DNA of 64,000 bases, taken from contig JACQZI010000010.1 in NCBI GenBank assembly GCA_016207825.1, positions 1 to 64,000 on the forward strand. Direction: 5' to 3'. The notes beneath the pieces are model-generated. The model had not been told where the DNA came from, searched no databases, and worked only from the letters and a program-made list of their open reading frames with translations. The stretch is from Planctomycetota bacterium. GTDB taxonomy: Bacteria > Planctomycetota > MHYJ01 > JACQXL01 > JACQZI01. Below, in pieces: positions 1 through 64,000 of this stretch (positions are counted from its first letter, which is position 1; each line of letters starts with the position of its first letter). A program made the position numbers and the translations under genes.

Positions 1-165
1 AGTTAAGGTTTAAGGGTAACATAATGAATCTGTTTAAGTTTGTTAGCAGAGGTTATCGGAAAGAAAAAGCCATAGCGTAGAGGTAAAACAGCTAATAAAC
101 CGAAAGAAGAAACTTATAAAAATTATTCAACAGAGCAGGGGATTTTATACCTTATGAAACCGCTT

Positions 166-903
<738 letters not shown>

Positions 904-954
904 TTATGAATGAATTCTGACAAGAAAATCATCACCTTGTAACGAATATAATTT

Positions 955-1566
955 ATGTTTGAAATAATCTCCAAAGGCGGATTTTTCATCTGGCCGCTCT
1001 TAGTTTGCTCGGTTATTTCACTTGCCGTGATAATCGACCGCTTTTTCGCCCTGCGCCGAGGCCGGCGCGAGTTTGCCGCGTTCGTAAAAGAATTTATTCC
1101 TACATTAGAAAAAAAAGGGATAAAGGAATCTATCGAATTCTGCAGGAAATCACGGGTTCCGCTGGCAAGAATCTACGAAAAAGGGCTGGAAGATTACCAA
1201 TCCAGGATGGATAAAGAACGGACCAAACAGATAATGCAGGAAATCGCCGGGCTGGAACTGCCGTCACTGGAACGGGGCCTGAAAATACTTTCCGTAATTG
1301 CCCATATTTCCCCGCTTTTGGGATTTCTGGGGACGGTCACAGGAATGATAAACGCCTTCCAAACGATACAATCGGCAACCGCTTCCGGAGAACCGGCCGG
1401 GCCGGGTATGCTTGCGGGCGGCATCTGGGAAGCCCTGATAACCACAGCGGTCGGATTAATCGTTGCCATACCCACCTATATCGCTTTTGCCTATTTTTCC
1501 AATGTGGTCGATAAAATGACCAATGATATGGAGCGGCACAGCCGCGAAATGCTGGAAAAATTATGA
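955..1566 (+). CDS. exbB: MotA/TolQ/ExbB-family proton channel
   Basis: Inner-membrane proton-channel subunit of the TolQ/ExbB family, which converts proton motive force into work across the envelope. The 203-residue protein has an N-terminal membrane segment (FIWPLLVCSVISLAVII), a cytoplasmic helical stretch, and the conserved core LLGFLGTVTGMINAF near residue 125 followed by a last membrane pair (ALITTAVGLIVAIPTYIAF). Its end overlaps the start of the next gene by four bases (ATGA), so the two are translationally coupled. No ExbD/TolR partner follows, which is unusual; the large VWA protein takes its place. No clear Shine-Dalgarno sequence precedes the ATG. Confidence 0.88.
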   Translation: MFEIISKGGFFIWPLLVCSVISLAVIIDRFFALRRGRREFAAFVKEFIPTLEKKGIKESIEFCRKSRVPLARIYEKGLEDYQSRMDKERTKQIMQEIAGLELPSLERGLKILSVIAHISPLLGFLGTVTGMINAFQTIQSATASGEPAGPGMLAGGIWEALITTAVGLIVAIPTYIAFAYFSNVVDKMTNDMERHSREMLEKL

Positions 1567-4124
1567 GTCCAGTCAGATTCGAACAGCCCTGGATATTACT
1601 CGCTTGCCTGCCTATCCTGGCAATTCTCTTTTACTTTTCGGGTAAAGGTACGGCGAAACGGGCAAGATGGTGGATTTCTTATACTATCCGCAGTATTATC
1701 GTGATGCTCCTCGTTATAATTTTGGGCGGGGCAAACTTCACGGTGAAAAGCGGAAATCTGTGCAGGATTTATTTGGTGGATAATTCGGGAAGCATTTTCC
1801 TTAACCAGATGGAAGCGCTCGATGCCATCCAGAACGATGCCAAAAAGCTAAAGCCCGATGACCTGGCAGGATTAATAGTTTTCGGAGGAAATGCCTCGGT
1901 AGAAATTGCTCCGGTAAAGGCATCCGAATTCAAGCCCAGCATACAGCTTAATTCATCTATTAACAAAAACCAAACCGATATAGAAAAAGCCCTGCGCACG
2001 GCCACGGAAACATTCCCTGAAGGTTACCAGAAAGAAATAATGCTCTTTTCAGACGGCCTGGAAACCACCGGGTATGCAAAAGAAATTATTCCGATGCTGG
2101 TAAACAGCAGTATCAAAGTAAATGCCATGCCTATCGGAGCCATGAATATAAGCGACCTGGCAATCAATGAATTTTCCCTGCCCGCTGTGACAACGATTAA
2201 CCAGCCGGTAAGCGGAAAAATAATCCTTTCGAGCACTGTCCAGGCAGAAGCATCACTCCATATTTACGAGACGGGAAAAAGCGTCAAACAGTGGAACAAT
2301 CTTAAATTAAACAAGGCTAATCCGTTAACGCTCTCTTTCGAACTTCCCCCTTCGGATACGGCCGTGCAGGAATTTGAGGCAGTTTTGAAGACGGATAATT
2401 TTAATGAACTATGCACCGTGAATAATACAGCCAGGGCCATAACCGCAAGGAAAGACAAGCCATCCATATTTTATTGCGCCGGCGGCCAACCCACGGCGGA
2501 GCTTGCGCAAATCATCAAAACAAACGGTTATTTCAGGCTTGACGAAAAGAAAACATTTGACAACCTGAATTTATACGATGGAATCATTATTGATAACCTA
2601 CCGCTTAATGAACTGAAAAAAGAAGAACTGGATGCGGTTAAGGATTTCGTGCACGGCGGCGGCGGGGTATTAATGATGGGAGGCAAAAAAAGTTATGCCC
2701 TAGGCGGCTATCAGGGTTCGATGCTGGAAGAAATCTCACCGGTCTGGTTCGCGCCTCCCCACAATATCGCCTTAGCAATAATTCTGGACCGTTCTGGAAG
2801 CATGGAAGAACCCATCACCGCGGACAGCAATAAGTGGTCGATCGCCCGGCAGGCCTTAAACGAAGCATTGAAACTCCTTTCCGGCAAGGACGAACTGGAA
2901 ATCATTATTTTCAACGACCGCTACGAGACCATACGTGCCTTACAGAAGATGTCGGATTTATCCGATGTAAACAACCTCCTCAAGCAAATCCAGCCGAACG
3001 GCTCAACGGTAATACTTGCGCCAATCAGGCAAAAGGCATTTAGCGACCTGGCAGGCACCGGAACTGCACGCAAGCATATCATACTCATTTCTGACGGCGC
3101 CAGCACAGGAGGGGAAACCAAAGAAGATGCGTTGAAGCTGGGCGGAGAACTTGCCGGGGCGGGAATAACCATCTCAACCATTGCCACAGGAGAAAGCGTT
3201 GATGAGGATTTCCTTAAAAACGTCACCAATAAAGAAACTAACGGGCGTTTTTACCGGTTGTCCGATTTCCTGACATTATCCGATTTCCTTAAAAACGACC
3301 TCTCCTACTACCAGGGATTATATTATGAAGGCGAAACAAATATCGAAATCATTGCCGAGAAGGAATGGTTCACGGGAATTAATGACCTGCCGCAAGTGGA
3401 TGGCTATAACCGGACGAGCCTCAAGGAAGACGCCGAATCAATCATAGAAACTAAGGGAAACCGCGAGCCGATACTTTCCGGACGGCATTACGGCAAAGGC
3501 AAGGTATTCGCCTTTGCATCAGCCCTTAATAAAGAATGGGCAAAAGAATGGATTGATTGGCAGAGCCTGGGAGAATTCTGGAATATTATTCTTTCCAAAA
3601 TGATTCCATCAGGGGCAAACGGAAAAACCGATTTATCCATCGCCCACCTGGTTTCCGAAGATAACACATTGAAAATAAATATCCGCAATGCCCAAAACGA
3701 ACACAACCTCCAATTCGATATTGAAATAGGAAAACAAGGGTTAAACATATCACGAAAACAGGCTGAACAAACTGCACCGGGCCAATATGAAGCCGCCATC
3801 CCCAACCTGGCCGAGGGCAGTTACACCTGCAACGTTTACCAAACGGCTGCCCGCAACACAGAATTAGTCAAAACGATCCCGTTTGTCATTCCGTACTCTT
3901 CCGAATGGAAAGAATTCGGACAGAACCATCCGTTACTTGCGGAGCTCGCGGAAAAAACCGCCGGCACGCTTGTAAAAGATATTTCGAACATTGAAATGCC
4001 CAAAAAACCGTCCGGGGAAACCTTTTCCGAGCACAGTCAAAATACGCTGATTTTAACGATAATCTTCATTTTAATCCTGGTCGATTTAATAATTAATTTG
4101 CCGTGGCTCACTTCCCGAGCCTGA
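1563..4124 (+). CDS. Membrane protein with two VWA domains and a glutamine-amidotransferase-like middle
   Basis: A large membrane-anchored protein of unknown exact role. Two N-terminal membrane helices (residues about 9-26 and 39-57) are followed by a first VWA domain with the metal-site motif DNSGS at residue 73. A middle region (about 300-385) resembles the amidotransferase-like fold that often accompanies these VWA proteins. A second VWA domain has DRSGSM near residue 407. A C-terminal membrane helix (about 825-847) ends the protein. The architecture matches BatA-like proteins common in Planctomycetota and Bacteroidota. It is coupled to the preceding ExbB-type channel, so a proton-motive-force-linked envelope function is a reasonable inference. 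Domain calls are secure; the function is not known. Confidence 0.8.
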   Translation: MSPVRFEQPWILLACLPILAILFYFSGKGTAKRARWWISYTIRSIIVMLLVIILGGANFTVKSGNLCRIYLVDNSGSIFLNQMEALDAIQNDAKKLKPDDLAGLIVFGGNASVEIAPVKASEFKPSIQLNSSINKNQTDIEKALRTATETFPEGYQKEIMLFSDGLETTGYAKEIIPMLVNSSIKVNAMPIGAMNISDLAINEFSLPAVTTINQPVSGKIILSSTVQAEASLHIYETGKSVKQWNNLKLNKANPLTLSFELPPSDTAVQEFEAVLKTDNFNELCTVNNTARAITARKDKPSIFYCAGGQPTAELAQIIKTNGYFRLDEKKTFDNLNLYDGIIIDNLPLNELKKEELDAVKDFVHGGGGVLMMGGKKSYALGGYQGSMLEEISPVWFAPPHNIALAIILDRSGSMEEPITADSNKWSIARQALNEALKLLSGKDELEIIIFNDRYETIRALQKMSDLSDVNNLLKQIQPNGSTVILAPIRQKAFSDLAGTGTARKHIILISDGASTGGETKEDALKLGGELAGAGITISTIATGESVDEDFLKNVTNKETNGRFYRLSDFLTLSDFLKNDLSYYQGLYYEGETNIEIIAEKEWFTGINDLPQVDGYNRTSLKEDAESIIETKGNREPILSGRHYGKGKVFAFASALNKEWAKEWIDWQSLGEFWNIILSKMIPSGANGKTDLSIAHLVSEDNTLKINIRNAQNEHNLQFDIEIGKQGLNISRKQAEQTAPGQYEAAIPNLAEGSYTCNVYQTAARNTELVKTIPFVIPYSSEWKEFGQNHPLLAELAEKTAGTLVKDISNIEMPKKPSGETFSEHSQNTLILTIIFILILVDLIINLPWLTSRA

Positions 4125-4218
4125 TTTCGCCCTGAAACTAAGCAAATAAGCCCCCTTCAGGTCGCCCGCTTTGCGTCCGCTTTCCGAAATAAATTTTACT
4201 AAAAAAATAATTTTTTAC

Positions 4219-4272
4219 TTGACAAATCTATTTACATGCTGTAAACTCTAATATGTAAATTACGAAGCGTAA
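4219..4272 (+). promoter_or_regulatory. Promoter with palindromic operator upstream of the MerR-like gene
   Basis: TTGACA (4219-4224) and TAAACT (4242-4247) are separated by 17 bases. Between and over the -10 lies the perfect palindrome TTTACA-tgc-TGTAAA (4231-4245). Just downstream is a second one, TTACG-aag-CGTAA (4260-4272), and further GTAA half-sites follow. The position fits autoregulation by the MerR-like product encoded at 4293. Confidence 0.7.
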
Positions 4273-4292
4273 AATTGTAACGGTAACGAATA

Positions 4293-4550
4293 ATGTTAAA
4301 ACCGGAAAAATTATACAAGATAAGCGAAATCCTGGAATTCATGAAAGGCCAAAAAGTAAATATTTCCAGGCAGACGCTCCATAACTATACTTTGATGAAT
4401 CTGGTGACGGTCGCCAAGCGGACATCTTCCGGGCACCGGCTTTATAATGAAGGCGTATTTGAAAGGCTCATGAAAATAGAAACGCTCAAGCGGCATCATC
4501 CTTTATGGGAAGTAAAAAAACTTCTTGGAAAGAAAAAACCTCCCAAGTAA
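4293..4550 (+). CDS. MerR-like DNA-binding regulator (winged HTH only)
   Basis: An 85-residue protein made almost only of a MerR-type winged helix-turn-helix: the start LYKISEILEFMKG, the recognition part SRQTLHNYTLMNLV, the wing KRTSSGHRLY, and then a short helix that in MerR proteins leads to the dimerisation coil. No effector domain follows, so it belongs to the short MerR/HTH_17-like group. It sits 30 bases before the sigma-54 activator and shares its promoter. Palindromes over that promoter suggest autoregulation. The start at 4293 lacks a strong ribosome binding site. Confidence 0.75.
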   Translation: MLKPEKLYKISEILEFMKGQKVNISRQTLHNYTLMNLVTVAKRTSSGHRLYNEGVFERLMKIETLKRHHPLWEVKKLLGKKKPPK

Positions 4551-4580
4551 TTTGTTTTTAAAGAGAGGTATGAGGGGTAT

Positions 4581-5552
4581 ATGATATATCAGATTAATAA
4601 CGGTTATTGCTTCGTGACAGGCGAAAGCCCGGCCATGCAAAAGCTCATTGCGGACGCAAAGAGAGCAGCCGCCTGCAATTCCAACCTGCTTATCACCGGG
4701 GAAACCGGCGTCGGCAAGGAAGTCACTGCGCGTTTCATCCATAACGAAAGCCCCAGAAGGAACGAAAGATTTGTCGTAGCGGACTGCCCTGCCCTTTCTT
4801 CCAGCCTTCTGGAAACGGAATTGTTCGGACATGAAAGAGGCGCCTTCACCGGAGCCGAATCCACCCGGATCGGCCGCTTTGAAACCGCCCATAAAGGGAC
4901 ACTGCTTCTCGATGAAATAAGCGAAATCGACATGAAACTGCAGGCAAAACTCTTGGGGGTGCTCGAAAGGAAAAAGCTGGAACGGGTCGGAAGCAGCGCT
5001 TCAAAAGATATCGATGTCCGGATTATTGCAACAACCAACCTGGATTTATGGGAATCAAGCAGGAACAAATCGTTCCGCCAGGACCTTTACTTCAGGCTGC
5101 ATGTCCTCCATATTGAAATCCCCCCCTTAAGGGAACGGCCGGATGATATCCAGCCGCTGGTAAATTATTTTCTGACTAAACACTGTCATGAAAATAATTT
5201 GCCGATGAAATCATTGAGTGAAAAAGCCATGCAACTCCTGATGGAATACCACTGGCCGGGCAATATCCGTGAATTATCCAACATTATCGAACGGACGATT
5301 GTTGCTTGCCCGGAAAAGGCAATTGACACGGAATATATCATGCCCGCATTAAAAACAAGCGTAAAAACGGATTTGGATACAGAAACACTGGCAGGAAGCC
5401 GATTAGTTGACGTTGAACGTAAAGTAATCACGTCAACCCTAAACAGGTTTGGCGGAAACAAACGAAAGATTGCTGAGATTTTAGGCATCTCTGAACGGAC
5501 ACTGCGTGATAAAATCAGGCAATACGAATTGATAAATAATGAGAGGGCATAG
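4581..5552 (+). CDS. Sigma-54-dependent transcriptional activator without receiver domain
   Basis: Bacterial enhancer-binding protein of 323 residues that remodels RNA polymerase bound to sigma-54. It starts directly with the AAA+ domain: Walker A GETGVGKE near residue 38, the sigma-54 contact loop HERGAFTGA near residue 87, Walker B GTLLLDEI near 109, and an arginine-finger region RQDLYFRLHVLHIEIPPLRER. A C-terminal Fis-type helix-turn-helix (GGNKRKIAEILGISERTLR) binds DNA. There is no N-terminal sensory domain, so control must act through expression or a partner; the MerR-like protein upstream is a candidate. It lies 12 bases upstream of the FliA-type sigma factor. Confidence 0.92.
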   Translation: MIYQINNGYCFVTGESPAMQKLIADAKRAAACNSNLLITGETGVGKEVTARFIHNESPRRNERFVVADCPALSSSLLETELFGHERGAFTGAESTRIGRFETAHKGTLLLDEISEIDMKLQAKLLGVLERKKLERVGSSASKDIDVRIIATTNLDLWESSRNKSFRQDLYFRLHVLHIEIPPLRERPDDIQPLVNYFLTKHCHENNLPMKSLSEKAMQLLMEYHWPGNIRELSNIIERTIVACPEKAIDTEYIMPALKTSVKTDLDTETLAGSRLVDVERKVITSTLNRFGGNKRKIAEILGISERTLRDKIRQYELINNERA

Positions 5553-5564
5553 AAAGGAGAATCT

Positions 5565-6350
5565 ATGCAACAAACGGAAAAAATACCGCCGGAAATAAGG
5601 AAGGTATGGGTAAAATACGGCAAGACAAAGCAGCAGAAATACCGCGATATCCTGATTAAAAACTATTTGCCGATAGTCAAAAGCGTTGCGGAAAAACTCC
5701 GCATGCGGCTGCCCAATTGTGTTGACTTGGATGACCTAGTCAGCGCCGGTGTTTTCGGCCTAGCAGACGCAATCAATCTCTTTGACCTGAAACGCAATAT
5801 TAAATTCGAGACTTACTGCGTTAACCGTATTCGCGGCTCCATGCTGGATGAGCTGCGCGATCTGGACTGGGTGCCCCGGCTTGTCCGGACAAAAGAACAT
5901 CAACTGGATAAAGCCCAGTCAAGCATTGAAAGGCGGCTCGGACGGCAAGCAAACCCCTATGAAGTGGCCAAAGAAATGAAAGTCTCGATGAAAGCTTACC
6001 AAGACTTAAAACGCGAGGCTTCCGTAACCAGCATCCTTCTCTTTAATTATAAGAAAGACATCTCCAGCGAAAATGACCGGACAACCGAACTCTTTGACCT
6101 GATTTGCGATGATAAGGCCGACGACGCCTTCCAGCAAATGCTTCTCCAGGATCTGGCCGACCACATAAAGAACGACCTTTCCGAAAATGAAAGACTGGTT
6201 CTCCAGCTTTATTTCTACGACGACCTGACTATGAAGGAAATCGGGAAAGTGCTGGAAATTTCTGAATCGCGCGTAAGCCAGATTTTTAACAGCGTGATAC
6301 ACCACCTGCGCCGACGTTTCAAAAGACGCCAGCCTGAATGGCTGACATAA
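5565..6350 (+). CDS. fliA: FliA/WhiG-family RNA polymerase sigma factor
   Basis: Alternative sigma-70-type factor of 261 residues in the FliA/SigD/WhiG group. Region 2 is clear (LPIVKSVAEKLRMRLP, DLDDLVSAGVFGL, KFETYCVNRIRGSMLDELR), region 3 follows (about residues 120-150), and region 4 has the helix-turn-helix LTMKEIGKVLEISESRVSQI near 215-235. A good ribosome binding site (AAAGGAG) precedes the ATG. No flagellar genes occur in the window, so the regulon may concern motility elsewhere or a development-like programme, as for WhiG. It forms the last gene of a three-gene regulatory unit. Confidence 0.9.
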   Translation: MQQTEKIPPEIRKVWVKYGKTKQQKYRDILIKNYLPIVKSVAEKLRMRLPNCVDLDDLVSAGVFGLADAINLFDLKRNIKFETYCVNRIRGSMLDELRDLDWVPRLVRTKEHQLDKAQSSIERRLGRQANPYEVAKEMKVSMKAYQDLKREASVTSILLFNYKKDISSENDRTTELFDLICDDKADDAFQQMLLQDLADHIKNDLSENERLVLQLYFYDDLTMKEIGKVLEISESRVSQIFNSVIHHLRRRFKRRQPEWLT

Positions 6351-6378
6351 AAGGGTTTCTGTTCAAGGCGGGACAAAA

Positions 6379-6469
6379 CGGAGAGGCTGGGATTTGAACC
6401 CAGGGTCCCGGCAAAAACCAGGACAACGGCTTAGCAAGCCGCCGCGATCAACCGCTCTGCCACCTCTCC
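6379..6469 (-). tRNA. tRNA-Ser (anticodon GCT)
   Basis: A 91-base class II tRNA. The acceptor GGAGAGG pairs with CCTCTCC. The anticodon loop reads TTGCTAA, giving anticodon GCT. There is a long variable arm and a T-loop TTCAAAT. CCA is not encoded. Confidence 0.95.
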
Positions 6470-6614
6470 ACGCACATGCAATACCCTACTATCATATTTC
6501 CAGCCCGGTAAAAGTCAATATAAACCAAACTCTTTAATTCTGAAAGTTGCACATAAAACTTGATTAAATTATTCTAAGTGTTAAATTATAGGCAGTTGTT
6601 TTAAAGGAGATAAC

Positions 6615-7721
6615 ATGAACCAATTAGCCAGGCAAAGCATCATGAGCATCAAGCCTTACGTTCCAGGAAAACCTATCGAAGAAGTTGCCAGGGAATTAGG
6701 ATTAACAAGCCCCATTATAAAACTGGCTTCCAATGAAAACCCGCTCGGCCCTTCCAAGCACGCCATTAAATCCCTTAAAAAACAACTTGGAAATTTAAAC
6801 CTCTACCCGGATGATAATTGCTATTACCTTTCAAAAGCCCTTGCAGAGAAATTCAAGATTACTGAGAACGAACTTATCCTGGGAAACGGCTCGGTGGAAA
6901 TACTTGAGCTGGTCACCCAAGCATTTGTAAATAAAGGCGATGAAATCGTCATGGCGGAAGACAGTTTTATAATGTACAAAATAGTCACGGCAATTGCTGA
7001 AGGCGTCCGGAAAGCAATTCCTTTAAAAGATTACCGGCATAACCTTGACGCAATGGCGGATGCGGTCACGGAAAAAACTAAGGCAATCTTTATCGCCAAC
7101 CCAAACAACCCCACCGGAACCATGAATACGGCGGAGGAGGTCAAGCGGTTTATGGCTAAGATACCGGAAAATATCATCGTGGTCTTTGACGAAGCCTACC
7201 GCGAATACATCTTGCGGGATGATTTCCCTGATTCGCTCCAGTATTTCCGCCAAGGCAAAAACGTCATAATACTGCGGACATTCTCTAAGATTTACGGCCT
7301 GGCCGGCTTAAGGCTGGGCTACGGCATTGCCAACCAGGGAATAATAGAGGCGCTACGCAAAGTAAGGCTGCCGTTTAACGTCAATAGCCCAGCCCAGATT
7401 GCCGGGTTGGCCGCGCTGAACGACGAAAGCCACGTAAGGCGCAGCATCGAGATAAACATCCAGGGAAAAGAATTCCTTTATGATAAGTTCAAGGAAATCG
7501 GATTAAAATACATCCCTACCGAAGCTAATTTTATATATGTCCTGCCGCCTATAGACAGCGCAGTTTTTTCCCAGGAACTGATGAAAAGCGGCATTATCGT
7601 GCGCCACCTGCCCTTGCAGGATATAAACAACGGCGTGCGCATAACTATCGGAACAAAATCGCAAAACAAGAAATTAATCAAACGCATTAAAGACATTTTT
7701 AAAAAGCACGGCATAAAATAA
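6615..7721 (+). CDS. hisC: Histidinol-phosphate aminotransferase
   Basis: PLP-dependent class I/II aminotransferase that converts imidazole-acetol phosphate to histidinol phosphate, of normal length (368 residues). The N-terminus has the HisC pattern (SIKPYVPGKPIEEVARELG, LASNENPLGPS). The PLP lysine is in RTFSKIYGLAGLRLGYG near residue 224, and the substrate-binding end has NGVRITIG. A strong ribosome binding site (AAGGAG) precedes the start. It stands as a single his gene, followed after 15 bases by the HNH nuclease gene. Confidence 0.93.
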   Translation: MNQLARQSIMSIKPYVPGKPIEEVARELGLTSPIIKLASNENPLGPSKHAIKSLKKQLGNLNLYPDDNCYYLSKALAEKFKITENELILGNGSVEILELVTQAFVNKGDEIVMAEDSFIMYKIVTAIAEGVRKAIPLKDYRHNLDAMADAVTEKTKAIFIANPNNPTGTMNTAEEVKRFMAKIPENIIVVFDEAYREYILRDDFPDSLQYFRQGKNVIILRTFSKIYGLAGLRLGYGIANQGIIEALRKVRLPFNVNSPAQIAGLAALNDESHVRRSIEINIQGKEFLYDKFKEIGLKYIPTEANFIYVLPPIDSAVFSQELMKSGIIVRHLPLQDINNGVRITIGTKSQNKKLIKRIKDIFKKHGIK

Positions 7722-7736
7722 ACCGATTTACTAGGT

Positions 7737-8357
7737 ATGGTAATAAAAAACAACGGTAACGGTTCGGTCCTTGATACGCGCGTTTTGGTCTTAAACAGGC
7801 TGTTTACGGCGATAAAGATTATCACTGTCCGGCGTGCCTTTAAAATGCTCTATAAAAACACCGCAGAGGTGGTGGCCCAGAATAACGGGTCGTTTGCAAC
7901 ATACGATTTTATCAGGTGGATAGACCAGCCGACCAACGGTTCGCGTGAGGACATCATACATACTCCATCCAGGAAACTGAAAGTTCCAAGAGTAATCCGC
8001 CTCTTGAGCTATGACAAACTTCCCAAGCAGGAAGTAAGATTCAGCCGTAAAAGCATTATGGCAAGAGATGAATACCGCTGCCAATACTGCGGGAAAAAGC
8101 TTGCCGCCACCAAATTGAGCATTGACCATATCATCCCCCGCTCGCGCGGAGGCAGTTCCAACTGGGATAACCTGGTCGCCTGTTGCAGTAAATGCAATAC
8201 AAAAAAAGGTGGGAAAACGCCCAAGGAAGCCCGTATGAAGCTTATCCACAAACCAGCGGCGCCTACGATGACACCGCTGTTTTCAGCTCACCTGAAAGAT
8301 AAAAAATACACCTTCTGGAAAGAATTCGTCACGGAAAAGACCCGGATTAGTTTTTAA
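7737..8357 (+). CDS. HNH endonuclease
   Basis: HNH-family nuclease of 206 residues. The N-terminal part ([24 protein letters not shown]) is typical of the widespread stand-alone HNH proteins of this group. The nuclease core at about residues 105-160 has the zinc pair CQYCG, the catalytic [10 protein letters not shown], the asparagine of NWDNLVACC, and the second zinc pair CSKCN. The role of this family in cells is not settled; it is usually chromosomal and conserved rather than a homing intron enzyme. It lies 15 bases after hisC and is probably co-transcribed with it. Confidence 0.88.
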
Positions 8358-8587
8358 ACTGATTGCGTTTAAAAACCTGCTCATCGCTCGCGCTCAGTTT
8401 CCAAGCACCCCTTGCACGCTTGCGTGAAAGGACTTTACGCCCGCCCCGTGTTTTCATGCGTGCGCGAAACCCGCATTTCCTTATCCGTTTTAAATTGTGT
8501 GGCCTGTAAGTTAAACTCATATTTACTCCTCCTATTCATTATCGGTAAAAACCGTATAAAACAAGATAGTGTCACCCATCCCGCGCC
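8358..8587. other. Gene-free segment with short palindromes
   Basis: No coding signal. It contains GC-rich short inverted repeats (for example CACGC-tt-GCGTG near 8417) and a CCTGTAAGTTAAAC motif near 8503 related to the TTACAGG-type repeats elsewhere in the window. Confidence 0.5.
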
Positions 8588-8759
8588 TGCGTGGGGCGGG
8601 AGTTGAACCCGCAAGCCTAAAGGCATCCCGATAAAAATGGGCGGAAGAGGACTTGAACCTCCATCCCTTTCGGGACAAGATCCTAAATCTTGCGCGTCTG
8701 CCAGTTCCGCCATCCGCCCATTTTTCATCGGGACGGTCTGCCAGTTCCACCACCCACGC
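8588..8759 (-). tRNA. Split tRNA-Leu-like body that encloses a complete tRNA-Leu gene in its anticodon arm
   Basis: On the minus strand the outer 5' part has acceptor GCGTGGG and a leucine-type D-arm (GTGGAACTGGCAGAC). The outer 3' part has a small class II variable hairpin (GCC-TTTA-GGC), a T-arm GCGGG-TTCAACT-CCCGC and acceptor CCCACGC plus discriminator A. All stems match perfectly. In place of an anticodon loop, the two halves continue as complementary strands (GTCCCGATGAAAAAT against ATTTTTATCGGGAT) that lead straight into the acceptor stem of the inner tRNA-Leu at 8638-8719. The outer body therefore has no anticodon of its own. It could be a tRNA interrupted by a tRNA-bearing insertion, or a stable composite RNA. 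Confidence 0.75.
8638..8719 (-). tRNA. tRNA-Leu (anticodon TAG), nested inside another tRNA-like body
   Basis: An 82-base class II tRNA. The acceptor GGGCGGA pairs with TCCGCCC. The D-arm reads GCGGAACTGGCAGAC. The anticodon stem AAGAT/ATCTT encloses loop TTAGG, read as anticodon TAG. The variable arm is CCC-gaaa-GGG and the T-loop TTCAAGT. The acceptor helix is extended outward by AAAAAT/ATTTTT into the enclosing tRNA-like body. Confidence 0.92.
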
Positions 8760-8839
8760 AGGTGCGGGACGCAATATTATTCTTTCTCTCTCCCTTTAAC
8801 TCTTAAACTTTGCAACCTGTAACTTTTAAACTCCCAGTC

Positions 8840-8913
8840 TACCCCCGGTGTGACTCGAACACACAGCCTACGGATTAGAAATCCGTTGCTCTATCCATTT
8901 GAGCTACGGGGGC
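8840..8913 (-). tRNA. tRNA-Arg (anticodon TCT)
   Basis: A 74-base tRNA with acceptor GCCCCCG/CGGGGGT, anticodon stem CGGAT/ATCCG with loop TTCTA around anticodon TCT, and a standard T-arm (TTCGAGT). CCA is not encoded. Confidence 0.94.
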
Positions 8914-8929
8914 ATCAATAACGAGTCAT

Positions 8930-8974
8930 CACCCCCAGCGAAATCCCGACCTTTCGGGGTTGAGCTACGGGGGC
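8930..8974 (-). pseudogene. Truncated tRNA-like remnant with an embedded palindrome
   Basis: The minus strand begins exactly as the neighbouring tRNA-Arg (GCCCCCGTAGCTCAA). After 15 bases it runs into the hairpin CCCCGAAAGGTCGGG and ends with CTGGGGGT, which can still pair with the acceptor start. Anticodon and T arms are missing. The result is a 45-base collapsed tRNA-like sequence. Confidence 0.55.
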
Positions 8975-8985
8975 GGGTAAAAAAA

Positions 8986-9058
8986 TACGCCCGGCCCGAT
9001 TCGAACGGGCGACCCGTTGATTAAGAATCAACTGCTCTACCAGCTGAGCTACGGGCGT
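8986..9058 (-). tRNA. tRNA-Lys (anticodon CTT)
   Basis: A 73-base tRNA with acceptor ACGCCCG/CGGGCGT, D-arm GCTCAGCTGGTAGAGC, anticodon stem TTGAT/ATCAA around CTT, and T-arm GCCCG-TTCGAAT-CGGGC. CCA is not encoded. Confidence 0.94.
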
Positions 9059-9060
9059 AT

Positions 9061-9455
9061 ATATTATATCAAATCCTCGTCTCTTGACGTCACGTCGTGG
9101 GGCTGAGCTACCCCGCTCCACTTCATTTCGGGGGCACCCCGAATAACCCCGCTCCTTCGTCTCGGGACACCCGATTATCGGGAAGTCCCCGTAGGTGGTC
9201 GGGAGCCCTCGTATGGGGGCGGGCGCATATCCCTATTTAACGATACAAAACTATCATACCAAACGCAAACAATCAAGAAAAATTCACCTATTGCGAATCC
9301 GCGGTGCGAATTTGAATCCTCCTGAAAAGAAGCCTCACATGACCAAAGGGAATAAGGAATAAAGATACGGATAAGAGCTTAATAAACGCCATGGCTTTCC
9401 AGATTCTACAGGCCTTATTATACAGTTAAAAAATTACGGCAATCATCAATTACTA
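9061..9455. repeat. Palindrome-rich gene-free segment
   Basis: No gene is seen. At 9090-9245 it is packed with short GC-rich repeats. It has two copies of the CCCCGCTCC motif (9111-9119 and 9147-9155) that recurs at 13378, 14624 (inverted) and 61867. On the minus strand there is a tRNA-D-arm-like piece, GGGG-TAGCTCAG-CCCC. From 9246 to 9455 the sequence is AT-rich with no clear signal apart from the promoter that follows. Confidence 0.55.
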
Positions 9456-9464
9456 TTGCTACAC

Positions 9465-9492
9465 TTGACATGCCCGGAAATATTGCTATACT
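9465..9492 (+). promoter_or_regulatory. Sigma-70-type promoter, probably giving a leaderless mRNA
   Basis: TTGACA (9465-9470), 16-base spacer, TATACT (9487-9492). The start codon of the PD40 protein is at 9501, only eight bases past the -10, so transcription would begin at or next to the ATG. Confidence 0.7.
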
Positions 9493-9500
9493 TAAATACC

Positions 9501-10757
9501 ATGAAAAAGGCGTGCTTTTTAGCCCTGATAAGCATCTTTACAGTGATTTTCTATTCAGGGACCGCGATGACTGAAGATTCGGTCAACTCTTCGGAGAAAA
9601 CTACCGGAACGAAGGAGCAAACCACAACGCCTAACACACCGGGAATAGAACAAATATACCGGCTTATCCCACAGCTGGGTGACGCTGATTGGGAAATACG
9701 CGAGGAAGCACAGAATAAACTGAGGACTTTTGGCAAAGCGTTGATTGAACAATACCGCCTGGATAAGCTTAAGGATGCGGACGGCAAATCAACGGCCCAG
9801 TCCAAAAAAGCCGCGGAAGATTTTGCCCATGCTTTATCCGAGGCGCTGGCGGACAAGGATGTTGAAATCAGGATGCGCGCCAATTACCTGCGCGGTTATT
9901 TTTACCGCTATACCCGCCCAAAAATCATGTACCAAGCCGGTGGCGAATTGCGCCTTTTATTCCCGGATGGCGGCAACGAAGAAAGCCTCCTCAAGGATGG
10001 TTTTAATAACGGCCGCCCTTGCTGGAGCCCGGACGGCTCCCGAATCGCCTTCGAATCCAACCGCAAAGGAAATTGGGATATCTACACCGTGGATATAGAC
10101 GGCAATAACCTGAAACAACTGACCGATAACAATGCCGACGACCGTTTCCCTGCCTGGAGCCCGGACGGAAAGCAGATTGCCTTCGACTCGACGCGCGACG
10201 GTAATACTGAAATATACATCATGGATACGGATGGCAAAAACCAGAAACGCCTGACCGAAAACCAGGTGGAAGACGGCTGGGCTTCCTGGAGCCCGGACGG
10301 CAAGCAAATCGCCTTTGAATCCGGCACGGCAAACAACCGTGATATTTACGCCATAAGCGCGGACGGTAAGAACCTTAAGCAACTAACCGAAAATTCCCGA
10401 TACGACGGCGACCCTGCCTGGAGCCCGGACGGAAAAAAAATAGCCTTTAACCTGAATATGGACGGGCAGAATAATTGGGAAATTCACATCATGGACGCCG
10501 AAGATGGGAAAAACCAGCAACGCCTGACCGAAAACCAGGTGTTAAACGGCTGGGCTTCCTGGAGCCCGGACGGCAAACAGATTGCTTTCGTATCCAACCG
10601 GAACGGCATGATAAACGAAATATACATCATGGACGCGGACGGCGCCAACCAGAAAAAGGTTTCCGCGGGCGCCGGCGAATCGCCGGAATGGTGCCCGGCG
10701 GCTTTCCCCGAACTTTCCAAATTATTCACCCAACTGGAAAGCAAAAAGAATAAATAG
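9501..10757 (+). CDS. Secreted TolB-like PD40 beta-propeller protein with HEAT-like module
   Basis: A 418-residue protein with a signal peptide (MKKACFLALISIFTVIFYSG). I place the start at 9501 because the signal peptide begins there and a promoter ends just upstream; an in-frame ATG at 9456 lies upstream of that promoter. Residues about 45-115 form a HEAT-like module (LGDADWEIREEAQNKL). The rest is five or six PD40/WD40-like blades, each with the TolB-type pattern WSPDGKQIAF and a following IYIMDADG strand. TolB-like propellers bind envelope partners, but no Tol genes other than the distant ExbB gene are near. It was probably assembled by blade duplication. Its role is unknown. Confidence 0.85.
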   Translation: MKKACFLALISIFTVIFYSGTAMTEDSVNSSEKTTGTKEQTTTPNTPGIEQIYRLIPQLGDADWEIREEAQNKLRTFGKALIEQYRLDKLKDADGKSTAQSKKAAEDFAHALSEALADKDVEIRMRANYLRGYFYRYTRPKIMYQAGGELRLLFPDGGNEESLLKDGFNNGRPCWSPDGSRIAFESNRKGNWDIYTVDIDGNNLKQLTDNNADDRFPAWSPDGKQIAFDSTRDGNTEIYIMDTDGKNQKRLTENQVEDGWASWSPDGKQIAFESGTANNRDIYAISADGKNLKQLTENSRYDGDPAWSPDGKKIAFNLNMDGQNNWEIHIMDAEDGKNQQRLTENQVLNGWASWSPDGKQIAFVSNRNGMINEIYIMDADGANQKKVSAGAGESPEWCPAAFPELSKLFTQLESKKNK

Positions 10758-10799
10758 GTTCCTTCATAATAAGAAGCCCTCTTATCAAGCAAGGAATAC

Positions 10800-11996
10800 T
10801 CAGGTGTTTTTCGGAACCTTTTTATTATTGCCCTTATTATGAGCGAAATATTCTCGCACCAGTTTTTCCAGGTACTGTTCCCTTTTAAAATAAAGCTTCT
10901 TCAAAGGGCGTTTCTTGCGTTTAGCCAATGCGTAATGCGTGATTATCGGCAAGGCAACGGTCGAATCCATATAACAAACCACGGCATCCGGCAGGCGATT
11001 GGGGTCCACTTTCCCCCAGCTTACCGCTTCATGCGGGGTTGCGCCGGAAAGGCCTCCTGTATCAGGGCGGGCATCGGTTATCTGGAAGAAATAATCCTGC
11101 CCCACTTCCTTGATGCGCAAAACCTCCTGTATCTGCGGTTCGGTCTGGAGCATGAAGTTTTTCGGGCTTCCGCCACCGACTAAAAATACGGCTGATTTCC
11201 CACCGGAACGCTTGGCCGCCAGGACGATTGAGGTCGTTTCGTTTACGTCTATTGACGGGTTAATCCTGAGTTTATTGCCTTCCAGTTCCACCCCGGCGAT
11301 ATTCATACCGATGGTCGAATCACCAGGAGAGCTCGTAAACACAGGAACTCCGTAACGGTAAGCCGCCGCCAATACGGAAACATCCTTTAACTTGTTTTTC
11401 CTTTCCCATTCAGCCATATATTTCCCGAAGATATAATAAAATTCAGCGGTGCCCATTTCTTTCTGGAATTCCGGCTGGCGGATAATAGAACGGAGCGCTT
11501 CATCGGTTGCCATTAGGCAATCTGTGTAGCCCAGGAATATATCGTAAATCCTGACGACATCATTTTTCCTTAAATCCGTATCATCCACATCGGGTGAACC
11601 GACAAATAACGGATAATTAAGCGCAAAATGCATATCATGGTACATGTTAGCGCCTGTCGCGACTATCCAATCGACAAATCCGGCTTTAATCAAAGGGACA
11701 ACTGCACTACAACCCAATCCTGCCGGTGTTAAAGCTCCTGCCAGGGTCATACCCACAGTGACATCAGGTTCAAGCATCCGCTCGGTAAAAAGACGGCAGC
11801 CTTCCTGCAAACGCGCTGAATTATAAGCCAGGAATGTTTCGGAAATCAAGGATTCGAGCGTCTCCTTGCCGGTGATGCCTTTGGGCATTATTTTATGCCC
11901 TGAAAGATACCTGTGTTTATTAGGGCAGGTTTTCTTTTTCATCCAATCCGGTATTTCGGATAAATTTTCTTTTAACATCTGAGTTCGTTTCATCAA
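10800..11996 (-). CDS. Deoxyhypusine synthase-family protein (probable bacterial homospermidine synthase)
   Basis: A 398-residue NAD-dependent enzyme of the deoxyhypusine synthase family. Conserved parts include [14 protein letters not shown] near residue 80, [13 protein letters not shown] near 110, [14 protein letters not shown] near 225, and [14 protein letters not shown]-like sequence ([15 protein letters not shown]) near 325, whose lysine matches the catalytic lysine of the family. Bacteria lack eIF5A, so these enzymes are thought to make homospermidine or related polyamines by aminobutyl transfer. The gene lies 24 bases downstream of an ornithine-type decarboxylase that would supply putrescine, which supports a polyamine role. 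Confidence 0.85.
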
Positions 11997-12020
11997 AATC
12001 TCCTTATAATATATTCAAGC

Positions 12021-13166
12021 CTAATTTATCGCGACCACACGCGGTAAAGGTAAATTATTAAAATTAGTTCCGGTGGCAATGCTATACGCGCCGATATTTT
12101 CCACGTAAAGCAAATCCCCCACTTCCAGCTCGGGCAGTTCTTCCGTGAAGGATATGACGTCAAAGCCGTCGCAGGTAGGTCCGGCCAGGGTGGAAATCTG
12201 CGTATTGCCGTTACGGAAAACCTTATACTGGTATTTGCAATGGTCGTAAACAATTCCGGAAAGCGTGCCATACAAGCCGTCATCCAAGTAATACCAATGC
12301 TTATTGGCGCGGATGGATTTCCCAATGACGCTCATAACCAGTGTGCAAGCCGGGCCGACCAGGGCGCGGCCGGGCTCGGCGATGATTTTAACACCCGGCT
12401 CGAAAAGCCGGTTAATTTCCTTGTTAATCGTCGGCGCCATTTTAGTAAAATGGTCTTCCTCCCCGTTAAAATGGGTTATGGGGAATCCGCCGCCGATATC
12501 AAGCATGTCCAACGGCAATTGCTTTAGCTTCGCGTCGCGCATGATGATGGAAGCCACCTCAAGCGCCTCTATGTAATTTTCGTCTTTCAAGCATTGCGAA
12601 CCGACGTGGAAGCTGACCCCCACGGGAACCAATCCCAAACGATGTGCCTTTATCAATAAAGGAATGGCATCCGCGGGCTCGGCGCCGAATTTGACGGAAA
12701 GCTCGACGATTGAGCCGACATTGGAAACTTTTATGCGGACCATAACGCGCGACTTCGGGGCGTATTTCGCGATTTTATCCAGCTCATATTCCGAATCGAA
12801 CGTCATCAGGTTTATTCCTTTTTCCCTGGCAAATTTAAGGGTCGGCAAACGCTTGACCGTATTCGCAAAAAGCATCCTCTGTGAATTGACACCGAGTTTT
12901 AAAAGTTTTTCCATCTCTCCTTTGGAGGCGACATCAAAATTGCAGCCTTCTTCCTTAAAAACCTTGAGAATCTCGGTATCGGGATTTGCTTTAACGGCGT
13001 AAAAAGGCTGGACGCGCGGCAATAATTTCCTGAACTTGCGGACATTCTGCCGCAATTTGGACCGGTCGATAATAAAATACGGCGTGCCGTATTGCCTGGC
13101 CAAGCGGTTTAAAGCTTTCTTAGCCTGCCCGTTGGCAAGGCTTATCTTTCTGTTTTTCATTTGCAT
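12021..13166 (-). CDS. Ornithine/lysine/DAP-type PLP decarboxylase (alanine-racemase fold)
   Basis: A fold-III PLP decarboxylase of 381 residues. The PLP lysine lies in PFYAVKANPD near residue 58. The glycine-rich phosphate-binding segment is LDIGGGFP near 222, and EPGRALVG is near 262. The C-terminal GPTCDGFDVI near 332 carries the substrate-site Cys-Asp pair of eukaryotic-type ornithine decarboxylases. It most likely makes putrescine from ornithine; lysine decarboxylation is an alternative. It is the first gene of a two-gene minus-strand unit with the deoxyhypusine synthase-family enzyme. Confidence 0.88.
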   Translation of the reverse strand: MQMKNRKISLANGQAKKALNRLARQYGTPYFIIDRSKLRQNVRKFRKLLPRVQPFYAVKANPDTEILKVFKEEGCNFDVASKGEMEKLLKLGVNSQRMLFANTVKRLPTLKFAREKGINLMTFDSEYELDKIAKYAPKSRVMVRIKVSNVGSIVELSVKFGAEPADAIPLLIKAHRLGLVPVGVSFHVGSQCLKDENYIEALEVASIIMRDAKLKQLPLDMLDIGGGFPITHFNGEEDHFTKMAPTINKEINRLFEPGVKIIAEPGRALVGPACTLVMSVIGKSIRANKHWYYLDDGLYGTLSGIVYDHCKYQYKVFRNGNTQISTLAGPTCDGFDVISFTEELPELEVGDLLYVENIGAYSIATGTNFNNLPLPRVVAIN

Positions 13167-13393
13167 CTAATCCTCTAATAATTTAAGGGGTCACCGGCAG
13201 CGGCCCTGCCGGAAAACCTCTTTGAATTTATAAAGGGAAATTATAACAAAAGAAGTTATATTATCAAGTAAATTAACGCCATTCAACATTATAATAAATC
13301 AAGCGTCCCGACCGAAGCGTCTGGAGAATTCCGGCTCCACAACAATTATATAATCAACCGTCCCTTTCGTATGCCAGCCCCGCTCCACTCTGT

Positions 13394-13501
13394 TTCGGGG
13401 ACACCCCCTACGGGGACGACCAGATATATCGTAGTGTAGGGTCAGCCGAATAAATAGGGAGTCCTATTCGTAGAATGGGGCAGACCATCCCGGTGCGAAA
13501 C
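13394..13501 (+). repeat. Left arm of a long inverted repeat
   Basis: Positions 13394-13464 are a perfect inverted copy (71 bases) of 14538-14608. Similarity continues, less exactly, to about 13501 and 14501. The arms bound a 1.2-kb segment with gene remnants, a tandem array and tRNA-His. Confidence 0.85.
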
Positions 13502-13508
13502 GACAGGC

Positions 13509-13742
13509 GCGGGCAGGCTTTTCAAAAAAATCGGCAATGAGGAAATTGTCTTTGCCCAAAAATTCGAATTCATCGAGAATCTGCGCCGCATGCTCGGCAC
13601 CGAAGAAAAGCTGGAAATAATCTGCCGGCATAAGGAAGACCAAGCCATCTGTCCCATCCTTAACAACAAACAGCCCAAACCGGCGAATGGAAGCATAAAA
13701 ATACAGTTATCGTATTGTCAACAGAGAAGGTTTAGTGTATAA
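13509..13742 (+). pseudogene. Gene remnant (C-terminal fragment of unrecognised protein)
   Basis: An open frame without a proper start reads into coding-like peptide (LFKKIGNEEIVFAQKFEF, ENLRRMLGTEEKLEIICR, QAICPILNNKQPKP) and stops at 13742. It runs out of the left inverted-repeat arm, so its 5' part has been replaced. I do not recognise the family. Confidence 0.45.
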
Positions 13743-13750
13743 CAAGGTGG

Positions 13751-13930
13751 AGTGAGGACCGTAGGGGTGGATTATGGGATGCAGGGGTAATAGGTATGGG
13801 ATACACGGGTGAGTGGTATGGCATCCGTGGGTGAGTGGTATGTAATATATGGGTAAGTAGCGTGATATCCTGGGGTAGGCAGTATAGGATCCACGGGGGT
13901 GAGGGGGTATATCCAGGGGGTAGGAGGGGG
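13751..13930 (+). repeat. G-rich degenerate tandem array, period 22
   Basis: Five consecutive 22-base units begin at 13774, 13796, 13818, 13840 and 13862, sharing the pattern ATGGGATNCANGGGTGAG plus TGGT. A diverged unit lies on either side, and the right end (13884-13930) drifts into longer G runs. All G runs are on the plus strand. No start or ribosome binding site accompanies it. Confidence 0.75.
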
Positions 13931-14021
13931 TACCCCACGGGGGGCAGGGGTGGCAGGCGGATATATATAGGAGGGGATTCTCTTCCCTGTTTTCTTAGCC
14001 GATCAGGAGCTTGCGCTTGAC

Positions 14022-14117
14022 CTAGTATTGCTTATCCAGCCGTTCTATCCGCTTATAGAGGGTTTGGATTTCAATCCCCAATTTCATGGATGTAAGTTCA
14101 TTAGTTCGTGGAATTCC
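14022..14117 (-). pseudogene. Possible small gene remnant
   Basis: The minus strand holds a short open stretch ending at 14022 that reads NELTSMKLGIEIQTLYKRIE and then RLDKQY. It has an amphipathic, coding-like character but no start signal or length. It is probably the tail of a decayed gene inside the inverted-repeat cassette. Confidence 0.3.
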
Positions 14118-14278
14118 GGGGGAATTCCGTGGACGCCTCGCCTCCGCTGGCCTGTATCCTATCATATTAACATGTTATGTTATCTTTTGACAGATGTTAA
14201 GATGATTATTAACAGAAAGGCAACTTAACCGATATGCTGGGCATCTAAATATAAAAACTATACCTAAAAGGAAAATGG

Positions 14279-14354
14279 GGTGAGTGACGGGATTCGAACC
14301 CGCAGCCCTCAGAGCCACAGTCTGATGCTCTAACCAAGTTGAGCTACACCCACC
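14279..14354 (-). tRNA. tRNA-His (anticodon GTG)
   Basis: A 76-base tRNA with the extra 5' G expected for histidine, paired to the C discriminator. Acceptor GTGGGTG/CACTCAC, anticodon stem TCAGA/TCTGA with GTG in the loop, T-loop TTCGAAT. It lies inside the inverted-repeat cassette. Confidence 0.94.
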
Positions 14355-14500
14355 GTGTTACAATAACCAATGACTCCCGACATTCGCCCCTAAAGGGAGG
14401 CCATAGCACTCGGGACTCTCCCGATTGGGTCGGGACTCCACTTCGTTTCGCGCTACGCTATCCATCATCCACTACGCGCTACTCCGGGAGGCTCCACTCT

Positions 14501-14608
14501 GTTCCGCACCGGGATATCTGCCCCATTCAACTTAATGGGACTCCCTATTTATTCGGCTGACCCTACACTACGATATATCTGGTCGTCCCCGTAGGGGGTG
14601 TCCCCGAA
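14501..14608 (-). repeat. Right arm of a long inverted repeat
   Basis: Inverted partner of 13394-13501 (71 bases identical, the remainder diverged). It is followed at 14610-14632 by the palindrome CCCGCAAAGCGGGA and the motif GGAGCGGGG, both found again at 61.9 kb. Confidence 0.85.
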
Positions 14609-14713
14609 TCCCGCAAAGCGGGAGGAGCGGGGCTGATTACGCAATGACCAATCGATCAAGAAATAATATGGTCGTTAGTAGAATTCAACAAAATTTAGGC
14701 GGGTTTGTCAAAT

Positions 14714-15916
14714 TTAATGCTTGTTATCCGCTAAAATGCTTTTAAGAGACTCGAATATCTGCGAATCAATTATGTTATGCTTTACCTCGGATTCCAGTAT
14801 GCGCAACACCTGGTCCGGAGGTAATTTACGACGATAAGGCCTGTCCTCATTTAAGGCGGTAAATCTATCGGCAACAGCGATAATACGCGCGCCTTGCGGT
14901 ATTTCATCCGCCTTAAGCCCAAAAGGATATCCCCTGCCATCCAACCCCTCATGATGATACGAAGCCCATTGGGCAATCGTATTCAACCCGTTTATATTAT
15001 TCAAAATATGATAAGTATAATAAGCGTGCTTTTTAATAATCGCATATTCGTAGGAGCTCAATTTTGACGGCTTTTCCAGGATTTCATCCGGTACGGCTAA
15101 TTTACCCAAATCATGCAATAAGGCGGCGGCTTTGAGCTGTTTCAAATCAATCTCCGACCAGCCCATTTTAGCGCCTAACTTCACCGCCAATTCCGTGCCC
15201 CCACAGCAGTGGGTTTTTGTATACCGGCTCTTTTGGTCAATTAGGTAAGCAAAAAGCGCGGCAATTTCAATTACCTCATCAAGAGTAAGCAACCGGTCAT
15301 CAAGCGGAGAAATTTTTTGGAGGATATTGCTGGTAAACTCCGTTGAAAGGTCCAGCCAGAATACTTCGTGACGGGCAATTTTATGGAAGACATCAACCAA
15401 ATCAGAATTGAACCACATTCCGCTGAATTTATTAACCTGACTCGTTATTCTATCCGTCTGTTCCAAAATATATTTATCCTCGGCGATTAAAACCTCCACC
15501 CTATCCGCCAGGTGCAATATCTGGCTTAAAACCGGGATTTTGTCTTTGATTAAACCGGATTGATTGGGACCAAGCCAATGGTCATGATGATAATTGATGA
15601 TATTAATGAAGTTATCGAATAATTTAAATGCCCCCAATATTTTAATGCCTGATTCGATATGCGTGCGGGAATTGGCATAATCAAAGTTCATTATATCCAT
15701 TTTATCCTTGCTTGAAACGACCCCGAAATCATGCAACAAGCCTGCATAAAAAAGGTTCAGCTTATCAGAATCGCTAATGCCCATTACACCTGCCATTTTA
15801 AGGCTAATCATAGTAACACGCTGGGAATGGCGGCTGATGCGCAAGGTCAAAAGGTCCAAGGCCTTTGAAATCCCGTAAACCAGTTCCTTGAAATAAATTT
15901 TTTGCGTCTCATCCAT
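14714..15916 (-). CDS. HD-GYP domain protein with two HD domains
   Basis: A 400-residue cytoplasmic protein, probably a cyclic-di-GMP phosphodiesterase. An N-terminal HD-type domain (about 20-190) has HSQRV, LLHDFGVV and NYHHDHW. The second domain (about 235-395) is a proper HD-GYP domain with LLHDLGKLAVPDEIL, KKHAYYTYHIL, YHHEGLDGRGYPFGL and VADRFTALNEDRPYR. No receiver or membrane segment is visible, so the input is unknown. The N-terminal HD could be degenerate and regulatory. Confidence 0.9.
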   Translation of the reverse strand: MDETQKIYFKELVYGISKALDLLTLRISRHSQRVTMISLKMAGVMGISDSDKLNLFYAGLLHDFGVVSSKDKMDIMNFDYANSRTHIESGIKILGAFKLFDNFINIINYHHDHWLGPNQSGLIKDKIPVLSQILHLADRVEVLIAEDKYILEQTDRITSQVNKFSGMWFNSDLVDVFHKIARHEVFWLDLSTEFTSNILQKISPLDDRLLTLDEVIEIAALFAYLIDQKSRYTKTHCCGGTELAVKLGAKMGWSEIDLKQLKAAALLHDLGKLAVPDEILEKPSKLSSYEYAIIKKHAYYTYHILNNINGLNTIAQWASYHHEGLDGRGYPFGLKADEIPQGARIIAVADRFTALNEDRPYRRKLPPDQVLRILESEVKHNIIDSQIFESLKSILADNKH

Positions 15917-15975
15917 ATTCTTATATTTTCAAATGAAGTACCCTGCGGCAAGCTACAGGGAATTTTCAAGTTAAA

Positions 15976-16049
15976 TACCCCCGCCCCGACTCGAACGGGG
16001 AACCTTCTGGTTCGAAGCCAGTCACTCTATCCAATTGAGCTACGGGGGC
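15976..16049 (-). tRNA. tRNA-Arg (anticodon TCG)
   Basis: A 74-base tRNA with acceptor GCCCCCG/CGGGGGT and anticodon loop CTTCGAA, giving TCG. The anticodon stem has four good pairs and an A-A at its base. T-arm CCCCG-TTCGAGT-CGGGG. Confidence 0.93.
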
Positions 16050-16105
16050 ATCTCTAAGATTCCAGAATACCAGAGCATTTGTAAAGTGTCAAATATTAAA
16101 TTATC

Positions 16106-16133
16106 TTGTTGCTATAAACCAGAGTTGTATAAT
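16106..16133 (+). promoter_or_regulatory. Promoter for the mobB operon, probably leaderless
   Basis: TTGTTG (16106-16111), 16-base spacer, TATAAT (16128-16133). The mobB ATG follows seven bases later at 16141, with no Shine-Dalgarno sequence. Confidence 0.6.
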
Positions 16134-16140
16134 ACGCGTT

Positions 16141-16653
16141 ATGGTAAAAATTATTTCGATTGTAGGAAAAAGCAATTCGGGCAAAACAACCTTACTGGAA
16201 AAGCTTATCAAAAATTTATCCGGGAAGGGATACCGCATCGGGACAATCAAGCATAATACGCGCGGGTTTGAAATTGATTATCCGGGAAAAGATTCCTACC
16301 GCCATTTTCATGCAGGCAGCTGTGCGACACTTATTATTTCACCGCGAAAACTGGCCTTTATAAAGAGGTTAGATAAACCGGCTAAACTTGACGCTATTAC
16401 CGAAAACTTCTTTAAGGGCTTTGACCTGATTATTACGGAAGGATTCAAAAGGGAAAACAAACCAAAGATAGAACTCGTCCGCGCGGCTGTCGCCAAGAAA
16501 CCGCTTTGCAAACCACGGGGCCACAACCTTATTGCACTCGTAACCGACCTCAAAATCGACGGGTACCCACAACCGCAATTCAAGCCAAACCAAATCTCAA
16601 AAACGGCAGATTTTATCGAAAGGAGATTCTTATGGCAGAAGAAAGGAAAATAG
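16141..16653 (+). CDS. mobB: Molybdopterin-guanine dinucleotide biosynthesis adaptor MobB
   Basis: GTP-binding protein of 170 residues that assists MobA in attaching GMP to molybdopterin. The P-loop GKSNSGKTTLLEKL is at residue 8, TIKHNTRGFEID follows near 38, and LIITEGFKRENKPKIEL near 98 carries the Walker B-like segment. It is the first gene of an overlapping set: the 57-residue protein begins inside its end, and mobA follows. This implies molybdo- or tungstoenzymes elsewhere in the genome. Confidence 0.92.
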   Translation: MVKIISIVGKSNSGKTTLLEKLIKNLSGKGYRIGTIKHNTRGFEIDYPGKDSYRHFHAGSCATLIISPRKLAFIKRLDKPAKLDAITENFFKGFDLIITEGFKRENKPKIELVRAAVAKKPLCKPRGHNLIALVTDLKIDGYPQPQFKPNQISKTADFIERRFLWQKKGK

Positions 16654-16805
16654 AGCTGGTCAGGGTAAAAATCGACGGCAAACCGCTGCCGATAAAAGGA
16701 TTCGTCCAGGATTTTTTAGGGTCGGGCATTTTAGGGATGCTCGCCAGCCTTAAAGGAGTAGACAATCCAAAAGAAATCCAGATAGAAATAAAAGTGAACC
16801 TATGA
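16632..16805 (+). CDS. Conserved-looking 57-residue protein between mobB and mobA
   Basis: A short protein starting at the ATG 16632, which has a strong ribosome binding site (AAAGGAG, seven bases upstream) inside the end of mobB. Its stop overlaps the mobA start by four bases. The sequence is beta-rich at the ends (KIELVRVKIDGKPLPIKGF and IQIEIKVNL) with a hydrophobic middle (GSGILGMLASLKGV). The tight coupling to two cofactor genes argues that it is real and works with them. I do not recognise the family. Confidence 0.7.
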   Translation: MAEERKIELVRVKIDGKPLPIKGFVQDFLGSGILGMLASLKGVDNPKEIQIEIKVNL

Positions 16806-17395
16806 AAGGCCCCATTGCCGCGATTATCTTAACCGGAGGGAAAAACCAAACAACCGGAAAAGATAATACGTTTCTCCCAATAGGCAATAAAACCGTTTTG
16901 GATATACTTCTTGGCAAACTTAATCCTTTATTCCCGGAAATTATCATTTCCGCTAAGAATCCGGCAAGATACCTGGATATAAAAGGCGTCCGGGTAGTCG
17001 CGGATATGATGCCAGCAGGAAACGACCTGTCCGGAATTTATTCCGCCCTTCGATACACCTTGAACCCATATGCATTTGTAATCTCATGCGACACCCCGCT
17101 TGTAGAACCCGGATTAATCAAGTATTTATTAAAATACCGCAAAGGATTCGACGTGGTTATTCCAGAAAGTGAAAACGGATTTGAACCCTTTTGCGCAGTC
17201 TATTCCAAAAAGTGCGTTAAAGCAATGGAAGAAATAATCCGTAAAGATAATTGCAAGATTATCGATTTTTTGCCGCTGGTAAAAGTAAAAACCATCAAGC
17301 AACCTGAAATAAAAAAAATCGGGAACGACAATTTCTTAACCCTCAGCTCTGGAAGTGATTATCAACAAATCCAAAACAAACTCAAAACCAACTAA
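16802..17395 (+). CDS. mobA: Molybdenum cofactor guanylyltransferase
   Basis: Nucleotidyltransferase of 197 residues that transfers GMP from GTP to molybdopterin. The N-terminal loop is ILTGGKNQTTGKDNTFLPIG; compared with the usual GGxSxRMGxDK the signature is loose, though the glycines and the lysine are kept. The metal site is FVISCDTPLVEP near residue 95, and the middle has DMMPAGNDLSGIYSAL near 64. It is translationally coupled to the 57-residue protein before it. A related nucleotidyltransferase is a weaker alternative. Confidence 0.85.
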   Translation: MKGPIAAIILTGGKNQTTGKDNTFLPIGNKTVLDILLGKLNPLFPEIIISAKNPARYLDIKGVRVVADMMPAGNDLSGIYSALRYTLNPYAFVISCDTPLVEPGLIKYLLKYRKGFDVVIPESENGFEPFCAVYSKKCVKAMEEIIRKDNCKIIDFLPLVKVKTIKQPEIKKIGNDNFLTLSSGSDYQQIQNKLKTN

Positions 17396-17441
17396 TGCGA
17401 ATCTCTCATTGCATGCGACTTTATCCATTGCTGCTTTTTTA

Positions 17442-17470
17442 TTGAGTTTGCGGTTCGGTTTTGTTAAATT
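17442..17470 (+). promoter_or_regulatory. Promoter for nadB, probably leaderless
   Basis: TTGAGT (17442-17447), 17-base spacer, TAAATT (17465-17470). The nadB ATG is seven bases further at 17477, and no ribosome binding site lies between. Confidence 0.5.
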
Positions 17471-17476
17471 AAAACC

Positions 17477-19072
17477 ATGAAAGCCCCCAGATACCTGATA
17501 AGTTTCAACGCATCTAAATTACCGTCTGTTTATACGGACGTTTTGGTTGTAGGCAGCGGCATTGCCGGATTGCGCGCGGCGATTGAAGCAAGCAAATACG
17601 GACAGGCTCTGATTATCACAAAAGGCATTCTTTCTGAAAGCAATACGTTTTACGCCCAGGGCGGCATTGCTTCTCATATTAACAACCAGCATTTAGTATA
17701 CTCCCATATTAATGATACCATAAAAAACGGGCAAGGGTTAAACGACCCGAAAATGGTGCGTAAAATCATCACTAACGGCATTATAAATATCAAGGAAATG
17801 ATTGAATGGGGCATCAAGTTTGACAGGCATGGGGGAAAATACCACCTTGCACACGAAGGAGGCCATCAATACCCGCGCATCCTGCACGCGGGGGGCGACC
17901 ACACCGGAGAGGAAGTTGTAAAATCTCTGATAAATAAAATCAACAAAATAGATAACATAGCTTATAAAGAACAGGTTTTCACAATCGACATTTTAACGGA
18001 TGCACATAACACATGCTGCGGGGTATTGGCATACCAATCCGGCAACAATAACTTTATTATCATCCAGGCGCGTAAAACCATCATGGCAACCGGAGGTCTC
18101 GGACAACTATACAGGGAAACTACCAATCCCGAAGTTGCAACCGGCGATGGGATAGCCATGGCTTACCGCGCCGGGGCGGTATTACAGGATATGGAATTTG
18201 TCCAATTCCATCCTACCGCCTTATATATTGCGGGGGCAGCCCGAGCATTAATTTCCGAAGCGGTTCGTGGAGCCGGCGGCATCCTTGTAGATAAACACAA
18301 AAAAAGGTTTATGACTAATTACCATCCCCAAGCGGAACTTGCACCCAGGGATGTGGTGTCGCGCAGCATTATCAATCAAATGCGCTTGAGTAACGACACG
18401 AGTGTTTATCTTGACGTAACCCATCTTGGAGAAAAGAAAATAAAGAAACAATTCCCGGGACTTTATCAATTATGCAAAAAATTCCGAATTGATATCACAC
18501 ACGATTTGATTCCGGTCCGCCCCAGTGCGCACTATATGCTCGGAGGAATAAGAACAAAACCGGACGGTTCAACAAACATTAATAATTTTTTCGCGGCAGG
18601 CGAATGCGCCTCCTGTAATTTCCACGGGGCTAACCGATTAGGAAGCAATTCTTTGCTTGAAAGCCTTGTCATGGGGACGGTTTGCGGTAAAACGGCAGGT
18701 AAAAAAATATCGAACAAGCCATTCGGACTGCTTAAGATAAAACATAAAACCGCCTATTCTGAAACTGATTCTCTCGATATGGAAGATATCAGAAACGCCC
18801 TAAAAAGCCTTATGACAAGAGCGGTCGGGGTGGAAAGGGAAGAAAAACTATTAACCGACTCTTTATCCAAAATAGATTTCTGGGAAAGTTACGTCCTCAA
18901 CAAGGAATTCAGGGAAGTCCCCGCATGGGAACTGCAAAATATGCTCATCCTAGCGCGGTTAATCGCACAATCGGCATTGAAACGGACAGAATCGCGCGGA
19001 ACGCATTACCGGACCGATTTTCCCTCACAAAATAACAAGCAGTGGAAAAAACATATTATCGTTCAAGGCTAA
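17477..19072 (+). CDS. nadB: L-aspartate oxidase
   Basis: FAD enzyme of 531 residues that oxidises L-aspartate to iminoaspartate for NAD synthesis; fumarate can be the electron acceptor under anaerobic conditions. The dinucleotide motif VVGSGIAGLRAAIEAS is near residue 25, FYAQGGIASH near 55, HEGGHQYPRILHAGGDHTG near 130, and FVQFHPTALY near 243. SEAVRGAGGILV, HYMLGGI and NRLGSNSLLESLV complete the family pattern. It is followed 12 bases later by nadD; nadA and nadC are absent here. Confidence 0.95.
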   Translation: MKAPRYLISFNASKLPSVYTDVLVVGSGIAGLRAAIEASKYGQALIITKGILSESNTFYAQGGIASHINNQHLVYSHINDTIKNGQGLNDPKMVRKIITNGIINIKEMIEWGIKFDRHGGKYHLAHEGGHQYPRILHAGGDHTGEEVVKSLINKINKIDNIAYKEQVFTIDILTDAHNTCCGVLAYQSGNNNFIIIQARKTIMATGGLGQLYRETTNPEVATGDGIAMAYRAGAVLQDMEFVQFHPTALYIAGAARALISEAVRGAGGILVDKHKKRFMTNYHPQAELAPRDVVSRSIINQMRLSNDTSVYLDVTHLGEKKIKKQFPGLYQLCKKFRIDITHDLIPVRPSAHYMLGGIRTKPDGSTNINNFFAAGECASCNFHGANRLGSNSLLESLVMGTVCGKTAGKKISNKPFGLLKIKHKTAYSETDSLDMEDIRNALKSLMTRAVGVEREEKLLTDSLSKIDFWESYVLNKEFREVPAWELQNMLILARLIAQSALKRTESRGTHYRTDFPSQNNKQWKKHIIVQG

Positions 19073-19084
19073 AAAGCAGTAAAC

Positions 19085-19669
19085 ATGAAAATAGGCATTT
19101 TAGGCGGGACATTTAACCCGATTCATAACGGACATCTGATAATCGCCAGAGAGGCGCGGAAACGTTTTAAACTGGATAAAATTATTTTTATGCCATGTCA
19201 TACCCCCTATCACAAAAAAAACAATGCGCTGGCATCACCCAAACACCGGTTGACCATGGTTAAAAAAGCTGCCAGAGGAACACTTTATTTCAAAACATCA
19301 GATATCGAAATTAAACGGGGCGGCTTAACATATTCCATTGACACTTTAAAGCATTTAACCAAACTCTATAAACCGGGGACAAAATTCTATTTTATCATCG
19401 GAAGCGATTCATTAATAGAATTGCCATTGTGGAAAGGAATAAAAGAGCTGGCCAAACTTTGTAATTTTATCGCAGTTGAACGGCCCGGCGTTATCATGAA
19501 AAGAAAACTGCCTTCTTATTTAACGCCACGTATTTTTCATATAAAAAAACCATTATCGGATATTTCCTCCAGCGAAATAAGGAAACGCATAAGAGAAAAA
19601 CAATCTATAAAATATCTTGTATCAAAACCAGTGGAGAAGTATATTATAAACAACAATTTATATAAATAA
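19085..19669 (+). CDS. nadD: Nicotinate-nucleotide adenylyltransferase
   Basis: Adenylyltransferase of 194 residues making deamido-NAD from nicotinate mononucleotide and ATP. The signatures are GGTFNPIHNGHL at residue 6, MPCHTPYHK near 37, FIIGSDSLIELPLWK near 100 and ISSSEIRKRI near 160. It forms a NAD biosynthesis pair with nadB just upstream. Confidence 0.95.
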   Translation: MKIGILGGTFNPIHNGHLIIAREARKRFKLDKIIFMPCHTPYHKKNNALASPKHRLTMVKKAARGTLYFKTSDIEIKRGGLTYSIDTLKHLTKLYKPGTKFYFIIGSDSLIELPLWKGIKELAKLCNFIAVERPGVIMKRKLPSYLTPRIFHIKKPLSDISSSEIRKRIREKQSIKYLVSKPVEKYIINNNLYK

Positions 19670-19682
19670 AGGAGGGATTATC

Positions 19683-21131
19683 ATGAATATCATACAAGTA
19701 GCTTCGGAAGCCGTTCCTTTCGCCAAAACCGGGGGACTGGCGGATGTCGCCGGGGCATTACCTATTCACCTGGAGCAACTAAAACATAAAATATCACTTT
19801 TCGTTCCCTTTTACAGGCAAATCAAAGAATCCAAACTGAAATTGACGCCAACCAACATCGGAATTGAAGTAAAAATAGGAGACAAAACATCCAAAGCCAA
19901 AATCTGGACGGCCCTTATCCCGGAAAGCAAGGCAACGGCTTATTTTATCCAGAATGACGAGTATTATAACAGGGACAACCTCTACAGCACATCAAAGGGA
20001 GATTACCCGGATAATTCAGAACGGTTCATTTTCTTTTCCCGCGCAGTATTAGAAACCATCAAAGCATTGAATATAAACGCTGATATAATTCATTGCCATG
20101 ATTGGCAAACTGCATTGATACCGGTTTATCTTAAAACTATTTACAATTCCGACCCGCTTTTCAAAAACATAAAAACAGTATTCACCATCCACAACCTGGC
20201 TTACCAGGGATTATTCTGGCACTGGGATATGAAACTAACCGGGTTTGACTGGTCCCTTTTCAACTGGAAACAGCTTGAATTCTGGGGAAAATTGAATTTC
20301 CTTAAAGGAGGTCTCGTTTTTTCTGATATCTTAACCACGGTCAGCCCAAAATATTCCCACGAAATCCAAACCACGGAATTCGGTGCGGGGTTGGACGGAG
20401 TCTTAAGAGAACGCCAGGCTAACCTTTACGGAATTATTAACGGAGTTGAATACACCGACTGGAACCCGGAAAGTGATAAGCTTATTCCGGCAAACTATAA
20501 TGCCACCGGTATGGAAGGAAAATATACTTGCCGCAAATCGCTGCAGGAATCCCAAAACCTGCCGGCATCGAACGCACCGATTATCGGAATGGTCACCAGG
20601 CTTGCCGGGCAAAAAGGGCTTGATATCCTCGTGGAAATATTTGATGAACTGATGAAAGAAGACGTCCAATTCGTGCTCCTAGGCACGGGCGAGGAAAAAT
20701 ACCACAAGGCGATGACCGATATCCAAAAAAAATACAAGAAGAAAACAGGAATTAACCTCAAATTCGATAATTCGTTAGCGCATTTAATTACAGCCGGAGC
20801 TGACATGTTCCTGATGCCATCGCGTTACGAACCATGCGGATTGAACCAGCTTTATTCGCTTAAATACGGAACACCGCCTATCGTCCGTGAAACAGGCGGC
20901 CTGGCAGATACCATCACCAATTACGACGGCAGCAATTTAAAAACAGCCACCGGATTTTCATTCCGCGAACACACAGGACAAGCCTTGTTCAAAACCATAA
21001 AGAACGCCCTATCTACATTCCAGAACAAAAAAGTATGGAAGCAAATAGTCAAGAACGGAATGAAACAAGACTGGTCATGGAAAAGAAGCGCAGGGGAATA
21101 CAACAAACTCTATCTCAAACTGAAAGGATAA
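19683..21131 (+). CDS. glgA: Glycogen (starch) synthase
   Basis: ADP-glucose-dependent alpha-1,4-glucan synthase (GT5), 482 residues. The N-terminal KTGGLADVAGALP binds the nucleotide sugar. HCHDWQTALIP is near residue 138 and VFTIHNLAYQGLFW near 165. The C-terminal site has MPSRYEPCGLNQLYSLKYGT near 380, including the catalytic glutamate. An excellent ribosome binding site (GGAGGG) precedes it. It implies glycogen storage; no glgB, glgC or glgP is seen here. Confidence 0.95.
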   Translation: MNIIQVASEAVPFAKTGGLADVAGALPIHLEQLKHKISLFVPFYRQIKESKLKLTPTNIGIEVKIGDKTSKAKIWTALIPESKATAYFIQNDEYYNRDNLYSTSKGDYPDNSERFIFFSRAVLETIKALNINADIIHCHDWQTALIPVYLKTIYNSDPLFKNIKTVFTIHNLAYQGLFWHWDMKLTGFDWSLFNWKQLEFWGKLNFLKGGLVFSDILTTVSPKYSHEIQTTEFGAGLDGVLRERQANLYGIINGVEYTDWNPESDKLIPANYNATGMEGKYTCRKSLQESQNLPASNAPIIGMVTRLAGQKGLDILVEIFDELMKEDVQFVLLGTGEEKYHKAMTDIQKKYKKKTGINLKFDNSLAHLITAGADMFLMPSRYEPCGLNQLYSLKYGTPPIVRETGGLADTITNYDGSNLKTATGFSFREHTGQALFKTIKNALSTFQNKKVWKQIVKNGMKQDWSWKRSAGEYNKLYLKLKG

Positions 21132-21135
21132 TTTA

Positions 21136-22047
21136 ATGAACGAACCAACCGTGGTCTTGGAAACTAAAATACCGGAATTAAAACTGTTCGGGCGGGGCAA
21201 AGTGCGCGATATTTACGAACTACCGCCCCACCTTCTGGTTGTGACCACGGACCGGATATCCGCCTTTGATGTCATACTGTCCGATGGAATACCCCTTAAA
21301 GGCAACGTATTAACGGCTATCTCCGCCTTTTGGTTTAATTTGCTGAGAGACATCACTCCCTCGCATTTCATCACTGATAATTTTAATGAAATAAAGAAAC
21401 TAAAACCCGAACTCGCCGCGCATGAAACCGTCTTAAAAGGAAGGAGCATGCTGGTAAAAAAGTGCGAAATCTTCCCGGTCGAATGCGTAGTCAGGGGATA
21501 CATGGCCGGTTCCGGCTGGAAAGAATACCAGAAAAGCGGAACAGTCTGCGGGATAAAGCTGAAAGACGGGATTAAGGAAAGCGATAAGCTGGACGAACCG
21601 ATATTTACCCCTTCCACCAAAGCCACTTCCGGACATGATGAAAACATCAACTACGAAAGAATGAGCCAGATTATCGGCGAGAAACACTCTAAAATCTTAA
21701 TGGAACGAAGCCTACAAGTCTACCAAACCGCCCATAAATACGCCCTTGAAAAGGGAATTATCATAAGCGATACGAAATTTGAATGGGGAAAATCAGGCAA
21801 TGATATAATACTGGCTGATGAAGTCCTAACGCCCGATTCTTCACGATTCTGGCCGAAAGATAAATACCAGGCAGGCAAAGGCCAACCATCTTTTGATAAA
21901 CAATTTGTCAGGGACTATCTGGAGGTTATTAAATGGGATAAAAATCCACCGCCACCTAAGTTACCCGAGGCAATCATAAAGAAAACCACGGAAAAATACC
22001 TGGAAGCATACGAAAGATTAACCGGGAATCCATTAATAATAAATTGA
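21136..22047 (+). CDS. purC: SAICAR synthase
   Basis: Phosphoribosylaminoimidazole-succinocarboxamide synthase of 303 residues for purine synthesis, joining aspartate to CAIR with ATP. Signatures are FGRGKVRDIYE near residue 18, TTDRISAFDVIL near 36, VECVVRGYMAGSGWKEY near 115 and ADEVLTPDSSRFWP near 235. The length fits the eukaryote-like longer form. It follows glgA by four bases and is probably co-transcribed, although the pathways are unrelated. Confidence 0.95.
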   Translation: MNEPTVVLETKIPELKLFGRGKVRDIYELPPHLLVVTTDRISAFDVILSDGIPLKGNVLTAISAFWFNLLRDITPSHFITDNFNEIKKLKPELAAHETVLKGRSMLVKKCEIFPVECVVRGYMAGSGWKEYQKSGTVCGIKLKDGIKESDKLDEPIFTPSTKATSGHDENINYERMSQIIGEKHSKILMERSLQVYQTAHKYALEKGIIISDTKFEWGKSGNDIILADEVLTPDSSRFWPKDKYQAGKGQPSFDKQFVRDYLEVIKWDKNPPPPKLPEAIIKKTTEKYLEAYERLTGNPLIIN

Positions 22048-22075
22048 TTGACAAAACAACCCGATACTATATAAT
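22048..22075 (+). promoter_or_regulatory. Strong sigma-70-type promoter for the lipoprotein gene
   Basis: TTGACA (22048-22053) directly after the purC stop, 16-base spacer, TATAAT (22070-22075). A good ribosome binding site (AAGGAG) and the ATG at 22105 follow. Confidence 0.8.
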
Positions 22076-22104
22076 AAATATCAATAATTTATAAGGAGCA
22101 AAAC

Positions 22105-22710
22105 ATGAAAAAGATAACCTTGTGGGTAATTGTCCTCGGACTTATAATGGGATTGGCCGCCTGTAATAAAAGCGAAATAGAAGCATTAACCAAGAAAAAC
22201 GGCAACCTCGAAAAGCAGGTAAAAACCTTAAAAGGCGAAAAAGAAAAACTGGACAAGGAGGTCGGTAAAATCACATCACTCAATGATAAAATCGCTCAAC
22301 TGGAAAAGGAAAATGGCGATTTAAAATCTGAAAACACCACTTTAAAAGAAAATTCGGCCAAACTGGAAATGGAATTCAATGCTCTACGCGATGAAAGCAA
22401 TGGGATAATGCAAATGGCTCAGCAGCTTGTTGCCATCAAAAAACAGCTGGAAGCAGAAAATGCGGCGTTAAAAGAAAAACTATCTTCAAACCCATCATCA
22501 ACACCATCTGAGACAAAACCACCGGAAACCGCACCAGATAACAAAGAAGCAAAGCCGCCGGTTAAGCCGGGCATGGGGAATATGCCTGAATCGGTCAAGC
22601 AATGGATGATGAAACAGAAAGAACGTTCACAGCAAGGACTGCCTCCGGAAGAGCCCCCGGAAGAAGTCAAAAAATGGATGGACGAAAACATGCCCAAAAA
22701 GCCACAATAA
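22105..22710 (+). CDS. Coiled-coil lipoprotein
   Basis: A 201-residue envelope lipoprotein. The signal peptide MKKITLWVIVLGLIMGLAAC ends in a lipobox (LAAC), so lipidation is expected at Cys20. Residues about 25-130 form a long coiled coil rich in K/E/L/N heptads. A proline- and threonine-rich stretch follows (about 130-150). The C-terminal part has two similar short pieces (ESVKQWMMKQ, EEVKKWMDEN), an internal repeat. It has its own promoter. Its role may be structural, comparable to Lpp-like spacers, but this is only an inference. Confidence 0.8.
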   Translation: MKKITLWVIVLGLIMGLAACNKSEIEALTKKNGNLEKQVKTLKGEKEKLDKEVGKITSLNDKIAQLEKENGDLKSENTTLKENSAKLEMEFNALRDESNGIMQMAQQLVAIKKQLEAENAALKEKLSSNPSSTPSETKPPETAPDNKEAKPPVKPGMGNMPESVKQWMMKQKERSQQGLPPEEPPEEVKKWMDENMPKKPQ

Positions 22711-22754
22711 CAGGATGTGAAAATAAAAACTATTGATAGTTGCCTTAGACAGAA

Positions 22755-23738
22755 TTAATTATGCCGCGGAATAATTGATTTGGCAATGCCTTCCAATAAT
22801 CCAGATTCAGCGGATTGAGGTAACGCTTTAAGCGACTCAACTGCTTTTACCGAATACCATTGGGCTGTCTTCAAAATATCGTCTCTAACAGACTCGAGGT
22901 TGCAATCAGGCTTATATCCCCCTGCCCCGCCTGATTTGCTATTGCGGATAAGAGAAACAATCATTTTTTCCATCTTTTTACTGCCGTTTTTTGGGAAGCG
23001 TTTCATTAAACGCATCAATGGCAAGGTTATTTTTCCTTTAGCCAAATCCGTCCCTACTGTCTTCCCGATGGATTTCTCTGTAGCCGTAAAATCGAGGTAA
23101 TCATCCAATATCTGATATGCCATTCCAAAATTAAGCCCGTAGTTTTTTAGCGCCAAATGGTGTTTTTTATTACCGGATGCAAACGCCGAACCTAAATAAC
23201 AAGACGTCGCGAACAGAGTCGCGGTCTTTTCCCTGATTATCCTTAAATAATCCTTTTCGGTGAGCGAAGAATCAAATCTGCGTTCAGTATGGACCAGCTC
23301 CCCATGGCATATCTGCCCCACCGTTTCGGCAATAACTTTCACAACTTCCGTGGATTGTATATCCGCGCAAGTTTTAAATGCATTGGAAAATATCAAATCG
23401 CCATAAAGAATTGCCATTTCATTTCCCCATTTTTGATTTATCGTCGGCAGATATCTCCTTAACCTTGCATCATCAAGAACGTCATCATGCATAAGAGTGG
23501 CATTATGGATTAATTCCACGATCAAAGCCAGGTCAAAATGGATAGGTTTAATACGGCCGCTCACCCGGGCGGAGAGGAAAAGTAAAACCGGGCGTAATCT
23601 TTTACCGCGGACTTTTTCCTGATAAAGATATAGTTTCCGGCTAACCCCATTCTGTTTAGCAAAAAGGCAATTAAATGAATTCTCGAATTGCTTCAACTCC
23701 GCTTTAAGCGACTGATGCACAGTTTGTAAATTAATCAT
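22755..23738 (-). CDS. ispB: Polyprenyl diphosphate synthase
   Basis: Trans-isoprenyl diphosphate synthase of 327 residues that elongates prenyl chains for quinones or the undecaprenyl pool. The first aspartate-rich motif is MHDDVLDDARLRR near residue 85 and the second MAYQILDDYLDF near 205. RGKRLRP near 45 and GKTVGTDLAKGKITLP near 222 fit the family. The chain length cannot be read from sequence alone; octaprenyl/heptaprenyl synthase is the closest pattern. It follows the decarboxylase beta subunit gene within three bases. Confidence 0.88.
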   Translation of the reverse strand: MINLQTVHQSLKAELKQFENSFNCLFAKQNGVSRKLYLYQEKVRGKRLRPVLLFLSARVSGRIKPIHFDLALIVELIHNATLMHDDVLDDARLRRYLPTINQKWGNEMAILYGDLIFSNAFKTCADIQSTEVVKVIAETVGQICHGELVHTERRFDSSLTEKDYLRIIREKTATLFATSCYLGSAFASGNKKHHLALKNYGLNFGMAYQILDDYLDFTATEKSIGKTVGTDLAKGKITLPLMRLMKRFPKNGSKKMEKMIVSLIRNSKSGGAGGYKPDCNLESVRDDILKTAQWYSVKAVESLKALPQSAESGLLEGIAKSIIPRHN

Positions 23739-23740
23739 CG

Positions 23741-24883
23741 TTAGGCGAATCCCATTCCGTTTAAGACTGAAAGCATTACGCCGGCCGCCATTATCGAACC
23801 GATTTGTCCGCCGGCATTAACGCTTATGGCATGCATCAGCAGAAAATTCTGAGGATCGGCTTTTTGACCTTCCCGCTGAACCACCCGGGCAGACATCGGG
23901 AAAGCAGAAATCCCGGCCGCACCGATTAAAGGATTGATTTTTCCTCCGCTTAACCGATACATTAATTTGCCCAATAACACGCCGCAAACCGTATCCAATA
24001 TAATGGCAATCAATCCTAATCCAAAAACCATCAGGGTTGTCTGCTGCAGAAATTTATCCGCCTCCATTGTCGCGCCGATGCTGATTCCCAGAAGCAGGGT
24101 AATAACATTAATCAACTCATTCTGCGCGGCCTGGCTTAAACGCCCGACGACCCCGCACTCTTTCAGGAAATTACCGAGCATCAAAAGCCCTATAAGCGGA
24201 GCTCCCTTGGGAGCGACCAAACAGGTGAATACAGTTACCATAACCGGAAAGATGATTCTTACGGTTTTGGATACGGATGTTTTAAGCGTTCCCATTTTGG
24301 TCATCCGTTCCTTCTTCGTGGTCAAAAGGCGCATAATCGGAGGCTGGATAATCGGGACAAGAGACATATATGAATAAGCGGCAACCATAATGGCGCCGGC
24401 GAGCGCCGGGGCGTACCGTTTGGCGAAAATTATCGAGGTCGGACCGTCACAGGCGCCGATAATCCCTATGGCGCAAGCCTCCGGCCTGCTGAAATCCCCT
24501 AACTCTAAAGCGAGTATAACGGTCAGGAAAATACCGAATTGTCCGGCCGCGCTCATGAAAAGAATCTTCGGATTGGTTAAAATAGGGCTGAAATCCGCCA
24601 TTGCGCCGATTCCGATAAAAATAAGGCAGGGGAAAAGCTCCGTCATGATTCCGAAATCGTAAATAATCCTTAAAAGCCCGTCATGCTCCATCAAACCGGT
24701 CATCGGAAGGTTAACAAGAATGGCGCCGAAACCGATTGGAATCAAAAGAAGCGGCTCAAATCCGTGTTTTATCGCCAGGAAGATTAAACCCCCGCCGATA
24801 ACAAGCATTATAACATTTGAAATGCCGAGGTTTTTAAACCCTTCCATTAAACCATTTAATCCCATTAATAATGTTTCTATCAT
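23741..24883 (-). CDS. gcdB: Sodium-pumping decarboxylase beta subunit (glutaconyl-CoA decarboxylase type)
   Basis: Integral membrane subunit of 380 residues of the OadB/MmdB/GcdB family, which decarboxylates carboxybiotin and exports sodium. Many hydrophobic segments are visible. The conserved acidic loop appears as GACDGPTSIIFAKRYAP near residue 145, and the N-terminal GFGAILVNLP motif near 52 and C-terminal SAFPMSARVVQ near 340 match the family. The small subunit gene precedes it by three bases and the biotin carrier is just upstream, so this is a decarboxylase operon. The alpha subunit that best fits is at 37362. Confidence 0.92.
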   Translation of the reverse strand: MIETLLMGLNGLMEGFKNLGISNVIMLVIGGGLIFLAIKHGFEPLLLIPIGFGAILVNLPMTGLMEHDGLLRIIYDFGIMTELFPCLIFIGIGAMADFSPILTNPKILFMSAAGQFGIFLTVILALELGDFSRPEACAIGIIGACDGPTSIIFAKRYAPALAGAIMVAAYSYMSLVPIIQPPIMRLLTTKKERMTKMGTLKTSVSKTVRIIFPVMVTVFTCLVAPKGAPLIGLLMLGNFLKECGVVGRLSQAAQNELINVITLLLGISIGATMEADKFLQQTTLMVFGLGLIAIILDTVCGVLLGKLMYRLSGGKINPLIGAAGISAFPMSARVVQREGQKADPQNFLLMHAISVNAGGQIGSIMAAGVMLSVLNGMGFA

Positions 24884-24886
24884 AGT

Positions 24887-25003
24887 TTATTTGGTAAATA
24901 TTTTATTCAGCAGGCTTGATAAAAACCCTAAACACCATAACGTAACGAGCGTTACGCCCATCCCGATTATCGCAAGGCTGAGGCCGAATTCTAAATCTGA
25001 CAT
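24887..25003 (-). CDS. Small membrane subunit of the sodium-pumping decarboxylase (OadG-like)
   Basis: A 38-residue protein that starts at 25003 with MSDLEFGLSLAIIGMGVTLV and ends at 24887. It has one membrane helix with the GMGVT pattern typical of OadG/MmdD-type subunits and a short basic tail. It lies between the biotin carrier and beta subunit genes, as in known decarboxylase operons. The family helps assemble the complex and may bind zinc through its tail in longer members; here the soluble tail is very short. Confidence 0.75.
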   Translation of the reverse strand: MSDLEFGLSLAIIGMGVTLVTLWCLGFLSSLLNKIFTK

Positions 25004-25060
25004 ATTATCTAAATGTTTCCGGGAAGTAATCCATCAAAACGGAATCAATTGACATTTAAT

Positions 25061-25291
25061 CTACGATTCTATTGTCACTAAGGTCTGCTCGGCTTCAATA
25101 GCCTGACCGACAGCCACTGAAATTTCTTTTACGGTTCCGGCAACCGGGGCCATAATTTCCATCTCGATTTTCATGGACTCAAATATAACCATGGGCTGGT
25201 CCTGATTAACCTTATCTCCCTGTTTAACATTAACCTTAATAACTTTCCCAACCATCGGGGCGGTTACTTTCGTTATTTTCCCTTCGCTCAT
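25061..25291 (-). CDS. gcdC: Biotin carrier protein of the decarboxylase
   Basis: A 76-residue biotinyl/lipoyl-type domain without the long Ala/Pro linker found in many GcdC proteins. The attachment lysine is Lys41 in FESMKIEME; ESMK is an accepted variant of the AMKM motif. The N-terminal KVTAPMVGKVIKV and C-terminal APVAGTVKEISV halves form the usual hammerhead. It carries CO2 from the carboxyltransferase to the membrane subunit. It follows the TldE-like gene by 14 bases. Confidence 0.9.
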   Translation of the reverse strand: MSEGKITKVTAPMVGKVIKVNVKQGDKVNQDQPMVIFESMKIEMEIMAPVAGTVKEISVAVGQAIEAEQTLVTIES

Positions 25292-25305
25292 TTTTATCCC
25301 CCTTC

Positions 25306-26676
25306 TTAGAATTTAGTCTCGCTTGAAAAGTTGAAATCGTTTATTTTCAGCGCCGGCACGACAAATCCGCCTCCAAAGAAAGCATTCTGGTATTTACTGT
25401 CGCGCGAAATCATTTCAACATTGGATAACGCCTTGACCACGCCTTCGGTAAAGCGCATATTCCTGATTCCTTTTGTAATCTGGCCATTCTCAATTAAAAA
25501 TGTCCCGTTTCTGGTCATTCCGGTAAGGACCAATTGCATAGGTTCGACTAAATTCGTATAATGGAATTCCGTTACCAAGACCCCATTCTTGGTAGAACCG
25601 ATCATTTCATCTATTGAAGAATCTCCGGCAGCCAAAATAAGATTAGTCGGCATGGGGCCTGAAGGATTCGGCTGAGGCAATCCATGCCCTGTAGTGACGG
25701 TTTTCGCCTTAAGAGCTGTCTCCCGGTCATATACGACATTTTTCGCAATCCCTTTATCAATCAACACCACTTCTTTTTTAGGCATGCCTTCGAAATCAAA
25801 AGGCGCGCCCATTGCCTGTGGATGATATACGTTATCAGAAATGGTTATATTTTTACCTATTACCTGTTTCCCCATTTTACCTGACAAAAAACTTCTTCCT
25901 TCCTGAAATGTCAAAGCGCCTAACCCGCGCCATGCCATAAAAAGCATAAAATTACTCACGGCCGCAGGCTCCAAGATAACCGTATAATGGCCGGCCGGCA
26001 AGGAAACCGGATTCTGGCTTTTTAACGCCTTTTCAATCGCCTGACGCGCAACGGCAAGCGTATTAATCTGGCTGGCATCTTTATTATGGGCTTTTGCCCA
26101 ACCGCTGCTGTCATTAGTCAAAGCGGTTAACGAAAACTCAGCTTCGCTACCTTTGTGATAGGCGAATAATCCGTGTGAATTTGCCAGCGCCAGACAGGAA
26201 ACAGTATTGGAAAATATGCCGGAGCCGTTCAAGCCGTGCTTTTCACACTCCCCCACAGCCATCCGGATTGCCTCGGTCCGGTCATGAGGGCTCACCTGTC
26301 CGGTCTTTTCGACATAGGCATTAACCTCACGGTAAGACTGCTTTTTAGGGAGGGGAAGTATTTTCCGGTCGGCTTTCTGGTAAGATACCAGCTCGGAAGC
26401 GTCTGAAATCAATTTCTTAAGAGATTCCTCATCTATCCGGTTAGTCATGGCGCGTGCAACCTTGCCGCCCTTTATCAGGCGCACCGTAAGCTCGGTTATA
26501 TCGCTTTCGTGGACATTCTGGGTAATTACATTATTGGCATAGCGGGTGAGCGATTGATTATAATTAAGTAAAATCACTTCGATTTCATCGGCAGCATTTT
26601 TCCCGTTTATTTTCTTTCGTCCATACGAAAATATCTTATCGGTGAGTTGTTTTACATCTTCGCGAGCCAGCATCAT
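25306..26676 (-). CDS. pmbA: TldE/PmbA-family protein
   Basis: A 456-residue member of the TldD/PmbA family, which as a TldD-TldE heterodimer cleaves unfolded peptides and matures some peptides. No HExxxH metal motif is present, which marks the TldE (PmbA) type, the partner without the catalytic metal. The C-terminal half has the family pattern (LTFQEGRSFLSGKMGKQVIG, GAPFDFEGMP, NLVEPMQLVLTGMTRNGTFL). The start at residue 1 or 2 is uncertain. The TldD partner is not in this window; it may lie elsewhere. Confidence 0.85.
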   Translation of the reverse strand: MMLAREDVKQLTDKIFSYGRKKINGKNAADEIEVILLNYNQSLTRYANNVITQNVHESDITELTVRLIKGGKVARAMTNRIDEESLKKLISDASELVSYQKADRKILPLPKKQSYREVNAYVEKTGQVSPHDRTEAIRMAVGECEKHGLNGSGIFSNTVSCLALANSHGLFAYHKGSEAEFSLTALTNDSSGWAKAHNKDASQINTLAVARQAIEKALKSQNPVSLPAGHYTVILEPAAVSNFMLFMAWRGLGALTFQEGRSFLSGKMGKQVIGKNITISDNVYHPQAMGAPFDFEGMPKKEVVLIDKGIAKNVVYDRETALKAKTVTTGHGLPQPNPSGPMPTNLILAAGDSSIDEMIGSTKNGVLVTEFHYTNLVEPMQLVLTGMTRNGTFLIENGQITKGIRNMRFTEGVVKALSNVEMISRDSKYQNAFFGGGFVVPALKINDFNFSSETKF

Positions 26677-26788
26677 TATTCTCCTGTAATATAAATATTT
26701 GAATTTTTTATTTTACTTACTTTATAAAAGGCTTTCAAGTAAATTCGCTTCTATAAAAAGCGAAAAGGGTGTTGTGGCGTGAGATCCG

Positions 26789-27685
26789 CTATTGCTTAAA
26801 TTCAACGGCCAATTTGAGGCTTCCACTGCCTTCCACGGCGCTCGGCCTGCCCATGGAACACGGCTGGACTCCGCCGATGGAAATATCAGAATAAAAATCA
26901 AGCTTGATGAATTTCCCCTTGGAAACCAGGAAATGAGCCGTTCCGGAAAGGGCAATCGTTTCTTTCAAACCCTCTTCTTCGGCTTTTAACACACCGGTAA
27001 TTTCGATAATAGCCGTTTCATCCCCTTTAATCTTCTTGACTTCTTTCAAGGTGCAGATAACCACGGCGTCATCAAATCTCGGCTTTATACCGGGGTCAAG
27101 AGCGCCATGGTGAATCCCCCTTGCCCTGGTCGATGTAAAATTAAAAACTGAGAGCGCGGTTGAAGACACCACATCCCATTTATCACCACGTTTAACCTTG
27201 TTTGCCGGCAGGAATAAAAGGAAATTATTGTCATCCGGGAGTGCATTATTTTTTATTTCATCACTTATTTTATCCTTGGTTTCACGTTTTACCATCCCGT
27301 CTTTTATTTCGATAGCTATTGTTTTACCGTTTAACTCATCAGGCTTGCTGTTTGGCTTTTTCTCCAGCACGTTCACGGTTGATTTAAGATATTTCCGCTC
27401 TGCCTTTATAATATTAGTTTCTTTTACCTCGATGATTTTCTGGGATATTGTCTGTTCAACTTCTTCGTACACTTCGACCGGCGGGTGGCGCGGCATATTT
27501 GGAATTTTCTCGGAAAGCTTCAACTGCCTTTTATACATAACGGTCTGTGTTTGCCCTTTGGCGATTGTTCCTTTCAACTCGTATCCTTTATCGTCGCCTT
27601 CCCCTATCAAATAAATATTATAAATACTTATGCTTAACAGGAGAGTGGCAATCGCGCTAATGATTAAACTTAACCGTTTTTTCAT
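26789..27685 (-). CDS. Secreted protein of unknown function
   Basis: About 298 residues from the ATG at 27685, chosen because the signal peptide MKKRLSLIISAIATLLLSIS begins there. An earlier in-frame start at 27700 adds five residues. The mature protein is beta-rich, with repeated charged strands (TVMYKRQLKLSEKIPN, VEQTISQKIIEVKETN), KRGDKWDVVSS near 180 and an end similar to lipid-transfer-like or DUF-type beta barrels. I do not recognise the family. A small membrane protein gene lies just upstream. Confidence 0.6.
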   Translation of the reverse strand: MKKRLSLIISAIATLLLSISIYNIYLIGEGDDKGYELKGTIAKGQTQTVMYKRQLKLSEKIPNMPRHPPVEVYEEVEQTISQKIIEVKETNIIKAERKYLKSTVNVLEKKPNSKPDELNGKTIAIEIKDGMVKRETKDKISDEIKNNALPDDNNFLLFLPANKVKRGDKWDVVSSTALSVFNFTSTRARGIHHGALDPGIKPRFDDAVVICTLKEVKKIKGDETAIIEITGVLKAEEEGLKETIALSGTAHFLVSKGKFIKLDFYSDISIGGVQPCSMGRPSAVEGSGSLKLAVEFKQ

Positions 27686-27693
27686 ATTACAAA

Positions 27694-27897
27694 TCAACAA
27701 GACGTTTTCCCGGATTTCTTACCACCAAGCCAAAGGCAAAAGGCTACCCCAATTAATCCGACTCCGGCAATAATAATGGCAATCGAAACATTCGGAGTCC
27801 CTGATAAACTTTGTTCAGCACCCCTCACAATAATCGGCGCTTCAGACGCAAAAGCGAAAATAGGACACATCTGCTTAACACATGTTAATGTTGTCAT
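27694..27897 (-). CDS. Small protein with C-terminal membrane helix
   Basis: A 67-residue protein with a mildly hydrophobic N-terminal part, a short Ser/Gly linker and a strong membrane helix (VSIAIIIAGVGLIGVAFCLW) followed by a basic tail GGKKSGKTSC. A good ribosome binding site (AGGAGGA) precedes the start at 27897. The layout (helix plus basic tail at the C-terminus) resembles sorting or tail-anchor signals, but no PEP-CTERM box is present. Its function is unknown. Confidence 0.6.
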   Translation of the reverse strand: MTTLTCVKQMCPIFAFASEAPIIVRGAEQSLSGTPNVSIAIIIAGVGLIGVAFCLWLGGKKSGKTSC

Positions 27898-28063
27898 ATT
27901 TCCTCCTCCTTTAAAATGCCTTGCCTTAAAACGCCCTTATTTTAACCTTATCCTTTAACAAGTCAATAATTTAATAACGGTTTTTTGGACGTGTTGCCTT
28001 TGATGCGGTGCAAACGGCAAACCAGAATGCTTGATTTATATAAGCAAAACCTGGCCCTCCGGA

Positions 28064-30181
28064 TTATTTTTTATCCATTTGACGTGAGACAATCGACATG
28101 AAAGGCCATATAAACTCTTTAATCTGCAGTTCCCATTGCTTTCCGTATAAATGGATCAGCATATAAAACAATAATTTATCTGCAAGGTCTCCTTTTACCA
28201 TAGTGCCACCCCCAGAACCCGCAATCCGGCTGAATACTTTTTCGACATTTTCATCCTGTCCGACAAAGCAAGTGGAAATCGAATATGGCTTGCTATCTTT
28301 CCTGTCGTCTTTGCTGTCGGCTTGGTAATTCGGGCTTTTTTCCATGGTTAAATCACGGGCATTTGACGCCAGCCAACAAGTCTTATCTATATCATTCTGA
28401 TAGGGAAAAGCATCGCCTATGATAATTATGATTTTATCAGCCGATTCGCGCCAAACCATTTTAGCATTTAACAAAGCCAGCTCTAATCCCTTATACAAGT
28501 TTTCTTCCTCAGAATTACCTCCGCCGCCGGCTTGAAGGCCGTCAATTGCCCTGATGATTTTAACGCTATCGGCTGCCAAAGGAACTGTTACCTGGGCGTC
28601 ATCCCAATACTGGACAAGCCCTAAACGCAATGACGGGGAAATATTTCTTAAAGCATAACAAATAGTCTTCATGGCATCCTTAGGTATTAAGTCTTTCATG
28701 CTTAGCGTAGTATCAACAACAAATACGCAGTCCAAGCTCGATCCTTCCGGTTCTTTTTGCCGTATTTTCTCATTCGTATTTACAGGAATATTAACTGTTA
28801 CCGAAGTCGCCTTCCCCGGCGATTTGTCACTCTTTGAACCGTCTTTATAATTATCTTTCTGTTTTTCCCACCATTTACACCAATCACGGTAATCGTTGAT
28901 ACTGGATATTTTATTAAAAATAGCTTCTATGGATTTACGATAAAAACCGTCTTCCTGTTTATACCAGAAATCGTTTAAACTGGTTATAACATCCTTACTT
29001 AAACTTTCTTTAAGCACTTCAGACGGAAATTTGCTTAGCGCCGACAAGGCATAATAAACCAAATTGCGGTTTGAATCGTGATTCGGCAATATTTTGGCAA
29101 CGACTTCGGCGCTTTCCGGTTCTGGAATCTCTTTCAACGCTAAAGCGGCCAGGGCCTTAATAACCCAAATATCGCTTTGAGTCCCTAAATAAATCTGCTT
29201 TAAGCTGTCAATCCGCCCGGATGAGCTTTCTTTCTCCTCTTCTTTTTTCTCCGACTCATCAATGATTTCTGTTATTTCCTTATCGTCTTTAAATGCTTCT
29301 TTTATCTCTTTGGGGATCCCTGTTTCTTCGGCCTGGCTATAATCAAATGTCCATTGGGCAGCAATCCATGGTTCTTCATCAGGAAAAAGTTTTTCAATAA
29401 GACATATTTTAACAGGCAATAAACTATTTTTATCCACCCATATTTTATAGTTAAAAAGTTGTTCTTCATTCGACTCGTAAACGAGACTTATCAACCTGCA
29501 TTTTTTATCGCCTACTGATTCTTCAATCGGAGTTTCCATCTTGTATTCTTTCATCAGCTCAGATATAATCCATTCATAAAAACCTGACGCCAGCAACTGA
29601 CGACATTTAACGGAATCAGCCGTCGCAGTAAAAACCCTGCCAGTTTTTATATTATAAATCTTGTCTTTTATGAGATATTGCGGCTCTTCCAGCGTTAATG
29701 CGGGAATAACACTGTCACAAAAAAAGTCTTCACAGCAGTTCTTTCCCATTTCCATATAGACTACACCGGGAAACATCCAAAAACCATTTAAACGAGGAAC
29801 CAACTTCTTTCCCCCGGAATCCGGATCATGCAAAGAATATTTGATCGCGAAACGATATTTTCCGGATTCTTTCATCTTGGCAAAAGTCATGCTAATGCAT
29901 TCTGGTAAAGTGACGAGCTGTTTAATGATATTATCCAATCTCATTTTGACCTCGGGGTCTGTAGCTTTTTTCAACTCTTCCGCCAGCGTAATGTAAACAG
30001 AAGCGCCCATTTTAACAAGTTCTTCCTGGGCTTTTTCTCTGGTTTCCCATTCATCATCACTTAATTGCGTGATTAACCCCCTAACCTTCGCCTCATCCTT
30101 CGCCTTGTCTTCCGCTAAACCAATGCCATTGATAGCAAGCATAGCACCGGCAACTATCAAACTTATCAATAATTCTCTCAT
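28064..30181 (-). CDS. Secreted HEAT-module and VWA-domain protein
   Basis: A 705-residue secreted protein. I use the start at 30181 because the signal peptide MRELLISLIVAGAMLAINGI begins there and longer starts would run into the upstream gene. Residues about 30-95 hold the HEAT-like module (LSDDEWETREKAQEEL, DPEVKMRLDNI). A middle region of unknown type (about 100-400) is followed by a second helical repeat region. The VWA domain has DCVFVVDTTLSMKDLI near residue 490; the metal site is DTTLS rather than DxSxS. It lies 19 bases after the gene at 30201 and forms a unit with it. Confidence 0.75.
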   Translation of the reverse strand: MRELLISLIVAGAMLAINGIGLAEDKAKDEAKVRGLITQLSDDEWETREKAQEELVKMGASVYITLAEELKKATDPEVKMRLDNIIKQLVTLPECISMTFAKMKESGKYRFAIKYSLHDPDSGGKKLVPRLNGFWMFPGVVYMEMGKNCCEDFFCDSVIPALTLEEPQYLIKDKIYNIKTGRVFTATADSVKCRQLLASGFYEWIISELMKEYKMETPIEESVGDKKCRLISLVYESNEEQLFNYKIWVDKNSLLPVKICLIEKLFPDEEPWIAAQWTFDYSQAEETGIPKEIKEAFKDDKEITEIIDESEKKEEEKESSSGRIDSLKQIYLGTQSDIWVIKALAALALKEIPEPESAEVVAKILPNHDSNRNLVYYALSALSKFPSEVLKESLSKDVITSLNDFWYKQEDGFYRKSIEAIFNKISSINDYRDWCKWWEKQKDNYKDGSKSDKSPGKATSVTVNIPVNTNEKIRQKEPEGSSLDCVFVVDTTLSMKDLIPKDAMKTICYALRNISPSLRLGLVQYWDDAQVTVPLAADSVKIIRAIDGLQAGGGGNSEEENLYKGLELALLNAKMVWRESADKIIIIIGDAFPYQNDIDKTCWLASNARDLTMEKSPNYQADSKDDRKDSKPYSISTCFVGQDENVEKVFSRIAGSGGGTMVKGDLADKLLFYMLIHLYGKQWELQIKEFIWPFMSIVSRQMDKK

Positions 30182-30200
30182 ATTCCTGGAACAAATTAGG

Positions 30201-31322
30201 CTATTTATTCTTCCCTTTGCCCTGGCCCGGATTATCCTCGTCAAAATGACCGGAATCGTTGCCATGGCCTTTATCATTATGCGTATTCTCGCTATCCGGC
30301 TGAGAAACATCAGGACCGGTTTGTTTATCAGTGTTTTCTGTCTGGCTTAGTTCGGATACGGATTCCTCCCATTTTGTGGTATCAGCAGCCTCACCTGAAA
30401 CGCCATCCGTCGCGGGGGAAGATTCGTTTTTCCTGTTTTCCAGGAAGCCTTTTTTAGTATTTCTTTCTTTCCTATACGGCTGTTTTTGATGTGTCTCCTT
30501 TTTTCCCCTATTCGCGTCATAATCAGTTACATACACCGGATTATAAGCATAGAAATCATTATCAGGCACAATATCTTCTGAATAAGCCGATGCCTTAGTG
30601 GAAAAACCGCTTCCGTCTTCATAGTTGTATTCAAACTCAAAACTACCTCCCCGCCTTTTCCTAGCATACAAATTCGGGTTATGCTGGGCGGTAAGCGCGG
30701 AAACCACGGCCATGCGGGCCGTCCGTTCAAATAATTCCTCTTTCTTCTTTTGCTCTTTTTCCTTTGCCTGTATTTTTTCCTTGGTTTCTTTTAACTTAGT
30801 CTGTTCAACCAAGAGTTCTCTGGGAACCCATTTCCCATCCTGCTTGATAAAGCCTTTCGCTATCATATATTCATCCTCGGTCACCCATTCGCCGTCAAGC
30901 TTTTTAAAACCTAAAGCGCGCCGGGCGCCTTCGTGATCCGGATTTATGGTAATAACAAACTCTAATTCTTCCTGCATCTTGGATTTCCATCCCTGTTTCT
31001 TACACCATAAAGCTAATTTATAATGGCCTACCGCATCATCTTCGGCTATATCCTTCAGCTTTTCCGCATACATTTCCGGTATGGTCTTCTGGGGAACGAT
31101 ACGCAGGATACGGTATTTCGGGATAACAACCGACCAGGCAATCGTTTCCAGCCTGATGTTATCATCATCTATCTCGGTTACCTTGCCGTTGTATTCCTCC
31201 CCGGTATCCAGCTGGACTATATCGGCTCTCACACATTCAGCACCGTTTGGAATAATCGGCATAAAAGAAAAGAAAAGCAATGCCACTGACACCAAACTCG
31301 CCTCTAAAACTCTTTTATCCAT
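30201..31322 (-). CDS. Secreted protein with charged, low-complexity tail
   Basis: A 373-residue protein with a signal peptide (MDKRVLEASLVSVALLFFSF). A beta-rich start (IVQLDTGEEYNGKVTEIDDD) resembles small SH3-like or SHD1-type modules common in planctomycetes. The sequence LDGEWVTEDEYMIAKGFIKQ, followed by DGKWVPRELL, shows two related short motifs that often occur after a tetratricopeptide-like segment in such proteins. The C-terminal 150 residues are rich in charged and polar residues and end in GQGKGKNK. Its function is unknown; it is probably envelope associated. It is first of the two-gene unit with the VWA protein. Confidence 0.65.
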   Translation of the reverse strand: MDKRVLEASLVSVALLFFSFMPIIPNGAECVRADIVQLDTGEEYNGKVTEIDDDNIRLETIAWSVVIPKYRILRIVPQKTIPEMYAEKLKDIAEDDAVGHYKLALWCKKQGWKSKMQEELEFVITINPDHEGARRALGFKKLDGEWVTEDEYMIAKGFIKQDGKWVPRELLVEQTKLKETKEKIQAKEKEQKKKEELFERTARMAVVSALTAQHNPNLYARKRRGGSFEFEYNYEDGSGFSTKASAYSEDIVPDNDFYAYNPVYVTDYDANRGKKETHQKQPYRKERNTKKGFLENRKNESSPATDGVSGEAADTTKWEESVSELSQTENTDKQTGPDVSQPDSENTHNDKGHGNDSGHFDEDNPGQGKGKNK

Positions 31323-31539
31323 AACTCCCTCCTCAATTATTATATAATAAGCTACTTCAATATTCTATAATAAGCAAAATACGTGCCAAGGAGGGAAATA
31401 TTGACTCGATATCAGTGTTTTTAAGCCAGAAATGCGTTATATTAAGTTTAGAGAGTTTTCTATCAGGGAACCACTAAAAAACACGTAAACCAATTTTACA
31501 TCCTGTCAATCAGATTTACACCCTGGTTTTCCATAATAA

Positions 31540-31566
31540 AAAAGCCCGCCATAAAGGCGGGCTTTT
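31540..31566. terminator. Bidirectional intrinsic terminator
   Basis: Perfect stem AAAAGCCCGCC (31540-31550) and GGCGGGCTTTT (31556-31566) with loop ATAAA. It lies downstream of the DUF1015 gene on the minus strand. Confidence 0.9.
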
Positions 31567-31597
31567 CACCTAACTCTTTTATTTATTAGGGTTCTAT

Positions 31598-32944
31598 TTA
31601 TTTGCCATAGTTAATCTTACTAATAACCACTCCGCTAAGGAGTTTCGGGAAGAAATCGGTTGATTTCTGCGGCATGCGCTCGCTTCGGCCGGCAATCTTC
31701 CTGACTTCATCCACCTTGGTCGGATTTAAGAGGAACACCATCTGATAAGGGCCTTTTTTCAGCTCATCAATCGCCGCGTCTTCTCCGCGGATATAATGGA
31801 CGTTCTCCTCTTTGGCAACGCTTTCCCGGCTTATCCCGAGAATCGTTTCCAGAATAAGCGAATGCAAAACCGTCACGTCCAGTTTCTTCCAGTCATCCGA
31901 ATGTTTCTCTTTCACTATCTTCTGCATTATCTTCTCATCGCGCAGGACTAATAACGTATATTTATTTAAGCCTTTAGCGACCAAGCCGATGCAATGCTTG
32001 CGCATACCCATATGCTTTAAGCTGTGTATAAAATCAGCCCTTACTATCTTTTCATCTACCGGAGTGAAATATGGATATTCTTTAATCTTAAAATACTTAA
32101 TCAGCTTCTTCTGGAAATTGACAAACGAGAAGTTCTTGAGGCCGAAAATCAGGCGATGGGTCGGCAATACCGTCAGCCCCTTGACATCATCCATATTAAC
32201 GAATGTCATCATCCGGTTATTATAGGATTCCGGTTCATACGACTTCAAGCCCTTGGCGGCCATTTCGTTCCGGTAATTAAGCGCGGTCTCGTAACGGTGA
32301 TGCCCGTCCGCGATAAAGACATCCTTGTTAGCCAGGACCTTGGCGATTTTCTTTATTGCAGACGGATTCTGTATCTTCCAGACTTTATGGACAACATTAT
32401 ATTCATCGCGTGAAACGATATCCGGTTTCCGCTTGGCGAAGCTATCGGTAATCTTATTGACAATCAGTTTCGGGTCAGAATAAAGCATGAAGACCTGCCC
32501 GGTCGAGCCGCCCACCTGCCGCATCATGTTCAGGCGGTCTACCTTGGGTCCGAGCAATGTCCTCTCGTGCGGATGCACCCCGCCTTTGCCTAATTCCACG
32601 AGCTTGCCCAGAGCGATAAAACCCTTGCGGACCTTTTTCTCGCCTTCCGCAACATACTCTTGATAGTAAGCATAAATCGTGGGCTTGGTATCCTGTTTTA
32701 GAATACCCTTCTTAAGCCATTCATTGAGGTAACCTGCGGAGCGGGTATATTTGTTGTTTGTCTCTGAATCGCCCTTAAATGACTTCCCCTTGGTAATCCT
32801 GACGTGGTTGTATTTATGCTTCTTGTAATAAATATCCTGCATCTTGTCATCGATTTTGTCGTAGGGCTGGGTGAGTATCTTGCTGTAATCCCCGACAATG
32901 CTCTTATTGTAGGTAATCCCCTTGAAGGCAAACACTTTTGTCAT
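31598..32944 (-). CDS. DUF1015-family protein
   Basis: A 448-residue cytoplasmic protein of the DUF1015 family. Recognisable parts are LTQPYDKIDDKMQDIYYKK near residue 25, IYAYYQEYV near 90, FIALGKLVELGKGGVHPHER near 107, and FIADGHHRYETALNYRNE near 215, the family's most typical motif. The biochemical function is not established; family members are often encoded near serA and serC. Here serA is 2.8 kb upstream on the same strand, separated by accessory genes. A terminator follows. Confidence 0.85.
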   Translation of the reverse strand: MTKVFAFKGITYNKSIVGDYSKILTQPYDKIDDKMQDIYYKKHKYNHVRITKGKSFKGDSETNNKYTRSAGYLNEWLKKGILKQDTKPTIYAYYQEYVAEGEKKVRKGFIALGKLVELGKGGVHPHERTLLGPKVDRLNMMRQVGGSTGQVFMLYSDPKLIVNKITDSFAKRKPDIVSRDEYNVVHKVWKIQNPSAIKKIAKVLANKDVFIADGHHRYETALNYRNEMAAKGLKSYEPESYNNRMMTFVNMDDVKGLTVLPTHRLIFGLKNFSFVNFQKKLIKYFKIKEYPYFTPVDEKIVRADFIHSLKHMGMRKHCIGLVAKGLNKYTLLVLRDEKIMQKIVKEKHSDDWKKLDVTVLHSLILETILGISRESVAKEENVHYIRGEDAAIDELKKGPYQMVFLLNPTKVDEVRKIAGRSERMPQKSTDFFPKLLSGVVISKINYGK

Positions 32945-33184
32945 ATCATGCTCCTTTTCAATCTAAACAAAGATAAAACAGAGCGGATTATAAACCGATT
33001 TCCCGTTTAGGGCAAAATAATTTAGCAATATTTTTTCGCACCACCTGAAATTAGATTAAGAGTGCCGAATAACCGTTCCCTAATATAGCAATGAAACAGC
33101 TTCGTCCCCGAATGTTTCCTGCCTCTCCGCCCGCCTCGACGAGCGAGAGCGAGGCTGGGGCAGCCGGGTAACAACAGATAATTC
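32945..33184. other. Gene-free segment with a GC palindrome
   Basis: No coding signal. A hairpin GCCTCG...CGAGGC lies near 33135-33158. The region separates the DUF1015 gene from the promoter at 33185. Confidence 0.45.
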
Positions 33185-33213
33185 TTGACTCGCCTGCATC
33201 ATTTAGCTAATAT
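33185..33213 (+). promoter_or_regulatory. Sigma-70-type promoter upstream of the 21-bp array
   Basis: TTGACT (33185-33190), 17-base spacer, TAATAT (33208-33213). Transcription would begin near 33220, so the whole tandem array would be the 5' leader of the gene at 33435. Confidence 0.7.
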
Positions 33214-33232
33214 GGAATGTCAGCAGGAGCTT

Positions 33233-33401
33233 CGCATATCTCCCCGAACGATTTGCGGATACCCCCAAATAACTTGCGGATATCCACGAATTGTTTGCGG
33301 ATATATACAAATAGTCTGTGGATATCCCCGAATATATTGTGGATACCCTCAAATAGTTTGCGGATATCCCCGAATAACTTGCGGATACATCGGAATTGAT
33401 T
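33233..33401 (+). repeat. Tandem array of eight units, period 21
   Basis: Units begin at 33233 (22 bases), then every 21 bases from 33255 to 33381. They share GCGGATAYCCCCGAAT followed by a variable AACTT/TGTTT-like end. Most units contain GGATA followed by C runs, and three contain the self-complementary GGATATCC. There are no spacers, so this is not a CRISPR. Because 21 is a multiple of three, several frames stay open through it. Confidence 0.9.
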
Positions 33402-33434
33402 ATATACGTTTCTATCTAAGAAAGGGACTATAAA

Positions 33435-34112
33435 ATGAAAAAAGACTACCTCCCCAGGAAAGAAAGCAATTTTGCCGGATGGGAGAAACAGTACGCGCAA
33501 ATTATCGCGTCAGAGGCGGCATCTTTCGGCATAACACCTGATGAAGCAGCTAACCTACAATCTCTGCATGGATTATGGGAGGCATCTTATCAGGCGCATA
33601 TTGCGGCGCAAAACCAGGCTCAGGCCGCTACAGAACGAAAAGACAAAGATATGAAGAGCCTTAAATCTTTTATCCGCATCCTTACCAGAAAAATTCAAGC
33701 CAACCCTTCAATAACCAATGCCATGCGTGAAAAATTGGGGATTACCGTGCCCGACAAAATCAGGACGCCGCTTTCTGAAGAAATAGTTTTGAACGAACCG
33801 TCTCCGGTTATCAGGGCGAAATGCACTGCTCCACAAACAGTGCGGATTGATTGGTATCCATCCCAGGCGAAAGGCGAAAAAGAATCTTTACCCAAAGGCA
33901 TCAGCGGAGTAAGAATTTGGGTGGCGCAAGTGACTGAAAAAGGATTGACAGAGACAAGCTGGCGTTTTTTAACGGCGGACACTCATTCGCCTTATATCCA
34001 TAACGTCGGCAACAAAGGCACAATCACCCTGGCATATAAAGCACAATGGTTTGACAGGCGCCAAAGGACAGGGCCGTTTGGTGCTCCGGTGGAAGTAGCC
34101 GTGACGGGATAG
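33435..34112 (+). CDS. Uncharacterised 225-residue protein with C-terminal beta-sandwich-like region
   Basis: No signal peptide. The N-terminal half (residues about 1-110) is helical: DYLPRKESNFAGWEKQYAQI, an Ala/Gln-rich helix AHIAAQNQAQAATERK, then IRILTRKIQANPSITNAM and REKLGITV. The C-terminal half (about 125-225) is beta-rich, with TVRIDWYPS, GVRIWVAQVTE, SPYIHNV and TITLAYKAQWFDRRQRTGPF, resembling a fibronectin-III-like fold. I know similar-looking proteins from environmental genomes but no function for them. A ribosome binding site (AAAGGGA) precedes the ATG. The 21-bp array and promoter lie directly upstream. Confidence 0.75.
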   Translation: MKKDYLPRKESNFAGWEKQYAQIIASEAASFGITPDEAANLQSLHGLWEASYQAHIAAQNQAQAATERKDKDMKSLKSFIRILTRKIQANPSITNAMREKLGITVPDKIRTPLSEEIVLNEPSPVIRAKCTAPQTVRIDWYPSQAKGEKESLPKGISGVRIWVAQVTEKGLTETSWRFLTADTHSPYIHNVGNKGTITLAYKAQWFDRRQRTGPFGAPVEVAVTG

Positions 34113-34268
34113 ACTAAAATCCTATGGATTGATACTTATTTTGCTATGGCGTCACCGGGATTACGGGCAGGAGATTTGTTGCAGGAAACTGATTTCTATT
34201 AGCTTGATTTAACTTATGTTGGTAGAGTGTCCCAAGCATCTCGATGAATTACCAAGACATGGTACCTG

Positions 34269-35441
34269 TCACGATTTTATATCGTTTGTATTAACATTTA
34301 CTAACAATCGTAATTTATAAAGGCTGTTCCAAAAAGCATAGAGAACTTTCTCCCATGCCTTTTGCCAATCTTGAACAGGAAACTCTATTCTTAAAAAATC
34401 AAAAGAAGCAGTAATGTCTTTTCTGGTTTTTGTATGGGTAGGATAGTCGTCTCTTATAGTTCTTATATGTTCAAAATTGCTCAAAATATCCAATGGGTAA
34501 TTCGGATAATTATCCTCTAAGAATCTTTTAAGAGCAGTTATAGAACTAACTCCACCTTTCTCATTAACCGACTTGCTTTCTATCAGAATATCTCTAATCT
34601 TAATATCATTTATAAGATGTCCGATTACCTGAATCTTGTGGATAAATTCTTCTTTTGTCTTACAATCGCTACCAGAATCCCGAATAGACCTTGCTTGTGA
34701 TATCATTAAGAATGGCTTATTATATTTCTTATCAAACAAAAGATTCAGGAAATCAATCTCGTCTGCCACTCGGTCTGATAAATCCACAGGAATATTAATA
34801 GCAGGCTGAAAGGTTTCGTATATCTGTTCCCAACATTTTCGCGCAACAGGAACACAACACATTGCCTTAAAATCTTCTAATATTTCCCCTTTATTACAAT
34901 ACGCTTTTATTATTTCTCTGCTGGTTATAATATCTTTAGTGTCTTTATAGCCTTGAGACATTGGATGAATCAAGTGGCTACACATTAAACGAGAATCAGG
35001 ATGCGAACATTTATCGCAAAAGAATGGTGTTGTTAAGCTCTCTGATGGAGATTGATTCATACTAATATTACATACTGGGCCCATTAATCCTTTTCGTTGA
35101 TGTCCGCATTTTTTTTGCAAAAGTTGTTGTATGTCTAATGGCATATTAGCACTTGTAATTAGAATCTCCTCACAATTAATTGTGGTTTCTTTAGGATAGT
35201 TCCCTTGCCCTAGTTTTTCTCTAAGTCGCTGAAGACCTATTCTCAAAAACACCTGTTCTATTATAACATCTTGATTTTTATCGTCATCATTAATTTCTAA
35301 GTTACAAATGGCTTCTGAAGTTATAGCAATATTAACAGGAAAACTTAATTTCCCTTGATTCACTCTAAATCTATAAAATCTTGATAAATCTCGTCCATTA
35401 TGCGGAAGGATATTCGCAAAAGTAATTATAAATGGTTTCAT
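34269..35441 (-). CDS. Uncharacterised accessory protein with zinc-binding-like cysteines
   Basis: A 390-residue cytoplasmic-looking protein of no family I recognise. A middle section (about residues 110-160) has several Cys/His pairs (CGHQRKG, GPVCN, FFCDKCSHPDSRLMCSHL), suggesting a zinc-binding module. The C-terminal third is helical (ITALKRFLEDNYPNYPLDIL, then DYPTHTKTRKD, and PVQDWQKAWEKVLYAFW) and could be HEPN-like, which is only an inference. The codon use is more AT-rich than in neighbouring genes, and the gene splits the serA/DUF1015 neighbourhood, both signs of acquisition. A defence role is conceivable but unproven. Confidence 0.6.
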   Translation of the reverse strand: MKPFIITFANILPHNGRDLSRFYRFRVNQGKLSFPVNIAITSEAICNLEINDDDKNQDVIIEQVFLRIGLQRLREKLGQGNYPKETTINCEEILITSANMPLDIQQLLQKKCGHQRKGLMGPVCNISMNQSPSESLTTPFFCDKCSHPDSRLMCSHLIHPMSQGYKDTKDIITSREIIKAYCNKGEILEDFKAMCCVPVARKCWEQIYETFQPAINIPVDLSDRVADEIDFLNLLFDKKYNKPFLMISQARSIRDSGSDCKTKEEFIHKIQVIGHLINDIKIRDILIESKSVNEKGGVSSITALKRFLEDNYPNYPLDILSNFEHIRTIRDDYPTHTKTRKDITASFDFLRIEFPVQDWQKAWEKVLYAFWNSLYKLRLLVNVNTNDIKS

Positions 35442-35564
35442 TTAAATTTTCCGCCTACATTTGAATTCAGGGAACGCCTTACCGATTTGAAGTATACCTT
35501 TTCCCATGTATCCATTCAACCTTTTTGATATGTTTCCTGTAGATTCCTTAACACTTTATCAATA

Positions 35565-35601
35565 AAAACCCCCGGAATACGGTTAATATCCCAGGGGTTT
35601 T
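35565..35601 (-). terminator. Intrinsic terminator of serA
   Basis: AAAACCCC (35565-35572) pairs with GGGGTTTT (35594-35601) around a 21-base loop, and on the minus strand it is followed by a T-rich run. It lies 186 bases downstream of the serA stop. Confidence 0.65.
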
Positions 35602-35660
35602 ATGCAACAAACTAGTGGTTCTTCACACATCAATTGCGGGGTAATATCTTCACCCTATTT

Positions 35661-35739
35661 GTCACTCCTGCGAAAGCAGGAGTCCAGAGCCTTCGCATCA
35701 TACTGGATTCCTCCCGAATGCTTTCGGGACGGGAATGAC
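35661..35739. mobile_element. Short MITE-like palindromic element
   Basis: 79 bases bounded by GTCACTCC and GGAATGAC, with internal hairpins TCCTGC-gaaa-GCAGGA and CCCGAATGC-tt-TCGGGA-like. Elements of this type (TCCTGCGAAAGCAGGA) are widespread in bacterial genomes. A related, partly decayed copy lies at about 61964-62032. Confidence 0.7.
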
Positions 35740-35786
35740 AGTAAAAGAAAAGTAACCCCTTAAATCACATGTGAAAGACCACTAAG

Positions 35787-36710
35787 TTATTTCCGAGCAA
35801 AGGCTATTAGCTTGTCTGCCACCGCGCCGCCGACCCGATTCTGGCCTTCCGCTGAAGAAGCACCCAAATGCGGAGTCAATATCACCTTTTCTCCCAGAGT
35901 CAGGAGCGGATTATCCGGCAGAATAGGTTCCTTCTCATATACATCAATACAAGCGCCGGCAATCGTCCCGGCTTTTATGGCATCGGCCAGGTCTTTTTCG
36001 CTCACCACTCCCCCGCGGGCGCAGTTAACGATAACCGCGTTCTTTTTCATCTTAGCGAACGCCGCCGTGTTAATCATGTTCTTGGTCTCGTTCGTCTTGG
36101 GTATATGCATACTGATAAAATCTGAATTCTTCAGGACTTCATCCAGGGAAACCATCTTGATGCCTACCTTGGTAAAGCGCGGGTCATCGGCCTTGACATA
36201 CGGGTCGTAGGCAACGACAGACATCCCCAATGCAATCGCCCTTGTGGCAACTTCATAGCCAATCCTGCCGATGCCGACCAGGCCGAGGGTTTTCTTATAG
36301 AGCTCGGTGCCTTCCAAACGCTTCTTTTCCCATTTGCCTGCTTTCATGGTCGCGTCCGCTACGCAAATCTTGCGGCTGAATGCAAACATCAAGCCGATGG
36401 TCAGCTCAGCCACGGAAATGGAGCTGGCTTCCGGCGTATTATCGGCAACGACATTAGCCTTTTTAGCGGCTTCTTTATCAATATTATCCATCCCGACTCC
36501 GCCGCGCACAACTATCTTCAGTTTCTTGCCTTTCTCAAAGACTTCCTTGGTGACCTTGGTGGCCGAGCGCACGACCAACGCCTCGTAATTTTCCACTATT
36601 TTCAAGAGCTCCTCCGGTTTTATCCCGCCCTTGTCATCCACTATAAGTCCGGCTTTCCTCATCTGCTCCACGGCTTCCTTGTCTATGGAGTCGCATATCA
36701 GGACCTTCAT
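35787..36710 (-). CDS. serA: D-3-phosphoglycerate dehydrogenase, short form
   Basis: NAD-dependent 2-hydroxyacid dehydrogenase of 307 residues that starts serine synthesis. The start at 36710 (MKVLICDS) has a strong ribosome binding site (AAAAGGAG); a longer frame from 36752 adds 14 unlikely residues. The Rossmann motif GLVGIGRIGYEVA is near residue 143, VRGGVGMDNID near 71, the catalytic arginine in NCARGGVV near 229, glutamate near 258 and the histidine in LTPHLGAS near 281. No C-terminal ACT domain is present, so serine feedback through ACT is not expected. Confidence 0.9.
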   Translation of the reverse strand: MKVLICDSIDKEAVEQMRKAGLIVDDKGGIKPEELLKIVENYEALVVRSATKVTKEVFEKGKKLKIVVRGGVGMDNIDKEAAKKANVVADNTPEASSISVAELTIGLMFAFSRKICVADATMKAGKWEKKRLEGTELYKKTLGLVGIGRIGYEVATRAIALGMSVVAYDPYVKADDPRFTKVGIKMVSLDEVLKNSDFISMHIPKTNETKNMINTAAFAKMKKNAVIVNCARGGVVSEKDLADAIKAGTIAGACIDVYEKEPILPDNPLLTLGEKVILTPHLGASSAEGQNRVGGAVADKLIAFARK

Positions 36711-36731
36711 ACCTTTTTCTCCTTTTCTTTT

Positions 36732-36776
36732 GCCACAAAGACACGAAGACACTAAGAAATTTTTTGTGCCTTATGG
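36732..36776. repeat. Flanking repeat of the GxxExxY cassette (left)
   Basis: GCCACAAAGACACGAAGACA followed by CTAAG..., a copy of the repeat type found at 37191-37225 and, inverted, at 37250-37280. Confidence 0.7.
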
Positions 36777-36783
36777 TAAATAT

Positions 36784-37180
36784 TTAAAGTATTATTCTTT
36801 TAATACCATCCTTGATAACAGGGACATTAAAATTTATCAAAAAGCCTAACCGCTTATTCATTAATTTTAAATGGCTTAATATTTGGGCTTCCCATACCGG
36901 ATTCGGCTCATCTATAGCTTTGAGCTCACAGATTACTAAATCTTCAATTAATACATCCATCTAATCGCAAGCCCTCATCAAACGTTATGCCATCATAAAT
37001 AATTGGAATATCAACCTGTCTTTTATACGATAAATCCCTTTTAGAAAGCTCTCGGCAAAAGCATACCTCATAAACCTTTTCCAATAAACCAGGACCAAAC
37101 GCCTTATGGATTACATAGGCAGAATCAACGACTTTTTTACCTATCTCTTCTTCTTTATCCGATAAAGGCCTAAAGTTCAT
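36784..37180 (-). pseudogene. GxxExxY-family protein, frameshifted
   Basis: The N-terminal 78 residues (36944-37180) match the GxxExxY family: IGKKVVDSAYVIHKAFGPGLLEKVYEVCF contains the name-giving G-x2-E-x2-Y (given here in part), followed by ITFDEGLRLD. The frame then stops. The rest (VLIEDLVICELKAIDEPNPV, then LGFLINFNVPVIKDGIKRII) continues in another frame to 36784. The cause is a doubled GATG (TTA-GATG-GATG-TATTA near 36955); removing four bases restores the frame. Family function is unclear, and the gene is probably inactive. Repeats of one type flank it on both sides, as is typical for this cassette. Confidence 0.8.
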
Positions 37181-37190
37181 ATCGTATTGC

Positions 37191-37280
37191 TCCTGCCACT
37201 AAGACACAAAGACACTAAGGATTCTTTATTCCTAAACCATAAAACACCAGGTTTCTTTGTGCCTTAGTGTCTTCGTGGCA
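37191..37280. repeat. Flanking inverted repeats of the GxxExxY cassette (right)
   Basis: GCCACTAAGACACAAAGACA then CTAAGG (from about 37194) and its inverted relative TTTGTGCCTTAGTGTCTTCG then TGGCA (to 37280) surround a short AT-rich loop region. A palindromic GC stretch (CGCC-ctatt-GGGCG) lies nearby at about 37336. Confidence 0.75.
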
Positions 37281-37361
37281 ATATTTAGCCTCTTATCGTC
37301 CTCGGCAAGAGCATCTGCCGCCTTTGGCGAGCCTCGCCCTATTGGGCGGGATGCTCTTATT

Positions 37362-39098
37362 CTATCCGCGAATACTTCTCGGTAAAATCATTTGATGTTG
37401 CGGACAGAAACTCTTCGGATTCTGGTAACACGCATTGGCAAAAACCACAAAATAATCACGTAACCCGGCGAACGGAACCACCTCATCCACATAACCGCGC
37501 TGGGCGCAATAGACAGGGCGGGATTTATCGTAATATTCCTTTGCCAGCTCATTCATCTGTGCGATTACCGGTTCCAATGGTTTCCCGGCATCCTTTTCCT
37601 TGACCAGACGGCGCGAGAACGAAGCCACCGACGCGGTTTCACCGTGCATTACATATATTTCCGTGGTCGGAACTCCGAGCGTAAAGGCGTTATTGCCGGT
37701 TGCCTGCGGACCGCCCATGATATAATGCGCCGCTGCAGTCCCTTTACGAAGTATTACCGTTGCCATGGGCAAATCAGATTGCTGTATGGAATATATTAAC
37801 GCCTGCCCTAATCCTAAAAGCTCAGCCTTTTCCGCGATGTCGCCGACATCTATTCCGGAGGTATCCTGTATCCAAATCATCGGAATCCTGTCCCTGCCGC
37901 AGGCGGTCACGAGTTCATTCATCTTTATTAAACCTTCGCGGTATAATTTGCCGCCGATACCGGGATAAGGCGCGTATTTGGGATATCCCTTGGGAAGAAT
38001 CCCCTGACGGTTTGCCACCACGCCAACCAGGAATCCGTCCAGTTTTGCCATGCCGCAATAGACTTCCGGTCCGTAACCGGGCTTGTATTCGGTGTGTTCG
38101 CTGTTATCAAATATCCGCGCCATCACCTGTTCGACATCATAGGCGCGTTTCTGGTTAAAGGGAACAAGATAATCAATTTCCTTCGGCGCGTAAAGAGGCG
38201 GCTTTGGCTGGGCGACTCTGAAGAAATTAGTGTCGTAGGTTGGCATCATCTTAACGCAATCCCTGAGCGCCTTAATAACTTCTTCTTCGGTATCATAAAC
38301 ATTCTTAAAGAATCCGGTATGGCTATAATGCGTAGCCGCTCCGCCCGGTGGAGTCGACTTAAACTTTCGGGTTGCTTCGATAATCTGCTCGGCGCCTGCC
38401 AGGTCAAATCCGCCTTTCGGCGCCATACCGCTCACTATCCCAGCACCACCCACCGCGATATTGGCGTTCTTATGGGCAAATATCATTGCCGGGGAAATCC
38501 CGTGATAGCCGCCGCCTGCCGGATTGGTCCCGAAAACCGCGACCAGAACCGGAATCCCTTTTTGTGCCAGTTCAGCGTGCCTGAAGAACGGCCTGCCGTG
38601 ACCGCGCCTGCCTGCATAAACCTCTTCCTGCTCGGTCAGCTTAACTCCGCTGCAATTCAGCACCCAAACCAGCGGTATATGAAGCCGCTCGGCGATATCC
38701 TGCGCGCGGAAGATATTTTCCGCCTGCCCGGGAATCCAGGCGCCGGCAAGGACTTTATTATCGGATGCGATAATGGAGGCATACCTGCCTTCGATTTTTC
38801 CGATGCCGTTGACCACTCCGGTAGTGCCTTCTTCATTGGTGACCGGGTTGTAGAGGGTATTAAGCGGGAGGAATGTGCCTTTATCCACCAGCAATTCTAT
38901 TCTTTCGTAAACGGTCTTTTCGCCGCGTTTATGAAGTGTTTCGGCGGGAATGCCGGCATTCCTGACTTTTTCTATTGCCTGGGCTAATTTCACCTCTTCG
39001 GCTTTAACCGAATCGGCATTTTCCTGTAGCTGTTTAATCTGGAAATCTTCAAGTTTCTTCCCGAAGGTAGATGGCATCTTTTCAAAGTATTGCTTCAT
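37362..39098 (-). CDS. gcdA: Glutaconyl-CoA decarboxylase alpha subunit (carboxyltransferase)
   Basis: A 578-residue biotin-dependent carboxyltransferase. Length and sequence follow the GcdA pattern of glutamate fermenters more than the shorter MmdA/PccB type: VWVLNCSGVKLTEQEEVYAG near residue 142, RRGHGRPFFRHAEL near 163, FGTNPAGGGYHGISP near 188, GIGGKLYREGLIKMNE near 380, WIQDTSGIDVGD near 407 and RKGTAAAHYIMGGPQATG near 450. It transfers CO2 from glutaconyl-CoA to biotin. It stands alone; the beta, small and biotin subunits are encoded at 23.7-25.3 kb. Methylcrotonyl- or methylmalonyl-CoA specificity is a less likely alternative. Confidence 0.9.
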   Translation of the reverse strand: MKQYFEKMPSTFGKKLEDFQIKQLQENADSVKAEEVKLAQAIEKVRNAGIPAETLHKRGEKTVYERIELLVDKGTFLPLNTLYNPVTNEEGTTGVVNGIGKIEGRYASIIASDNKVLAGAWIPGQAENIFRAQDIAERLHIPLVWVLNCSGVKLTEQEEVYAGRRGHGRPFFRHAELAQKGIPVLVAVFGTNPAGGGYHGISPAMIFAHKNANIAVGGAGIVSGMAPKGGFDLAGAEQIIEATRKFKSTPPGGAATHYSHTGFFKNVYDTEEEVIKALRDCVKMMPTYDTNFFRVAQPKPPLYAPKEIDYLVPFNQKRAYDVEQVMARIFDNSEHTEYKPGYGPEVYCGMAKLDGFLVGVVANRQGILPKGYPKYAPYPGIGGKLYREGLIKMNELVTACGRDRIPMIWIQDTSGIDVGDIAEKAELLGLGQALIYSIQQSDLPMATVILRKGTAAAHYIMGGPQATGNNAFTLGVPTTEIYVMHGETASVASFSRRLVKEKDAGKPLEPVIAQMNELAKEYYDKSRPVYCAQRGYVDEVVPFAGLRDYFVVFANACYQNPKSFCPQHQMILPRSIRG

Positions 39099-39276
39099 CG
39101 CTGTTCTCCTATTCTAATATGAAATCATTTTCGTGCTTTCGTATCCAGTTTTCGCGTTTCCGTGTTACCTTAAATTACGTAACCATAACAAACTACAAAA
39201 GAATAATCAAGAAAATCACGTCCCGCAAAGCCGTAAACAAACACCTTATATAACGATATTCTTTATCAATAAAACT

Positions 39277-39305
39277 TTGACAAACCGCAGGATATCGTTT
39301 ATACT
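39277..39305 (+). promoter_or_regulatory. Strong sigma-70-type promoter for the porin-like gene
   Basis: TTGACA (39277-39282), 17-base spacer, TATACT (39300-39305), followed by a ribosome binding site (AAGGGG) and the ATG at 39351. Confidence 0.8.
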
Positions 39306-39350
39306 CACGCACAATTGATTTTTATTGCTTAATCAAAGAAGGGGTGTGTT

Positions 39351-40526
39351 ATGAAAAGAATACTTGGACTAATAGCTATTGGATGCCTTTTGGGAATTGC
39401 CGCGCTTTCTGTTATTGCCGATGACACCGTAAAACCGGATATAGATTTTAAAGGCTCGCGATTTTCAGCGGGATATCTTGATTCCGGCGCCAACGGCTCA
39501 TATCCGGACGGCTCTTTCCAGATGCCTGATGTTAAACTGCGCTTTAATTGGCGCATGACACCTGATGTATCCATATCGACACGCATGAACCTGAATAACG
39601 CCACTTTCAATAATCCACTTGACGTCTTTTGCCTGGACTATAAAAACCTGCTCCCCCTGGCAATACCATCAATGAAAGACAGTGCGTTTAATCCTATCCT
39701 CAGAATCGGTAGGTTTAAAGTTGACTTCGGGGAAGAACAATTAGCCAATGACCCTATAGACGGCGTATTGGTTTCAAATTCCGCGGCCAATGTCGCCGGA
39801 TATGATGAAGGAATCCAGTTTTTCCAGAACCTGCCGAAAGAAACACTCGGCATCCCGGCAAAATGGGCATTCAGCATCACCAACGGGAATAACGGCGCCA
39901 GCGCGGATAACGAACAAGCCAAAGCAATCGCCTTTAAAGTAGGCGTTAATCCCATCCCGGAATTTTATGTTTCCGGAAGTTATTATAATTCAGGGAATGT
40001 AGGGAAACAAAGCGCGGAAATTTCTTATGCCGGATTGCTGACCCCCACCGCTAATGCCACCGAATGGACCCGTACCATAACGGAAATAGACCTGCGTTAC
40101 GACTTCCAGCCGGGCAAGGAAAACCGTTTGAACCCGGGTCCGCCTGCATGGTCGGATAGCAAGGCTTATGTCCGCGCGGCTTACGGGCAATTCAAGGACA
40201 GCGGAAAAGATAAGCTCCCGGCTGTGGTCAAAATAACTCCACTTGAAGGGACTTATTACTTTTTAGAAGGCTGCTATAATGCAACGGCAAAACTCTATAT
40301 CGCTGCTCGTTACAGCTGGGTAGGCTTTGATAAAAGCACCACCTTCGCTTCTTTAAACAGCGTTAACGCCAATGACTATACCAGGATATCAGCCGGGGTT
40401 GGCTACAGATTAACGGATAATACGCATGTTAAAATCGAGTCTATGACCAATACCGAGGATATCCCAACCGGCGCTACCAAGGCGGAAAACGACCAGATTG
40501 CGCTGTTATTTACGACTCTGTTTTAG
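39351..40526 (+). CDS. Porin-like outer membrane protein
   Basis: A 391-residue protein with a signal peptide (MKRILGLIAIGCLLGIAALS, cleavage near VIA-DD). The mature part is rich in alternating polar/hydrophobic strands and aromatic girdle residues (FEVFYVSGSYYNSG-like FYVSGSYYNSG, AYVRAAYGQF, LYIAARYSWVGF, HVKIESMT) and ends in a terminal phenylalanine (LLFTTLF), the usual signal for outer-membrane assembly. It resembles phosphate-selective or general porins. It has its own consensus promoter. Substrate unknown. Confidence 0.78.
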   Translation: MKRILGLIAIGCLLGIAALSVIADDTVKPDIDFKGSRFSAGYLDSGANGSYPDGSFQMPDVKLRFNWRMTPDVSISTRMNLNNATFNNPLDVFCLDYKNLLPLAIPSMKDSAFNPILRIGRFKVDFGEEQLANDPIDGVLVSNSAANVAGYDEGIQFFQNLPKETLGIPAKWAFSITNGNNGASADNEQAKAIAFKVGVNPIPEFYVSGSYYNSGNVGKQSAEISYAGLLTPTANATEWTRTITEIDLRYDFQPGKENRLNPGPPAWSDSKAYVRAAYGQFKDSGKDKLPAVVKITPLEGTYYFLEGCYNATAKLYIAARYSWVGFDKSTTFASLNSVNANDYTRISAGVGYRLTDNTHVKIESMTNTEDIPTGATKAENDQIALLFTTLF

Positions 40527-40545
40527 ATGCCGCGGAAGGTTTGTG

Positions 40546-41652
40546 TCAATCGGCTTGGCTTACGGTAGCAACTTTGTCAGCACGTAATCTCCTTTTCAGT
40601 GCTTCTTTCTTATAGTATTTGATGAACGGTTCCTCGGCTGAGAGCGAACCGTAACAAACCTGTGCCGAAGCCTTACAGCCGCCCAAGCATGTCTTTACCA
40701 TAGCGCAGTCTTGGCAGAATTCCGGTATCGGTTCGGTAAACTCACTTATCTTATCAGGCTTGCTGATTGATGTAAAAGAATCTTTCAATATATTCCCTAG
40801 AATCATCGGGGTATGGTTGCACGGGCGGATATTGCCCATCGGGTCAACCGTATAATAGGAGCGTTTTGTCCCCGCTGCGCAATAGCCGAAATGCACTTTC
40901 TTGAAACGGCTGGTATCTATTACGCACGGCTGAACCGGAATAGAACAGGAAATACTGATTTTATATTTCTCCATCGCCTCTTCGGTAACTTCTAATGCCC
41001 TGATAACCTGTTCCGGCGTTGGTAATAATTCCTCAATATGGCGGACGCCTTCTCCGCCAACATTAAACCTGTTAAACATTATGCCGTCAACTCCCAGGGC
41101 AATCGCCAACTCTATCATTTCGCTAAAACCATCAATATTCTTCTTTGTCCCGACAAACACCGCCACGACCAACCCGTTATGGAGTTTAATATTCGCAATG
41201 GATTCTGTAACCTTGTCAAATGCGCCTTTGTTACGGGATAAAGCATCGTGTATAGCGCGGTCGGCGCTCAATATGGGAAGTTCAAAGAGTCCCACTCCCC
41301 GCTTGATAAAATCCTTGGCAACATCTTCTGTAATCAGCGTTCCGTTAGAAATAATCGTTACGGAAACACCCTGCTCTTTAGTGAATGAAACCAAATCAGC
41401 CAAATCTTTGCGTAAGAAAGGCTCTCCGCCGGTAAAGGTGAATTGCTTGCACTTGGTTTCCTTAATGATCTTGGCAATAAGGCGCTTGGTTTCTCCGGTA
41501 TCCAGCTCGCCTTTGGGATAATGAGTATCAGTCACCTTCCAAGCGTTATAGCAAAATAGGCAATCGTTATTACAGGGTTGGGTAACTTCAAAGATGATTG
41601 AATCCTGCCGGTTTATCAGGAATTTGTCCTTTAGCTTATCTATCAATCCCAT
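40546..41652 (-). CDS. Radical SAM protein with SPASM-type C-terminus
   Basis: Radical SAM enzyme of about 368 residues. The cluster motif CNNDCLFC (C-x3-C-x2-C) is near residue 25, and the SAM-binding FTGGEPFL near 88. The C-terminal SPASM-like cysteines are in FGYCAAGTKRS, IRPCNHTP, CQDCAMVKTCLGGC and CYGS, which would hold auxiliary iron-sulfur clusters. The ATG at 41652 (MGLIDKLKDKF) is preferred to a GTG at 41679. SPASM enzymes modify peptides or act as maturases; no obvious peptide partner is adjacent, and coenzyme-related or peptide-modifying roles are both possible. Confidence 0.82.
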   Translation of the reverse strand: MGLIDKLKDKFLINRQDSIIFEVTQPCNNDCLFCYNAWKVTDTHYPKGELDTGETKRLIAKIIKETKCKQFTFTGGEPFLRKDLADLVSFTKEQGVSVTIISNGTLITEDVAKDFIKRGVGLFELPILSADRAIHDALSRNKGAFDKVTESIANIKLHNGLVVAVFVGTKKNIDGFSEMIELAIALGVDGIMFNRFNVGGEGVRHIEELLPTPEQVIRALEVTEEAMEKYKISISCSIPVQPCVIDTSRFKKVHFGYCAAGTKRSYYTVDPMGNIRPCNHTPMILGNILKDSFTSISKPDKISEFTEPIPEFCQDCAMVKTCLGGCKASAQVCYGSLSAEEPFIKYYKKEALKRRLRADKVATVSQAD

Positions 41653-41663
41653 AAAATTAGCCG

Positions 41664-41716
41664 CCGAGTCACAGAGCACACAGAGAAAATATATTTTAAT
41701 CTGTGTAATCTGTGGC
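41664..41716. repeat. Interspersed inverted repeat
   Basis: GTCACAGAGCACACAGAG and CTGTGTAATCTGTGGC lie on either side of an AT-rich core. Imperfect inverted arms of this kind recur between genes in many environmental genomes. Confidence 0.5.
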
Positions 41717-41718
41717 TA

Positions 41719-43182
41719 TTATTCCAATTCTTCAAGTATTTTCTTTGCACGCATCTTTATTTCCGGCTGGTCGGTTTTCTCCAGTGCTTCTTTAAGAGCC
41801 GGCACAATCGGGTCGCCTATTTCAGTCAACGCGGCTTGAGCGGATTCGCGCACCTGCCAGTCATCCGCACCCAAATCCTTGATTAACCGGTTTATCTTCT
41901 CCTTCAGCTTCGGCTCTACATCTTCCCAGCGGACATCTACAGGCAAATATAATTCCCGCAAGAGACGGAAAACAAGAACGGTATTAGCATGATCCAAATC
42001 ATCGGCTAAATAATCACCTCTTTCAGCTTCAGGGTCTTCTTTATCTATCTCATGGCGGTCAATAGTTTGTTTCACCTTATCATAAACCTCTTTAGTGATT
42101 TTCCCTTCTTTCTGCATCCATTCTAACAGGTTCATTTGCGTTTCATAATCGCTGTTCTTGCGAGGTGGCAACCCCTTTCGATCATAACACATTAACATTA
42201 CATCGCTATTTGCGGAGTACGACAAGTGCAACGCAACACTAGTCGCGATTTGTGCCATGTGAACCAATGCAAGCCGGGTGGGTTCCTCTTTCAAAGCATT
42301 AATCTTTTCGGTAATAGATTGCAACTGTTTTTCCAGTTTCTGCTCGACCTCACCGGCTACTTCCAATTCAGCCGGCATATATTTAACCATTTCTTTAAAT
42401 AGCTTCCTCAAATCGCGCCACTCTCTGGTCTTTTTCACATCGGCAACACGCTTGTCAACCAGTGCGGACAATTCATCAACAACCTGAATTTCACAGAGTT
42501 CCACGATAAAATCAACCACCTCTCTTTTTTCCTCAAGTGAAAGTTTTTCCAGAAGCGGCTTATCGGTAATCCATTCACTTATGCCTTCGTAGTAATTCCT
42601 GACAGCGGTTTTTGACTTGTCGATAACATCCTGATTAATCTTACCTTCCTTATACATTTTCCCCAAAAGCACATATTGGTTTTCCAAATCCGCCATCGTT
42701 TTTATGTACTTATTGGAAGGAGAAACCTCATAACAAGTTGTCATTAATTTTTCATGACTGATATATTCTGTCCTGGCATTAAAGACAAGCCTGATGGTTG
42801 TTTTTACAGCATCTGTAAACCTTTTACCCTTTAATATTCTTTGCACTAACTGGTTAGAGTCTTTGCAGAGTTTATCGAATTCATCTTTGTTATTTGTCCG
42901 ACCGATGCCATCCCATATTTTCTGGAGTTTCACAAACGAATCTTCTTGCTTATTGCCAACTTGTTCACTGCTAATTGCTCCTTGTTCATTTGCAGCATCT
43001 TTGGATTGTCCGTAAACGGATGCTGAAAGAAACGCCAGGACAATCGCCACGCTTATCCAAAAATCCCTCGCCCATCTGCCTTGTAATTTAGAATATCTGA
43101 TTACCCGATAACCTAACACAAACAACGCCAATCCGGCAATACACGCTCCGATTATTAATACAACATCACCAATTCGTTCCAT
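41719..43182 (-). CDS. Membrane-anchored protein with C-terminal HEAT-like module
   Basis: About 487 residues from the ATG at 43182, chosen for its ideal ribosome binding site (GAGGAGGTGATT). Two N-terminal membrane helices (VVLIIGACIAGLALFVLGY and DFWISVAIVLAFLSASVYG) are followed by a long helical region with no recognised domain. The last 55 residues hold the HEAT-like module (LGADDWQVRESAQAALTEIG, then PEIKMRAKKILEELE), shared with three other proteins in the window. Its function is unknown. Confidence 0.7.
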   Translation of the reverse strand: MERIGDVVLIIGACIAGLALFVLGYRVIRYSKLQGRWARDFWISVAIVLAFLSASVYGQSKDAANEQGAISSEQVGNKQEDSFVKLQKIWDGIGRTNNKDEFDKLCKDSNQLVQRILKGKRFTDAVKTTIRLVFNARTEYISHEKLMTTCYEVSPSNKYIKTMADLENQYVLLGKMYKEGKINQDVIDKSKTAVRNYYEGISEWITDKPLLEKLSLEEKREVVDFIVELCEIQVVDELSALVDKRVADVKKTREWRDLRKLFKEMVKYMPAELEVAGEVEQKLEKQLQSITEKINALKEEPTRLALVHMAQIATSVALHLSYSANSDVMLMCYDRKGLPPRKNSDYETQMNLLEWMQKEGKITKEVYDKVKQTIDRHEIDKEDPEAERGDYLADDLDHANTVLVFRLLRELYLPVDVRWEDVEPKLKEKINRLIKDLGADDWQVRESAQAALTEIGDPIVPALKEALEKTDQPEIKMRAKKILEELE

Positions 43183-43339
43183 AATCACCTCCTCTTCACC
43201 CAAGGCCAATAAGTTTATCTATTGGCAAGGAAAACCTTTATTATCTTATCACCTTATCAACCTATTAGCTGCGTCCTGTATTGTTAGGCTTGTCCAGGCT
43301 CAAAATATGCTGAAAAATCTGGTAATTTTAAAGAAATAA

Positions 43340-44683
43340 TTATTCTTCCTCTACCGGCTCGCTCTCATTCTCAATCTCATTTTCATCTTCATCATTCTGG
43401 TGTTTCTTCATTGACTCGGCCATTTCCGCCAGCCCCTTTTCCGCTTCATCCTTGGAAATCATATTAACCTTCATATCATCCTCTTGGACCGAAAACGCGA
43501 CAAACTGACGTTTTGCGTTAATCCATACATATCCGGGATCATCGCGTTCAGTCGGTGACATGCTGAATTTATACGCCTTGATTTTATCCTTGCCGACTGT
43601 AATTTCATCCTCTCCCTCACAGACAACTTTAAATCTCATCGTCCAATCATGCGCTTCGAATCCGAGCAGTGTCGGCGTAATGGATGCACCTTTAACCATC
43701 GGCATTGTGGTTATGTAGCGCACCAAACTGCTGAAGGAAACCATATCAGCAGGGATATCAACAGATTCGGATTCCTCGCCTTCGGAAATAATCTTCACTT
43801 TTCCGTTTTCAAACTTATATTCGATTGACATATTTTCTCTTTCAGATTTCATTTCCATCTTCGCATAAAGCAAGGATAAATTTTTATCTTTACGGCAGAT
43901 TGTGATATTCGTGATAACCATCATCTTTCCCCCCTCCGCCATGGAGATAACATCTTCCATCCTTATCGCGTCTTCCCCCTTATATTTATCTTCTTTGGTA
44001 ATCGCTTTGATAAAGCCTTTCATCTCACGCTCTCCGGTAAAGCCATACCACAATTCCTTTCCGTCTTTGCCGGACCAATTCTTAACCACATCCCGTACGG
44101 CAAGCGTCCCTTCTATCTCCGTAATAATCTTCTTGGCGCGCATTTTGGTCTCAGGTTCTTTCGCATTCTCCATCGCCTTGCGCACCGGCTCAAGAGCCGG
44201 TTCTCCGATTCTAATCAATTCCGCGGTAGCGGATTCCCTTTCCTCAAAATCATCGGCATTTAATTTCTCAATAAGCCCTTTAACCTGCTTCTCAACCTCT
44301 TCATTATTAACCGTTTCCCCTTTATCAACCACTATAACTTTGACTTTGGCGTCAAAAAGATCCGGTTTAAACCCGCTGCCGGTAAACTCAATGACTGCTT
44401 CGCCCACGGTAATGGCTTTAAACTCATCAAAGCGTGTAACACCTTCATTTTCCCATGTCTTTGTATGTTCAATCGCCCTACCGGAAACAGAAAACTCTCC
44501 CACCTGCCCTGATTTCGTAATCGGAGAACGGATGACAAAAGTTTCTCCTTTGTTTACGGTAATTTCCAAACCTTCTTTCAGCCTGAATTCTTTACCTGAA
44601 TCTTTATCCTGTGCATATGCGAGAATCCCGCATATCAAAAGTGACATAATCATCAAAACCGCTGTTTTCCTATTCATATTCAT
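43340..44683 (-). CDS. Secreted protein with HEAT-like module
   Basis: A 447-residue secreted protein with a signal peptide (MNRKTAVLMIMSLLICGILA, from residue 3). A beta domain (about 30-120) has the form of protease-inhibitor-like or Ig-like folds (VNKGETFVIRS, AITVGEAVIEFTGSGF). Then comes the HEAT-like module at about 130-190 (LNADDFEERESATAELIRIG, ETKMRAKKIITEIE) and a larger beta-rich region. The C-terminus is very acidic. A good ribosome binding site (AAAGGAG) precedes it. It is probably expressed together with the related gene downstream at 41719. Confidence 0.7.
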   Translation of the reverse strand: MNMNRKTAVLMIMSLLICGILAYAQDKDSGKEFRLKEGLEITVNKGETFVIRSPITKSGQVGEFSVSGRAIEHTKTWENEGVTRFDEFKAITVGEAVIEFTGSGFKPDLFDAKVKVIVVDKGETVNNEEVEKQVKGLIEKLNADDFEERESATAELIRIGEPALEPVRKAMENAKEPETKMRAKKIITEIEGTLAVRDVVKNWSGKDGKELWYGFTGEREMKGFIKAITKEDKYKGEDAIRMEDVISMAEGGKMMVITNITICRKDKNLSLLYAKMEMKSERENMSIEYKFENGKVKIISEGEESESVDIPADMVSFSSLVRYITTMPMVKGASITPTLLGFEAHDWTMRFKVVCEGEDEITVGKDKIKAYKFSMSPTERDDPGYVWINAKRQFVAFSVQEDDMKVNMISKDEAEKGLAEMAESMKKHQNDEDENEIENESEPVEEE

Positions 44684-44708
44684 TCTCCTTTAAAATATAT
44701 TTTTATAT

Positions 44709-44805
44709 TGGCGGAGGCGTGTAGGAATCGAACCTACCTGTCCCGCTTTTGGCAAGACACGCTGGCTTTGAAGGCCAGGAGAGCCACCAGACCCCATTCA
44801 CCTCC
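44709..44805 (-). tRNA. selC: tRNA-Sec (anticodon TCA)
   Basis: A 97-base tRNA including encoded CCA (44709-44711). The acceptor GGAGGTGA pairs along eight positions (one A-A) with ACGCCTCC. The anticodon stem CTGGC/GCCAG surrounds TTCAA, giving TCA. The variable arm is very long (GTGTCTTGCCAAAAGC plus GGGAC) and the T-arm GTAGG-TTCGATT-CCTAC is standard. It is adjacent to selB, which confirms the identity. Confidence 0.95.
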
Positions 44806-44812
44806 ATAAAGC

Positions 44813-44886
44813 AAGTTAAAAGTTACAGGTTTCATGTTACAGGTTTTCTAACGCTAAACTTATAACTTGCAACTTGTAACTCGAAA
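44813..44886. repeat. TTACAGG-type repeat cluster between tRNA-Sec and selB
   Basis: Several copies of AAGTTACAGGTT- and AACTTGTAACT-like motifs in both orientations. The same repeat type flanks the four-helix-bundle gene at 51.5 kb and occurs near 8800. No gene lies inside this copy. Confidence 0.7.
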
Positions 44887-46800
44887 CTATATTTTATTCA
44901 GTATCCTAACATCGCCAATCCGTTTGGTCAATTTTATATTGTCCAAATGCTCCAAGAGCGGAATGGCATATTTCCGGGAAGTATTTATGAGCTTGGTAAA
45001 TTCGCCCGCTTTGATATTCTCGTGGGTTTTCAGGTATTCTTTCATAGTTTCGGATGCCTTTACAATCGCCTCTTTATGGAGAACAATTCCATCCGCCAAT
45101 CCGACCAGAATCCCCCGGTCTTTCAAGGCGTTGATGGTTTCTTGGGCATTCTTCGGCTTTATCTGCAATTTATCGACCATTATCTCCAATGCGGGCGGAG
45201 ATAATAAATTATCTATAAAGAACTTTTCCACCTTCTGCATCATGGATTCCTGTTTCTCGGTAAGTTTGATATTCGCCTGAACCAGTTTTATCGCATCGCC
45301 AACTCTAGCAAGCCGATTTTCCTCAGCAAGTTTAACTACTGCCCTCTCAAAGAACTCATCCTGCACCTCGGTTTTCACCAACAGGCTCTTTATTTCCTTA
45401 ACCGGGATATTCAGTTTCAACGGCTGTTTGCGGTAAGAATCCTCCATTGAAGCGATAATCTTATCTTTCAGCATATTGAAATTATTCATATGCATCATCA
45501 TGCGGATATCTAAATTACTGCGGATAATCGCCCCCTGCTTCTCCAATTTATCAAGCTCCTCTTTTATTTCCGCGTCCGGCAGGTTGGTTTTATCTATAAG
45601 TTCGCCAAGCGTGATAATATTCAATCCCGCATTAATAAGAACCTCGGCAACCGTTTCCCTTTCATCGGAGACTTCCAAAGCGCCCAGGTGTCCGATTGCC
45701 TCCTTATTAAACCTTTTGTGCTTAGGCGGATGAGGGTCAAGAATCACGCCGCCGCCCATGGTGACCATCGGCGCGTATAAACGGATAATAAACCTATCAT
45801 CCTTAGCCACGACCAAAGGCTCTTCAGCACGGAATTGGATTAATCCGCGCTCGCCCGACTCCATTTTCTCCTTATCCAAAAGGACCACACGACCCAGAAA
45901 CTCGCCTGTCCCGATATGCAATCTGACCCTCGTATTATTCTTTAGCGGATGAAAGGCATTGGAGACGATTTCCAGAGAGGCATCAAAGATATATGTCGGC
46001 TCAATATAGCCGGGCGCGGCAAGGGTATTGCCCCGGATTAGCGATTCCTTCTTTATCCCGGCAAGGTTAAGCCCGATGCGCTGTCCGGCCGCGGCTTCGG
46101 TCGCCTTGCCGCCGTAAGACTGTATCTGGCGCACCCGCACATCCTCTTTCTGCGGAAGTATTTCCAAGACGTCATTTATCTTCAGTCTGCCGCTTACCAG
46201 TGTGCCGGTAACAACCGTTCCGGAACCGCTCATGGTAAAAACACGGTCTATTGGGTAACGGGCGGGAAGGTTAATATTGCGTTTTGGAACGGACGGCGCC
46301 AGGCGGTCTATCTCTTGAATCAACTCAGAAATCCCACTGCCGGTGGTTGAAGAGACCTTGATAACCGGCGCTTTCCCCAGGAAACTGCTCGTTACCAGTT
46401 CGGCTATTTCATTCTCCGTCGCTTTGATTCGTTCTTCGCCTGCCAAATCCATCTTCGTGAGAACAATAATCCCGCATTGAACATCCAAAAGGCGTAATAT
46501 CTCAAAGTGTTCCACAGTCTGCGGTTTGACACCTTCATTCGCATCAACCACGAAAAGGACGACATCAATGGTATTGACCCCGACCAGCATATTCTTGACA
46601 AAGCGCTCGTGCCCAGGGACATCTATTACCTGGGCAATCCGACCTCCGGGCAGTTTGAAGTTGGCAAAGCCGATATCAATGGTCATCTCGCGCTCTTTTT
46701 CCTCTTTCAGGCGGTCCGGGTCTATCCCGCTAAGCGCTTTTATCAGAGTGCTTTTGCCGTGGTCGACATGGCCAGCGGTGCCGATTAAAACATATTCCAT
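44887..46800 (-). CDS. selB: Selenocysteine-specific elongation factor
   Basis: GTPase of 637 residues that brings Sec-tRNA to UGA codons in selenoprotein mRNAs. G motifs: [13 protein letters not shown] at residue 8, [13 protein letters not shown] near 60, TKMDL near 115. The switch region has [22 protein letters not shown]-Tu-like domains 2 and 3 follow ([16 protein letters not shown] near 193). The C-terminal 270 residues form the winged-helix repeats that bind the SECIS hairpin ([37 protein letters not shown]). tRNA-Sec lies directly downstream. selA and selD are not in the window. Confidence 0.96.
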
Positions 46801-46811
46801 GAATTAAACTC

Positions 46812-46872
46812 CTAACAACAGGATTAAACGGATTTAACGGAAAATCAGATTAATCAGTTAAATCCCGTTGTT
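46812..46872. repeat. Imperfect inverted repeat between selB and the polyferredoxin gene
   Basis: TAACAACAGGATTAAACGG and, inverted, TTAAATCCCGTTGTTAG lie 30 bases apart around an AT-rich core. It overlaps the end of the polyferredoxin gene by two bases and may act in transcript ending or as a mobile remnant. Confidence 0.5.
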
Positions 46873-47851
46873 AGAAATACTGGTTTTCAATCGCCTTGGT
46901 CGGGCATTTCTTCTGGCATTCCAGGCAACGGATACATTCAGGCGAATTGGAACTATTATATACCTTATGCGAAGTCGGACAGGTCTTGTAACAAATCTGG
47001 CAATCAATGCATTTATCCTTGACGAATTTCAGCTTATGGAAACTCAACTTATTAAAAAGGGCGAATATCCCGCCTATCGGGCACGCTCCCCTGCAGAACG
47101 GGCGCCTTATCATGATAAATAACATCAGGAAAATAACCAGTATCCAAATTCGGGGAGACTTTACAAATGTAATAATAATACTTCCATCGGAAACCTCGTT
47201 AAACCTTTCATCCCGCACCGTAACCGCCTGTTTTTCCGGAGCCGGCTCGGAAAAGGCATTGGACGGATTGAACGGGTTGGGGTCATAAGTTTCCGGTTCG
47301 GCCGTCTTGGTTTCAACTGGTTCTACCGGCTTTTTGGGGATTAGTGAATTAGGGATGCTCGCCTCTAATGTCCCTGCCGGGCAGAAATTACAGAAGAAGA
47401 AATCCTGGGGAGTGGTTTCGCCGGGAGTCATTACCACTCCGAAAAATATCGGGATTAACAGAACCATTACAAGAAGTGTCAGATATTTGCCGTAGCTAAG
47501 AAATGACGGCATATTGATTTTGGGGGACGGAATTTTATTCATCAAATCCTGCAACAAGCCAAACGGACAAACCCAACCGCAAAGGAGCCTTCCGATAATG
47601 ACGCCGAAGAATATCAAAGTTCCCAGAACGATAAAGGGGAAAACACCGTTGGCCAAGAACTGCCCCATAGCGCCGATTGGGCAGGAAAAGGCGGCTATCG
47701 GACAACCCCAGCAATTAAGAATCGGGAAACAAGTATTCCGAAACGAGTAGAAGTAGGGATTAAGAAGGAATACAAATGAGATTTGCGTCAGCCTGCGCCA
47801 GAGTGTAATCCGGGTTTTAGTCTTTTTAGTGCTTTCGGTCATGAAACTCAT
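46871..47851 (-). CDS. NapH/CcoG-like membrane polyferredoxin
   Basis: A membrane iron-sulfur protein of 326 residues. About five membrane helices carry cysteine clusters: NCWGCPIAAFSCPIGAM near residue 48, GRLLCGWVCPFGLLQ near 88, FFCNFCPAG near 155 and RPFCRGACPIGG near 250. The C-terminus has two 4Fe-4S ferredoxin sites (CIDCQICYKTCP and CIRCLECQKKCP). Such proteins pass electrons between quinol or NADH side and periplasmic or low-potential acceptors. The genes around it (BcrB/HgdB-type subunit, acyl-CoA enzymes) suggest an electron donor role. The start could be residue 1 or 4. Confidence 0.85.
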   Translation of the reverse strand: MSFMTESTKKTKTRITLWRRLTQISFVFLLNPYFYSFRNTCFPILNCWGCPIAAFSCPIGAMGQFLANGVFPFIVLGTLIFFGVIIGRLLCGWVCPFGLLQDLMNKIPSPKINMPSFLSYGKYLTLLVMVLLIPIFFGVVMTPGETTPQDFFFCNFCPAGTLEASIPNSLIPKKPVEPVETKTAEPETYDPNPFNPSNAFSEPAPEKQAVTVRDERFNEVSDGSIIITFVKSPRIWILVIFLMLFIMIRRPFCRGACPIGGIFALFNKLSFHKLKFVKDKCIDCQICYKTCPTSHKVYNSSNSPECIRCLECQKKCPTKAIENQYF

Positions 47852-47872
47852 AACCTTTATTTATGGAGTGCT

Positions 47873-48121
47873 TCAGGTCGAGCAAGCGGCTTCCCTCCGC
47901 TTGTTTATAAGGTTGCCTTTGACATCCGTAATAATCGCATCGTAATTCATCTCTTCCAGGAGCTGCGGCTCGCTCATCGTGGCGGATGACGCCGGGTCGA
48001 TTGCCTTTCCTTCAACCGGCTTGTCATAAACCGTGTGCTTGCTGTAAGCAAACCCGTAAACCATAAACGCCAGGGAAATAATAAGAATAATAATGGTGAT
48101 TATATTAACAACTATCCGCAT
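47873..48121 (-). CDS. Small membrane-anchored protein ending in a Cys-Ser-Thr-UGA context
   Basis: An 82-residue protein with one N-terminal helix (VVNIITIIILIISLAFMVYG) and a polar tail. It ends ...REAACST at a TGA codon; the frame then reads three more codons (Ser-Thr-Pro) to TAA. If the TGA were read as selenocysteine the tail would be C-x-x-U, a redox motif. This is possible because selB and tRNA-Sec are next door, but no convincing SECIS hairpin is evident. The gene lies between the polyferredoxin and BcrB/HgdB-type genes, so a role with them is likely. Confidence 0.6.
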   Translation of the reverse strand: MRIVVNIITIIILIISLAFMVYGFAYSKHTVYDKPVEGKAIDPASSATMSEPQLLEEMNYDAIITDVKGNLINKRREAACST

Positions 48122-48150
48122 TTTTGCTCCTTAATATATAATCGGCTTTT

Positions 48151-49392
48151 TTACTGCTGTAACTGCTCGATAAAAGCGGTAATCAGGGTCTTGGTCTGCT
48201 CCTCGGAATAACACCTCAAATCATTCAAATCGCCGGAAATAGTTATGCTTGGTATGCCCAGCTTCTTCTGCAACCTCTGTGGCATGCCGTAACGGCTGTT
48301 GGTGTTATTCGGGCAGGTCTTGGCATCGTGGAAGACAATACCGTTCACCCTGAACTTCTTTATCATGTTTTCTATGTATTTCTCTTTGGCGTCATCCGAG
48401 CGGACGATAAAGAGTTCAATATAAGCGCGTGCCATGCTGTTAAACGGGTCGTTGGCATCAAACGAGTCAAATATCCATGAATTACAATAAGTCGAAGCAA
48501 CCACGCAGGTCTTAAGGCTGGTAAAGAGTTCCGCCATCGGCCTTAATTTTCCCCAGACAGGCATGCCATCCCAGTATAAACGGAATTTCTCCCCATCCAC
48601 CGCGGCTTCGCGATTCTTCGCCTTTTCCTCCAGTTCCGCTAACAATACTTTATAATAATCTACCGCCTGTTGGGTTCCGCGCATTACAACCGCCGGACCC
48701 ATATGAATCGTGCCGTCAAAGAAGTTAAGAGGCGAAGGCACAGCTGAAGCGGTTTCCAGCACCTTTTTCCAGAGAACACTGCATTCCTTGGAAAGGCCAA
48801 GCACGCGCTTCATCTCATTTTCATCATATTTCCTGCCGGAAATCTTTTCCATCTGCGGGATAAGTGCTTTCATCTGGCCGGCAACGCCTTTGATATGTTC
48901 GGCGGTCACTTCGCCCACTCCGCGGTAGGTTTCTATCCCGACAACCGGGACATTGAATTCACGTGCGTAAAACTTCATCCAGTCCTGGACATCGCGGCAC
49001 TGGTTGGTGTTGTAGACAAGGACATCCGGACGCGGAACCGAATCAATACCCGGATACGCCTTGGTAAGCGGTGTCTGCTTCTTTAAATACGCACCGACAT
49101 CGCTGGTTAAGTATGAGCATATTTCAGGGGAATACCCGATGGCATTGGCAACCGGGATAAAATCTGTGGACATACGCGTCGCGCCCAGCATCGCGCCGTG
49201 GTTTTCCGGGAAATAGACAAGGAATCCCATCGCGCGCAGGAGCTCGGCAGGTCCGACGCTCGTGCACCAGGCGATTTTATGCGATTTGGTTTTCATGGCG
49301 TTATCCAGTTCGTAGAAATGGTCGGCCATTAGTTTCTTCATCATCCCAACGGCTTTGATGCCTTTCTTTTGTTCTTTAGTCTGTTCAGCCAT
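48151..49392 (-). CDS. BcrB/HgdB-family 2-hydroxyacyl-CoA dehydratase or benzoyl-CoA reductase subunit
   Basis: A 413-residue subunit of the family that includes HgdB (2-hydroxyglutaryl-CoA dehydratase) and BcrB/BcrC (ATP-dependent benzoyl-CoA reductase). Conserved pieces are KIAWCTSVGPAELLRAMGF near residue 42, VYNTNQCRDVQDW near 125, GIETYRGVGEVTAEHIK near 155, YWDGMPVWGKLRPMAEL near 270 and FHDAKTCPNNTNSRYG near 355, with cysteines suited to hold a 4Fe-4S cluster. The second subunit and the ATP-driven activator are not in the window. Together with gcdA, the fusion enzyme and thiolase it points to a glutaconyl-CoA route; exact substrate undecided. Confidence 0.82.
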   Translation of the reverse strand: MAEQTKEQKKGIKAVGMMKKLMADHFYELDNAMKTKSHKIAWCTSVGPAELLRAMGFLVYFPENHGAMLGATRMSTDFIPVANAIGYSPEICSYLTSDVGAYLKKQTPLTKAYPGIDSVPRPDVLVYNTNQCRDVQDWMKFYAREFNVPVVGIETYRGVGEVTAEHIKGVAGQMKALIPQMEKISGRKYDENEMKRVLGLSKECSVLWKKVLETASAVPSPLNFFDGTIHMGPAVVMRGTQQAVDYYKVLLAELEEKAKNREAAVDGEKFRLYWDGMPVWGKLRPMAELFTSLKTCVVASTYCNSWIFDSFDANDPFNSMARAYIELFIVRSDDAKEKYIENMIKKFRVNGIVFHDAKTCPNNTNSRYGMPQRLQKKLGIPSITISGDLNDLRCYSEEQTKTLITAFIEQLQQ

Positions 49393-49420
49393 ACGTCTAT
49401 CCTTTCAAAAAATTAACTTA

Positions 49421-51463
49421 TTACGCACCTTTATAATTGGGCCTGCGGCGTTCGAGTATTGAGCTCAAGCCTTCATAGGCATCGGCGGTGGAGAATATCT
49501 CGGTCAGGTGGTTGAGTTCAATCTTAATCCCTTCCTCGATATTCACCTTGAACCCGTCATCAATAATCTGGTTAGCCAGCTTAATCGCCACCGGCGCCTT
49601 GAACGAAACCTTCTTGGCGACCTTGGCTTCAAGCTGGTCAGGGCTCGTCAGGAGCTTATTGGATAATACATCCTTGATGCGCGCATCGGAGAAAATAGAG
49701 CGGAGCTTATCCACTTCAGGAGTTGCAATAATTGTTTGTTGCAGATATTTAGACTTTGGATTGGGCTGTGAAATCAGTTCCTTCACCCGCTTATCCAGTT
49801 CCGCAACGCTGACATATTCACCCATTCCCATTTCCTGCGCCTGCTTGGCATTGATGATTTCTCCGGTGAAGATAAGATATTTCGCCAGCGCCTTGCCGAC
49901 CAGGCGAGGCAACCTCTGCGTGCCTGCCAATCCGGGATAAATGCCGATGCCGGTTTCCGGGAAGCCCATGTTCGCCCGTTCGGTCATGATAATGATATCG
50001 CATGCCAGCGCGAGCTCTGCCCCACCGCCCAGCGCTAATCCGTCTATCTTGGCAACGATGGTCTTGGGGCTTTTATCTATTCTCAAAAGCAAATCCTGCC
50101 CTTTCTTGGTGAAATCAACGATATCGCCTATTTTCTTATCTTTAATCTTTTTAACGAAGAAACCGATATCCGCGCCGGCAACAAACGCCTTGCCTTTGCC
50201 TTCAAGAATAATAATCTTTATCCTTTCGTTCGCCTCAGCTTTGGTAAAGGCTTCGTCAAGCTGCCTGACCACTTCCTCGTTTAAAGCGTTCATCGCTTCA
50301 GGGCGGTTAATTGTGATAGTCGCGACATTATCCTTGGCGGAAAGGTCAACGAGCCTGAAAAACCACGGTTTTCCGGATTTAAACTGCCCGTCCACCACTT
50401 TTGGAACGGTCACGCCGTATTTCTGGACTGTTTTAGTCAGTATCTCATCAGCCTTCTTCAAGCCTATTTTATTCATCAGTTCAAACGGTCCCAATGCCCA
50501 GCGCAGTCCGATTTTGGCGCCGCGATCGGTATCCTCAACCGAGGCTACCTGTTCCTGGACAATCTGGCCGGCGGCAAGGAATACCGCGCCGAGCAACTGG
50601 TCTTTAACCGCTTCTATCTTGGATTCATCCACCGAGCCGGTCAAATCCCACTTAACGCCTTTTTCAAACTGTTCCTTGAGTTTTCCGGCTGTGGCGTAGA
50701 ATTTCCCCAGCGCCTTGCCGAGCGTTTCCGTGGAATGATACGCAATCGGGATGCCGGTGACATTCATCAAAAGGAAAGGTCCCATGCCGATTTTAAAGGC
50801 GCGCTTAGCGGCTTCCTCGATGGTTGGGATATTGGCAACGCCTTCTTCATAAACACGGACGGCTTCATTAAGCCACGGGACGAAGAAACGGTTTACGGCA
50901 AAGCCGGGAGAATCCTTTACGGTGATGGCGGATTTACCGGTAATATTTGAAAATGCCTCGGCAATTTCCACGGTTCCCTGCGCGGTAGCCGGACCGGGAA
51001 TGATTTCCAAAAGCCTGTTCTTAGCCGGGTGATAGAAATAATGAAGCCCCACAAACCTATCAGGGCGCTTGGTCGCTGTGGCCAAATCCGCTATTTTGTA
51101 AGAAGATGTATTGGAAGCAAGTATTGTTTCTTTGGCGCATATTTTATCGAGGGTCTGAAACAAATCTTTCTTTACTTTTTCATCCTCGAATACGGCTTCG
51201 ATTATGATATCGGCGTCTTTCAATTCGTTGATATCGGTCGTGCCTTTGATATTGGATAAGATTTTCCGGACCTTTTCGGTGCTGAACAATTTCCTCTGAA
51301 TGCCTTCGTCAAGAAGTGTTTTGATATTACCCAAGCCTTTATCCACGAACTCCTGCTTGACATCGACCATGACAACGGGAATATTTTCCTGGGCGATTTT
51401 CTGGACGATACCGGAGCCCATGGTGCCCGCGCCGACCACTCCGATTTTCTTGAATTGAGCCAT
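49421..51463 (-). CDS. 3-Hydroxyacyl-CoA dehydrogenase/enoyl-CoA hydratase fusion
   Basis: A bifunctional enzyme of 680 residues. The order is reversed compared with FadB: the NAD-binding dehydrogenase comes first (GVVGAGTMGSGI at residue 8; NTSSYKIADLA near 138; FVGLHYFYHPAKNRLLEIIP near 155), and the crotonase domain second (about 365-680), with KAFVAGADIGFF and LALGGGAELALACDI forming the oxyanion hole and ETGIGIYPGLAGTQRLPR further on. This order is known from archaeal and some bacterial crotonyl-CoA hydratase/3-hydroxybutyryl-CoA dehydrogenases. It likely converts crotonyl-CoA to acetoacetyl-CoA. It is followed by the BcrB/HgdB-type gene. Confidence 0.9.
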   Translation of the reverse strand: MAQFKKIGVVGAGTMGSGIVQKIAQENIPVVMVDVKQEFVDKGLGNIKTLLDEGIQRKLFSTEKVRKILSNIKGTTDINELKDADIIIEAVFEDEKVKKDLFQTLDKICAKETILASNTSSYKIADLATATKRPDRFVGLHYFYHPAKNRLLEIIPGPATAQGTVEIAEAFSNITGKSAITVKDSPGFAVNRFFVPWLNEAVRVYEEGVANIPTIEEAAKRAFKIGMGPFLLMNVTGIPIAYHSTETLGKALGKFYATAGKLKEQFEKGVKWDLTGSVDESKIEAVKDQLLGAVFLAAGQIVQEQVASVEDTDRGAKIGLRWALGPFELMNKIGLKKADEILTKTVQKYGVTVPKVVDGQFKSGKPWFFRLVDLSAKDNVATITINRPEAMNALNEEVVRQLDEAFTKAEANERIKIIILEGKGKAFVAGADIGFFVKKIKDKKIGDIVDFTKKGQDLLLRIDKSPKTIVAKIDGLALGGGAELALACDIIIMTERANMGFPETGIGIYPGLAGTQRLPRLVGKALAKYLIFTGEIINAKQAQEMGMGEYVSVAELDKRVKELISQPNPKSKYLQQTIIATPEVDKLRSIFSDARIKDVLSNKLLTSPDQLEAKVAKKVSFKAPVAIKLANQIIDDGFKVNIEEGIKIELNHLTEIFSTADAYEGLSSILERRRPNYKGA

Positions 51464-51480
51464 GATTCCCTCCTCTTTTA

Positions 51481-51521
51481 TAGTTACAAGTTACAGGTTA
51501 AAAGTTACAAGTTAGAAACGT
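51481..51521. repeat. Flanking repeat of the four-helix-bundle cassette (left)
   Basis: AGTTACAAGTTACAGGTTAA followed by a second partial copy; inverted with respect to the repeat at 51925-51961. Confidence 0.75.
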
Positions 51522-51916
51522 TACCTATACCTGTATTTTTCTCCCCTGATTGATGTCTTGCTGAGATAATTTATCAGGCTTTTTATCATTCCTGAAATTT
51601 CTGCACCCTTCTTCAGGACTGATTCAAACTCTTCCTTACCAATATATTTGCGGCGATAAGCAATATGCAATTGGGTCCTAACTTCACCGGCTGAACCCTT
51701 GGCGATAAATAAGAATTGGATAAATTCGGTATTAGAACCTCTCTCAAATCCTTCTGATATATTTGATGGAACAGAAATAACAGCCCGCCTTATTTGTTCT
51801 TTCAAAGCATAATCTTTAGCAAATGGAATTTTATCTGATAAATCATATATCAAATCCACAAAATCCATTGCCTTTTTCCAGACTTCTAAATCCTCAAACT
51901 GCTTAACTGTTCCCAT
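51521..51916 (-). CDS. Four-helix-bundle (23S rRNA IVP-type) protein
   Basis: A 131-residue helical protein of the family first seen in intervening sequences of 23S rRNA: QFEDLEVWKKAMDFVDLIY at the start, LKEQIRRAVISVPSNISEGF near residue 62 and AKGSAGEVRTQLHIAYR near 95. Family function is unknown; it forms pentameric helical bundles. Here it sits outside rRNA, between the fusion enzyme and thiolase genes of an operon, and is flanked by inverted TTACAAGTTACAGG repeats. That looks like a small mobile cassette inserted without breaking the operon direction. Confidence 0.88.
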   Translation of the reverse strand: MGTVKQFEDLEVWKKAMDFVDLIYDLSDKIPFAKDYALKEQIRRAVISVPSNISEGFERGSNTEFIQFLFIAKGSAGEVRTQLHIAYRRKYIGKEEFESVLKKGAEISGMIKSLINYLSKTSIRGEKYRYR

Positions 51917-51924
51917 ATTTCTTC

Positions 51925-51961
51925 CCCTAACTTGTAACCTCTAACTTGTAACCTGTAACTT
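51925..51961. repeat. Flanking repeat of the four-helix-bundle cassette (right)
   Basis: Three head-to-tail motifs of the AACTTGTAACCTCT and AACTTGTAACCTGTAACT type, inverted relative to 51481-51521. Confidence 0.75.
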
Positions 51962-53256
51962 TAATCTTTAAACGCTTCCACGATTACGGACATTCCCTGC
52001 CCTCCGCCGATACAGGCAGAAGCCATTCCGTAACGCTTGCCCAAACGGCGCAGTTTATAAAGGAGCGTCATGGTAAGCCGTGCTCCGGTCGCTCCGTAAG
52101 GATGCCCGTAAGCAATCGCGCCGCCGTCAACATTGGTTTTATTCCGGTCCAAACCCAATTCCTTTTCCACGGCAATATACTGCGCGGCAAAGGCTTCGTT
52201 TATTTCAACCAAGTCAATATCGCTCAATTTAAGCCCGGCAACATCGAGTGCCATTCTGCATGACGGAACAGGTCCTATTCCCATAATATTAGGTTCAACT
52301 CCTGAAGCGGATGAAGCCACCAACCTGCCGAGCGGTTTCAGTTTAAGCGCCTCCGCCTTTTTCGCACTGCTTAAGACTACCGCGGCCGCGCCGTCAACAA
52401 TACCGCATGAATTAGCCGCGGTCTGGACGCCGTCTTTATGGTAAACCGGCGGAAGCTTGCATATTTTATCCAGTGTAGTCTCCGGCTTGGGGTGCTCATC
52501 GGTATTTAAAGATTCCATTCCCCTGGGTAATTTGATTTTCCTCGGCTTAAGGTTATGCGCTTCCAAAGAGCAATTTGTCACCGGAGTGATTTCATCATTC
52601 AAAAACCCATTCTTTATGGCAATCCCGGCGCGCTGTTGGGAAAGTATTGCAAACTCATCCGATTCCTGCTTGGTTATTTTATATTTCTTGGCAAGGTTTT
52701 CCGCGGTCAGACCCATCGGGCAATCGCAGGAAGTATCCAGAAACGCCTCCCAGAGATAGTCCACAAAATTAGGCCGTCCTAAGGGGAATCCCAAACGCCC
52801 GCCGAATGCGGCGACCGGCACCTGGGTAAGGTTTTCTGAACCGCCCGCCAGGGCGAAATCAGCTTTATTCATATATATATGCTCGGCCGCCTGGGCAATC
52901 GCTTCGAAGCTGGTGCTGCATATACGCTGGACTAGATGGCACGGAGTGGCAATCGGGCAACCGCTATAAAGACCGACATGGCGCGGGAAAAAGAATGCAT
53001 CGCCGCTTGAGGCGGCGACATTGCCGAATACAACCGATTCTATTTGTTCTGGTTTTAGTCCAGACTGAGCAATAGCCGCGCGAGAGGCAATTACCGCCAG
53101 CTCAATCGCGCCGACATTGGAAAGGCTCCCCATAAACTTGCCGAAAGGCGTCCGCTTGGCGCCGAGGAATACGATACCGTCATAACGCGCGCCGTAACCA
53201 TTTACTTTGTCTTTCATTCCGAGGACTTTTGGGTCAACCACATATTTCTTATCCAT
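51961..53256 (-). CDS. Acetyl-CoA acetyltransferase (thiolase)
   Basis: Thiolase of 431 residues. The nucleophilic cysteine is in LVQRICSTSFEAIAQA near residue 112; NEAFAAQYIAVEKELGLD near 350, GGAIAYGHPYGATGARLT near 375 and ASACIGGGQGMSVIVEAF at the end supply the His and second Cys. It could cleave acetoacetyl-CoA to two acetyl-CoA, following the hydroxyacyl-CoA dehydrogenase fusion encoded next to it. The N-terminus has an extra 20 residues before RTPFGKF. Longer-chain 3-ketoacyl-CoA thiolase is possible. Confidence 0.9.
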   Translation of the reverse strand: MDKKYVVDPKVLGMKDKVNGYGARYDGIVFLGAKRTPFGKFMGSLSNVGAIELAVIASRAAIAQSGLKPEQIESVVFGNVAASSGDAFFFPRHVGLYSGCPIATPCHLVQRICSTSFEAIAQAAEHIYMNKADFALAGGSENLTQVPVAAFGGRLGFPLGRPNFVDYLWEAFLDTSCDCPMGLTAENLAKKYKITKQESDEFAILSQQRAGIAIKNGFLNDEITPVTNCSLEAHNLKPRKIKLPRGMESLNTDEHPKPETTLDKICKLPPVYHKDGVQTAANSCGIVDGAAAVVLSSAKKAEALKLKPLGRLVASSASGVEPNIMGIGPVPSCRMALDVAGLKLSDIDLVEINEAFAAQYIAVEKELGLDRNKTNVDGGAIAYGHPYGATGARLTMTLLYKLRRLGKRYGMASACIGGGQGMSVIVEAFKD

Positions 53257-53336
53257 ATCTTGTCTCCTTATTCAATTAGAGCATTATATTAAAATCATCA
53301 GCACCAGTTGTGTCAAGGTAAACCCTATGTTTTATC

Positions 53337-53900
53337 TTATAATAACGATGCTGATTCAACAACCGAGTAACCCGGACCGTCAGTGTTAAGCTGACTTTGG
53401 AATAAAATTATTTCCTTGACAAACTGCTTACCTGCGGAAAACTCAGCTCTTTTGCTCAGCAACCGAGTTAACATCTCATTATTATTAGGAGATTTCACCC
53501 TGCCAAGCGTTATATGCGCTGAAAAAGGCTTATCGTTCGGTGCGAATTTATTCTCAAGCAGACTTTTTTCTATATCCTGATAAATCCTAACAAGCTTATT
53601 TTCTCCAGCGGCTTCATGACAACCCACCCAGAGAATGCGGGGATTATTAATAGAAGGGAAGGCACCGATTCCTTTGAGATCCATCTCAAATCGTTTGTAA
53701 CCGGAAGCAACCTTTTTAATAATGCTTGAAACAACCGCGGATTGTTCGGAACTCACTTCTCCGAGAAATCTTACGGTAAGATGGATGTTTTCCGGTTCGA
53801 CCAGCTTGACATGCGCTTGGGTCTGGCTTATTTCATTTTGTATAGTAATGAGCTTTTCTTTAAGCGCTTCTTCTACGGGGATGGCTATGAATAATCGCAT
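53337..53900 (-). CDS. thpR: 2'-5' RNA ligase/RNA 2',3'-cyclic phosphodiesterase
   Basis: A 187-residue 2H phosphoesterase. The two H-x-T/S-x motifs are NIHLTVRFLG near residue 42 and FSAHITLGRVK near 132. MRLFIAIPVEEALKEKL is the typical start. The family opens 2',3'-cyclic phosphates and can ligate tRNA halves in vitro. It is coupled to the end of pyrD, one base apart, and is the last gene of the ribosomal operon's extension. Confidence 0.92.
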   Translation of the reverse strand: MRLFIAIPVEEALKEKLITIQNEISQTQAHVKLVEPENIHLTVRFLGEVSSEQSAVVSSIIKKVASGYKRFEMDLKGIGAFPSINNPRILWVGCHEAAGENKLVRIYQDIEKSLLENKFAPNDKPFSAHITLGRVKSPNNNEMLTRLLSKRAEFSAGKQFVKEIILFQSQLNTDGPGYSVVESASLL

Positions 53901-54815
53901 CTATGCTTTAAATGTGCCGATTAACCGACTGATTGACGGAATATTCTCTTCCTTTAATAATTTAGGCAACTCTTCTATGATCTTCATGGCATTGTCAGGA
54001 GAAATAATATTTGCAGTTCCGACCGCGACGGCAGAAGCGCCCACCGCCATGAATTCCATGACATCGCTTGCCTCCATAACTCCGCCGAGCCCGATAATCG
54101 GAGCTTTCACTTTCTTAGCGACTTCCCAGACCATGCGCAGGGCTATCGGCTTGACACACGGGCCGGAAAGGCCGCCGGTAATATTTCCGAGCAAAGGCTT
54201 CCCGGAACGCCAGTCAACAGCCATTCCGGTAATGGTATTAATCAATGAAATAATATCAGCGCCTCCCGAACAGGCGGCATCGGCAATCTCCGCGATATCG
54301 GTCACATTCGGGCTGAGTTTCACTATCAAAGGCAAACGGGTTGCTTTCCTGATTTTCTTAACAGCCGCGCTGACAAGAACGGGTGATTTAGCAATCATCG
54401 GACCGCATTTGGCAATATTGGGACAAGAGATATTTATTTCAAGAGCATCTATTCCATTTTTAGCAGACAACTTTTTAGCAATAACAGGCAGCTCTTCCGC
54501 ATCACCACCGATACTGACAATCCGGATTGTTTTAAGCCGTGTGAATGACGGAAGATAATAACTGGTAAATTCATCCAATCCGGGATTTTCCAATCCGATA
54601 GAATTGAGGATTCCACCTGAAGTCTCATAAATACGGGGAGGGGGATTGCCTAATCTAGGGTTTAAAGTAATTGTCTTGGTAATAACGCCGCCTAAACGGT
54701 TGATATCAACGATATTTTTAAGTTCGGTCCCATACCCGAACGTTCCGGAAGCGGCAATAACCGGATTCTTAAGCTTTAAATGCCCCAATTTAACGGTTAA
54801 ATCAGGAGCTTTCAT
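53901..54815 (-). CDS. pyrD: Dihydroorotate dehydrogenase, class 1B type
   Basis: FMN enzyme of pyrimidine synthesis, 304 residues from the ATG at 54815 (MKAPDLTVKLGHLKLKNP); a longer frame from 54857 would overlap lspA and adds an unlikely peptide. Signatures: VIAASGTFGYG near residue 22, LEINISCPN near 115 with the catalytic cysteine of the cytosolic class, IVKLSPNVTDI near 155, GGLSGPCVKPIALRMV near 210 and IGLGGVMEASDVMEFM near 240. Class 1B enzymes need PyrK, which is not here. The gene sits four bases after lspA. Confidence 0.92.
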   Translation of the reverse strand: MKAPDLTVKLGHLKLKNPVIAASGTFGYGTELKNIVDINRLGGVITKTITLNPRLGNPPPRIYETSGGILNSIGLENPGLDEFTSYYLPSFTRLKTIRIVSIGGDAEELPVIAKKLSAKNGIDALEINISCPNIAKCGPMIAKSPVLVSAAVKKIRKATRLPLIVKLSPNVTDIAEIADAACSGGADIISLINTITGMAVDWRSGKPLLGNITGGLSGPCVKPIALRMVWEVAKKVKAPIIGLGGVMEASDVMEFMAVGASAVAVGTANIISPDNAMKIIEELPKLLKEENIPSISRLIGTFKA

Positions 54816-54819
54816 ATAA

Positions 54820-55371
54820 TCAACTCGTCTTTTCGGCAACGTCAACCGCGGACTCAACCGGCGGCTTATCGGTAATTATACTCTCCTTTTCTTTCCTGAA
54901 CAAGCTAATTATCATTAAAACCGCGCCTGCTGTAATATATACATCCGCTATATTAAAAGTAGGCCAATCAATAATATAATAATAATGGATAAAATCTCTT
55001 ACGCCGTGGTGAAAAATGCGGTCATAAATATTTCCGATAGCTCCGCCTAAAATAAGGCCCAGCGCCGAGATAATCAGCCAGTCAAGCTTACCGGAAGGAT
55101 TATTTTTTATCTCATTCCTTTGGGTCAATAGAAACACGGTTATAATCATTGGAATGGCCAGTAAAGGAATAATAACCAATAAAACCACACTGGTATCGCT
55201 AAAAAGCCCCCAGATAATTCCTGTATTAATCTGTGGATTCATTTCAAGCACGCCGGGAATCAGACTTGTTTTAGGATCGGGAGGGGTATAATTAAAAAGG
55301 CCTTTGGTGATTAAGTCAATTACGGCGGAAACAATCGCAATCAAGAGAAGTGGGACAAGTCGCTTAACCAT
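54820..55371 (-). CDS. lspA: Lipoprotein signal peptidase (signal peptidase II)
   Basis: Membrane aspartyl protease of 183 residues that cleaves prolipoproteins such as that encoded at 22105. Four hydrophobic segments are visible. The catalytic aspartates are in GGAIGNIYDRI near residue 112 and FNIADVYITAGAVLM near 138. NTGIIWGLF near 48 matches the NxGxxFG-like motif of the family. The C-terminal tail (KPPVESAVDVAEKTS) is hydrophilic. Its start overlaps the stop of the dksA-like gene by one base. Confidence 0.93.
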   Translation of the reverse strand: MVKRLVPLLLIAIVSAVIDLITKGLFNYTPPDPKTSLIPGVLEMNPQINTGIIWGLFSDTSVVLLVIIPLLAIPMIITVFLLTQRNEIKNNPSGKLDWLIISALGLILGGAIGNIYDRIFHHGVRDFIHYYYIIDWPTFNIADVYITAGAVLMIISLFRKEKESIITDKPPVESAVDVAEKTS

Positions 55372-55847
55372 TACTCATTGACTTCTTCTTTTTCCTTGCA
55401 GTCGATACACAAACGGCTAAAGGGAATAGCTTTTAAACGTTTTTCAGAAATCGGCTTGCTGCAACGTTCGCAAACGCCGAACGTCTGCTCCTCAATACGG
55501 TCCAAAGCGGCGTCTATTTCATGGATCTCTTCACCCTCGTTTTCCATTAAACCGAGCGTAAAATCCTGTTCAAAGGTATCGGTTCCGGCATCAGCCATAT
55601 GTAGAGGCAGATCGGAAAGGTCTCCGCTGGCTTCACGGCGTGATTGTGACAGGGATTCGTTTTCCATCTGGGAAAGATTTCCGGTTAATCGAGATTTTAA
55701 CCCGATCAGGATTGTCTTAAAAGAAGCAAGCTTTGATTTTGATAAACTAGTTCTTATTTTCTTGGGCTTAGGCAAGGCGGATAATACGGGTTTAGCTTTA
55801 ACTGTCTTATGCTTTGTTTTGGCGGGTCGGGAATGTTTTTTATTCAT
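55371..55847 (-). CDS. DksA/TraR-family zinc-finger protein
   Basis: A 158-residue protein with an unusually long basic N-terminus (about 40 residues with many Lys/Pro), then the coiled DksA-type region with HMADAGTDTFEQDFTLGL near residue 82 and the Cys4 zinc finger CERCSKPISEKRLKAIPFSR followed by CIDC near 132-155. DksA proteins bind RNA polymerase and, with ppGpp, adjust rRNA and ribosomal protein transcription. Its place directly after rpmC, four bases apart, would couple it to ribosome synthesis. Confidence 0.87.
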   Translation of the reverse strand: MNKKHSRPAKTKHKTVKAKPVLSALPKPKKIRTSLSKSKLASFKTILIGLKSRLTGNLSQMENESLSQSRREASGDLSDLPLHMADAGTDTFEQDFTLGLMENEGEEIHEIDAALDRIEEQTFGVCERCSKPISEKRLKAIPFSRLCIDCKEKEEVNE

Positions 55848-55850
55848 TCT

Positions 55851-56132
55851 CTATTTTCCCTTTTTTGATTGCGTTTTAGAAACAGTTTCTTCTTTAACGG
55901 ATTTCTTTTCCTCCACCTTCACAGAGCCGCCTGCGACTAAGTTTTTTATTTCATTTTCTCTCAAGATAGTTTCAAGGCGTGCAATATCTTTCCTGATATC
56001 ATGGATGACATTGGGCTTGTTAATCTCTTCTGTAACCTTGCGGAATCTCAACCTAAAAAGCTCTTCTTTCAGGTTTTTTATATCCTTGTTTATTTCTTCA
56101 ATGGTCTTTTTTCTGATTTCGTCTATTTTCAT
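55851..56132 (-). CDS. rpmC: Ribosomal protein uL29
   Basis: A 93-residue uL29, helical (MKIDEIRKKTIEEINKDIKN, LRFRKVTEEINKPN, VIHDIRKDIARLETILRE). It carries a charged C-terminal extension of about 25 residues beyond the usual 60-70. It overlaps the rplP stop by four bases. In most bacteria rpsQ, rplN and rplX follow; here the DksA-like gene follows instead. Confidence 0.93.
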   Translation of the reverse strand: MKIDEIRKKTIEEINKDIKNLKEELFRLRFRKVTEEINKPNVIHDIRKDIARLETILRENEIKNLVAGGSVKVEEKKSVKEETVSKTQSKKGK

Positions 56133-56548
56133 ATTCTGTGGCTTCTTCTAATCATTTTTACTTTTATAGGCATCTTATGGGCAATATAATTTAACGCTTC
56201 TTTTGCGACCTCTTCGGTCAAACCGCCTACTTCGTAAAGAACGGTTCCGGGCTTAACAACCGCGGCATAGTATTCAGGCTCGCCTTTTCCGGTTCCCATC
56301 CTGGTTTCAGCCGGTTTCGCCGTGACTGATTTATGTGGAAAAACCCTCACCCACAAGCGGCCGCCTTTCCCGATATGGTGGGAAGCGGCAATCCTGCCCG
56401 CCTCAATGGTCCTTCCACCTAACCAGCACGTCTCAAGAGACATCAAACCATAATCTCCAAAGGCTAATTTATTACCGCGGGTGGCGTTGCCTTTCATAAT
56501 TCCGCGCTGGGTTTTGCGATACTTTACCCTTTTAGGCATCAATTGCAT
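56129..56548 (-). CDS. rplP: Ribosomal protein uL16
   Basis: A 139-residue uL16 of standard length: MPKRVKYRKTQRGIMKG start (an earlier ATG adds MQL), LAFGDYGLMSLETCWL, AARIAASHHIGKGGRLWVRV-like core and KPGTVLYEVGGL. It is positioned between rpsC and rpmC as in the classical S10 operon. Confidence 0.96.
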   Translation of the reverse strand: MQLMPKRVKYRKTQRGIMKGNATRGNKLAFGDYGLMSLETCWLGGRTIEAGRIAASHHIGKGGRLWVRVFPHKSVTAKPAETRMGTGKGEPEYYAAVVKPGTVLYEVGGLTEEVAKEALNYIAHKMPIKVKMIRRSHRI

Positions 56549-56551
56549 ATA

Positions 56552-57220
56552 TTAAACCTTCTTTTCAGTTTTCTCAATAACCGGTTTCTTTTCCGGGAAC
56601 ACTTCACCTTTATATATCCAGACTTTCACGCCGATAGTACCTTTGGTGAGAATGGCAGTAGATATCGCATAATCAATATCCGCTCTTATCGTATTAAGCG
56701 GAATTTTACCCATACTTAAATCTTCGGTCCGGGCGATTTCCGCTCCACCCAACCTGCCGGCAACCTGGACCTTAACACCCTTAGCATTTGCCGCCATTAC
56801 GGTTTCAGCCGCGCGGCGGATGGTACGCCTATAAGGAGCGCGTTTTTCCAGTTGTTCCACTATCGATTCGGCAATTAATTGTGAATTCAATTCGGGATTC
56901 GTTACTTCGATAATTTTAATATCCACCGGCCTTACTGATAATTTCGTCAAATCGGTTGTCAGCTTCTCAATCGTTGCGCCCTTGCGCCCGATAATTAATC
57001 CGGGACGGGCCGCATGTATTTGCACGATGGTTTTATCTTTATTCCGTTCAATATCAATACGTGATATCCCGACGAATCTATAATCACGCTTAATAAATTT
57101 CCTTATTTTCTCGTCTTCAACGACGTTCTTACCATATTCCTTTTTAGGCGCATACCAACGGGAACGCCAGGTTTCCGTAATCCCTAGCCTAAAACTGGTC
57201 GGATTAACTTTTTGACCCAT
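56552..57220 (-). CDS. rpsC: Ribosomal protein uS3
   Basis: A 222-residue uS3. MGQKVNPTSFRLGITETWRS start, KH domain with RPGLIIGRKGATIEKL near residue 75, and the C-terminal GRLGGAEIARTEDLSMGKIP near 160. It overlaps the rplV stop by one base. Confidence 0.97.
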   Translation of the reverse strand: MGQKVNPTSFRLGITETWRSRWYAPKKEYGKNVVEDEKIRKFIKRDYRFVGISRIDIERNKDKTIVQIHAARPGLIIGRKGATIEKLTTDLTKLSVRPVDIKIIEVTNPELNSQLIAESIVEQLEKRAPYRRTIRRAAETVMAANAKGVKVQVAGRLGGAEIARTEDLSMGKIPLNTIRADIDYAISTAILTKGTIGVKVWIYKGEVFPEKKPVIEKTEKKV

Positions 57221-57687
57221 TACTGTTTCTCCTCTTTTTCGGGCTTCGCAGCATCTGAAACCCCTTCAACCGGCTTTTCAACTGCCGGAGCAACCTGAGA
57301 TTCTTTATTTTTAGTTTCTTTTATCTTCGTTTTCTTGGATTCTTTCTTTCCCTTCTTATGGGCTTTTTCAGCCAGCATAACGGTCACATGGCTGGTCCGT
57401 TTCTTTATCGGAACTCCCCTGCCTCTGGGAGACGTACGAAATCTTTTAAGTATCACACCCGGATTAACGATAACCCGTGAGACATAAAGACTATCCGTAT
57501 CGATTTCCCTGTTAAGGCTGGCATTCGCAAAAGCGGAATTGACCAGTTTCAATATATAACGCGCCCCCCTTTTCGGGCAAAACCTTAATATGCTGGTCGC
57601 CTGATCAATCTCTTTTCCTTTAACCAGATTGGCCACCAGCCTTAGTTTACGGGGCGAAATCCTTAAATATGTTATTGATGCTTTCAT
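57220..57687 (-). CDS. rplV: Ribosomal protein uL22 with charged extension
   Basis: A 155-residue uL22. Core (about 1-112): YLRISPRKLRLVANLVKGK, FCPKRGARYILKLVNSAFAN, and RTSPRGRGVPIKKRTSHVTV. A lysine/glutamate-rich C-terminal extension of about 45 residues is added, similar in style to the extensions on uL29 and uL3 here. Confidence 0.96.
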   Translation of the reverse strand: MKASITYLRISPRKLRLVANLVKGKEIDQATSILRFCPKRGARYILKLVNSAFANASLNREIDTDSLYVSRVIVNPGVILKRFRTSPRGRGVPIKKRTSHVTVMLAEKAHKKGKKESKKTKIKETKNKESQVAPAVEKPVEGVSDAAKPEKEEKQ

Positions 57688-57698
57688 AAATTTACTGT

Positions 57699-57986
57699 TT
57701 ATTCAGCGCCTTCTTCTTCTGTTTTACGATGTCCGGGGTGCCCGCGGAAGAACCTGGTCGGGGCGAATTCGCCCAGTTTATGCCCGACCATATCTTCGGT
57801 CACGAACACCTTGACGAATTTATTCCCGGTATGAACCATAAAAGTATGTGACACAAAATCCGGGGTCACCATGCAATACCGCGCCCATGTCTTGATAGGC
57901 TCATAAGATTTATTATCCTTCTGCTTCATGACTTTTTTCATCAATTTCTCATCAATCGCAGGGCCTTTTTTAACCGAACGGCTCAT
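57699..57986 (-). CDS. rpsS: Ribosomal protein uS19
   Basis: A 95-residue uS19: [38 protein letters not shown], and [20 protein letters not shown]. Standard length and position between rplB and rplV. Confidence 0.97.
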
Positions 57987-57999
57987 ATTTTTTTATCCT

Positions 58000-58830
58000 T
58001 TACTTAGTTCTATGGCGAACGATAAACACATTTGTGGGATTGCGGCGTCTGCGGGTTTTTCCGCCCTTCGCCAGCTTGCCCCAAGGCGAACAAGGGTGCC
58101 TGCCTCCACCGCTTCTTCCTTCTCCGCCGCCCATCGGATGAGATACGGGGTTTTGTGCGGTTCCGCGAACCGTAGGTTTTATCCCCATCCAACGGCGACG
58201 TCCGGCTTTTCCCCACCAGATATTATTCCATTCTATATTCCCAATCTGGCCTATAGTAGCACGGCATTCCAGATGGACATTGCGTATTTCACCGCTGGGC
58301 AACTGTAACTGCGCGTATTCGCCTTCTTTAGACATTAGCTGGGCAAAAGAGCCGGCGCTGCGCACCAACTGCCCGCCCCTGCCCCGTAAAATCTCGACAT
58401 TATGAATAAGCATTCCCAAAGGAATATTCTTTAAAGGCATGCAATTACCGGTTTTCGGCTCGACCTTTTCCCCGGATAATAAAATCTCACCGACCTGCAG
58501 GTCTTTCGGAGCAAGGATATAATTCCTTTCCCCGTCTTTATAACACACTAATGCGATAAAACAAGTCCGGTTAGGATCGTATTCGATAGACTCAACCTTA
58601 GCCGGAATATTATCTTTTACGCGTTTAAAATCTATCAAACGGTATTTTATCTTGTTACCGCCGCCAATATGGCGACAGGTCACCTGACCCTGGTTATTCC
58701 GCCCGCCGGTCCTCTTTTTAGTAACCAGCAAAGAGGCTTCAGGATAATTTCTGGTAAGAAGCTCCTTATACTTTAAGACCGTCGCATTACGCCTTCCGGC
58801 GCTTGTTGGTTTATATTCTCTTAACGCCAT
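58000..58830 (-). CDS. rplB: Ribosomal protein uL2
   Basis: A 276-residue uL2: [19 protein letters not shown] start, [19 protein letters not shown] near residue 42, [20 protein letters not shown] near 162, and the peptidyl-transferase-site region [20 protein letters not shown] near 225 with its conserved histidine. Confidence 0.97.
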
Positions 58831-58850
58831 ATATCAATCTTTCCTGAATT

Positions 58851-59135
58851 TTATAATATATCTATCCGGCTGCCTTCTTTTAAGGTAACCACGGCTTTTT
58901 TCCATGTCTGCAGGTAAGCCTTTTTAAATTTGTAGCGCTTGGGCTTGCCTTTCATGACCATTGTCCGCACTTTATCCACTTTAACCGTAAAAGCCTTTTC
59001 TATCGCTTCCTTGATTTCGGGCTTATTGCTGTCCAGATTCACCGCGAATATATAAGCATTCTGCTTCTCTTTGCTCTTGGTGCTTTTTTCCGTCATCAAG
59101 GGCTTTATAATAACATCATAAGGCGTTTTTTTCAT
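58851..59135 (-). CDS. rplW: Ribosomal protein uL23
   Basis: A 94-residue uL23: VIIKPLMTEKSTKSKEKQ, YIFAVNLDSNKPEIKEAIEK and the C-terminal WKKAVVTLKEGSRIDI. It contacts trigger factor and SRP at the exit tunnel. Four bases after rplD. Confidence 0.96.
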   Translation of the reverse strand: MKKTPYDVIIKPLMTEKSTKSKEKQNAYIFAVNLDSNKPEIKEAIEKAFTVKVDKVRTMVMKGKPKRYKFKKAYLQTWKKAVVTLKEGSRIDIL

Positions 59136-59139
59136 TCTA

Positions 59140-59775
59140 TTACTCCGCGCTATATCTCTGCCTGTTCATAATTTCTTCCAGGGCATCTTTTGTCAAGACA
59201 AGATTCTTATGCCTCATAACCATATAAGCGTTGAAATCCTTAACGGACGACAACATTACCTTAGGGATATTCCTGGTGGAAAGATGCAATGCCCGGCTGG
59301 AATTTTTTATCCCGATTAAGCAACTTGATTTTATTCCCAGTGTCTTTAAGAGTTTTACCATTTCTTTTGTCTTGGGCTTTTCTATATTAAGCGAATCTAT
59401 AACCATCGCTTCATTATCATTTAATTTGGAAAGTATGGCTGAATCCACGGCCCTTTGGAGCATTTTCTTGGGCATGCGGTAAGAAAAATCGCGCGGCTTC
59501 GGACCGAAGATAATGCCGCCATGGCGCCAAATCGGGGAACGAATCGTGCCAACTCTTGCCCGGCCGGTATGTTTCTGCCTCCAGGGCTTACGCGAACTGC
59601 CTTCGACTTCGGAACGTCCCTTGGTAGAAACCGTTCCCTGGCGCTGGCAGGCTTCGTACATAATCACGGCATCACGCAAAACCTTAAGGTGGACTTTGCC
59701 GCCCAGCTTGGCTTCGTCAACGTTGATTTTATCAACCTTGCTACCTTCCTTATTATAAAGAGTGACTTCTATCAT
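59140..59775 (-). CDS. rplD: Ribosomal protein uL4
   Basis: A 211-residue uL4: QGTVSTKGRSEVEGSSRKPW with the tunnel-lining loop RQKHTGRARVGTIRSPIWRH near residue 65, and GPKPRDFSYRMPKKMLQRAV near 92. In many bacteria uL4 also represses this operon; no specific hairpin was identified here. Confidence 0.96.
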   Translation of the reverse strand: MIEVTLYNKEGSKVDKINVDEAKLGGKVHLKVLRDAVIMYEACQRQGTVSTKGRSEVEGSSRKPWRQKHTGRARVGTIRSPIWRHGGIIFGPKPRDFSYRMPKKMLQRAVDSAILSKLNDNEAMVIDSLNIEKPKTKEMVKLLKTLGIKSSCLIGIKNSSRALHLSTRNIPKVMLSSVKDFNAYMVMRHKNLVLTKDALEEIMNRQRYSAE

Positions 59776-59778
59776 AAA

Positions 59779-60489
59779 TTATTTCTTCTTCTTGGATTCA
59801 ATTTTCTTCTTGGATGCTACGACTTTAGGAACAGGCTTTACCAAATCGGTCTTGCGGACAATGACAAATCCGCCGTTCGCGCCCGCGACCGCGCCTTTTA
59901 CGAACAAAAGATTACGGTTTTTATCTATTTTCATTACTTCCAGATTTTTCACCATCACCCTTTCCACACCGTAATGACCTGGCATGGTTTTGCCGGGACG
60001 GATATGAGTCAATCTAGTATCAGAGCCGATGGCGCCCGAACCGCGCACATTCATCGAACCGTGTCCAGCCGGGCCTCTTTTCTTGTTCCATCTCTTAACC
60101 AGACCGGTAAAACCGCGTCCTTTGGTGATGCCTACGACATCAACCTTCCATGTATTCTCAAAAACATCCACCTTTACCTGGTCACCCAGTTTAAATTGAG
60201 CCGTGATTTTCTCGCCTTCGGCGCCGTCGGGCAAACGGACTTCCCTGATAAAGCGCTTCGGCGTTTCAATATTCGCTTTCTTAAAATGCCCCAGCATTGC
60301 CCTGGTCGCCCTCTTCTTTTTGCCGTCCACAAAACCCAACTGAACTGCGTTATAGCCTTCGGAGGAGCTTTTCTTTATCTGTAAAACAGGGCAGGGACCA
60401 CATTCCAAAACGGTCACCGGAGTAACGTTCCCGTTCTCGGCAAATATTTGGGTCATCCCGACTTTCCTGCCTAATAAACTCGGTAACAT
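59779..60489 (-). CDS. rplC: Ribosomal protein uL3
   Basis: A 236-residue uL3: [20 protein letters not shown] start, [19 protein letters not shown] near residue 135 and [20 protein letters not shown] with the central loop. It has a lysine-rich C-terminal tail. Confidence 0.97.
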
Positions 60490-60503
60490 CTTTCAATCCC
60501 TTT

Positions 60504-60812
60504 TTATGTTTTTATTCTTACTTCCACGCCAGACGGAATATTCAAGTTCTTCAAAGCGTCAACGGTCTTGGCAGACGGCTCGGCCAGATCTATCAAACGC
60601 TTATGGGTCCTGATTTCAAATTGCTCGCGTGATTTTTTGTCTACATGAGGCGAACGCAACACCGTATACCGTTCAATATGGGTGGGCAAAGGAATCGGCC
60701 CGCAAATCTTAGCGCCGGTGCGTTTCGCCGTCTCGACGATATCCAGAACGCACTGGTCTAAAATCTTATGGTCGTACGCCTCAAGCTTAATCCGTATTTT
60801 CAGGTTTTTCAT
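60504..60812 (-). CDS. rpsJ: Ribosomal protein uS10
   Basis: uS10 of 102 residues from the ATG at 60812 ([20 protein letters not shown]), which gives the usual length. An ATG six codons upstream (60830) is possible and has a nearer purine run. [20 protein letters not shown] and [20 protein letters not shown] confirm it. First gene of the S10 operon. Confidence 0.96.
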
Positions 60813-60896
60813 ATTATCCAATTCTTTCATCTTCCACCCGACGTCACATCGGGATGAGAGGGTTAATTCATTTCCCTTAAAATTAGAAAATTACGT

Positions 60897-60924
60897 AGTA
60901 TACTCACAAATCAGGATATGTCAA
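60897..60924 (-). promoter_or_regulatory. Promoter of the S10 operon
   Basis: Read on the minus strand: TTGACA (60924-60919), 16-base spacer, TATACT (60902-60897). The predicted leader of about 75 bases holds a small CCCGA/TCGGG hairpin near 60833-60850 just before rpsJ. Confidence 0.8.
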
Positions 60925-60960
60925 CAAAAATATGGGAATTTTTATTTTATTCCAGAAATG

Positions 60961-61845
60961 TCATCGACTCTTGTGCTGTGTTTTCCATCGGCGGTGAAGC
61001 CATATCCAGTGGTCGGGATATTGCCTGATATAACGTTCCATCACATCCGAATAAATCTGCGTGTTGTAAACGATGCTTTCTTCCAGATTATCTCTTTTCT
61101 GGAATGTAAGAGCGGGCTCATATACAACCTTGTGGTAAGCACCGTGTTTCCTGATGATGAATCCCGGAACCACCGGCACATCCAACCGCTCACTTAATGT
61201 AGATAGACTGGGAATGGTGCAAGCCGGCCGTCCGAAGAAATTAACGAATACCCCTTCCTCCCGTTTGGTATTCTGGTCCAGGACAAAGCCCATTATCTCA
61301 TTCGCCTTGAGATGCCGTATAATATCCTTGAGCGAGCCTTCCCGATACATAATATTCACCTTGACCTGCTTTCGGTAATCCAGCCAGAGCTTATTGAGTA
61401 ATTCACTTTTAAGATACTTGGTTACAAGGTTGGTTCGGTACCCCTTAAATGCCATTGATGCCGCTAAAAGGTCCCAGTTGCCAAAATGCGCCGTCAGTAT
61501 GAACACCCCTTTGCCTTCGGCTAATGCTTTATCAAGATTTTCCAACCCCTCGAATTCAATATACCGATTGATATCCGCCAGTTTCATTGCGGGCAGGCGT
61601 AAAAACTCCATCATATTCCGGCCGAGGTTTTTCGCCATTCCGAAAACGATTCGTCTGAGCTCGCTGTCTTTCTTCTCGGGAAATGCAAAACGAAGGTTTT
61701 CCAAGGATATACGCCTGCGCTTGGGAACAACCATGTATCCAAATATTCCGATTGCCTCCCCTATCTGCAATGCCACGGTAGCCGGCACACGCCGGACGAC
61801 GGCAATAAGAATCCGAAGCACAAGCTCTGCTAATAGATGAAACAT
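60961..61845 (-). CDS. lpxL: Lipid A biosynthesis acyltransferase (LpxL/HtrB family)
   Basis: A 294-residue inner-membrane late acyltransferase of the LpxL/LpxM family. The catalytic H-x4-D motif is in LTAHFGNWDLLA near residue 118. RISLENLRFAFPEKKDSELR near 45 is typical. An N-terminal hydrophobic helix anchors it. DQNTKREEGVFVNFFGRPAC near 195 is another family block. It implies lipid A and thus a true outer membrane. Confidence 0.9.
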   Translation of the reverse strand: MFHLLAELVLRILIAVVRRVPATVALQIGEAIGIFGYMVVPKRRRISLENLRFAFPEKKDSELRRIVFGMAKNLGRNMMEFLRLPAMKLADINRYIEFEGLENLDKALAEGKGVFILTAHFGNWDLLAASMAFKGYRTNLVTKYLKSELLNKLWLDYRKQVKVNIMYREGSLKDIIRHLKANEIMGFVLDQNTKREEGVFVNFFGRPACTIPSLSTLSERLDVPVVPGFIIRKHGAYHKVVYEPALTFQKRDNLEESIVYNTQIYSDVMERYIRQYPDHWIWLHRRWKTQHKSR

Positions 61846-61857
61846 ATTATTATCCCC

Positions 61858-62052
61858 TCATTCCCGCCCCGCTCCGCTTCGCTACGGGGACCAAAAGGGA
61901 GTCCCTGTCCCGCAAAGCGGGACATGGGGTAAAAACGAGAATTCCAGGTAGTAAACTCCAGCGGGAATCCAGTAACCAATCTAGATTCCGTGTCAAGCCT
62001 GTCTGCCGACAGGCAGGCACGGAATGACAATCTGAACGGATAGCCATCACAC
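61858..62052. repeat. Cluster of palindromic and MITE-like repeats
   Basis: It contains CCCCGCTCC (61867-61875) facing ACGGGGA, the palindrome CCCGCAAAGCGGGA (61909-61922, identical to 14610-14623), and a large nested hairpin in which ATTCCGTG and CACGGAAT enclose GCCTGTC-tgcc-GACAGGC (about 61984-62028). The GGAATGAC end matches the element at 35661-35739. Confidence 0.7.
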
Positions 62053-62058
62053 CCCGCT

Positions 62059-63000
62059 TTATTCTAGCGAGGCAAGTATAATCCGCTCGCATAATTGCGG
62101 AAAATCTATACCGATAGCTTTTGCCGCCTTTGGCAACAAACTCCGCTCGGTCAATCCCGGTATGGTATTGACCTCCAGAACAATAGCACCCTCTTTATCC
62201 GAATAAATTATATCAACCCGCGCCGCACCTCTGCAATCGAGCGCCTTGTATGCGGCTAATCCGGCAGATTGTATTTCCTCAATGGCTTTCTCGGGAAAAT
62301 TAGGGTTTACGATATATTCGGTTGAAGCATCCTGATACTTCGCCTTGTAATCATAAAACGCCTGCTTGGGCTTTAGTTCGATAACCGGCAACACCTTATC
62401 CCCCAAAACGCCGACCGTGACTTCCCTGCCTGAAATATATTGCTCGGCCACGACATCTTTGCCGTATTTAAACGCCTCATCCAAGGCCGGTTTAATCTCA
62501 ACCGGCTCCTTGATAATTGAAACTCCCACGCTGGACCCCTCCGCGCGGGGCTTAATAACCACCGGAAAGCCAAGCGGCCACTTCCTGAATTCAGTTCTCC
62601 AATTCTCTTTATTAATCCTGCGATACGGCGCGGTCGGGACATCGTGCCTTTCAAACAATTCCTTGGTGGCGAATTTATCCATCGCATCGCGGCTCGCCTG
62701 AACGCCTGAGCCGGTGTAAACAATGCCCTTCTCTTCAAGGAGCAACTGGATTCCGCCATCCTCTCCGAACTTCCCGTGCAGGGCAATGAAAGCGATATCG
62801 AAATCAGGATTCTTGAGTTGCGGGATATCCGGCGCGGTTACATCTATATCAAGAACTTTATAACCCAACGACTTCAATGCCAAGCTCACCGCGGAGCCGG
62901 ATTTAAGCGATATCTCCCGCTCTGAAGAAAACCCACCCATCAGAACAGTGATTACTGCCTTTTTCTTAACAAATAAATCCTTCAGCGCTTTTTTATCCAT
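62059..63000 (-). CDS. ddl: D-alanine--D-alanine ligase
   Basis: ATP-grasp ligase of 313 residues making D-Ala-D-Ala for peptidoglycan. MGGFSSEREISLKSGSAVS near residue 21, FIALHGKFGEDGGIQLLLEE near 70, VKPRAEGSSVGVSII near 148, and EVNTIPGLTERSLLPKAAKA near 285 are family signatures. It shows that the organism makes peptidoglycan precursors. It stands alone between lpxL and bioA. Confidence 0.95.
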   Translation of the reverse strand: MDKKALKDLFVKKKAVITVLMGGFSSEREISLKSGSAVSLALKSLGYKVLDIDVTAPDIPQLKNPDFDIAFIALHGKFGEDGGIQLLLEEKGIVYTGSGVQASRDAMDKFATKELFERHDVPTAPYRRINKENWRTEFRKWPLGFPVVIKPRAEGSSVGVSIIKEPVEIKPALDEAFKYGKDVVAEQYISGREVTVGVLGDKVLPVIELKPKQAFYDYKAKYQDASTEYIVNPNFPEKAIEEIQSAGLAAYKALDCRGAARVDIIYSDKEGAIVLEVNTIPGLTERSLLPKAAKAIGIDFPQLCERIILASLE

Positions 63001-63087
63001 ATTGATATAATAATTTACTTCACAACGAAAAGCAAACGTTTTAAGTGTATTCTTTTATTTGTATCGTCTGATTATTATTTTTATAAT

Positions 63088-64000
63088 ATGGAAAAGTTAA
63101 TGGACATCCCTCCCAGACCCCGCCTTGTGGGGTCGGGACGGGGCAGAAAAATGAACCTGACACTAAAAGACAAAAAACACCTCTGGCATCCTTTTACCCA
63201 AACCTCCGAATGGGAAAAGGAGAATATCCTCGTCATCAATAAAGGCAAAGGCAATTACCTCTACGACACCAATGGCAGGCGTTATCTGGACGGCATCTCA
63301 TCTTTGTGGTGCAACGTCCACGGTCACCAAAAAGCTGAAATAGATAAAGCCATAGCGAAACAACTAAAGCAAATAGCGCATACCACCATGCTTGGGCTTG
63401 CCCATCCCGGCGCCATAGAGTTAGCCGAAAAGCTCATTAACATCGCGCCTAAAGGTTTAGCACGAGTATTTTATTCCGATAGCGGCGCGACCGCGGTAGA
63501 AATCGCCCTGAAAATCGCCTTCCAGTATTGGCAGCAATGTCTAAAAACTAACAACCAGCAACTAAAAACTAAATTCCTCACCTTCTCCAACGCCTATCAC
63601 GGCGATACTATCGGCTCGGTCAGCCTGGGCGGGATGGATTTATTCCACAGCACCTATCGTCCGCTCCTCTTTAAAACCATCCAAGCCCCGTCGCCTTATT
63701 GCTATCGATGCACTGAACCACGCAGGGTTCAGTGCTATGAACCCAACGCGGTTCATAGTCCATTCAAATCAACTACTAACAATGTTAATCCGCCTTGCCT
63801 CAAAAAAGCAGAGGCCCTTATAAAGAAACATCACCGCTCTTTGGCAGGAGTGGTCATCGAACCATTGATTCAGGGCGCGGCGGGAATGATAACCCAGCCC
63901 AAAGGATTCTTGAAGCGCCTGAGAACGCTCTGCACCAAATATAATATCATCCTGATTGCGGATGAAGTGGCAACCGGATTTGGAAGGACCGGAAGGATGT
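63088..64000 (+). CDS. bioA: Adenosylmethionine-8-amino-7-oxononanoate aminotransferase, 5' part
   Basis: PLP enzyme of biotin synthesis that makes 7,8-diaminopelargonate. The frame runs off the window end, so the PLP lysine is not included. HLWHPFTQTSEWEKENILV, ISSLWCNVHGHQKAEID, YSDSGATAVEIALKIAFQYW, FSNAYHGDTIGSVSLGGMD and LIADEVATGFGRTGRM identify it. The conserved core starts at the ATG 63151, but the frame is open from ATGs at 63088 and 63100; the extra N-terminal codons are partly made of a palindrome (GACCCC-gccttgt-GGGGTC). Two further hairpins lie in frame at 63710-63758. The true start is uncertain between 63088 and 63151. Confidence 0.92.
   Translation, partial: MEKLMDIPPRPRLVGSGRGRKMNLTLKDKKHLWHPFTQTSEWEKENILVINKGKGNYLYDTNGRRYLDGISSLWCNVHGHQKAEIDKAIAKQLKQIAHTTMLGLAHPGAIELAEKLINIAPKGLARVFYSDSGATAVEIALKIAFQYWQQCLKTNNQQLKTKFLTFSNAYHGDTIGSVSLGGMDLFHSTYRPLLFKTIQAPSPYCYRCTEPRRVQCYEPNAVHSPFKSTTNNVNPPCLKKAEALIKKHHRSLAGVVIEPLIQGAAGMITQPKGFLKRLRTLCTKYNIILIADEVATGFGRTGRM
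63710..63758 (+). repeat. Two tandem perfect hairpins inside bioA
   Basis: GCACTGAACC (63710-63719) pairs with GGTTCAGTGC (63726-63735), and CTATGAACC (63735-63743) with GGTTCATAG (63750-63758). Both share the core TGAACC...GGTTCA and keep the reading frame. Confidence 0.9.

Follow-up and report, generated by a model that had tools for sequence, protein, structure and literature searches.

A tRNA-Leu(TAG) gene in place of the anticodon arm of another tRNA-Leu: probable in situ replacement of an essential tRNA gene in a planctomycete

How does a complete tRNA gene come to stand inside another one? In the window (the whole stretch of 64,000 nucleotides that was analysed, from a Planctomycetota bacterium), the minus strand carries a complete tRNA-Leu(TAG) gene enclosed by two halves of a second tRNA-Leu, at the position where the anticodon arm of that second tRNA belongs. 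A sequence-only reading of this DNA had offered three explanations: a natural scaffold, a tRNA gene split by a tRNA-carrying insertion, and a decoy for processing enzymes. The nested arrangement that it described is real, with small corrections. The inner gene was called by both ARAGORN and Rfam, and the two halves around it are homologous to an uninterrupted tRNA-Leu in G006, a genome of the same order and another family. The features of the locus, in the direction of transcription of the inner gene, are as follows.

8840..8913, minus strand: tRNA-Arg(TCT), the upstream synteny marker (ARAGORN, Rfam)
8760..8772, minus strand: GCGTCCCGCACCT, left-hand side of an older TCCCGC hairpin that encloses the outer gene (inverted repeat I1, 94%)
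8734..8759, minus strand: 5' half of the outer tRNA-Leu (acceptor strand and D-arm minus one base), from alignment with G006
8721..8733, minus strand: 5' arm of the inverted repeat, TCCCGATGAAAAA, replacing the outer anticodon arm (TCCCGAT..ATCGGGA palindrome)
8638..8719, minus strand: inner tRNA-Leu(TAG), complete, without encoded CCA (ARAGORN, Rfam)
8626..8637, minus strand: 3' arm of the inverted repeat, TTTTTATCGGGA (inverted-repeat pairing)
8588..8625, minus strand: 3' half of the outer tRNA-Leu (variable arm, T-arm, acceptor strand, A73), from alignment with G006
8569..8587, minus strand: GGCGCGGGATGGGTGACAC, probably the right part of the older hairpin together with a possible variable-arm remnant
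8347..8520, minus strand: rpmH (ribosomal protein L34), the downstream synteny marker (protein sequence read by eye)

The inner gene matched Rfam RF00005 with 54.2 bits (E 6.9e-9). It is the only TAG tRNA-Leu gene of the window genome (G000), which has one further tRNA-Leu gene each for CAA, CAG, GAG, and TAA. Under established decoding rules, the inner gene is required for reading CUA, and the outer gene is not. The surroundings of the nested locus yielded no promoter-like site, and transcription of the inner tRNA is therefore assumed. Because ARAGORN and Rfam report the inner gene alone at the nested locus and not the outer one, nesting of this kind is easily missed. The 172-nt composite folded with −85.8 kcal/mol (z −5.4). 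The helix joining the two tRNA bodies (TCCCGAT-g-AAAAA paired with TTTTTATCGGGA) consists of 12 Watson-Crick pairs with one bulged G, rather than the roughly 14 pairs with a few G-U that had been proposed, and it does run without a break into the inner acceptor stem, with which it is flush. The predicted pairing between the leader and trailer of the inner tRNA (−25.2 kcal/mol, versus a median of −6.4 kcal/mol) was the strongest of the 45 scored tRNAs in the genome.

The outer body had been described as intact in its acceptor stem, D-arm, variable hairpin, and T-arm. This holds for the acceptor stem (7 of 7 pairs), the T-stem (5 of 5), and the variable hairpin (3 bp), but not for the D-arm, where one D-stem base has been deleted relative to G006 (GACACG to GACCG). 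The anticodon loop is missing, as had been stated, but the loss is larger and takes in the entire arm (positions 27-43, 17 nt). When the inner gene was removed in silico, ARAGORN called a tRNA spanning the junction. The 5' half was identical to the uninterrupted tRNA-Leu of G006 over 35 nt (100%, E 2e-11), of which 11 nt are upstream flank, and the 3' half matched it at 92% over 39 nt (E 1.5e-9), with three substitutions that all fall within the variable-arm loop. This homology rules out a chance fold as the source of the outer body. In the same alignment, no compensatory changes were seen in the outer stems. Between the window and G006, identity was 93.8% for the outer body, compared with 86.5% for the neighboring tRNA-Arg and about 61% for rpmH. 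The outer body is therefore not visibly decayed here, which requires either a recent insertion or a recently shared outer gene. Its perfect pairing, which had been read as an argument against simple decay, is better explained by recent insertion, and the outer body has been lost or wrecked in parallel cases from Kiritimatiellaeota and Bacteroidota, described below.

We turn to the same locus in related genomes, where the gene order tRNA-Arg(TCT), tRNA-Leu, rpmH is common to the window, G006, and G004. The gene between tRNA-Arg(TCT) and rpmH in G006 is an uninterrupted tRNA-Leu(TAG) of the outer type. G004 and G007 carry a plain inner-type gene at rpmH, also TAG, and G005 has a plain inner-type tRNA-Leu(TAG) at a locus other than rpmH. 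None of the close relatives in the set had the nested state; the single genome of the same genus (56% complete) gave no match. Absence from close relatives and a lack of compensatory changes in the outer stems had been named beforehand as evidence against the composite. This expectation is borne out in part, with the outer gene uninterrupted in G006, plain inner-type genes in G004, G005, and G007, and no compensatory change relative to G006. Of the three earlier suggestions, that of a tRNA split by a tRNA-carrying insertion is right.

An older layer is visible around the outer gene. The 13 nt of GCGTCCCGCACCT are found identically beside the intact outer gene of G006, where they adjoin remnants of an inner-type tRNA-Leu. 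These remnants are GGGCGGATGGCGG..AATTGGCAGAC upstream and TCTCGCCCA downstream of the intact outer-type gene, the 3' remnant being only 9 nt long. The window genome keeps GCGTCCCGCACCT plus a matching AGGCGCGGGATGGG on the opposite side. GCGTCCCGCACCT is probably a remnant of a still older host tRNA-Leu, and the locus probably held an inner-type gene that was invaded by an outer-type gene and then invaded again by an inner-type gene. As a separate observation, two loci upstream of a gene reading as clpB, L033 (G003) and L039 (G005), differ in that one has an outer-type and the other an inner-type tRNA-Leu(TAG), apparently another in-place exchange of tRNA-Leu.

One genome per GTDB species was scanned for a tRNA-Leu D-arm followed 8-38 nt on by a second D-arm, and 90 stretches matched. 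On reading, most were ordinary tRNAs located after a chance GGCAGAC or a 5' tRNA fragment, and about nine were kept. Full nesting was found in Bacteroidota (L089), Elusimicrobiota (L090), Patescibacteria (L092, L132, and L133), and Kiritimatiellaeota (L145), and half-decayed nesting was found at L096 and L168. L132 and L133 have further hairpins in other loops in addition to the nesting. The outer anticodon stem of most Leu cases reads TCCCG/CGGGA, and there the palindrome stands exactly in place of the arm. A class-I pattern applied to 380 genomes of Patescibacteria, the phylum of L132, yielded nested tRNA-Thr genes at L306 and L304 and a half case at L303. At L306 (about 1474-1650, plus strand) a tRNA-Thr(CGT) lies in a tRNA-Thr(CGT), and at L304 (minus strand, around 1450-1560) a tRNA-Thr(TGT) lies in a tRNA-Thr(TGT); both have CCCGC-type arms and an insert between loop positions 35 and 36. 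These productive searches covered the same-sense arrangement. A pattern for the inverted orientation, which fits plain T-arms too, returned normal tRNAs and unrelated matches from the 380 Patescibacteria genomes. Excise-and-join searching with wide trimming gave 73 real versus 56 control matches, a high background with dense tRNA arrays, and narrow trimming alone was trusted. In all, the arrangement of a tRNA gene inside its own predecessor is found in at least five bacterial phyla (that of the window plus four). The open-access literature that was searched gave no account of one tRNA gene nested within the anticodon arm of another.

The fate of the outer gene can be followed in two of these phyla. 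In Kiritimatiellaeota, L278 has an uninterrupted outer gene, TAG, reading GACACG, CAAGACTTAGGATCTTG, and TGCCGCAAGG in succession, with the same upstream sequence as L145/L273. At L145/L273, the arm is exactly replaced, TAG in TAG, by TCCCGC..inner TAG gene..GCGGGA between GACACG and TGCCGCAAG. The outer 3' half is gone at L168/L274, and the outer gene is reduced to eroded 5' halves of 73-75% identity at L275 and L276. All four loci keep an inner gene of 93-100% identity, and flanking synteny is common to L273, L274, and L276, with L275 at another place. In Bacteroidota, upstream of a gene reading as tig, the outer tRNA-Leu is uninterrupted at L348, TAG. L089/L329 have 100% identical halves and, where the arm was, an armed tRNA-Leu(TAG); L330 is nested with a TCCCGAT palindrome overwriting the D-arm too, and L332-L336 have the inner gene with small outer remnants or none. 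Both series are steps of a replacement, from an intact outer gene to the nested state, then to loss or erosion of an outer half, and finally to the inner gene only. They show an outer body that is dispensable.

The inner and outer anticodons were the same in all seven cases in which the outer one, read directly or taken from an uninterrupted relative, is known, one of them being only probable. The matches are TAG in the window, TAG in Kiritimatiellaeota, TAG in Bacteroidota, CAG in L092, CGT in L306, TGT in L304, and, as the probable case, TAG in G006. For the six firm cases, chance agreement would be about (1/5)^4 × (1/3)^2 = 2e-4, counting five Leu and three Thr anticodons and leaving other isotypes out. 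Most simply, a newcomer that disrupts an essential single-copy tRNA gene would persist only when it supplies that same function itself. Alternatively, the match may come from sequence targeting instead of survival.

The anatomy of the locus, the uninterrupted gene of the relative, the uniqueness of the inner gene, the recurrence in at least five phyla, the identity of the anticodons, and the erosion of the outer gene in two series make it very probable that an essential tRNA-Leu(TAG) was replaced in situ by a divergent, palindrome-armed tRNA-Leu(TAG) in its anticodon arm. The armed newcomer would have taken the exact place of the 17-nt anticodon arm of the resident, presumably in one step, destroying the resident anticodon and bringing a working substitute to the same site. 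Its arms may be derived from TCCCG palindromic repeats of the genome. The inner tRNA would now do all decoding by the UAG anticodon, probably being transcribed and then processed by the usual tRNA enzymes, and the outer body without an anticodon would be a dead remnant, expected to erode. Such erosion is seen in the parallel series and not within the lineage of the window, for which the set has no nested close relative. An in-place swap of an essential tRNA gene would be an unsuspected route. tRNA genes are usually treated as slowly evolving and vertically inherited, and the nested loci appear to catch the replacement of a single copy stage by stage. Takeover through the anticodon arm would explain tRNA turnover without a long redundant intermediate, and it would leave a diagnostic scar. 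The nested loci also point to a process that swaps hairpins in bacterial DNA.

We examined the palindromes that form the arms. The window genome has 37 copies of TCCCGAT..ATCGGGA, versus 0 for the reversed-pattern control. TCCCGC..GCGGGA was above the control in every tested nesting genome (e.g., 122 versus 7 and 199 versus 5) and numbered 15 versus 6 in G004, which has no nesting. Since the copy numbers exceed the controls, the arms resemble dispersed genomic palindromes, and they fit a genome-dispersed family of palindromic repeats (REP/RPE/MITE-like). Palindromes without cargo also replace tRNA arms in redundant fragments of tRNA-Val (L179) and tRNA-Ala (L308). A wide occurrence of TCCCG insertions in tRNA-Leu genes of the phylum was considered and rejected, as among 392 genomes the pattern occurred only in the window genome and in one false match within a coding sequence.

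Such arms raise the possibility of mobility. We hold only tentatively the broader view that palindrome-armed tRNA cassettes are minimal mobile elements across bacterial phyla, inserting into the anticodon arms of resident tRNAs and surviving through the same specificity, with serial takeovers (here probably L1 > L2 > L1). That the cassette is an active mobile element in its own right, or one driven in trans by a nuclease or transposase, and homes to anticodon arms of the same specificity is rather doubtful and would add to the takeover, not replace it. The same target subsite, the similar TCCCG/CCCGC arms in several phyla, the same anticodon each time, and the abundance of such palindromes in the genomes all fit active homing. 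However, survival of an insertion into an essential gene would select for the same anticodon too, no target-site duplication was seen by eye at the outer junctions, and no transposase was identified. No nuclease or transposase is consistently linked to the nested loci; a six-frame motif scan of these loci for a homing-nuclease element found a GIY-YIG ORF beside L303 only. The HNH gene adjoining rpmH in the window (7737-8357) is probably an ordinary neighbor.

The in situ takeover resembles known insertions into tRNA genes in part. Genomic islands and phages integrate into tRNA genes, and an essential tRNA that is split has its function supplied by the incoming DNA (Islander, PMC4383910), with tRNA gene fragments remaining (PMC9897764). 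Here, as in such integration, including its anticodon-loop sublocation, the target is split, the function comes from the insert, and tRNA fragments are left. In contrast, the insert here, at about 110 nt, leaves no room for an integrase and carries none; it brings a whole different tRNA, the outer gene is not rebuilt, and both outer halves remain around the insert. Rickettsia palindromic elements, REP sequences, and MITEs are likewise genome-abundant hairpin repeats found inside genes, and the cassette arms resemble them, but the insertion here takes the exact place of an existing hairpin and bears a tRNA gene within its loop. tRNA introns (bulge-helix-bulge or group I) are also inserted in the anticodon loop or arm. 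In this case, however, the outer arm (27-43) is replaced, so that removal of the insert leaves no original anticodon, a splicing element is lacking, and the functional tRNA is the insert itself. The Rfam scan of the window returned tRNAs and a tRNA-Sec only, with no group I or other known intron RNA.

Engineered tRNA scaffolds have the same topology, with an RNA mounted on a tRNA anticodon stem. A natural scaffold or selected composite RNA, in which the outer cloverleaf persists because it presents or stabilizes the inner tRNA, is nevertheless improbable. The perfect outer acceptor and T stems and the high stability of the composite (the z score given above) are in its favor, and the unusual conservation of the outer sequence relative to G006 is its strongest remaining point. 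However, the outer halves are deleted, overwritten, or eroded in both series, including sister lineages of the parallel cases, while the inner gene stays intact; the stems lack compensatory changes, and the arrangement is absent from relatives. There is no sign that the outer body here is selected or used, and these observations speak against the scaffold that had been suggested. A decoy for processing enzymes fared no better, given the absence of the arrangement from relatives and the loss or wreckage of the outer body in the parallels.

It is very improbable that the inner tRNA is excised like an intron, with the outer halves joined again to form a second functional tRNA. The phage contigs L191 and L412 and L306 of Patescibacteria keep complete outer loop halves, and removal of the insert there gives a canonical tRNA. 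In the window, however, this reading is refuted by the missing outer anticodon arm, without which the joined halves could not decode, and all Leu isoacceptors are present elsewhere in the genome. An assembly or binning artefact, which a draft genome of 42 contigs might suggest, is scarcely credible. The locus is embedded in a contig of 235 kb, its flanking synteny is conserved, and unrelated public assemblies from several phyla show the same anatomy.

The phage contigs (IMG/VR) show nesting of a different kind. At L191 (6108-6258, plus strand, IMGVR_UViG_3300013947_000465), a CCA-bearing tRNA-Asn(GTT) lies exactly between U36 and A37 of a canonical tRNA-Lys(UUU), and joining the flanks gives a perfect tRNA-Lys(TTT). 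At L412 (about 1130-1290, plus strand), and in the same way at L418, a CCA-bearing tRNA lies in the anticodon loop of tRNA-Val(TAC), where excision restores CTTACAC. Weaker, similar viral cases are L397 (524-597) and L402 (3557-3632). In these phage cases, the isotypes of the two tRNAs differ and palindrome arms are missing; L191 and L412 regain a canonical 7-nt loop on excision. As far as the sequences indicate, phage tRNA-in-tRNA nesting is a second, CCA-bearing kind, distinct from the palindrome-armed takeover.

Several minor observations were made on other tRNA sequences. A 5' fragment of tRNA-Val in the window genome (G000:C7:298292-298309, L179), about 270 nt upstream of a functional tRNA-Val(GAC), is split by the palindrome TCCCGATAGCTATCGGGA. 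At L308 (about 1500, reverse strand), a tRNA-Ala remnant adjoining an intact tRNA-Ala has its anticodon arm swapped for TCCCGATGGTCATCGGGA without cargo. GIY-YIG ORFs adjoin tRNA-like sequences whose anticodon arm is altered or broken at L321 (both copies) and at L303 (1700-1950), and the L321 unit is tandemly duplicated with a spacing of 322 nt. The tRNA-Sec of the window is located at 44713-44805 on the minus strand, indicating that the organism probably makes selenoproteins.
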